Virus record (IMG/VR): IMGVR_UViG_3300026320_000024
Coordinates: 1 to 27,711 of that record
DNA: 27,711 nt
DNA from: a virus
Strand: one strand, 5' to 3'
Position 1 is the first letter of the stretch, and every line of letters begins with the position of its first letter. Positions 1 to 27,711 of this stretch are shown in pieces. The position numbers were made by a program, and so were the translations under genes. The notes beneath the pieces were generated by a model that was given only the letters and a program-made list of their open reading frames with translations, did not search any database and was not told where the DNA came from.

Positions 1-71
1 AGTATTATAAGATACAGGATTATTGCCGCTACTAAGACTAAAGCTATTGTTGGTCCAAGTTCTTTATTCAT
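1..71 (-). CDS. Partial small membrane-peptide gene (5' end only)
   Basis: An ATG at 71-69 overlaps the TGA of the upstream 681-aa gene in the ATGA pattern used throughout this operon. The reading frame stays open for 23 codons to the window edge. The visible peptide begins MNKELGPT and then becomes strongly hydrophobic (IALVLVAAIILYLIIL), which is a single membrane span starting near residue 9. Its position after the ejection-protein genes and its coupled start suggest a real gene of the same operon. The function is unknown. It resembles in style the other tiny membrane peptides of this window (31, 46 and 53 aa). The length cannot be judged because the gene leaves the window. Confidence 0.6.
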   Translation of the reverse strand, partial: MNKELGPTIALVLVAAIILYLII

Positions 72-2113
72 TTAGGTCCGTATTCGTCTTGCCATTTCTT
101 CTGTAATTTATTAATACGAGCGATATGGAGTGCACTATCGTCAGGCATAGCAAGGAGACGATCTATTTCATTCTGCATTTTGGAACTCTCTACTTGTCTA
201 TTCCACCATTTATCAAGAGCAGCATCTGCTTCTTTAGAACCGATCATATTCCGGTCATTAGGATTATATACGGATTCAGGATTTCTCCGTACCTGTTCAG
301 CGAAGAGTGAATCTAAGGCATCATCAGCTGCTTCTCTCGTTACCTTGCCTTCTTTTACTTGCTTCTCAATACTATCTCTAGCTTCTTTGAAAGAAGGAAG
401 ATTCTCATTAGCAGCACGTCTGAATGGAATAGGTTCTTGAGACTTCATCGGACCCTTTCCCCATGGAGGAGGCGGTTCATTCTGGACAAGTCTATGTCTA
501 TCTTCCCCTGTATATGGAGGTATTAACTGTCTAGTTCTCTGTTCATAATCTAGTCTAGCTTGAACATTCCTAGCTTCAACCTCTCCCTTCAATCTACGAT
601 ATAATTCGAGATGTTCTTGTAACGCATCGTCAAGATGAAGTTCTGATTGAACAATATTCCTAAGTTGTTTGATGATTGGATTATCCTTAGCCTCTTCCAA
701 CATCTTCGCCACTTCAGAATTGAGGGGCTTTCCCTTCAAACTGTCAGCTATAAATGCCTTTAGATTTACCAATTCTTCTGGTGTATATCCTTGAGCGACT
801 ATATCCTTTTCAGTCTGAGTTCTAACCTTCTTGAAGAAGGCTTCTGCAGCATCGAGTTGTTTCGTTCTAAACATATCCGAACTGCCGCCCATGGCAAATC
901 CTTCTATATGTTGGATTTCATGTTGCACTTCATGCATTATGACACTGCGAATTTCTTCCTTAGAAAGATTAGGAGCTAAGTAGAGATTTCTCCCAGACAT
1001 CATTCCCCTTGTTCCCATCTCAAGTTCTTCACCCGGGAGTGTTCTAACTTTAATCCCTCTCAATTCAGGATATGCTTTAAATAATTCAGGATGATCTATA
1101 GCTTGTTCAAGAGTCAAATCAGTCTTTCGACTCTTGAACACATAGCTGAGAACATCTTCGAGAGAAGCGTTCTCTGGCAATGGAGGAAGTCCTGATTGTC
1201 TAGGAGTGTAAGTTATCCCCTCTTCCCCTTGTGTAACAGTCTTATCGAAGGCCCCTTCTTTCAACTGCATGTCAGCATCATGTATTTCATAACGCCATCG
1301 ATTGTCAGCACCACGAAACATTCCAGTCTTACGCCAAATATCATCTCGACTGACAGCATTAGACTCCATCACCTGAGCCTGAGCTAACTTATTCTTATCT
1401 AAGGTCTTAGATGTAACACCAGCGAATGAACCCAGTGAACCTTCTGCTAGTTTAGAAGCTACCGGTGCAGGACCGAAGGTCATAAGACCAGCAAGATCTG
1501 CAGCCTTCTCGATAGCTTGAGGAGAAGTATGGATCTCTCCAGTTACTTGATCTAGAGCCCAAGGAGGAGCTTGAGTCAGACCTAAAGCATTCTTAGCAGT
1601 CTCGTAGAAGCCCTTCAATATCTCGGTCATACGAGGCCTCGGGAAGGGAGCTTCTCTTTCAGGAGGGTTCAAGCCATAAGGAGCTGGATGGTAAGTATCT
1701 CCATCCCAAGTTCCTGCAAGATCAGGTCGATCTTTAGCGTATTGGGATTGAGTAGAAAAGGTAGGATGGTTAGGCTTCTTGAACGTATCTGGCCAATGGC
1801 CTGTGGTAGCATCTGGCTGTACACCAGCTTGAAAAGCACCCCTCAGATCGTAGTCAAAACCAGAGTCATTAGGAGCATTCTGAGCCTTCCAAGATTGGAA
1901 ATTTACCTCCTCTTGAGGGCTTAAACTAGTCTCGTATTGATTCTCGGGTGTCCCAGTACCTCCAGATGATTTAAACTCACCAGCGGGCTTCTCTGGGGCT
2001 TGTGGAGGCATCGTAGAAGTGGTCGAGGGTTGTTCTACAGGCCGAATTCCTATACTATCCAGCTTATACTGAAATTCATCCTCATAGACTTTATCACCGA
2101 CTGCAATTGGCAT
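68..2113 (-). CDS. Virion-operon protein with zincin-type metallopeptidase motif (681 aa)
   Basis: Residues 30-60 are a proline/threonine/glycine-rich linker. Residues 87-125 carry a conserved phage segment (YDLRGAFQAG, GHWPDTFKKPNHPTFS) that I recall from other phage structural or polyvalent proteins. Residues 340-415 hold a probable metallopeptidase core: a HPELFKAYPELR segment, then MHEVQHEIQHIEG, in which HEVQH at 394-398 fits the zincin HExxH motif; E404 could be the third zinc ligand. This resembles the zincin domains described in phage polyvalent proteins. The C-terminal 270 residues are charged and probably helical. The ATG shares one base with the TAA of the preceding gene (TAATG). 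It follows the internal virion protein genes, so a virion-packaged, possibly ejected protease is an inference. Whether it is catalytically active and what it cuts are not visible. Confidence 0.75.
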   Translation of the reverse strand: MPIAVGDKVYEDEFQYKLDSIGIRPVEQPSTTSTMPPQAPEKPAGEFKSSGGTGTPENQYETSLSPQEEVNFQSWKAQNAPNDSGFDYDLRGAFQAGVQPDATTGHWPDTFKKPNHPTFSTQSQYAKDRPDLAGTWDGDTYHPAPYGLNPPEREAPFPRPRMTEILKGFYETAKNALGLTQAPPWALDQVTGEIHTSPQAIEKAADLAGLMTFGPAPVASKLAEGSLGSFAGVTSKTLDKNKLAQAQVMESNAVSRDDIWRKTGMFRGADNRWRYEIHDADMQLKEGAFDKTVTQGEEGITYTPRQSGLPPLPENASLEDVLSYVFKSRKTDLTLEQAIDHPELFKAYPELRGIKVRTLPGEELEMGTRGMMSGRNLYLAPNLSKEEIRSVIMHEVQHEIQHIEGFAMGGSSDMFRTKQLDAAEAFFKKVRTQTEKDIVAQGYTPEELVNLKAFIADSLKGKPLNSEVAKMLEEAKDNPIIKQLRNIVQSELHLDDALQEHLELYRRLKGEVEARNVQARLDYEQRTRQLIPPYTGEDRHRLVQNEPPPPWGKGPMKSQEPIPFRRAANENLPSFKEARDSIEKQVKEGKVTREAADDALDSLFAEQVRRNPESVYNPNDRNMIGSKEADAALDKWWNRQVESSKMQNEIDRLLAMPDDSALHIARINKLQKKWQDEYGPK

Positions 2114-4323
2114 TATTCTTTAAGCTTCTTCTTCAGTTGAGTCAGTCCGATCTGACGGGCAATATCTCCCGGTATGTTATCTACCTTGGAGAGAGCTTGA
2201 GGTCCTGCTGCTTGTACGATCGTACCGAGAAGGAAAGTATCTACGTCTCTACTGCCCGCTCCTGTTGCTTCTGCAACATGCTTGAAGTTGGAGAGATTAG
2301 AGTTAATCCTGTTTACTGCCGTCTGAACTACTGCATATTCAGGATCAGCGGAGGGAGTGAAGACAGTACCCTGGCCTGAAGTTGCACTGCGGCCAGTAAT
2401 TGCCTGATCATTATAAGTTGGAACTAATCGTTTATTGTCGCTATCCCAACCGACACGGATGGAAGGATTCCTAATCTGCCCAAGACTGTTAAATTCTCTA
2501 CTGAGAAGTTCATTTCCGAGAGTTTCCTTCGTCCAGTTAACGTAATTCTTCCAGATTTCCGGGTTCTGTTGACCTAATCGATACATCTCTTTAGTAATCT
2601 CGGGAGAAGTAAACCGTTGGAAGACTGCATTCTGTCCTTGGATGACGTTACCTCGTTCATCCTTTCCATCGACATTCAGTCTGGAAATGAAACCTCGATT
2701 GTCTGGATGGAATGCCGTCAGAGCTAGATTTACCTTGATGGCATCAGGCGTATTAGGATCGGCTATCTTAACGATCTCATCCACCATACTAGCATTCATC
2801 TTCCGCTTCTCGTTATCCGTCGCATCCTTCATCTTAACTTTGAATTCATCGAATGCTCTGTTTAATGTAATAGGAACACCCTTCGTTTCCATATCTGTCT
2901 GGGCTTTGATTGCATCATGCCAACGCTTCTGATAAACATCAAATTTACCACTCAAACCATTTACAAGAAGCTGAAGATTTGCACTTTGAAGATATTGCTC
3001 ACCACCGATACGTTTGATAGTTTCGATTGACCGCATGTCTGGACCGACAATACTATCTTGGAATATTCGCTTCTGATCGTCATCGCCCTGAGCTTTAACC
3101 CACTGTGCTGCTTTATAAATGCCACCACTATCGTGGTTGAAGATACGATCTCCAAGATCTTTCATAGGCCTCATAGCAGCTTCAGTCCTAGTATTGATAT
3201 CATCTAAACCCATGACTTGAACAAGACCCTTTCCACGAGCTTCTCGAAGGATCTCTTGTTTGAGTTGAAGCTGCTCATCAGCAAAGGTCTGTCCGATCTC
3301 AGCCCAACGCTTGGCTGGTATTTCTCCACTCCTCTGTTTAGCATCGAGTGCATCTGCATCAGCTTGAGAGTTTATCCCCAATCTTCGCATGAAGTTATCA
3401 ACCTTAGTCTGAACGATACCTACCATGGCTGTATCGAAGAGTTCTCCGCCTGTACGTTTTCGATCTGCAAGACTTAAATTCTTGTCATTGAAGGCAGCAG
3501 CTCTGTCAGAGATATTAAGACGATAGCGCTCTTGCGGAGCTGCCCATTTAATGACGTCTGTTCCACCCCATTCACCAGTCTCAACTTTACGATAAGCATC
3601 TTCTGAACCTTCATATCCAGATTTACCTCTAATGTAAGTCAACAATCTATTACGTTCACTATTCTGACTGGCATTAGCTCTATTAATATCATTGACAAGT
3701 CCGATGATGTAAGCATTGGCTGGGTTAACACCAGTCACCTTCGCAAACTCATGATCGATCTCTTGTTTAAATCCTGGGTATCTACTCCGTAAATCTTTGG
3801 CAGCTTCTAACAACCTTCCTTGATAGTCAGTCTTACTGAGCTTGCCGGCATTCCGGGCAGTCTGGAGAGTACCGAGAGTATCAGGAAGTTCTGAAATCTC
3901 ATCAGGAACTGCATCAGTCTCTTCAGCATGAGCATCGAGAATACCCTTCCCTCCGCCAGCTTTGATCTTCTCTAGTTCGGCGGTATATCTCTGACGTTCG
4001 GTATTCGCAACTTCATAGACCTTATCTTCGATGTCTTTCTTGACCATCTGGACTCCGGCCTTAGCCATGAAGTCTCCGATGCCGACGATGCCTGCGAAGA
4101 GATCTCCATACCCCTTTTCAGCAACTCCTTGTCCTTGTAAACCGTATGCTGCAGCTTGACCACGGTACTCTGCGCTCCGATCTCCTACTTCTTGACCCTT
4201 CTGAATAATACGATTATCTTCTACGCCTCTAGGTTTGATTGTATCAGGTATGTCTATAGGACGACTACGGTTCTCGTAATTCGGATCATTAGTTGGTTGT
4301 AATGGCTGGTTGAATGGGGCCAA
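2113..4323 (-). CDS. Probable internal virion (ejection) protein, T7 gp15-like position and size (736 aa)
   Basis: The protein is a large, polar, mostly helical protein without signal peptide. Its N-terminus is proline-rich (residues 1-35), and a small hydrophobic/glycine stretch follows (YGDLFAGIVGIGDFMAKAG, about residues 72-90). T7 gp15 is 747 aa and lies between other core proteins; the length and position here match, but I see no diagnostic motif, so the role is inferred from context. The start is TTG at 4323-4321, directly after the TAA of the 1732-aa gene. A GGAG Shine-Dalgarno sequence lies 8 bases upstream, inside the end of that gene, and the next in-frame ATG is more than 80 codons inside. 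This supports the TTG start and translational coupling. It likely works with its large neighbours to form the DNA-ejection conduit in the host envelope. Confidence 0.7.
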   Translation of the reverse strand: MAPFNQPLQPTNDPNYENRSRPIDIPDTIKPRGVEDNRIIQKGQEVGDRSAEYRGQAAAYGLQGQGVAEKGYGDLFAGIVGIGDFMAKAGVQMVKKDIEDKVYEVANTERQRYTAELEKIKAGGGKGILDAHAEETDAVPDEISELPDTLGTLQTARNAGKLSKTDYQGRLLEAAKDLRSRYPGFKQEIDHEFAKVTGVNPANAYIIGLVNDINRANASQNSERNRLLTYIRGKSGYEGSEDAYRKVETGEWGGTDVIKWAAPQERYRLNISDRAAAFNDKNLSLADRKRTGGELFDTAMVGIVQTKVDNFMRRLGINSQADADALDAKQRSGEIPAKRWAEIGQTFADEQLQLKQEILREARGKGLVQVMGLDDINTRTEAAMRPMKDLGDRIFNHDSGGIYKAAQWVKAQGDDDQKRIFQDSIVGPDMRSIETIKRIGGEQYLQSANLQLLVNGLSGKFDVYQKRWHDAIKAQTDMETKGVPITLNRAFDEFKVKMKDATDNEKRKMNASMVDEIVKIADPNTPDAIKVNLALTAFHPDNRGFISRLNVDGKDERGNVIQGQNAVFQRFTSPEITKEMYRLGQQNPEIWKNYVNWTKETLGNELLSREFNSLGQIRNPSIRVGWDSDNKRLVPTYNDQAITGRSATSGQGTVFTPSADPEYAVVQTAVNRINSNLSNFKHVAEATGAGSRDVDTFLLGTIVQAAGPQALSKVDNIPGDIARQIGLTQLKKKLKE

Positions 4324-7300
4324 TTATTCTTCTCCACGTTGTTTAGCTTTGACGCGCTCTGCTCTTGTAATCGCATCGATATTTGTATTTTTATCTCTAC
4401 TACCGGGATGTTTGACATAGAAGTCGAACGTCACCTTGTCGAGTATGCTTTGATTATCTCGGGCTGCTCTGTTGACAACACCAGAGATCTGATCTTCTGG
4501 ATAACCGCCGATAGTGAGAAGAACCTTAGCACGAGTAAAGAACTTAGTAGCTAACGCTTCATCTCCGTCTTGTGAGGCAAGAGCGGCACGACGGTATTCC
4601 TGTTGGAATTGTTTCTCAATATACTTCTCATATTCCTTTTGATGTTCAAGGGCATTCCGCATAGTCTGAATGTCATTGATCCGCTGATCTTTAAATCCTG
4701 CCACACCAGCGAATACTGCTTGGAATGGTGTAGTGTCTGCCAGCCAAGCTTCTTTCTTACTAATCCACCGCCCAGTATGGAATGCAGCTAACGTTCTAAA
4801 GAAGGAATTGACTGAACTAATATTCTTGAGAGGATCTATGAAATCTTCCGGAGCTGGTTGAAACATGTCTCCATCATCTCTGACTAGATTAGTCATGACT
4901 CTCCAGAAGCCATCTGAAGCTTCGACAGTACCCTTTACAAGGCTCCATGCCGGTCCACCAACAGTATCTAGAAAGTTCTTATCCGAACGATTAATACCGC
5001 CGAGGAAATCAAATCCCTTAGTACCTAATCGTTCTGGGAAGTCAAACCATGTTCCTGCGCTTGGATCTCCTTTCCCTGTAATTACAGCACCGACAGCTGA
5101 TAATACTCCCTCCATAGCTGTCGAACTAAAGAAGTCATCTCCGACAACATATCCATTCTCCATCATCTTCTGGCGCATATAGCCTGCCAACGGAACGCCT
5201 GAAACGCCTGTACCCATCGGTATACCGTATAGAAGCATATTAGTAACAATCAACCTACGCTTCTCCTCCCCAGTCAATCGACTTCCAGCCATCAATTCAG
5301 TCAACCTGATCTGGTAAGTATAGAATTGAGTAGGAACACTCATAGCTCCTGAATGGAGGGCAGAACTTGAAGCACGGGACATATTGATGTTTAGAAGATC
5401 AGCACGCTGAAGAATGTCTGCTCTATCTTGTTCGGTTATGCGACCGATAGGTTTGACATCCCTAAATTCCTTCATAGCAGTATACCAAGCGCCGTACCTA
5501 GAATTTCGTTCACCGTTACGGACGAAGAATGTACTAGCATCTAGCATAGTCTGACCCATAGAAGTAATAACCTTCTGGTTCATAGGATCGTCTATGGCAG
5601 CGTATTCACCACCGACATTACCAAAGCCAGTCTTCTTAAACTCTTCAAAGGCTTCCTTAAACTCTCCTGGCTTATAACGAGAGGCACCAGGAATATAGAA
5701 CTTGCTGGCCATCTTATCGAGGAAGTCTATGATTTCAGGATTAGAATTAACTCTACTCCAGAAGTGGAGTTGGGCTCCTAATGTTCCAGGAGCAGCGTAT
5801 TTAGATCCAGCTATGCCTAGAATGTTTGAATAGTTACCTGATTGGACGATGAACTGCGGTATATTCCAAATACCCATAGCTGTATGGTAGACTACACTAC
5901 GGATGAATTTGAATGGATCACGAAGAGCAGCCAACTCCCACTCAGGAGTTAGGACTGAATTAGGACCTAATTTGTCATAAGTAGCATCAGATAACTTTTG
6001 ACTTATAAGATGAAGTTTAGCCGCCGTCTCACTCGGCTGTTGAATAAGTTGTTCTATATGAGCTTTAGCTGTCTCTAACCGTCCTCTAATATCAGCAGGA
6101 GCACTAGATAGAAACTTAGCTTCTCTGAACCAATAGAATGGTGAATGCCGGATCTCACTCTCACTAGCATTAAGCCAATTCTTGGCTTGCTGTAACCAAT
6201 GTTCAACACTCATGGTCTTATAATCATCCATGAAGTTTGACTTAGCTATACGTTCTAATCCACGATTAAGGCTGGTTATAGGATCAACCTTCTCAGCCTG
6301 TATGATTTTATAGAGTGGATTGCGGACAGTGCCTTTATCTTCTAACGTGAAAACATCAAAGGCATCCCGTTCTTCACTGAACTCTACTCGGTTCTGACGG
6401 GCAGCATTACCTTCTTTATTACCATTCCTGAAATTGGTATACCTTTTCGCCATGCTATTATCTACATCGACGAGAGCTTTATTTCTTTCAACGACTTGAA
6501 TAGGCTCGTTTAACGACAGTCTAGCGCCACGCCATTCGCCGGAAGGAAGCTTTTCTCCCTTAAACCAGCTTTCAACTTCACTCCACTCAATGTGGAGGTT
6601 CTTATTTGAAAAATCTCTTGCAGCGACATCATTCTTGTCAAGTAGGTATTTACGGACAGTATCTAGTTTATTAGCAACGTCGACAGCCATTCGATGGATC
6701 TGCATCGGCATAATGGTTGTATCACCTTCATACCAATTGCTACCACTGACATCATCATGCTTTACTTTACCTTGTTTGATAAAATAAGGATGGTCGTAAG
6801 CTACGTGTCCACCACCACGACGTGGAATGTGGTTCCAATCTAGATCACGGGTTTCTGAAATCTTAGTCAGAACATACCGTATCTTCTCATCACCGATATT
6901 ACCGTAGCCCTTTAAAGGACGAAGGTCAGTATTGTATATTTCTAAATACTTCCATTCTCCGCCATTGATTAATTCCTGTATCTCGTTCTTATCTTTGACA
7001 GACATATCTCCGAGATTACGAACCTTTTCGAAGCCATACTTCTCTCCGATGATGGCTACGTTGTCTGTACTGCCACCGATGACTTTCTTAGTCATGGCAG
7101 AGAATTCAGGGGAAAGAATAGCCTTGCCTTCAGGATCTGTGGAAATGACACGATGTGTTTCAGCACCTAATCGGGTTTGGTTACGATGCTCTGCTATATT
7201 ACGGAAGACACGATCAATTTCCATCCCACGTTTGAATTCGAAGTAAGCTGCAATCTCATCTTGATCAGGCATACGCTTGAACCAAGACATATAAGCTTGT

Positions 7301-9522
7301 TCTAACTCTTCAGGACTCTTGAAGAAGTAACCCTTCTCTTTAGCTCCTAAGTCCCACAGCTCTTGTCCATTTTCGAGAACACGCTGGAACTCTTCCCACT
7401 TCTGACGTCCTTTACCAAATCGGTTGAGGGCGGAAGTAGATAATTTCTGGATAGTCGGAGCATTCTTGGAAAGGACTTCGAAGATTGCTGAAGGCGTATA
7501 CGTAACAATCAATCGATTGGCACGCTCAGCCTTGGATAGAGTATCTTCAGGAGTTCTGTATTTACCTACACCCCATGCATTGAAGAATGAAGATATAGTA
7601 TTCTCTGGGATCTTTGTATTAGTTGTATTAGCTATGACGTCACGGACGACATCGTCAGTTTCATTTATAGGTTTAGTAACCTTGATGTAATAACCTAAGC
7701 CTTGCTGCTCTACGGTAGCTCTTTGAGCTTTAGCCGGATCAAGCTTGGCTTTATAACTAGGAATAGCTTCTTCCTTAAGGAATTGAAGAGTATCTTGGTC
7801 ACGTGCCTTCTTTTCAGGAGTGCTATAAGTATCAGCCTTAAGACGTCCTTCAATCTTGGTGACGGTCTCTTCTGCGTTAGCAATCTGACGTTCGATGGTT
7901 GAAACAGCTTGAGCTGCCTTAGTCTTGCCAGGGACTACACCTTCAATGATCTGCCCACTCTTAAGTCCATAGAATTCTAATGCATTCTCTGCAACACTCC
8001 GTTGAGTAAAGTAAGTTCCATCTGCATTACCGATATGAAGGTCAACGAACCAGTTACCTGCGATGTTCTCACGATACGGACGACTAGTATCAATAATAGT
8101 ATTCTTTAAACCCTTATAAGTATCTCTCATACCGTCAACGATGAGACGAACTGACGTCTCATTGCTCATGACTTCAGGAAGACGTTCTACCTTAGAAATC
8201 TTCTCTGCCGTATCAAGAACAGATCCTACGATAGTATTATTCTGTTGTTCGATACGATTGACAATGTCTTGACCATACCGACCTGGACGTGCTTTGATGT
8301 CTTCAAGATCTGTTCTAAAGACATCGGATAAAGAATCTAATGCTCTCTTCCTAGGATCGGTTATACCATGTGCTTCTCCGACAGAATTGGCGGTAGCACG
8401 AGTAATGGCTGACTGTTCGAGGTCGCCTGCGGCAGCTTCCATAGTACTCTTAGATACACCTGGATCTGCACTAGCTTTAGCCATATCTTCTGCAGCGGTC
8501 TTAGTATCCCGAAGTAGCTGAGCTTCGGTCTTAGGCAGAACACCCCGTATACCCCGTACGGTGGCTTTACCCAGACCTAACCCAGCCACATCAAGGGGTA
8601 GAGTAATATCTTTCAGGATTACGTCATTCGTAGACATACCCAACATAGAACGAAGGAAGTCTGCGGCAAGAGTCGGATTACCCATATTGATATAGGTATT
8701 ACCCTTCCGCATAGGTTCTACAATCTTCTGAAGCGCAGGGAGAAGCTGATCCGTCGGAAGACGGAGAAGTTCAATCCTTGTCTTATCTAAATTCTCACCT
8801 AGAGTTCCACCCGCGAATACGCCAGTCCTAGGACCAAGTCCACGAAGTCGAATATCACTATATCCGGGAATCAACTCTTCGGCTTTATTATAAAGCCAAG
8901 GAAGATAACTTTGGTTCTTTAACTCATCTTCAACATCTTCAAGGTATGTACCGATGATTTCTCGTTTAGTGACTAGACTGCCATGATCATTAAGGATGGC
9001 GGCGGTCTCTTCAGGGAACTTCTGCTTCGCATCGTTGAGGAAGTTATCTGGCTTAGCCATGGCTGTTCTGTCCAGCGTAGCTATGAACTGCTTGCCATAA
9101 GCTTCTTCGAAGACAGTAGCTGGATCAGTCTGCTTCGACATGTTCATAATAATAGACGTCAGACCCCCCGTCTCCTCGGGAGTTAAGGCAGAACCTTTAT
9201 TTTGAATGGTTTGTGCAATCAGACTTTGTAAGCCGACAGACTTCCGCTTGTCTATTTCTGCAGCAGCTTGCTGCCTCAACTGAGGCTCATCACCTTGTTG
9301 AAGACCAGCATAAATCTCATCCTTAGTCTTATTAAGGATTTCGTCTAATCCGTACTTTACCTTGAATGCTCGCTTCTCAAGAACCTCAGGTGAATTTGTC
9401 GGAGTAATACTCTGTGGCGAAGTATCAACCTCCATAGGCTCTGGTTGAGGCGCTGTGATAGGCGATACGTTAAATTCGGGTTGAGATGTGTCAGGCCGTG
9501 GCATAGGAAGAGGAATTGTCAT
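4324..9522 (-). CDS. Giant internal virion (ejection) protein (1732 aa)
   Basis: This is the largest gene of the window and sits in the middle of the internal-virion-protein cluster, like T7 gp16 (1318 aa) among gp14 and gp15. The N-terminal 45 residues are proline-rich. Residues about 320-340 are glycine/leucine-rich (LDVAGLGLGKATVRGIRG). The middle (about 480-700) is charged and coiled-coil-like. The last third includes hydrophobic patches (about residues 1225-1260 and 1400-1470) that could be membrane-active. I do not see a lytic transglycosylase signature, which T7 gp16 has at its N-terminus, so wall degradation is not assigned. ATGA overlap with the 294-aa gene couples its translation, and its TAA abuts the TTG of the 736-aa gene. 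The role in DNA ejection is inferred from size and context. Confidence 0.75.
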   Translation of the reverse strand: MTIPLPMPRPDTSQPEFNVSPITAPQPEPMEVDTSPQSITPTNSPEVLEKRAFKVKYGLDEILNKTKDEIYAGLQQGDEPQLRQQAAAEIDKRKSVGLQSLIAQTIQNKGSALTPEETGGLTSIIMNMSKQTDPATVFEEAYGKQFIATLDRTAMAKPDNFLNDAKQKFPEETAAILNDHGSLVTKREIIGTYLEDVEDELKNQSYLPWLYNKAEELIPGYSDIRLRGLGPRTGVFAGGTLGENLDKTRIELLRLPTDQLLPALQKIVEPMRKGNTYINMGNPTLAADFLRSMLGMSTNDVILKDITLPLDVAGLGLGKATVRGIRGVLPKTEAQLLRDTKTAAEDMAKASADPGVSKSTMEAAAGDLEQSAITRATANSVGEAHGITDPRKRALDSLSDVFRTDLEDIKARPGRYGQDIVNRIEQQNNTIVGSVLDTAEKISKVERLPEVMSNETSVRLIVDGMRDTYKGLKNTIIDTSRPYRENIAGNWFVDLHIGNADGTYFTQRSVAENALEFYGLKSGQIIEGVVPGKTKAAQAVSTIERQIANAEETVTKIEGRLKADTYSTPEKKARDQDTLQFLKEEAIPSYKAKLDPAKAQRATVEQQGLGYYIKVTKPINETDDVVRDVIANTTNTKIPENTISSFFNAWGVGKYRTPEDTLSKAERANRLIVTYTPSAIFEVLSKNAPTIQKLSTSALNRFGKGRQKWEEFQRVLENGQELWDLGAKEKGYFFKSPEELEQAYMSWFKRMPDQDEIAAYFEFKRGMEIDRVFRNIAEHRNQTRLGAETHRVISTDPEGKAILSPEFSAMTKKVIGGSTDNVAIIGEKYGFEKVRNLGDMSVKDKNEIQELINGGEWKYLEIYNTDLRPLKGYGNIGDEKIRYVLTKISETRDLDWNHIPRRGGGHVAYDHPYFIKQGKVKHDDVSGSNWYEGDTTIMPMQIHRMAVDVANKLDTVRKYLLDKNDVAARDFSNKNLHIEWSEVESWFKGEKLPSGEWRGARLSLNEPIQVVERNKALVDVDNSMAKRYTNFRNGNKEGNAARQNRVEFSEERDAFDVFTLEDKGTVRNPLYKIIQAEKVDPITSLNRGLERIAKSNFMDDYKTMSVEHWLQQAKNWLNASESEIRHSPFYWFREAKFLSSAPADIRGRLETAKAHIEQLIQQPSETAAKLHLISQKLSDATYDKLGPNSVLTPEWELAALRDPFKFIRSVVYHTAMGIWNIPQFIVQSGNYSNILGIAGSKYAAPGTLGAQLHFWSRVNSNPEIIDFLDKMASKFYIPGASRYKPGEFKEAFEEFKKTGFGNVGGEYAAIDDPMNQKVITSMGQTMLDASTFFVRNGERNSRYGAWYTAMKEFRDVKPIGRITEQDRADILQRADLLNINMSRASSSALHSGAMSVPTQFYTYQIRLTELMAGSRLTGEEKRRLIVTNMLLYGIPMGTGVSGVPLAGYMRQKMMENGYVVGDDFFSSTAMEGVLSAVGAVITGKGDPSAGTWFDFPERLGTKGFDFLGGINRSDKNFLDTVGGPAWSLVKGTVEASDGFWRVMTNLVRDDGDMFQPAPEDFIDPLKNISSVNSFFRTLAAFHTGRWISKKEAWLADTTPFQAVFAGVAGFKDQRINDIQTMRNALEHQKEYEKYIEKQFQQEYRRAALASQDGDEALATKFFTRAKVLLTIGGYPEDQISGVVNRAARDNQSILDKVTFDFYVKHPGSRDKNTNIDAITRAERVKAKQRGEE

Positions 9523-10403
9523 GCTGTTCCGAACATTCCGAATAATGGTGTTGGATTGTATGGAGTATTAGGATTACCAAGTAATTGATTGGTATTCATG
9601 CCCATAGTAAATAGAGAAGGACCTGCTTGGAAGAAAGAGTTGCCAGAAGCCATCTGAGCTTGTCCTAATCCGACTTGTCCACCACCTTGTGCGACTAATC
9701 CAGCACCTTGACTGTCTGCTAGACGCGTCTGGTAGCCTGCGTTCGTTGCGGCATATTGATAAGTAAGGTTTGCTTTGGCTGTTTGGTTAGCTGCTTGCTG
9801 TAGCGCGTAGGTGTGTTCAAGTTCATTGCCTGCGATCCTTTGGTTAGAGATGTTTTGGTTGAGACCGAAGATATTTCTTCCGATATCAAGGTTCTGTTGT
9901 ACACCGAGAAGATTAACGCCAGTCTGTCCTGAGAGTTGACCGTAAACACCACCCCGTGCGGATGCGCCTCTGGCATAGCCACTTCCACCTTGTGCAACAC
10001 CAGTCGTGAGAGACAAAGCTCTACCACGTTGCTGGTTACGGATTATCTCCATCTGTTGACGACGTGCGTCTACTTCCATAGCTTGCTGTTTCTGTGCTTC
10101 AACACCTTGCTCGGAAGTTATGATATTCTGATTAATGCCGAAGCTTTTATTGCTGGCTTCTACACTCTGCGCACTCGCAAGAAGATTAACATCTCTTTCC
10201 TGACCAGCAAAGACTACTGAACTAGCAGCTTGTTCTTTACTGATCTGGGCTTGCTGTTGAGCAGCTTGTGCCTGAATATTAGCACCTTGCTGCTGTAACG
10301 CATACCCCTGCTGTGCTTGGTTCTGGCCTTGTGTCTTTTCATAGACACCATAAGCCATACTAGTAGCACCTGCAGCTAAAGCTAGTGCGGTTAAAGCAGC
10401 CAT
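9519..10403 (-). CDS. Probable small internal virion protein, T7 gp14-like (294 aa)
   Basis: The N-terminus is hydrophobic (residues 2-20, AALTALALAAGATSMAYG). A long Gln/Ala-rich helical segment follows (about 25-75, with AQQQAQ-type repeats), then a further Gln-rich middle and a Gly/Asn-rich C-terminus ending NPTPLFGMFGTA. Podovirus gp14-type core proteins share a short hydrophobic N-terminus and Ala/Gln-rich helices, although T7 gp14 is shorter (196 aa). It is the first of four large genes that probably form the ejected core complex. The ATG overlaps the TGA of the acetyltransferase gene by one base (TGATG). Its own stop overlaps the ATG of the giant gene (ATGA). The T7 gp14 equivalence rests on composition and order, not on a motif. 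Confidence 0.75.
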   Translation of the reverse strand: MAALTALALAAGATSMAYGVYEKTQGQNQAQQGYALQQQGANIQAQAAQQQAQISKEQAASSVVFAGQERDVNLLASAQSVEASNKSFGINQNIITSEQGVEAQKQQAMEVDARRQQMEIIRNQQRGRALSLTTGVAQGGSGYARGASARGGVYGQLSGQTGVNLLGVQQNLDIGRNIFGLNQNISNQRIAGNELEHTYALQQAANQTAKANLTYQYAATNAGYQTRLADSQGAGLVAQGGGQVGLGQAQMASGNSFFQAGPSLFTMGMNTNQLLGNPNTPYNPTPLFGMFGTA

Positions 10404-10828
10404 CAGAGCACCTTCATGTAAGCTCTTTCATAAAGCTTATACCCCTTATCTTCATAAAACTTCTGGAGTTTATCGTCTAAACCAACCATACTAAGCATAG
10501 TACAACCGGCTTTCTCCTTAGCCCAATACTCGAATGCATTTAGAAATTCTTCACCGACACCATTCCCTCTCTCTTCAGGTTCTACCCACCATGCTATTTC
10601 TGTGGCAAGTATGTGAGGACCAAATAAGAAAGGAGTAGCACAACCAGCCAGAAAACCAACACCGGGCTGAAAAATAATAATCTTTTCATTCTGTACACCA
10701 ATAATCAAATTCATGATTAATTCTTCGATAGTCGAACGATCTGAGAAGGCAGTATAACCTGTCGTCTCCATAAACCGCATAGACATATCGGCTATTTCAT
10801 TAATATCTGCTACTGTAGCAACTCTCAC
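10403..10828 (-). CDS. GNAT-family N-acetyltransferase (141 aa)
   Basis: The fold order of a compact GNAT domain is visible. N-terminal VATVADINEIADM forms the usual first helix; EIAWWVEPEERGNGVG at about 77-92 ends in the acetyl-CoA pyrophosphate-binding motif R87-G-N-G-V-G; FYEDKGYKLYERAYMKVL at 124-141 is the typical C-terminal strand pair. The family transfers an acetyl group from acetyl-CoA to an amine; the substrate here is unknown. The GTG start overlaps the TGA of the 53-aa membrane-peptide gene (GTGA). The gene lies inside the virion operon directly before the ejection-protein genes, so it may modify a virion or host protein during assembly. That role is inference only. Confidence 0.9.
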   Translation of the reverse strand: MRVATVADINEIADMSMRFMETTGYTAFSDRSTIEELIMNLIIGVQNEKIIIFQPGVGFLAGCATPFLFGPHILATEIAWWVEPEERGNGVGEEFLNAFEYWAKEKAGCTMLSMVGLDDKLQKFYEDKGYKLYERAYMKVL

Positions 10829-10986
10829 TTATCAACGCCTAGAAGTTTGATAGTGAAAAAGACTGCTAAATATATTAGAAGAAGATTACTCAAACGACTA
10901 GAAGCGAGGATCTTCACTTGAAGCTCGTTACCTAATGTATGAGGTGTCATAGTAATATGTGGAACTTTTAGACGACTAAGAGGCAT
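10825..10986 (-). CDS. Small single-span membrane protein (53 aa)
   Basis: The frame begins MPLSRLKVPHITM and ends GVDK. Residues about 32-50 (LSNLLLIYLAVFFTIKLLG) form one strong transmembrane helix near the C-terminus, preceded by a short amphipathic polar part. The ATG overlaps the TGA of the 105-aa gene (ATGA), and the TGA overlaps the GTG of the acetyltransferase (GTGA). The frame therefore fits both neighbours exactly, which is strong evidence that it is translated. The location just after the endolysin and holin-like genes allows a role in lysis, for example as an extra holin or antiholin, but nothing in the sequence proves it. Confidence 0.7.
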   Translation of the reverse strand: MPLSRLKVPHITMTPHTLGNELQVKILASSRLSNLLLIYLAVFFTIKLLGVDK

Positions 10987-11303
10987 CATTCTTTCACTTC
11001 TGTAATTTCTACATTCCTACGTTTGAAATAATTACGAGCATATTCAAGGAGGGTATTAAATTCAGTAAACTGAACATCTAATCCACCGGGAATTCCTCCG
11101 ACGTCATAATGCATACTCCACGTACCTTTGATATTATCAAAGACAGCATGGAGTTTATTCTCACCAGTAAAGAGACGTTTATCGACAGAACCTGTACTAG
11201 AAAGAGCTGTCTTCCCAGCTATAGGTTTAAGGATTAAAACACGATCATCAGCCCGCATCTTATTTCTACGTCTTTCTTCTATGTCGTATGAGACAATACT
11301 CAT
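10986..11303 (-). CDS. Conserved phage protein of unknown function (105 aa)
   Basis: This is a soluble, mixed alpha/beta protein without signal or membrane segment. The N-terminus is charged (SYDIEERRRNKMR); the centre contains DNIKGTWSMHYDVGGIPGGL (about 55-75). The C-terminal segment FTEFNTLLEYARNYFKRRNVEITEVKE looks like a helix and a final strand. I recall similar small proteins between the lysis and ejection-protein genes of other podoviruses, but know no function. ATGA overlaps at both ends put it firmly in the operon. Confidence 0.75.
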   Translation of the reverse strand: MSIVSYDIEERRRNKMRADDRVLILKPIAGKTALSSTGSVDKRLFTGENKLHAVFDNIKGTWSMHYDVGGIPGGLDVQFTEFNTLLEYARNYFKRRNVEITEVKE

Positions 11304-11737
11304 GCCTTAGCAATCCTAGTCACATTGACCGCACCCTCATAGAGGAAGTAAAAGCCAATTGCTGCCGTTATAATCTGCCACTGATTAGGATCTAATATGT
11401 CTGTCCTATAGATACTGCATTCTAAAGCTCTGCCTGCTTCTCCTGCGCATCCTTCAAAGGAGCCAACTACCTTATCCCAAACGAGTAGCTTAGCAACAAT
11501 CACAGCCACTGAAGCTCCAATAGTTGCGCGCATAATAGCATTGATCTTTGAAGAACCACTCTCTGCGACGAGTACATCTCTCTTCGTTTGAAGAGAATTG
11601 ATACGCTCTTCCGCAGCTATCTTTTCTTGATCTGTCTTAGCTTGGATTAGTTTTAGACGTTCATTAGCGATAGCATTCGTAATACCATTGATAGTATTGA
11701 ATGCTCCTGGTATTAAACCGAGAAGAAGAGACCACAT
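11300..11737 (-). CDS. Holin-like membrane protein with coiled coil (145 aa)
   Basis: Three hydrophobic segments are visible: residues 3-23 (SLLLGLIPGAFNTINGITNAI, weak), about 66-86 (IMRATIGASVAVIVAKLLVW) and about 119-137 (IITAAIGFYFLYEGAVNV). Between the first and second lies a charged coiled coil (about 25-60, ERLKLIQAKTDQEKIAAEER). This layout resembles three-span holins of the gene-transfer-agent release type. A holin would form the membrane lesion that times lysis. Next to it are the endolysin and an 82-aa two-span protein, so either could be the holin and the other an accessory. Its ATG and the TGA of the 82-aa gene share one base (TGATG). Confidence 0.7.
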   Translation of the reverse strand: MWSLLLGLIPGAFNTINGITNAIANERLKLIQAKTDQEKIAAEERINSLQTKRDVLVAESGSSKINAIMRATIGASVAVIVAKLLVWDKVVGSFEGCAGEAGRALECSIYRTDILDPNQWQIITAAIGFYFLYEGAVNVTRIAKA

Positions 11738-11985
11738 CAGGAACTCGTACTAACTAGAGTTCTGCGACGAGCCAGTTCAAAGATTATACCCTGAAAGACA
11801 GCGATGCCACCTAACCAGATGATTTGATTTCGACTAAAACCTGTATCTACATTGATACCGAGGAGGGGTCCCCAATTCATTGCGCCTATAGCGGCTATGA
11901 TGAAACCAGTCACGGCCGTCAGACGAGCAGCTAAAATAGTTACGGAATGTTTGAAGAAATCTTTTATTTTATTCCATAAATTCAT
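11737..11985 (-). CDS. Small holin-like protein (82 aa)
   Basis: Two membrane segments are visible: residues about 15-40 (ILAARLTAVTGFIIAAIGAM) and about 54-72 (IIWLGGIAVFQGIIFELA). They are joined by a short loop containing GPLLGINVDTGFS. The N-terminus is amphipathic and basic (WNKIKDFFKHS), and the C-terminus has an Arg cluster (ARRRT). Size, topology and a charged tail fit small phage holins. The ATG overlaps the TGA of the endolysin gene (ATGA), with an AGGAAAA Shine-Dalgarno stretch just upstream. Together with the endolysin and the 145-aa protein it forms a lysis group. Confidence 0.75.
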   Translation of the reverse strand: MNLWNKIKDFFKHSVTILAARLTAVTGFIIAAIGAMNWGPLLGINVDTGFSRNQIIWLGGIAVFQGIIFELARRRTLVSTSS

Positions 11986-12701
11986 TTATTTTCCTTTACG
12001 TATCTGTATACTTCAAAAGCGAGAAAAGATACGACTGCGAGGATGATTGTTCCACCGATAACCCATGGCCAGTAATGAGATGGAGTTGCAGCAATGACTG
12101 CACCACCTGCAACGACTACACCTGTAGCTGCGCCTGCTGAAGCTCCAGTACTTCCGAAGACATTCATGAACTTTAATAGTCCTGCACAACCTAGTTGAGT
12201 ATCAACATGGTTAGGATCGTAAACACCATCAGCAACATACTTACCACTAACGTATTGATTAGTTCCTGCCCATATGTAAGGGGAAGGCATGCCTCTTTGA
12301 TAATAGCCTAAGCCATTATACTTTTCTAGCATTGCCAAAGCTCCACCTATAGACCAGTCCTTATTACGAGCTGCGTAAGGTGGGCAGTCGACTAAAGCAT
12401 CGATTGCACCTTCTTCCCATGTCTGGAAGGGTCCTCGTCCGGCAGGCTTATGAATAGATCTTCGATTGAGAGGATCTCCTTGTCCGAGTTGAGTCCCCCA
12501 TTTCTGGTTAGCTTCACGTTCGTGAACTACGGCGATGAACCACCAAGGTACACCGGTAGCTTTTTCTACGGCTTGATATCGAGCTTTTGCATCAGGGGAT
12601 GTCAAACGTCTAGCGACAGAAGCAAAGGCAGGACCTTTGTCTGCAGAGACGTGACAATCAGCCCATCGTTTAGCATTTAATTGAGCGAGTGTTTCTGTCA
12701 T
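11982..12701 (-). CDS. Endolysin / lysozyme-family protein with C-terminal membrane anchor (239 aa)
   Basis: The N-terminal 175 residues match a phage lysozyme family that I recognise by its pattern: WWFIAVVHEREANQKWGTQL (53-72), DPLNRRSIHKPAGRGPF, WEEGAIDALV, DWSIGGALAMLEKYNGLGYY and MPSPYIWAGTNQYVSGKY. The glutamates of HERE (E61, E63) are catalytic candidates. The protein cuts peptidoglycan at lysis. Residues about 188-206 are Ala/Gly/Val-rich and 212-232 form a clear membrane span (WVIGGTIILAVVSFLAFEVY), followed by a basic tail; such an anchor is unusual for an endolysin. I chose ATG 12701 because AGGA lies 6 bases upstream and it clears the previous gene. A longer frame from TTG 12746 would overlap that gene by 37 bases and has no ribosome site. 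Confidence 0.85.
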   Translation of the reverse strand: MTETLAQLNAKRWADCHVSADKGPAFASVARRLTSPDAKARYQAVEKATGVPWWFIAVVHEREANQKWGTQLGQGDPLNRRSIHKPAGRGPFQTWEEGAIDALVDCPPYAARNKDWSIGGALAMLEKYNGLGYYQRGMPSPYIWAGTNQYVSGKYVADGVYDPNHVDTQLGCAGLLKFMNVFGSTGASAGAATGVVVAGGAVIAATPSHYWPWVIGGTIILAVVSFLAFEVYRYVKENK

Positions 12702-12709
12702 TGATTTTC

Positions 12710-14833
12710 CTATGGAGCTGCATTGATTGATTGTAGACTTGTCCAACCGATTATATCGAACGGGTTATCGTCTACAGAAGAAACCCGGAATTGAAGTGAC
12801 TCTCCATGTCCTCTGACTTTCAATCGTCTGAAGGCGTTGGAGTAATTAGTATCAGCGTGTGTAATAAATTGATTAGCCGACCATCTACCGGTACCACTCC
12901 CTGTTTCGGCAAAATCCCAGATACCTTGGAACCTGTAAGTAACAGGATTGTCTAATCTTGAATAGATCTGGATCCAATTGTTCTGGAACTTACGTATACC
13001 TTGCCCTCGGATTTTATACCCAGTAATCAAATAACTATTATAACTAGTTCCGATCCCATCGTACTTAATCCAATCCTTATAAGTAGTATCTGTTCTATTA
13101 GCAAAACTGAATTGATTGCTTCCACCAGAAGCATAACTTACAAGATACTTATCAATTTGTTGAGCATCACTGCCGGAAGATTGGAAAGTTACAACTTGAT
13201 TGGTGAAGGAATCTACGACATTATTTGCACCATCAATGACATTGACTAAGGTAACGGGGCGAGTAACAAGCTCTGAAGATAATATTCCATGTACCTTTAC
13301 ATTACTTGCAGAGATAGTCCACGGATAGAAAGCATTCGTACGAAGGTTGTAATTCAGAACCCGGTCATACTCATATGTAGCATCAAGATCAGTAGTAGCA
13401 GTGCTACGATAAATCCAACGTATATGTCCGTCAGTTTTGTCATAAAATCCCCTTGCAAAACGTTTAGAAGGTACAGGGATACCGTTATAGAAAGTCCTGA
13501 ATGTATCGTAAGTCAAAGATTTGACAGACGGCATTCCTTGACCTGCCTGCATGATATAAATGCCTTCTGAATTCCACCAAGCAGGATATCCGATGACATT
13601 GACGAAAGAAGTATCAGAAATCGTTCCGATATCAGCAATCTTAAGAACTACGTAATCTGTAGCCGTAAAGCCTAATCCAGTACTTCCGGTTATAAACCAA
13701 ACACCATTAGCGGCGAAGATGCACAAACCACCCGGAATGGTGAACATCTTGTAAATTGTTCCTGCTTCAGGAATAGGTATTACTCCCCCATCACTAGGAA
13801 GCAGATCGAAGAGATCTTGGGCAGTAGGATCATTCACCTGATAAGTAGCACCGTATTGGGTGGTATTTTCAATAATCTGGGTGAAGTATATATTGCTGTT
13901 AAAGCCTACGTAGTTAATACCTGAATAGAAAACTCTTCCTGAAAAGAAGGCACAATTAGAAGGTCTTTGAAATGACGTAGTAGTAGTCGGTATATCTCCT
14001 GCAACACCAATACCTGATGCTGTGACTCTGTCTTGATTGGAGAGAGTCAGAATGAAATGACCATTCGGAGCAGGAGTATTACCACTGGTTACACGAGCTA
14101 TACTGGCAGAGCTGGCATCAAAGTCATTGGTAGAATTCGTAAACTGCCACATCACATCTGAGTTTGACGGCATGGTAGTCTGTGCCGTATCCCACAACGT
14201 AAGATTGGCGTTATTCCAACCTTGATTTAGAAGATTGTAATAATGAGGTTTATTAATAGCAGCCAGTGTAGATGTGGGACGAAAGTCGACTGCATAAGGA
14301 TCAGTCACAGCACCTTCGAAGTCTCTTATCTTTAGAATGATGTTAGTAGCTGTAGCTGTATGAGCAGCAATATCGTAAGAAATACGCATCGGCTCACAAT
14401 AAGGATGAGTAACAATTAAATATCCATTACCATCACAGAATTGAGCTTCGATTGTATTTACGAGTGGTGCACCTGAGACTGGTGTTAGTGTGACAGTAGT
14501 AGTTTGCGCCCCACTGGAAAAGATGCCTGTACCTACTGTCTCATAAAAATACAACGTATTTCCGACTTGAACGACAGCGACAGTAGCAGTACCATCACCT
14601 GCAACATTCTGCCAAAGATATTCTTTTAAAGCATTTCCTGTTCTACTAATAGTCTTAGTCTGAAAATTCTCTTCTAGATCAAATCCATTCCGTCTGAAAA
14701 CACTCCCATCAATATCAAAGATGCAGTCAAACGTTTCACTGCATGCTTTGTCAGGAAAGTTAAGCCCAGTAGCTTCTGTTACTAGACCATTAATGAATGA
14801 GTTTTCTACAGCGACTTGAGTTTGCTGAGGCAT
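12710..14833 (-). CDS. Tail tubular protein B-like / tail nozzle protein (707 aa)
   Basis: The N-terminal region (NSFINGLVTEATGLNFPDKA, then DCIFDIDGSVFRRNGFDLEE at about residues 11-55) is a pattern I recognise from podovirus tail nozzle proteins, which begin with a beta-rich adaptor-facing domain. The rest is beta-rich with many aromatic, Asn and Thr residues and no membrane segment. T7 gp12 is 794 aa; 707 aa fits. The protein would form the hexameric lower tail tube below the adaptor. The gene follows the adaptor-like gene directly (TAATG overlap at 14833), the same order as T7 11-12. The endolysin gene starts 8 bases after its TAG. Confidence 0.8.
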   Translation of the reverse strand: MPQQTQVAVENSFINGLVTEATGLNFPDKACSETFDCIFDIDGSVFRRNGFDLEENFQTKTISRTGNALKEYLWQNVAGDGTATVAVVQVGNTLYFYETVGTGIFSSGAQTTTVTLTPVSGAPLVNTIEAQFCDGNGYLIVTHPYCEPMRISYDIAAHTATATNIILKIRDFEGAVTDPYAVDFRPTSTLAAINKPHYYNLLNQGWNNANLTLWDTAQTTMPSNSDVMWQFTNSTNDFDASSASIARVTSGNTPAPNGHFILTLSNQDRVTASGIGVAGDIPTTTTSFQRPSNCAFFSGRVFYSGINYVGFNSNIYFTQIIENTTQYGATYQVNDPTAQDLFDLLPSDGGVIPIPEAGTIYKMFTIPGGLCIFAANGVWFITGSTGLGFTATDYVVLKIADIGTISDTSFVNVIGYPAWWNSEGIYIMQAGQGMPSVKSLTYDTFRTFYNGIPVPSKRFARGFYDKTDGHIRWIYRSTATTDLDATYEYDRVLNYNLRTNAFYPWTISASNVKVHGILSSELVTRPVTLVNVIDGANNVVDSFTNQVVTFQSSGSDAQQIDKYLVSYASGGSNQFSFANRTDTTYKDWIKYDGIGTSYNSYLITGYKIRGQGIRKFQNNWIQIYSRLDNPVTYRFQGIWDFAETGSGTGRWSANQFITHADTNYSNAFRRLKVRGHGESLQFRVSSVDDNPFDIIGWTSLQSINAAP

Positions 14834-15621
14834 TATCTCTGTCTAGCAAAGTTAGGAAGCTCATCAAAGGGATGAGCGTTATTAATCAATCTGTCTGCCG
14901 CAGACACATTCTGACGTGTTCTCTGAAGATGTCTCCAACCACGACGGGCAGTCATTTCAGCTTTCTGATGTGGAGATTGCTTCAATTCCGCCCATGCGAG
15001 AGACTTCGCTTCATTAAGAAGTAAAGCAAACTGTTGAGGTTGAAGATTGGGGACGAAGCTATCGTCTTTAGTAAATGTAGTTTTCTTACTTCCATAAGCT
15101 AAGGTTTTAATAGACTGGAGGGTAGTGTCGACCGTATTGTCAAAGCTGTCGAAGATAATCGTATTGTCATCAAAGCTGGTATAGTACTTAGGACCTTGAT
15201 CATTCCTGTATGTAAATGAAAAGATACTTCCATCTGCTGAATAAGAGAATGTATCTATGTTAGGTTCTGAGGGTCTATAGTTATGCCCGTAATCTATGAA
15301 ATCAGATATCGAAAGATATCGAAGCTCCTTCCAGACTGGATCTGTCTCCCCATTAAGCATGACGTTATATTTTAACCATTCTATACGATCTATGTTGTCA
15401 GGCTTAGTCATAAGAACAGGCTTAGTAACATCCCCAGAAGCATTCAAATTGAAGAGTGACTTATTCGATCCTAAGTCTGATCGGCTTATGAGATCATCAT
15501 AGACAGTCTTGATTACTTCAACGACTTGCTGAGACTCGACAGTATCGTTGATACTATTAATCTCGTCAGAGTCCATCGAAGAAAGTACTGCCTGTGTTAA
15601 CTCAAGGAGAGTGTATTTCAT
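14833..15621 (-). CDS. Tail tubular protein A-like / head-tail adaptor (262 aa)
   Basis: The N-terminus (LLELTQAVLSSMDSDEINS, VESQQVVEVIKTVYDDLISR) is a helical pattern I know from phage adaptor-type proteins that sit between portal and nozzle. A beta-rich middle follows (about 60-175), with IDRIEWLKYNV and a YTSFDDNTIIFDSFD segment. A basic C-terminal helix with AEMTARRGWRHLQRTRQ ends the protein. T7 gp11 is 196 aa, so this one is somewhat longer. The gene order adaptor then nozzle supports the call. The ATG overlaps the TGA of the 43-aa gene by four bases (ATGA). Confidence 0.75.
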   Translation of the reverse strand: MKYTLLELTQAVLSSMDSDEINSINDTVESQQVVEVIKTVYDDLISRSDLGSNKSLFNLNASGDVTKPVLMTKPDNIDRIEWLKYNVMLNGETDPVWKELRYLSISDFIDYGHNYRPSEPNIDTFSYSADGSIFSFTYRNDQGPKYYTSFDDNTIIFDSFDNTVDTTLQSIKTLAYGSKKTTFTKDDSFVPNLQPQQFALLLNEAKSLAWAELKQSPHQKAEMTARRGWRHLQRTRQNVSAADRLINNAHPFDELPNFARQR

Positions 15622-15749
15622 TTAGCTTTCTTCTCTGCCTTTTCTAATTCTGTAACTCGATCTGTCTTTTCCTTCAACTGCTGTTGGAGTACACAAAGTT
15701 GGAAGGAGTATTCACCGAGAAGATTCTTTAGATTTTGTTCGATAGTCAT
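15618..15749 (-). CDS. Small coiled-coil protein (43 aa)
   Basis: The frame begins MTIEQNLKNLLGEYSFQLCV, continues LQQQLKEKTDRVTELEKAEK and ends KAK. It is one amphipathic helix with a Lys/Glu-rich coiled-coil second half. The ATG shares one base with the TAA of the 114-aa gene (TAATG), and the TGA overlaps the ATG of the adaptor-like gene (ATGA). That exact fit on both sides is the main evidence for a gene. Short coiled-coil proteins are common between fibre and tail genes of podoviruses; the function is unknown. Confidence 0.7.
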   Translation of the reverse strand: MTIEQNLKNLLGEYSFQLCVLQQQLKEKTDRVTELEKAEKKAK

Positions 15750-16093
15750 TATGGGGTAATTCCTTTGATGTCAGCTGTAGGCACGACGGCAGCGGTAATA
15801 TCCGCTTCGCGCCACATATCGGCCGTTTCAGCAATGGTTTCCGCTAATTGCGCAAGTGTCAAAACAACAGACGTCCCGGGTACCGTGACGGTTTGTGCGA
15901 TAACTGCAGAAAGAGAGCGAGTGACGACAGCACTTTGCTCTTTCGAGATAATCGAGCCATCTGAAGCAGTTTTGACGGTTTCCCGCCAAATCGTAATAGT
16001 TGGATCAGCCCCCATTGGCGTTTCAATATTAACGCGCCATGTACGTTCCTGCGAAGAAATTGTGAGAGTTGAAGTACCTTGATCGATAGCCAT
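15749..16093 (-). CDS. Small fibre-module protein of unknown function (114 aa)
   Basis: The protein begins with a beta-rich part (TLTISSQERTWRVNIETPMG, DPTITIWRETVK), followed by a Val/Thr/Ala-rich middle (SAVVTRSLSAVIAQTVTVPG) and an Ala-rich helix. The ATG shares one base with the TAA of the main fibre gene (TAATG). Position directly after the fibre suggests a fibre-associated, chaperone or tip protein, by inference only. The gene is clearly GC-richer than its neighbours: 34 of 60 bases are G or C at 15781-15840, against 19 of 60 at 15061-15120. An opposite-strand frame of similar length covers it but lacks operon context. I do not recognise the family. Confidence 0.65.
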   Translation of the reverse strand: MAIDQGTSTLTISSQERTWRVNIETPMGADPTITIWRETVKTASDGSIISKEQSAVVTRSLSAVIAQTVTVPGTSVVLTLAQLAETIAETADMWREADITAAVVPTADIKGITP

Positions 16094-17829
16094 TAGGCAT
16101 TTACTCCTTTGATTAAGGCGAATTGAATAACTATAGCTTCTGAAAGGGAACCGGCTGTATTATTACGAACATCGATGGTTGCTGAACCTGATGCTGCTCT
16201 TGCATTGAGCGAATAGCTTCCGGGTGTCCCACCAGAAATGTGATTGAGAATTAAAACGTCTGTCGAAGCAATGGCACTGTCAGTAAGCACGAACGAAACA
16301 ATGGTTCCGGCTGCTAATGCAGCGGCGTTCATCGTAATTGAACCACTCACCTTGTTAAGTGTGACACCGGTTGTCTTGCTTGTGGCTTGTGTGACGGTCC
16401 CACCTGCACCAGTCGTATAGCCAATGCCACCTGTCGCACTGCTGGAAACGATAGAAGTAGAAGCCAGAAATGCGCTCGCGTTGATGCTTACGAATAATAT
16501 GGTACTGGTGCGATTGAAGAACTGATGTGTCGTATTTGAATAATAATTAGTCGGATCAACACCTCCTCCAGATGAAAAAGTATTGGCTCCAGCAGGCTCT
16601 ACAAACTGTAAATAAGTTGGAGTGGAAACTATCGCACCACCATTACCTAATTGATAAGTAGCTGCACTCACTGTTCCAACAACACCCAAACCACCAGCTA
16701 CCTTCAATGCACCTGTAGTCGTTGAGGTTGAGACTGTGGTTGATCCGATAGCCACCGAACTATCCGCAGTAGCGATCGTCATCGCGGGACCGACTGCCTG
16801 ATTGTAAATCAGGAAGTCGTCAGAGGTACCTGAACCATTGATGGTATTAGAAAATCCCATCTGCCATTTAGTGACGGAGTTCTTCGCCCAAAACTGACGA
16901 GCGCCTCCAGCCGCCCCGCTCGATCCGTTGAGGGTCATGCTTAAAGCAGTTGTACCTGTGCCCCCCGGACCAAATGTTGGGACTGAGCCTATGGCATTAA
17001 GGTCACCAGTATTAGAAAGTGACATTATAGTAATAGCGTCGTTAAAACTCCAGCGTAGAATAAGATCATTCAAAGAATATGAAATTTTGAATTGATTGGA
17101 GTTATCCGGGCGTAGAAATTCAACAAATGTCCCTACGTTGACAATCAATCCGCTACTGATATTCAGAACGCCCATGATATGCGTGGACTGATTTGTGTCA
17201 ATATACAGCGCAGCGGCAGGCGTGCCACTGAGACCAGTGCGAAACCACAATTGTCCGCCGTTATCTGTGCCTATTCCAGCCCAGTTCGTCGCACCAAAGT
17301 TGTAGAGTAGTAAGTTAGCGTCTGTAGTAGCTAGAGCTCCAGTAGCCGACGTTCCGCCAGCGATTCCAAGCAGGCTTCCCTTGGCCGTTGTGGAGAAGAC
17401 GCCAGAAGTTGAAACTGTACCCGTGAATGACGGGGATGACGAAACTCCGACAGTAACAATACTCCCTGGACCGTTATCTGTTATTGAAATATTACTCCCA
17501 GCAGTCAATACCCGTTCTTGTAACAATCCTGAGACTGAAGAAGTCGTAACATAAGAACCAGTTACAGCAGCTCCTGCTCCTAATATGTTAACTGCATTGG
17601 TAAATTGACCATATGTAACTGGCTCTTGATCAGTAAAAGCATCCGGTAGATTTATGATCTTCTTAGAATTCATATCTAACGGAGTATCCATCTGATTGGG
17701 AGAAGTACCGTCTCTAGACAGAGTATTATCTATCGCTTCTCTGATGAGAGCATTATTATTATTGAATGCAGCAAGAGTTGTTGCTTCATTCTGTAGATTG
17801 TCTAGATTTTGTAGAGATATCTTAGCCAT
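16093..17829 (-). CDS. Tail fibre protein (578 aa)
   Basis: The N-terminus has the usual virion-attachment pattern (SLQNLDNLQNEATTLAAFNN, then TPLDMNSKKIINLPDAFTDQ and EPVTYGQFTNA, to about residue 80). A long Ser/Thr/Gly-rich beta-helical shaft follows. A segment near residues 275-390 (STSTTTGALKVAGGLGVVGT) is a repeat type seen in many fibres. The C-terminal 120 residues (GGIGYTTGAGGTVTQATSKT, GVTLNKVSGSITMNAAALAA, ending IQFALIKGVNA) match a tip domain common in fibres of phages of Alphaproteobacteria, as I recall. The protein would be the main receptor-binding fibre. ATG overlaps the TAA of the collar-fibre gene by one base. The second half is GC-richer than the N-terminal part, consistent with module exchange. 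Confidence 0.9.
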   Translation of the reverse strand: MAKISLQNLDNLQNEATTLAAFNNNNALIREAIDNTLSRDGTSPNQMDTPLDMNSKKIINLPDAFTDQEPVTYGQFTNAVNILGAGAAVTGSYVTTSSVSGLLQERVLTAGSNISITDNGPGSIVTVGVSSSPSFTGTVSTSGVFSTTAKGSLLGIAGGTSATGALATTDANLLLYNFGATNWAGIGTDNGGQLWFRTGLSGTPAAALYIDTNQSTHIMGVLNISSGLIVNVGTFVEFLRPDNSNQFKISYSLNDLILRWSFNDAITIMSLSNTGDLNAIGSVPTFGPGGTGTTALSMTLNGSSGAAGGARQFWAKNSVTKWQMGFSNTINGSGTSDDFLIYNQAVGPAMTIATADSSVAIGSTTVSTSTTTGALKVAGGLGVVGTVSAATYQLGNGGAIVSTPTYLQFVEPAGANTFSSGGGVDPTNYYSNTTHQFFNRTSTILFVSINASAFLASTSIVSSSATGGIGYTTGAGGTVTQATSKTTGVTLNKVSGSITMNAAALAAGTIVSFVLTDSAIASTDVLILNHISGGTPGSYSLNARAASGSATIDVRNNTAGSLSEAIVIQFALIKGVNA

Positions 17830-18728
17830 TAAGTTTTAACGCAAGTCATTACAATAAGAGAGAGAGGTCTAGCTTCAGTTCCACCAATAGAACCTGAAGT
17901 ACCTGTTGAAGTAACAGTATGTGTATGACCACCAGCTGCTACGTTGTTGATAACTATGCCAGTCGCTGCTGCGTTGATTTGGATCGTACCAGGATTACCA
18001 CCTTGTGATCCTGCATTGGCGTAATTAAACTGTTGAGCAACGCTACCGATGGTACCATTAGAAACACCATGAGTATGGGTAGGATCACTCAACGTATTAA
18101 CGTGAGTATGATTACCAGGATTGTCTGTAGTACCAGTTACCGACAAACTGTGAGTATGTGCTTGGTTCTGATCTGCTTGGAGTAAACCTACTCTAGTAGT
18201 TGCAGTCCTAGATCGTCTATATCGACCTGCCGTTGAAACATCAGGGAGACGGATCGTACCTGTATTCAGAAGCCAAGGTGAAGTCACGACGATTGATGTA
18301 CCTGTCGAACTTGCATTACCGGAGAGAGTTATTTGTGTTCCGGAGTCTATACTAAGGATAGTAGTTCCAGAAGTTATGCCTGTCCCAAAAGCAAAATACC
18401 CGACTCGCATATTTGCGGTCGAGCTGAGAGATGTGATGATTGGACTGCCGTTTACGCGAGTGCCATTCATCTGAATTGTCATTACGCTGTAAAGAGCACC
18501 GTAAGTGGTAGTATTAATATCACTCCCGTCAAGCTCTAGCCAACCTGCCTGAACGACAGGCCAGGTAAAGTCAGCGATCATACCTGTAAAAGAAGATGTA
18601 CCTACGTCTGACCAATTGCCACTTCCGAGACCGTCAGCTACGTAGACTTTACCTAAAGCAGCAGAAGCTGCACCTTTAGGTTCGTGGAGTTGTGCGCCAG
18701 TCAATGTGGCGTGTGAAACGTTTGCCAT
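17829..18728 (-). CDS. Collar-domain tail fibre with metal-binding HxH motifs (299 aa)
   Basis: The N-terminus (MANVSHATLTGAQLHEPKGA, then LGKVYVADGLGSGNW) is a short attachment segment. Residues about 48-70 (GMIADFTWPVVQAGWLELDG) start a phage tail collar domain. The C-terminal part has repeated His-x-His pairs (HTHSL, HTHVN, HTHGV, HTHTV), which in T4 gp37-type tips bind metal ions along the fibre axis. It closes with EARPLSLIVMTCVKT, the typical collar end. The likely role is receptor binding or a tip partner of the next fibre. It has its own ribosome site (AAGGA ahead of ATG) after the terminator at 18742-18761, so it starts a new translational block. Confidence 0.88.
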   Translation of the reverse strand: MANVSHATLTGAQLHEPKGAASAALGKVYVADGLGSGNWSDVGTSSFTGMIADFTWPVVQAGWLELDGSDINTTTYGALYSVMTIQMNGTRVNGSPIITSLSSTANMRVGYFAFGTGITSGTTILSIDSGTQITLSGNASSTGTSIVVTSPWLLNTGTIRLPDVSTAGRYRRSRTATTRVGLLQADQNQAHTHSLSVTGTTDNPGNHTHVNTLSDPTHTHGVSNGTIGSVAQQFNYANAGSQGGNPGTIQINAAATGIVINNVAAGGHTHTVTSTGTSGSIGGTEARPLSLIVMTCVKT

Positions 18729-18741
18729 TTATTATCCTTAG

Positions 18742-18761
18742 AAAAGGGGGCCGAAGCCCCC
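18742..18761 (-). terminator. Intrinsic terminator after the capsid genes
   Basis: Read on the minus strand, GGGGGC-TTCG-GCCCCC forms a perfect 6-bp GC stem closed by a UUCG tetraloop, followed directly by TTTT. It begins 5 bases after the stop codon of the decoration-like gene and ends 13 bases before the fibre start. It would end part of the leftward transcripts after the capsid genes and so give more capsid than tail message. Confidence 0.9.
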
Positions 18762-18766
18762 AATTC

Positions 18767-19258
18767 TTATTGCCTGTAGTAACGAATACGGACGCGAATA
18801 ACGCCAGCGGTAAAGCTTGCGGTATTGACACGAACCGTAATATGGTTAACACTTGCTGTGGTTGTACCGATTAAAGCACCTGCGAAGGCACTGCCGGCGG
18901 TAATAACCGCCTTAGTACCAACAGTCGCAAAACTCGCTACAGTAGCAGCAGCCACGAAGGCGGTTGCACTTGTAACGGTAGAACGGTCTGTTCGCATTAG
19001 ACCTATGTCTAATGTCGCGGTAGCACCTGTAGCGGCTGTATCAACATAAGTCTCTACTTCTTGAATACGCACACCAGTGGGGAAGAATGTCGTGTCATCC
19101 ACGATATAATTCGTCGCACCGAAGGGATACGAAGCAAGATTTAGGACGAGTTCGATTTCTCGAAGTTCACCCGGAGTCCTATATTCACCAGCAACTTTAG
19201 GTACTGCGTTTTCCGTACCAATCTTGACGTACATACCACTATTGTCTAAATAGGCCAT
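18767..19258 (-). CDS. Capsid decoration-like / minor head protein (163 aa)
   Basis: The N-terminus (MAYLDNSGMYVKIGTENAV, then AGEYRTPGELREIELVLNLA) is a pattern I recall from proteins encoded right after the major capsid gene in other podoviruses. The remainder is Ala/Thr/Val-rich and beta-rich (VETYVDTAATGATATLDIGL), ending VRIRYYRQ. No membrane segment or catalytic motif is seen. A strong AAGGAGA ribosome site at 19264-19270 overlaps the stop codon of the capsid gene and sits 5 bases before ATG. An intrinsic terminator follows. High-level production with the capsid protein is therefore likely, which fits a decoration or head-completion protein; the exact role is inference. Confidence 0.7.
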   Translation of the reverse strand: MAYLDNSGMYVKIGTENAVPKVAGEYRTPGELREIELVLNLASYPFGATNYIVDDTTFFPTGVRIQEVETYVDTAATGATATLDIGLMRTDRSTVTSATAFVAAATVASFATVGTKAVITAGSAFAGALIGTTTASVNHITVRVNTASFTAGVIRVRIRYYRQ

Positions 19259-19268
19259 AGTAATCTCC

Positions 19269-20228
19269 TTACGTCAGTGTACCGACATCTGTGAGAACAA
19301 CACAAAGATTCTCAGGACGGAAGACCTGAACACCATATTCACATATGGTAAGGAATTCCTCTTGCTGAAGATCTTTATTGAAATCAGAGAAGACGGTAGG
19401 CATTTGGCGGAAAGCAGCGATGAACGGCGTTACGGGACCTTGCTCAGCGGAGAAGAAGAGGTTAGCAACACCAGTCGTAACCGACTTAGCATTGATAGTC
19501 TCTGCAATACCGTTTGCAAGATAGTTCGAAACGTAGACATCGAAGCCTGCGATATTAAAACGGAACTGGAAGCCCGAAACGAGCCCCTGGTTCGTCATGT
19601 TACCCCACTGCGGAAGCGGCGTCAGCAAATTGATTGCATTCGTCGAATTCTCGAAAGCGTAGGCAACTGATGGGTCTACGACAGCGACGAGGTTCCTCAT
19701 TGGTACGTTCGCCTTACGGAGAGCGTATTCAGCAAGGAAGAAGTCCTTAATCGTTAGCGTATTACTAGCTCCAGAACCAACCCAGCGATGTTGCGCTGTG
19801 TTAATCAGATTCTGGCTAGATGCGACTTGTGAAGCGTTAGCACGGTTAAAGACGCGAGTCTCAAAACCTTTCATTAGGGCACGATGCTGTTCTGGGGCGA
19901 AGGCTGCTTGAACCTCTGCTGACCAAAATGAATCGCGTTTAAACTTAGCCGAAATTGCGTTAGCCGAGTACTTGTACTGATCGATAGCGAAGGTAAAATT
20001 ACCTGTATCGAACTTTTGGTACTTGATTGCTTGGCCTTCAGCGAAGTCCGAAGACTCTGCTGTACCCAATCGAGGAATGTTTAATGTCGTACCATCCGGA
20101 AAGTCCGTGATTGTCCTAACAAACCGCAAGGCGAACAATTCATCCTGAAACGCACGGGTGATATCCCGCGAATATATGTTTGCACGAATGAGATGTTCAT
20201 TGGTAGCAACTGTAAAGCCACTTGCCAT
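19269..20228 (-). CDS. Major capsid protein (319 aa)
   Basis: The length and pattern fit an HK97-fold podovirus capsid protein. An N-terminal helix (NIYSRDITRAFQDELFALRF) is followed by the beta-rich E-loop region (DFPDGTTLNIPRLG, QAIKYQKFDTGNFTF) and a spine-helix/P-domain stretch (TIKDFFLAEYALRKANVPMR, then NLVAVVDPSVAYAFE). A C-terminal A-domain carries NIAGFDVYVSNYL. It follows the scaffold gene, as expected. AGGAGA at 20234-20239 lies 5 bases before ATG, one of the strongest ribosome sites in the window, as expected for the most abundant virion protein. No N-terminal cleavage site is evident. Confidence 0.92.
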   Translation of the reverse strand: MASGFTVATNEHLIRANIYSRDITRAFQDELFALRFVRTITDFPDGTTLNIPRLGTAESSDFAEGQAIKYQKFDTGNFTFAIDQYKYSANAISAKFKRDSFWSAEVQAAFAPEQHRALMKGFETRVFNRANASQVASSQNLINTAQHRWVGSGASNTLTIKDFFLAEYALRKANVPMRNLVAVVDPSVAYAFENSTNAINLLTPLPQWGNMTNQGLVSGFQFRFNIAGFDVYVSNYLANGIAETINAKSVTTGVANLFFSAEQGPVTPFIAAFRQMPTVFSDFNKDLQQEEFLTICEYGVQVFRPENLCVVLTDVGTLT

Positions 20229-20242
20229 GTCAGTCTCCTAGT

Positions 20243-21034
20243 TTAATGACCAAGCTGATTCCAGTCACCGTCTTGAAAGGCTTCGCCTAATGAAATGGCA
20301 TCTTGAAACATTTGGTCTTGGATTTTAGGATCACGATATCTATTTGGATCAGTCTGCCTAATCTTTTGGTAGTAAGACCAAGTACGCTTGGGAGCGCTCT
20401 GAGAGAAGGGGTCACTTCTGTTCGTTGATTTAGGCGGAGCTTGAAAGGTTTCGGATTGACGTTGACCATCAAGTCCAAGAGTCTTGAAAAGAACCTGTGG
20501 ATGCTTTCTGGCTAAGTCATTGACGAAATCTGCACTTAAGCCCATATTAGATATCTGTTGTTTGAGAGTACCGGCGAAATTAGGCCCGTACTCTTCGATG
20601 AGCTTAGCTTGGACAGTATTATAATTCTGTTCTTCTCGTTCTTGCTGTTTATTTTGAGCAATCTCTTGTCGAACAAGCTTTTGATAATCTTCCATGCTAA
20701 GGGTATCGGACTTGTCATTCACGATCTGGGTATTGTCGTTGTTAGACTCCTTGGTAGCCTTAAATTGGTCTATAAGCTCCTTAAGGGAAGGTCCGGCATT
20801 GTACTCGTCTCTCAGTTTCTTATAGTCTTCACGAAGTTCATCGTGACGCTGTTTGAAATGATCGATGTACAAATCTCCTTCCAGTTTTCCTTTTGCGATA
20901 GCTTTGTACATATCTTGTTCAGATGCGTACTTGCTTCGATCGAATTTACCACCGGGTGCGGTGAGAACTTCAAGGGGGTCTTGGTCGGAGGGAATCTGGA
21001 TTTGGTCGTCCTGATTAGTATCTAAAAGATTCAT
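20243..21034 (-). CDS. Scaffolding protein (263 aa)
   Basis: This is a highly charged, acidic and Gln-rich helical protein located between portal and major capsid genes, the classic scaffold position. Residues about 1-60 are acidic and disordered-looking (NQDDQIQIPSDQDPLEV); 62-85 and 110-150 look like coiled coils (HDELREDYKKLRDEYN, QEIAQNKQQEREEQNYN). The C-terminal 60 residues contain a basic, aromatic capsid-binding-like part (KRTWSYYQKIRQTDPNRYRD), followed by an acidic end. It would template capsid assembly and leave before packaging. ATG overlaps the TGA of the 87-aa gene (ATGA), with AGGAAA 5-6 bases upstream. Confidence 0.85.
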   Translation of the reverse strand: MNLLDTNQDDQIQIPSDQDPLEVLTAPGGKFDRSKYASEQDMYKAIAKGKLEGDLYIDHFKQRHDELREDYKKLRDEYNAGPSLKELIDQFKATKESNNDNTQIVNDKSDTLSMEDYQKLVRQEIAQNKQQEREEQNYNTVQAKLIEEYGPNFAGTLKQQISNMGLSADFVNDLARKHPQVLFKTLGLDGQRQSETFQAPPKSTNRSDPFSQSAPKRTWSYYQKIRQTDPNRYRDPKIQDQMFQDAISLGEAFQDGDWNQLGH

Positions 21035-21294
21035 AATGTTTCCTGTTGGTCTAGGTTGATAAGATTTTTGATTTTGCGAAGCATTGCTCGCTGTCCGTTC
21101 TTATGAGCTTGTTTTGAAGCCCAAGCGGCGGACTCGTAAGTATCGATTTGAAGTTCGGAGCGGTCTATTCCTTCTTCTTCTTCGATTAATAGTTGAGTAA
21201 GTCTGTTTAAGACAGGCTTAGATGATTTAAGACTACTTTCAAATCTTGCCTTTTCATCATCAGTTTGAAGGTTTTTAATCCATGCAGTCATCAT
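21031..21294 (-). CDS. Small protein between portal and scaffold (87 aa)
   Basis: The protein is acidic in the middle (LIEEEEGIDRSELQ) and basic at the C-terminus (NGQRAMLRKIKNLINL), mostly helical and without membrane segments. The pattern AWIKNLQTDDEKARFESSL and the WASKQAHKNG segment recall small proteins at the same place in other podoviruses, whose function I do not know. ATGA overlaps at both ends (with portal at 21291-21294 and scaffold at 21031-21034) make translation certain in practice. A minor assembly role is possible. Confidence 0.75.
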   Translation of the reverse strand: MMTAWIKNLQTDDEKARFESSLKSSKPVLNRLTQLLIEEEEGIDRSELQIDTYESAAWASKQAHKNGQRAMLRKIKNLINLDQQETL

Positions 21295-23105
21295 TGTGGT
21301 GCTGGCTCCGTCGGCATTTGCTGTTGAGGCACGGCTGACAGATCATAATCTTGTCCCATTCCTGATGCTGTCTGTGTCTGTTGAAGTGTTTGCTCTTGTA
21401 AAGCCTGAGCTAGGCGTTGACCATCAGCTTGTTCAGCCAATGCAACGAATGGAAGAACAATCTCTTCCTGTTCCATGTTGAATGATTTCTCGAATAGTTT
21501 AGCCATCTTCAATCCAGAAATATGAGGTTGAACTATCTGGAAGAGAGGCGACTGTGCCATACTGGTAAGGTTTTGAATAAGCTCGGCTTGTTCGGCGAAG
21601 TGTCTCGCTGCTACGGGACGTATTCTTCCGATGCCAGTAATATCTTCGACAGTCAATGATTTAAACGATGCAGCCTTAAGATCGTCATCGAAAACCCGTA
21701 TCGTAGTCACACCAGTCAGATTACGTCTTGCGAGTTCAAGCATAGCATTAAGGACAGGTTCTACAATCTGCTCTTCGAATTGTCTTATCTTGTTTTGGAA
21801 GACACGACTTGCAGCATTCTCTAACCTCTGAACTTCATACTTCGTCTTTTCTCCGGGACTTCTAAAGCCCATTGCTTCCTTAGGCGCACCTGCAATCTCC
21901 TCCATCATATTCATCATCATGCCAATGTCTTGGACAAGCTGTTGAACATTAATGTTAGGTTGAACCAGATCTACATCACCTTCTTCAGACGTATAGATCT
22001 TTTCACCGGGCTGCCATGTAAAGTTTTCTACAAAACCCTTCACCTTCTGGACTGGGTATGTACTCAAATCCATCATATCCGCTTTCATATTTTCCATATG
22101 ATCTATCCGATATTGCATACCGATTAGATTAGCGAGAGGACTCATCCCCCATAGATTGTCTTGACGACGACGCCACGGAGCATGGAAGATCGGAGGATAC
22201 CCGAAGAAAGACGGGTTAGGTTTCTTACCGAGAAGTTTGTGACGATCTACGACAGTGATGACGTGGTTCTTATAGAACTCTTCGGTTTCCTTGTCATAAA
22301 GATCACCATAGAAGGTGAGTATTTCGACCGTGTCACCCTTAAGATATTCTTGAAAGGAAGTAAATCCATCGACGGTATAAAGATTATCTTGCTGTTGCCA
22401 GTCACCCGGATATGTATGGGCAGAACCACGGATCTCTTGGAGATACTTCCACAGCTCTTCGTACTCGTCCATGTTCTCCGGAGTAGACATTCTACTCATC
22501 AATTCTTTCAACTCACCGATTGAGATGACGCTCTTGATAATCTTAGGAGAGACTGTGAAGTTTTCAGCGACAGGGTTCATGACGATGTCGAGCGGGGATA
22601 TTCGTCTAACACTAGGTCCGACATATCCCGATTGAATATTATTACCTTGGTCTACTCTCTGGTCTACCCAATCGACTGTTACAATACAATTGCCATAATC
22701 GATGTAGTCAAGGATGACCTTATCCATTTCCGCCTTAAACGAAGGCTGTTCCATCACCCATTGCATGTAATTGGTAATGGCATCCCGCTTCCGCTTACTC
22801 TCAGCATCCTTCTCGTTTGCTTCCCAAATGATGGGAACTCGATTAGGGAACTCGGTGGCTGAATAATTGCTGTAAAGGTTGTCTCTGATTTGACACAGCT
22901 TTGGAATAGTAGTCTTATTCTTCCAAGGAAGAGATGCATTACTGGTATGGCTGGTGTCTGTGGCAAAGACGTATCTACGGATCTCCTCCCATTCTAGGGA
23001 AGCAACACGTCGCATATTCTGCCAAGTAATATACTTCTCAGTTATTTTAGTAGCCAACCTATCGGGTGTAACTACTTCGTCGACTTGAACTACGCGACCG
23101 GTCAT
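21291..23105 (-). CDS. Portal (head-tail connector) protein (604 aa)
   Basis: Typical podovirus portal features appear in order. An N-terminal helical part with WQNMRRVASLEWEEIRRYVF and PWKNKTTIPKLCQIRDNLYS leads to DYIDYGNCIVTVDWVDQRV. A wing region contains GPSVRRISPLDIVMNP. A stem/crown region has PLANLIGMQYRIDHMENMK, and APKEAMGFRSPGEKTKYEVQ precedes long C-terminal helices. The C-terminus is Gln-rich (QTLQQTQTASGMGQDYD). The protein would form the dodecameric ring through which TerL pumps DNA. ATG overlaps the TGA of the 88-aa gene (ATGA). Position between TerL and scaffold agrees with the call. Confidence 0.93.
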   Translation of the reverse strand: MTGRVVQVDEVVTPDRLATKITEKYITWQNMRRVASLEWEEIRRYVFATDTSHTSNASLPWKNKTTIPKLCQIRDNLYSNYSATEFPNRVPIIWEANEKDAESKRKRDAITNYMQWVMEQPSFKAEMDKVILDYIDYGNCIVTVDWVDQRVDQGNNIQSGYVGPSVRRISPLDIVMNPVAENFTVSPKIIKSVISIGELKELMSRMSTPENMDEYEELWKYLQEIRGSAHTYPGDWQQQDNLYTVDGFTSFQEYLKGDTVEILTFYGDLYDKETEEFYKNHVITVVDRHKLLGKKPNPSFFGYPPIFHAPWRRRQDNLWGMSPLANLIGMQYRIDHMENMKADMMDLSTYPVQKVKGFVENFTWQPGEKIYTSEEGDVDLVQPNINVQQLVQDIGMMMNMMEEIAGAPKEAMGFRSPGEKTKYEVQRLENAASRVFQNKIRQFEEQIVEPVLNAMLELARRNLTGVTTIRVFDDDLKAASFKSLTVEDITGIGRIRPVAARHFAEQAELIQNLTSMAQSPLFQIVQPHISGLKMAKLFEKSFNMEQEEIVLPFVALAEQADGQRLAQALQEQTLQQTQTASGMGQDYDLSAVPQQQMPTEPAPQ

Positions 23106-23368
23106 TTTAAAGTGGCTCTATTCGTTTTCTGATTATATTTATATGAAGAAGTAGATTTACCACTTCGTTTGGATGCTCTATCTTTGGCACGGCCTGCTGC
23201 ACCTAGAGATTGACGTCTCTTCCCTTTGGAAGTTAGTTTACCTGAAGAAGACATTTGTCCTCTCCTCTTAAGCAAAGCTACAGCCATTCCAGCAGCACCT
23301 TTTACTCCTTTAGCAGATAACTGACGTTTTAATCTTTCCAGTAATGGTGATTGTTCTTTATCAGCCAA
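23102..23368 (-). CDS. Small very basic phage protein (88 aa)
   Basis: It begins with a helix (SPLLERLKRQLSAKGVKGAA), then AVALLKRRGQMSSSGKLTSK, and a tail rich in Lys/Arg/Ser (GRAKDRASKRSGKSTSSYKY, ending NRATLK). I recall the GRAKDRAAK...SGKS...YKYN pattern from small proteins next to TerL or portal in many phages; the function is unknown. The charge suggests DNA or RNA binding, which is inference. The start is TTG at 23368, directly after the TAA of the 31-aa gene (TAATTGGC), since the next in-frame ATG is only at residue 28 and would cut into the conserved part. The stop overlaps the portal ATG. Confidence 0.75.
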   Translation of the reverse strand: MADKEQSPLLERLKRQLSAKGVKGAAGMAVALLKRRGQMSSSGKLTSKGKRRQSLGAAGRAKDRASKRSGKSTSSYKYNQKTNRATLK

Positions 23369-23464
23369 TTAATGATAACCAATCCCGAATAGAATGTCTT
23401 TAGCCATCCAACCTATAGTACCGATTATAACTACGAGTATGATTACGACTATTAATTCTTTCAC
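23369..23464 (-). CDS. Tiny single-span membrane peptide (31 aa)
   Basis: The frame starts with GTG, overlapping the TGA of TerL (GTGA), and ends with TAA directly before the TTG of the 88-aa gene. The peptide reads (M)KELIVVIILVVIIGTIGWM and then AKDILFGIGYH. It is nearly all one membrane helix (residues 4-20) with a short C-terminal tail. The perfect fit between two real genes, with no spare base, and the hydrophobic composition support a true gene. Function is unknown. The size class fits phage membrane micropeptides that modulate holins or host membrane processes. Confidence 0.65.
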   Translation of the reverse strand: MKELIVVIILVVIIGTIGWMAKDILFGIGYH

Positions 23465-25026
23465 GCTACACCTCCGTAGCGGCTATGATATTGGTACACA
23501 GGTTGTATTTCCTTTTGATGTCTGAAGAGATCTATCGGTGCGGTAGCGAAATCAATCGCTGATGCAAGGGCATCTTTGATATCGTCATGGGCTGGATTAG
23601 CGAAGAGAAGCTCTTCTTCCAACGCTTGGATATTACCACCAGTATAATGGTAGATTTGTTGATTGGTGTATTTAGGTTCTAGGATTGAAAAGATACGCTC
23701 CTCTTTAGAACCCTGCCAACGGCTTGGCCGGTACTCGTCTACACTGAGTGATAAACCTAGCGGACGGATGTAGTTCTCTTTCAAATCATTGACGAGAACC
23801 TGTTGAGCGACAGAGACTTCTGCCCGTATCTTTCTAAACCCCCATTTCTCGTACAATTTGAGAATCCGTTTGAAGTATTCAGAAGGTTGGGCTGTCTTAA
23901 ACCTGTCGATTTCGAAGATGTAGTAGTTATGATTGCCATCAACTCCGAGGACGACAACACAAGAGTAATCTGCTTCTCTCTTGGTGCTATATGCGAAGTC
24001 TACAGCGGCGACGACATTAAGTCGGTTACCTTTGTAGTTCCATGCACCATCTCTTCGAGAAAGGAAAGATTGATCATAGTATTGAAAAAGATTCCTGTTA
24101 ATAGGAGAACTATCGACATCATGAGGATCATTATAATACTGGGCTCTAAAATGGACCTTATTAAGGTATTGCGCTCGTTTTTGCGCGAGTATTCGGTCGT
24201 TAAATCCGAACCACTTGCCATCAATGCGCTGTTGTAAAGGCCATAAGAACTCACCAGTCCCGTCGCCCGCTGTTTCAACCGGGTGTTCCTTGACTTCAAA
24301 GAACTGCACTCTTTCGCTAACATTCCCATATTCGTCATTAATCTCAACTTCCATCTCCAATAACGTGTTGTATAAATCCTTTGGATGGTATCGCGTGCCT
24401 ACGACCCATTCGCGGGAATTTACACCCTCCACTGAGGAAAGATGTCCGTATTGATCTCTTACTTTATTTCGTCCTTCTTCGAGGTATGCGTTGCTTTGTA
24501 CCACCACGTCATCAAGGACGGCGATATCACAATGCATGCCAACAATGTTACTAGTAAGTCCCGCGGTGAAGATGGAGGGATCACGGATGTTCTCCTCTTT
24601 TCTATGGGGATGATCGAGAGAGATTTCTCCCTCAGTCCACTTCTCTCTCTTAGCTTCATCCTTATTAACCATCTCCGGCCAATACAGACGATAGACATCA
24701 CAAGTTAGAATGTCTTTAATGAACTTAAGCTGTTTGATAGCTAAGTTTCTAGTAGAAGAAATGTAAAGGATCCTAAGAGAAGGATCTCTAGTCAACTCCC
24801 AAGCAACACGATATGCTATCAAAGCTGACTTCATATGGTCACGTGGAAGTAGTAATAGCTGATGTGACTTAGCATTGCTGGAAGTCCACCAAGATATTAC
24901 TTCACGGTGGATGTTTCCAAGCAATCGGTTAGGATGCACTAGCTTTATGAACTCTTCAAGAGATGATTCGGCGAGTAATCGCCGTTCATCCCGTCTTTGT
25001 TCAATGTCTGTCTTTGTCTTTTTCAC
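23461..25026 (-). CDS. terL: Terminase large subunit (521 aa)
   Basis: The ATPase part shows a Walker A-like LPRDHMKS (residues 60-67), a deviant P-loop in which Asp-His replaces the usual Gly-rich bend, as TerL proteins often vary there. Walker B is IAVLDD (168-173). A TRYHP segment at 211-215 follows. The nuclease part shows VVAAVDFAYS with D343, D353 in the next loop, and HDDIKDALASAID with D481/D482 near the C-terminus, the expected acidic metal ligands. TerL powers DNA packaging through the portal and cuts genome ends. The start is GTG 25026, which overlaps the previous gene by 26 bases; GAAGGA lies 13 bases upstream, rather far. No clear small terminase gene is next to it. Confidence 0.95.
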   Translation of the reverse strand: MKKTKTDIEQRRDERRLLAESSLEEFIKLVHPNRLLGNIHREVISWWTSSNAKSHQLLLLPRDHMKSALIAYRVAWELTRDPSLRILYISSTRNLAIKQLKFIKDILTCDVYRLYWPEMVNKDEAKREKWTEGEISLDHPHRKEENIRDPSIFTAGLTSNIVGMHCDIAVLDDVVVQSNAYLEEGRNKVRDQYGHLSSVEGVNSREWVVGTRYHPKDLYNTLLEMEVEINDEYGNVSERVQFFEVKEHPVETAGDGTGEFLWPLQQRIDGKWFGFNDRILAQKRAQYLNKVHFRAQYYNDPHDVDSSPINRNLFQYYDQSFLSRRDGAWNYKGNRLNVVAAVDFAYSTKREADYSCVVVLGVDGNHNYYIFEIDRFKTAQPSEYFKRILKLYEKWGFRKIRAEVSVAQQVLVNDLKENYIRPLGLSLSVDEYRPSRWQGSKEERIFSILEPKYTNQQIYHYTGGNIQALEEELLFANPAHDDIKDALASAIDFATAPIDLFRHQKEIQPVYQYHSRYGGVA

Positions 25027-25300
25027 GTTTGGTCACGTATCCTTCGCCGTGGGAAAGCTCGTCTACACGTCTTTCCATCATGTTGATGCGGCTGTCTTGG
25101 ACAGCGACTTGTGTCAAAACCTTTCCAAGGCTGGTGAAGGCTTCGGTCAAAGCTTTATGACTCTCTTGGAGATAGTGAATGTCATGTTTGACGATTACTA
25201 TATCGCCCTTCATGCTGTATAACAAAGCCATAGTAGATCCGACGACTCCAAGAATCGTCAGAATATTACCTATGGAAATGGTATATTCGATGACGGGCAT
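25001..25300 (-). CDS. N-terminally anchored membrane protein with coiled coil, spanin-like in shape (99 aa)
   Basis: Residues about 7-29 (TISIGNILTILGVVGSTMAL) form a membrane span. The rest is a hydrophilic, probably periplasmic or cytoplasmic coiled coil (DIVIVKHDIHYLQESHKALT, then SRINMMERRVDELSHGEGYV). In T7-like phages the i-spanin gene lies directly before TerL, and the shape here fits, but no o-spanin lipoprotein was found inside it, so the call stays tentative. The frame is open from TTG 25318, but I prefer ATG 25300. The ATG lies at the edge of a stable hairpin (25300-25318) that could limit translation. The last 26 bases overlap the TerL start. Confidence 0.6.
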   Translation of the reverse strand: MPVIEYTISIGNILTILGVVGSTMALLYSMKGDIVIVKHDIHYLQESHKALTEAFTSLGKVLTQVAVQDSRINMMERRVDELSHGEGYVTKREKDKDRH

Positions 25301-25318
25301 TGGGGGCTTTCGCCCCAA
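25300..25318 (-). promoter_or_regulatory. Hairpin covering the start of the 99-aa membrane protein
   Basis: Minus-strand RNA can fold into GGGGC-GAAA-GCCCC, a 5-bp stem with a GNRA tetraloop. Two more outer A-U pairs form beyond one bulged C, and the A of the ATG at 25300 is in the outer pair. No U-run follows, so it is not a usual terminator. A role in limiting translation of the membrane protein, or in RNA processing, is inference. Confidence 0.55.
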
Positions 25319-25320
25319 TC

Positions 25321-25620
25321 TTAGACGACAGGTACGGGGGGAGTAACTGGCGTATTAGCAGTTACAGCGTCTGCCATCCGTTTGGTATTAGCATCAAGTT
25401 GAGTGATCACATCTTGGACAGCCTGTGGATCATTTAAAGCTTGTGCGTCTTTGAGTTGTGTTGAAATACCTTCTAGGAGAGTAACGACACTCCCGTCAAT
25501 ATCGGTATTTCTGCGAACTGAATCGCGGAGATCTTGCATTGTAGCCATGATTTTATCTACCTTTTTTAATAATTGAGAGAACAGACCTGTACCATCGTGA
25601 TGATATATATGCAGGTCCAT
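25321..25620 (-). CDS. Small coiled-coil phage protein (99 aa)
   Basis: The N-terminus MDLHIYHHDGTGLFSQLL is followed by a helix (LLKKVDKIMATMQDLRDSVR), DGSVVTLLEGISTQLKDAQ, and an Ala/Asp-rich helix (AVQDVITQLDANTKRMADAV). It ends in TANTPVTPPVPVV, a Pro-rich tail. I recall this type (ending in ADAVxANTP) as a common small phage protein of unknown function. No Shine-Dalgarno is evident ahead of ATG 25620. An inner ATG at 25548 has AAGG about 9 bases upstream and would give 75 aa, so the true start is uncertain. Confidence 0.65.
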   Translation of the reverse strand: MDLHIYHHDGTGLFSQLLKKVDKIMATMQDLRDSVRRNTDIDGSVVTLLEGISTQLKDAQALNDPQAVQDVITQLDANTKRMADAVTANTPVTPPVPVV

Positions 25621-25624
25621 AAGT

Positions 25625-25765
25625 TTATTCAGGCATTAGCGAGAATGCGATACTGACGGCGGAGAGGGGTACGACGTAAGGCATGGCTACGAATAAACAG
25701 ACTGCGGCTGCTACTGCGGCGATAACCGCGGCAGCAATCTTAATGAAATGAAATACCTGACTCAT
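25625..25765 (-). CDS. Small Ala-rich membrane peptide (46 aa)
   Basis: The frame reads MSQVFHFIKIAAAVIAAVA, then AAVCLFVAMPYVVPLSAVSI and AFSLMPE. Residues 8-28 form a membrane helix, and a second, shorter hydrophobic segment follows Pro29-Tyr30 (31-43), so a hairpin or re-entrant topology is possible. ATG shares one base with the TAA of the 99-aa gene (TAATG). The next gene begins 4 bases after its TAA. Function is unknown; a holin-type role cannot be excluded. Confidence 0.65.
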   Translation of the reverse strand: MSQVFHFIKIAAAVIAAVAAAVCLFVAMPYVVPLSAVSIAFSLMPE

Positions 25766-26064
25766 TATGCGACCTGAGTCTGAGTCTGAGGTTGAGGTTT
25801 AGATTGTTTCTCTATGATCTTCTTAGGATCTTGACTATCTCTAATCTCTTGAAGAGACTTACTATCAATCTTATTGACGTTAGTCATTACAGCTTCACCA
25901 TGAAGTCTTGTAAGATTCTTGTGCTCGTCGTCTGTCAATTGAAGATCAGTCAGCTTTGCGTTCTCACGTTCACCGTCTTTGTACATGACGATGTAGTTCG
26001 GAGCTTCGTCAAGTCCGTCTGTTTTAGAAAGCAGAGAGACTTCACGGTTTCTTAAAAGGGCCAT
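25765..26064 (-). CDS. First gene of the leftward operon, conserved phage protein (99 aa)
   Basis: The protein begins MALLRNREVSLLSKTDGLDEA, shortened here to its key part NREVSLL, then PNYIVMYKDGERENAKLTDL, QLTDDEHKNLTRLHGEAV, and a Lys/Gln/Pro-rich end (KSKPQ-type, ending QTQTQVA). It has a small beta-sheet-like first half and a helical second half. I recall related small proteins upstream of TerL in other podoviruses and know no function. It is the promoter-proximal gene, about 47 bases after the predicted start site. A role as a small terminase is conceivable from position, but no helix-turn-helix is evident. Confidence 0.75.
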   Translation of the reverse strand: MALLRNREVSLLSKTDGLDEAPNYIVMYKDGERENAKLTDLQLTDDEHKNLTRLHGEAVMTNVNKIDSKSLQEIRDSQDPKKIIEKQSKPQPQTQTQVA

Positions 26065-26109
26065 TGAATTATAATTCCTGTGTTTGTGGAGGGATATCTA
26101 GATTTATCC

Positions 26110-26138
26110 TTGACAATATTATAACACAGGTGTATAGT
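26110..26138 (+). promoter_or_regulatory. Rightward sigma70-type promoter of the accessory operon
   Basis: TTGACA (26110-26115, 6 of 6 consensus) and TATAGT (26133-26138, 5 of 6) are separated by exactly 17 bases. Transcription would start near 26145, right at the AAGGA ribosome site (26146-26150), so the leader of the DUF4326 message is only about 10 bases. This suggests an early, strong, host-polymerase promoter. Confidence 0.85.
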
Positions 26139-26147
26139 AGCTGTAAA
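26118..26147 (-). promoter_or_regulatory. Leftward sigma70-type promoter of the structural operon
   Basis: On the minus strand TTTACA (26147-26142, 5 of 6 consensus) and TATAAT (26123-26118, 6 of 6) are 18 bases apart. TGT directly before TATAAT makes an extended -10 element. Transcription would start near 26111, about 47 bases before the first leftward gene. It is interlocked with the rightward promoter. Confidence 0.8.
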
Positions 26148-26155
26148 GGAAATTC

Positions 26156-26407
26156 ATGAAAGTAGTACATTGCAAGAAGGAACCGTATGATGTATATATT
26201 GGACGCCCATCTAAATGGGGAAACGACTATATCATTGGAAGAGATGGAACGCGCGAGGAGTGCATTAGAAAATTCAGGATTGCGCTTGAACGATCCCCAG
26301 AGAAACTTCAAGCTTTATCTGAACTACGAGGGAAAACTCTTGGTTGTTGGTGCGCCCCTTTACCATGCCATGGAGACGTATTGATGGAGATGGCGAATGG
26401 AGATTAA
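26156..26407 (+). CDS. DUF4326 protein (83 aa)
   Basis: The whole chain matches the DUF4326 pattern: VVHCKKEPYDVYIGRPSKWG (3-22), GRDGTREECIRKFR (28-41) and ELRGKTLGCWCAPLPCHGD (56-74). The conserved Cys/His cluster of the last segment (CWC...PCHGD) is complete, and may bind metal or form an active site. The biochemical function of the family is not known to me. AAGGA lies 5 bases before ATG. It heads the rightward series, and the YspA-type SLOG protein is two genes on; such genes commonly occur in phages. A role early in infection is inferred from the promoter. Confidence 0.9.
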   Translation: MKVVHCKKEPYDVYIGRPSKWGNDYIIGRDGTREECIRKFRIALERSPEKLQALSELRGKTLGCWCAPLPCHGDVLMEMANGD

Positions 26408-26552
26408 ATCGACATGGACTAAGTTTAGACTCCATCTGTATAACGGAAAGCAAACTGAATGGTATGAGAGAGATAAATACGAAGAAGTGAAATCAGACCA
26501 TAAGGGTAGGATTGTCGGAGTGGAAGTCAATAACCCGGAGTTTTTGATGTGA
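26397..26552 (+). CDS. Small hydrophilic protein (51 aa)
   Basis: The frame reads MEIKSTWTKFRLHLYNGKQT, then EWYERDKYEEVKSDHKGRIV and GVEVNNPEFLM. It overlaps the DUF4326 gene end by 11 bases and its TGA overlaps the GTG of the SLOG gene (GTGA). The composition (aromatic and charged, beta-strand-like start and end) is protein-like. It fills a gap of about 140 bases between two sure genes in a compact operon. No family is recognised. Confidence 0.7.
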   Translation: MEIKSTWTKFRLHLYNGKQTEWYERDKYEEVKSDHKGRIVGVEVNNPEFLM

Positions 26553-26890
26553 GAGTACTAGTATGTGGAAGTAGACACTTCCATGATAAGGAGTTGATGG
26601 AAGATGTCCTCAAAGAATGGAATATCCGAACAATTATTGAGGGAGAGGCTAGAGGAGCAGATACTCTTGCTAGACAATACGCTGAAAAGTACGGAATCGA
26701 TGTCTGTCCTTTCCCAGCATTATGGGATAAGCATGGAAGAGCTGCAGGGCCAATTAGAAACACACAGATGCTTCGCGAAGGTAAGCCTGATCTCGTTGTC
26801 GCCTTCCTTGCCAAAGACAGTCGAGGAACCCAAAATATGATTGATCAAGCTATGAAAGCTGGAATAGATGTTAGGATTGTCGAGATATGA
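26549..26890 (+). CDS. YspA-like SLOG-family protein, DUF2493 (113 aa)
   Basis: The Rossmann-like SLOG pattern is complete: VLVCGSRHF (3-11) with the nucleotide-binding GSR; EGEARGADTLARQYA (31-45); FPALWDKHGRAAGPIRNTQ (55-73); then PDLVVAFL and SRGTQNMIDQA near 80-101. SLOG proteins bind or process nucleotides and related ligands; the family includes LOG-type and DprA-type proteins, and comparative work has linked it to biological conflict systems. The exact ligand is unknown here. GTG start overlaps the TGA of the 51-aa gene. It probably acts early in infection, by inference from the promoter. Confidence 0.92.
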   Translation: MRVLVCGSRHFHDKELMEDVLKEWNIRTIIEGEARGADTLARQYAEKYGIDVCPFPALWDKHGRAAGPIRNTQMLREGKPDLVVAFLAKDSRGTQNMIDQAMKAGIDVRIVEI

Positions 26891-27078
26891 AAATAGGACC
26901 TGAATTAATAGAAGATGGGGAGATGTTTAGAGTTAGGTGGCCGGACGGAGAAATCACCGATATGGTGAACAAAACTAGGGCAAAAGAGGCAATTCGGAGA
27001 TATTTAGAGTCGAAGGGGAGGATCGACCGTAGAATGCCCGGCAGAGCCCTAGAGAAGGCCCGTGGTGCGTTTAAATAG
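26887..27078 (+). CDS. Small basic protein (63 aa)
   Basis: The protein begins MKIGPELIEDGEMFRVRWPD, a beta-rich start with the turn WPDGEITDMV, and continues with a basic helical part (TRAKEAIRRYLESKGRIDRR, ending ARGAFK). A nucleic-acid-binding role would fit the charge but is inference. ATGA overlap with the SLOG gene couples the two. I do not recognise the family. Confidence 0.7.
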   Translation: MKIGPELIEDGEMFRVRWPDGEITDMVNKTRAKEAIRRYLESKGRIDRRMPGRALEKARGAFK

Positions 27079-27103
27079 ATTTCTGGTAGTAGGGTAGCTT
27101 AAA

Positions 27104-27280
27104 GTGACAAAACGCACCAGTGAGCTTCCTAGGGCATTTAAACACTATATGGCTATGAAGGGACGTTATGAAGATTTGGAATGGCGATTCAGCGATAAAG
27201 AATTCTGGGAATGGTATGGCAGTTACCAGTACGGAAGTAAGATTGTCTGTGAAAGACTTAGACAATCTGGAATGGGCTAG
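27104..27280 (+). CDS. Possible small protein (58 aa, GTG start)
   Basis: The frame reads (M)TKRTSELPRAFKHYMAMKG, RYEDLEWRFSDKEFWEWYGS and YQYGSKIVCERLRQSGMG. Composition is rich in aromatic and charged residues, unlike a random frame. The start is weak: GTG 27104 with AGGG about 9 bases upstream; ATG 27149 is an alternative. It lies 25 bases after the preceding gene. Its 3' part overlaps another small frame (27216-27317), and both could be read. Confidence 0.5.
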   Translation: MTKRTSELPRAFKHYMAMKGRYEDLEWRFSDKEFWEWYGSYQYGSKIVCERLRQSGMG

Positions 27281-27317
27281 AGATTTTATGAGGAGATATG
27301 AGAAGAAATGGAAATGA
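27216..27317 (+). CDS. Possible overlapping microprotein (33 aa)
   Basis: The frame reads MAVTSTEVRLSVKDLDNLEW, then ARDFMRRYEKKWK. It overlaps the 58-aa frame by 65 bases in another phase and its TGA overlaps the start of the membrane-peptide gene (ATGGAAATGA). The second half would be an amphipathic helix. A GGGA stretch 6 bases upstream could serve as ribosome site. The overlap makes it less sure than its neighbours. Confidence 0.4.
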   Translation: MAVTSTEVRLSVKDLDNLEWARDFMRRYEKKWK

Positions 27318-27400
27318 TTGGAGATTGGTTAGTCTGGATAGCATTCTGTATATGGCTGATTGGAGTAGGTTACCTGATTGTGAGGAGTTTTGAGTGGTAG
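27308..27400 (+). CDS. Tiny membrane peptide (30 aa)
   Basis: The frame reads MEMIGDWLVWIAFCIWLIGV, then GYLIVRSFEW. Residues 7-25 form one Trp-rich membrane span with a short polar end on each side. GAGGAG and AGAAGA purine runs lie upstream of ATG. It is the last gene of the rightward series; a hairpin follows directly at its TAG. Function unknown; it may act on the host membrane. Confidence 0.6.
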   Translation: MEMIGDWLVWIAFCIWLIGVGYLIVRSFEW

Positions 27401-27414
27401 GTAGCATAGCTACC
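27400..27414 (+). repeat. Hairpin at the end of the rightward genes
   Basis: GGTAGC-ATA-GCTACC is a perfect 6-bp stem beginning at the last base of the TAG of the 30-aa gene. It is followed by A-rich sequence (AAATAAAAATC), not by a U-run, so it is at best a weak or processing-type 3' end rather than a standard intrinsic terminator. Confidence 0.5.
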
Positions 27415-27606
27415 AGAGTAAATAAAAATCTGGTGAGATAATCTTTAGGTGTAATTCATTGCGGTTTTCAGACCCCCCGTTCCCCCTTTGTACCCTGCCG
27501 TGGCATGCAAAATACCAGCTGAACGCTAGGAAGGTAAGGTTATACCGTAAGGACCATAGGTTCATTAATGATCTATAATGTACCGCTAAGAGGTATCATT
27601 CTACCG

Positions 27607-27627
27607 AAGGGAACTTAGGGTTCCCTT
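27607..27627. repeat. Inverted repeat, 8-bp arms
   Basis: AAGGGAAC (27607-27614) and GTTCCCTT (27620-27627) are perfect complements around a 5-base centre. No U-run follows on either strand. The arm shares GGAAC with the palindrome at 27641-27654. Confidence 0.7.
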
Positions 27628-27640
27628 ATGGAACCATTAG

Positions 27641-27654
27641 GGAACTATAGTTCC
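27641..27654. repeat. Perfect 14-bp palindrome GGAACTATAGTTCC
   Basis: The sequence is self-complementary without spacer, so as DNA it is an ideal site for a dimeric binding protein. Its half GGAACTATA recurs at 27671-27679 and inverted at 27704-27711. Confidence 0.8.
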
Positions 27655-27668
27655 TACATCCGTAGGAA
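27651..27668. repeat. Inverted repeat, 7-bp arms, overlapping the palindrome
   Basis: TTCCTAC (27651-27657) and GTAGGAA (27662-27668) pair perfectly around ATCC. The left arm uses the same bases as the right half of the 27641-27654 palindrome, so in RNA the two foldings exclude each other. Confidence 0.7.
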
Positions 27669-27671
27669 GTG

Positions 27672-27711
27672 GAACTATATTTCAGTATCTCCAGATAGTG
27701 CATTATAGTTC
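27672..27711. repeat. Long-range inverted repeat reaching the window edge
   Basis: GAACTATA (27672-27679) and TATAGTTC (27704-27711) are perfect complements. Between them TATCT-CC-AGATA forms an inner small hairpin. The outer arm may extend beyond the window. Confidence 0.6.

Follow-up and report, generated by a model that had tools for sequence, protein, structure and literature searches.

Opposite sigma70 promoters that occupy one short stretch of DNA are known from E. coli, for instance at acrA/acrR and soxS/soxR (PMC12825309, PMC10268837). E. coli bidirectional promoters share a single -10 element, and their starts lie most often 18 bp apart, with spacings of 10 and 23 bp also found (PMC12825309, PMC10268837). 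Polymerase cannot bind such a pair both ways, and greater activity on one side can suppress the opposite one, as when a stronger -35 on one side suppresses the opposite transcript (PMC12825309). The natural E. coli examples that have been tested were too weak to compete unless one side was activated (PMC12825309). In pLS20, the divergent promoters Pc and Pr overlap in full, their boxes are proposed to coincide exactly, one is strong and the other weak, and the overlap is presented as a single layer within a switch that also involves the regulator Rco (PMC4207663). In phi29, the early and late promoters A2c, A2b, and A3 are controlled together in one region, where p4 and p6, two proteins of the phage, alter the shape of the DNA on binding it (PMC3100819).

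Here, we analyzed a 27,711-base IMG/VR virus record (the window, meaning this whole stretch), in which two complete predicted promoters on opposite strands use the same DNA between divergent genes (Table 1). The site, which we call the hub, thus appears to belong to the general, already known kind of overlapping divergent promoter pairs, with a geometry different from that of the shared -10 type of E. coli. Because its two -10 hexamers are separate, 9 bp apart, and its predicted starts lie 34 bp apart, it falls outside the Warman/Grainger definition of a bidirectional promoter, although it would work like one: as in the E. coli pairs, polymerase would be unable to bind both ways, and raising one side could suppress the other. 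Unlike those pairs, with their shared -10 and weak basal activity, each hub promoter has its own -10 and a near-consensus -35. The nearest described layout is that of pLS20 Pc/Pr, in which each -10 likewise lies at or near the other promoter's -35 (PMC4207663); in the hub, by contrast, the boxes are offset, both promoters are near consensus, and no regulator was recognized in the early arm of one relative. Relative to phi29, the hub promoters are interlocked, and no protein like p4 or p6 was recognized (PMC3100819). We put at roughly 60% the probability that the hub is a conserved, interlocked, bidirectional sigma70-type promoter at the genome divide, on which the two orientations of the host polymerase would compete.

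TABLE 1 Coordinates of the predicted promoters and of the genes on either side of them in the window
Feature	Positions	Strand	Basis or remark
Predicted rightward (early-side) promoter	26110-26138	+	-35 TTGACA 26110-26115, spacer 17 bp, -10 TATAGT 26133-26138
Predicted leftward (structural-side) promoter	26118-26147	-	-35 TTTACA 26147-26142, spacer 18 bp, -10 TATAAT 26123-26118
Shine-Dalgarno-like AAAGGA of DUF4326 gene	26145-26150	+	Begins at predicted rightward start; leader 11 nt
DUF4326 gene, first on early side, 83 aa	26156-26407	+	Pfam PF14216, E 1.3e-27
Short ORF, 51 aa, between the DUF4326 and SLOG genes	26397-26552	+	ORF list; few-base overlaps with both neighbors, operon-like
SLOG (YAcAr/YspA-type) gene, 113 aa	26549-26890	+	Pfam PF10686, E 6.1e-14
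ORF, 63 aa, next in early-side operon	26887-27078	+	ORF list; without Pfam or PHROG match
First structural-side gene, 99 aa, no assigned function	25765-26064	-	ORF list; predicted leader 47 nt
Structural arm	68-26064	-	ORFs and PHROG matches
Terminase	25026-23461	-	PHROG match
Portal	23105-21291	-	PHROG match
Major head protein	20228-19269	-	PHROG match

Both promoters matched the sigma70-type consensus at 11 of 12 positions; these scores are consensus matches rather than measured strengths, and the sigma70 preferences of the host were assumed. The leftward -10 is extended by a preceding TG (TGTTATAAT). From the spacing, the rightward start is predicted near 26145 and the leftward start near 26111. 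Within 20.0 to 27.7 kb the two promoters are the top two promoter-like sites, no other reaching 11/12, and the whole window holds a single further site at that score, which is intragenic (17201-17174). Across 300 shuffles that preserved its dinucleotides, the window never yielded an interlocked pair in which each promoter scored at least 11/12; when at least 10/12 was required of each, 0.067 pairs appeared per window, none of them at the 34-bp offset. The claim of a sequence-only reading that two near-consensus promoters share 38 bases here therefore stands, with every coordinate confirmed and the pairing beyond chance in shuffles. A search against RNA families gave no match, and searching at the DNA level for named relatives of this junction gave nothing beyond short matches to other phages around the DUF4326 start.

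We then took terminase relatives from IMG/VR and examined the loci upstream of their structural genes. The sequence-only reading had staked its proposal on related phages conserving both element pairs rather than one, and this check, once run, came out in its favor: the same register, with starts 34 bp apart, was present in about 20 distinct relatives. Seven distinct pairs had both promoters at 10/12 or better at exactly 34 bp, compared to 0.015 per offset in shuffled loci. When 60 loci were scanned for 24 fixed positions, 10 scored at least 20 (the window scored 22), a score never reached after these loci had been put through a single mononucleotide shuffle. Mean identity in the unconstrained spacer bases was only 38%. 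The terminase tree is wide, and many of its branches, including well-supported ones, carry the 34-bp layout, suggesting that it is probably old in the group, with loss or alteration in some members.

Related layouts of another size also occur, with starts 33 bp (L002), 31 bp (L037), or 29 bp apart; the last of these (L045) has both promoters at 12/12 and lies about 4299 bases upstream of the terminase gene. In another relative (L042), about 3572 bases upstream of terminase, the starts are 18 bp apart and the -10 is shared, which matches the E. coli layout. More distant relatives have one strong promoter, facing the structural arm. The interlocked pair was absent from all eight named phages of the Zobellviridae type searched (ICP2, O4, Pecta, KpnP_VR7901, ctOsX528, MEP401, SIO1, and 1.264.O).

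The rightward -10 was assessed separately by scanning all of IMG/VR with a pattern (TTKACA-N18-TATAMT-NN-TGTCAA) that specifies the leftward promoter and, of the rightward one, the -35 but not the -10. The pattern matched 51 stretches; terminase relatives mostly had a rightward -10 at the expected position, and the others mostly did not. After removal of near-duplicates, the mean match, out of 6 bases, was 3.94 in 17 relatives and 1.95 in 19 others (one-sided p = 4e-4, a value that is only indicative because the relatives are not independent samples). Sliding the hexamer elsewhere (-3 to +9 tested) lowered the mean to 1.1 to 2.8. In two relatives that scored poorly (L200 and L209), the -10 is shifted by a single base and the spacer is 16 bp long. 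The best-kept of the free bases include -12T, -11A, and -7T, the bases that sigma70 reads most strongly. A strict Fisher test of family against outside matches was weaker for the rightward -10 (p = 0.04) than this graded comparison, because a -10-like hexamer is present in 4 of the 19 outside matches and -7T is missing from some relatives. Given that the -10 is kept in register while the spacer drifts, selection appears to hold both promoters and not merely the DNA, and this conservation lends indirect support to the use of both predicted starts.

These data bear on the idea that the structural-side promoter alone works and that the rightward match arises only because the sequence is AT-rich. 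A few relatives do have a degraded rightward -10 (weak or without -7T in L169, L171, L186, L198, and L208), and some retain the structural-side promoter alone, as this idea would have it. We nonetheless regard it as improbable, since the rightward -10 stays in register with a sigma70 base profile amid a drifting spacer, the early gene's Shine-Dalgarno sequence sits at the right distance, and the 29-bp variant has both promoters perfect.

The site is truly divergent, with reverse-strand ORFs running from 26064 to 68 and the DUF4326/SLOG ORFs on the forward strand from 26156 onward. The 99-aa gene that opens the structural side has seven relatives in IMG/VR. What had been described as a structural operon of 26 kb carries one caveat, since it contains, 3' of the head protein gene, a strong terminator-like hairpin on the minus strand (18761-18746; six G-C pairs, GGGGGCTTCGGCCCCC then TTTT). 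On the other side, the DUF4326 and SLOG families are predicted, in a published prediction rather than a test, to act on ADP-ribose-type immune signals, and genes of this sort are believed to come into play at an early stage of infection (PMC9503650). One or the other is the first early-side gene in 10 of 21 hubs: DUF4326 in the window, G001, and G002, and SLOG in L166, L176, L180, L186, L200, L209, and L045. At the far end of the window, positions 27570 to 27711 are noncoding and carry nested palindromes around GGAACTATAGTTCC; an element, AGATAGTGCATTATAGTTC, recurs with its inverted partner in G001 (L214:18190-18294), about as far from the hub as in the window, and may be an origin, an operator, or a packaging site.

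Early-side leaders are mostly 11 to 30 nt across hubs, so that the mRNAs would start almost at the ribosome-binding site, and in many hubs ribosome-binding sites lie 3' of the predicted starts on both sides. Such tight packing is what would be expected if two promoters and two ribosome-binding sites had simply been fitted into the smallest divergent gap, with mutual exclusion a tolerated side effect. Phage genomes are dense, and in five relatives (L171, L172, L187, L208, and L213) the start codons are just 54 to 61 bp apart and leaders are 9 to 17 nt, those on the structural side 9 to 11 nt. Roomier gaps keep the register all the same: the window has 91 bp between start codons, and L176, L180, L196, L184, and L022 have 107 to 148 bp. 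Moreover, the other geometries (33, 31, 29, and 18 bp) overlap too. We therefore consider compaction possible, though doubtful; it is the most serious rival to competing orientations, and supercoiling coupling, a single working promoter, and a dyad-bound regulator are less likely.

Longer relatives place the hub within the whole genome. Eight of the ten searched contain exactly one copy, and in six long genomes (49 to 52 kb, four of them with terminal repeats of 90 to 127 bases) the two arms diverge at the hub, with a structural arm of about 28 kb on one side and an early/replication arm of about 22 kb on the other. The placement of the site at a divergent gene junction, as first read, was thus confirmed in the window and in these six relatives. 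In G002 the early/replication arm encodes a Toprim/DnaB helicase-primase, DNA polymerase A, and a Cas4-like exonuclease, and the hub is the sole site of at least 10/12 facing the structural arm; other genomes have a few more. As the early arm of the long genomes continues past the hub, what had been called a competing DUF4326/SLOG operon is correct for the first early-side genes but too narrow as a unit: it is the start of an arm that leads into all of replication. This arm has extra promoter-like sites near 1, 3, 5, and 9 to 10 kb from the hub, at similar places across genomes, and early-side expression may therefore be independent of the hub. About 9 to 10 kb into the arm, all six genomes (G001 to G006, L214 to L231) carry TTGACA-18-TACAAT (TACAGT in G006). 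The two-arm plan seen in the relatives resembles that of Zobellviridae (ICP2, O4, Pecta, KpnP_VR7901, 1.264.O, SIO1, and MEP401); the portal is up to 46% identical to that of ICP2, and the head genes match PHROGs. Unlike the hub genomes, the Zobellviridae examined lack the interlocked pair, and some encode a sigma-like factor that has no match in the hub genomes.

That difference bears on which polymerase would use the hub. Sigma70_r2 and Sigma70_r4 were not found in the hub genomes, in a search in which KpnP_VR7901's own factor also fell below the cutoff; a phage sigma factor as the user of one promoter was set aside on this result. Host sigma70 is the likely user, given the lack of a sigma factor match, although a divergent phage factor could have been missed, and we infer that both promoters would be used by host RNA polymerase. 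No single-subunit phage RNA polymerase was matched in the hub genomes, but this result is uninformative, as control genomes gave none either. A search for the host in genome collections returned only two distant matches, both in metagenome bins and neither interpretable. Among the named phages, O4 (L232) and Vibrio 1.264.O (L238) have sigma-70-like factors between their helicase and DNA polymerase genes, and ICP2 has neither a sigma match nor a hub.

With the usual sigma70 geometry, polymerase on either promoter would cover about 26090 to 26166, and each open complex would melt the opposite promoter's -35, which sits at or beside the other's start bubble. Because these footprints nearly coincide, both promoters could not be occupied at once, and the hub would probably hold one polymerase at a time, serving one genome half. 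The hub would then split polymerase between the early side (DUF4326/SLOG, with its predicted counter-defense role, then the replication genes) and the structural arm, and strengthening one side would weaken the other. As both promoters are near consensus, such competition would be expected without an activator.

Close divergent promoters sense each other's supercoiling, and a study has reportedly treated E. coli divergent promoters and superhelical density. It could thus be proposed that negative supercoils from one polymerase open the other promoter, so that both sides rise together. This seems very improbable here, given that nearly coincident footprints would block simultaneous use and that near-consensus promoters are the least in need of supercoiling.

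The sequence-only reading had gone further and called the site an either/or switch, with a regulator at a shared dyad tipping the balance. The dyad (ACAG N11 CTGT) does exist in the window, and also in L168, but its arms are only 4 bp long and all four pairs are intact in just 2 of 21 hubs; as an operator it was ruled out for want of conservation. Nor was a DNA-binding regulator recognizable in the early arm of the relative G002, for which about 20 proteins were considered. A true switch in which a dedicated regulator binds the dyad has a precedent in Rco of pLS20, which acts at overlapping divergent promoters (PMC4207663); given these two results, we judge it the least likely of the explanations weighed. 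The switch also fails as a memory, since competition divides polymerase and stores no state, and some factor able to shift the balance would be required for switching. The label "either/or switch" goes too far. With neither regulator nor memory found, the hub is better described as a splitter that could be tipped.

Returning to competition between orientations, a stronger version of it would make promoter geometry a regulator-free timer throughout the clade, in which the orientation of host polymerase mainly sets early and late expression and is tipped by phage-made changes to the polymerase or its supply. We hold this to be unlikely. As a separate observation, a protein of G002 (L218:2043-3050) partially matches a PHROG of T7-type protein kinases annotated as host transcription inhibitors, and matches to this PHROG occur in three of seven hub genomes (G002, G005, and G007), just upstream of the DNA polymerase gene; as a lead only, they could bear on early/late timing.

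A strong-strong pair held in a fixed 34-bp register, clade-wide, at the genome divide of phages was not found in the literature searched, which was mostly nonsubscription. Both hub promoters are near consensus and are kept so at the genome divide, and the hub may be a natural case of constant competition. If so, it would offer a part of about 38 bp for studying how orientation is chosen between early genes and virion building, and it could be used for two-way expression in laboratory circuits.
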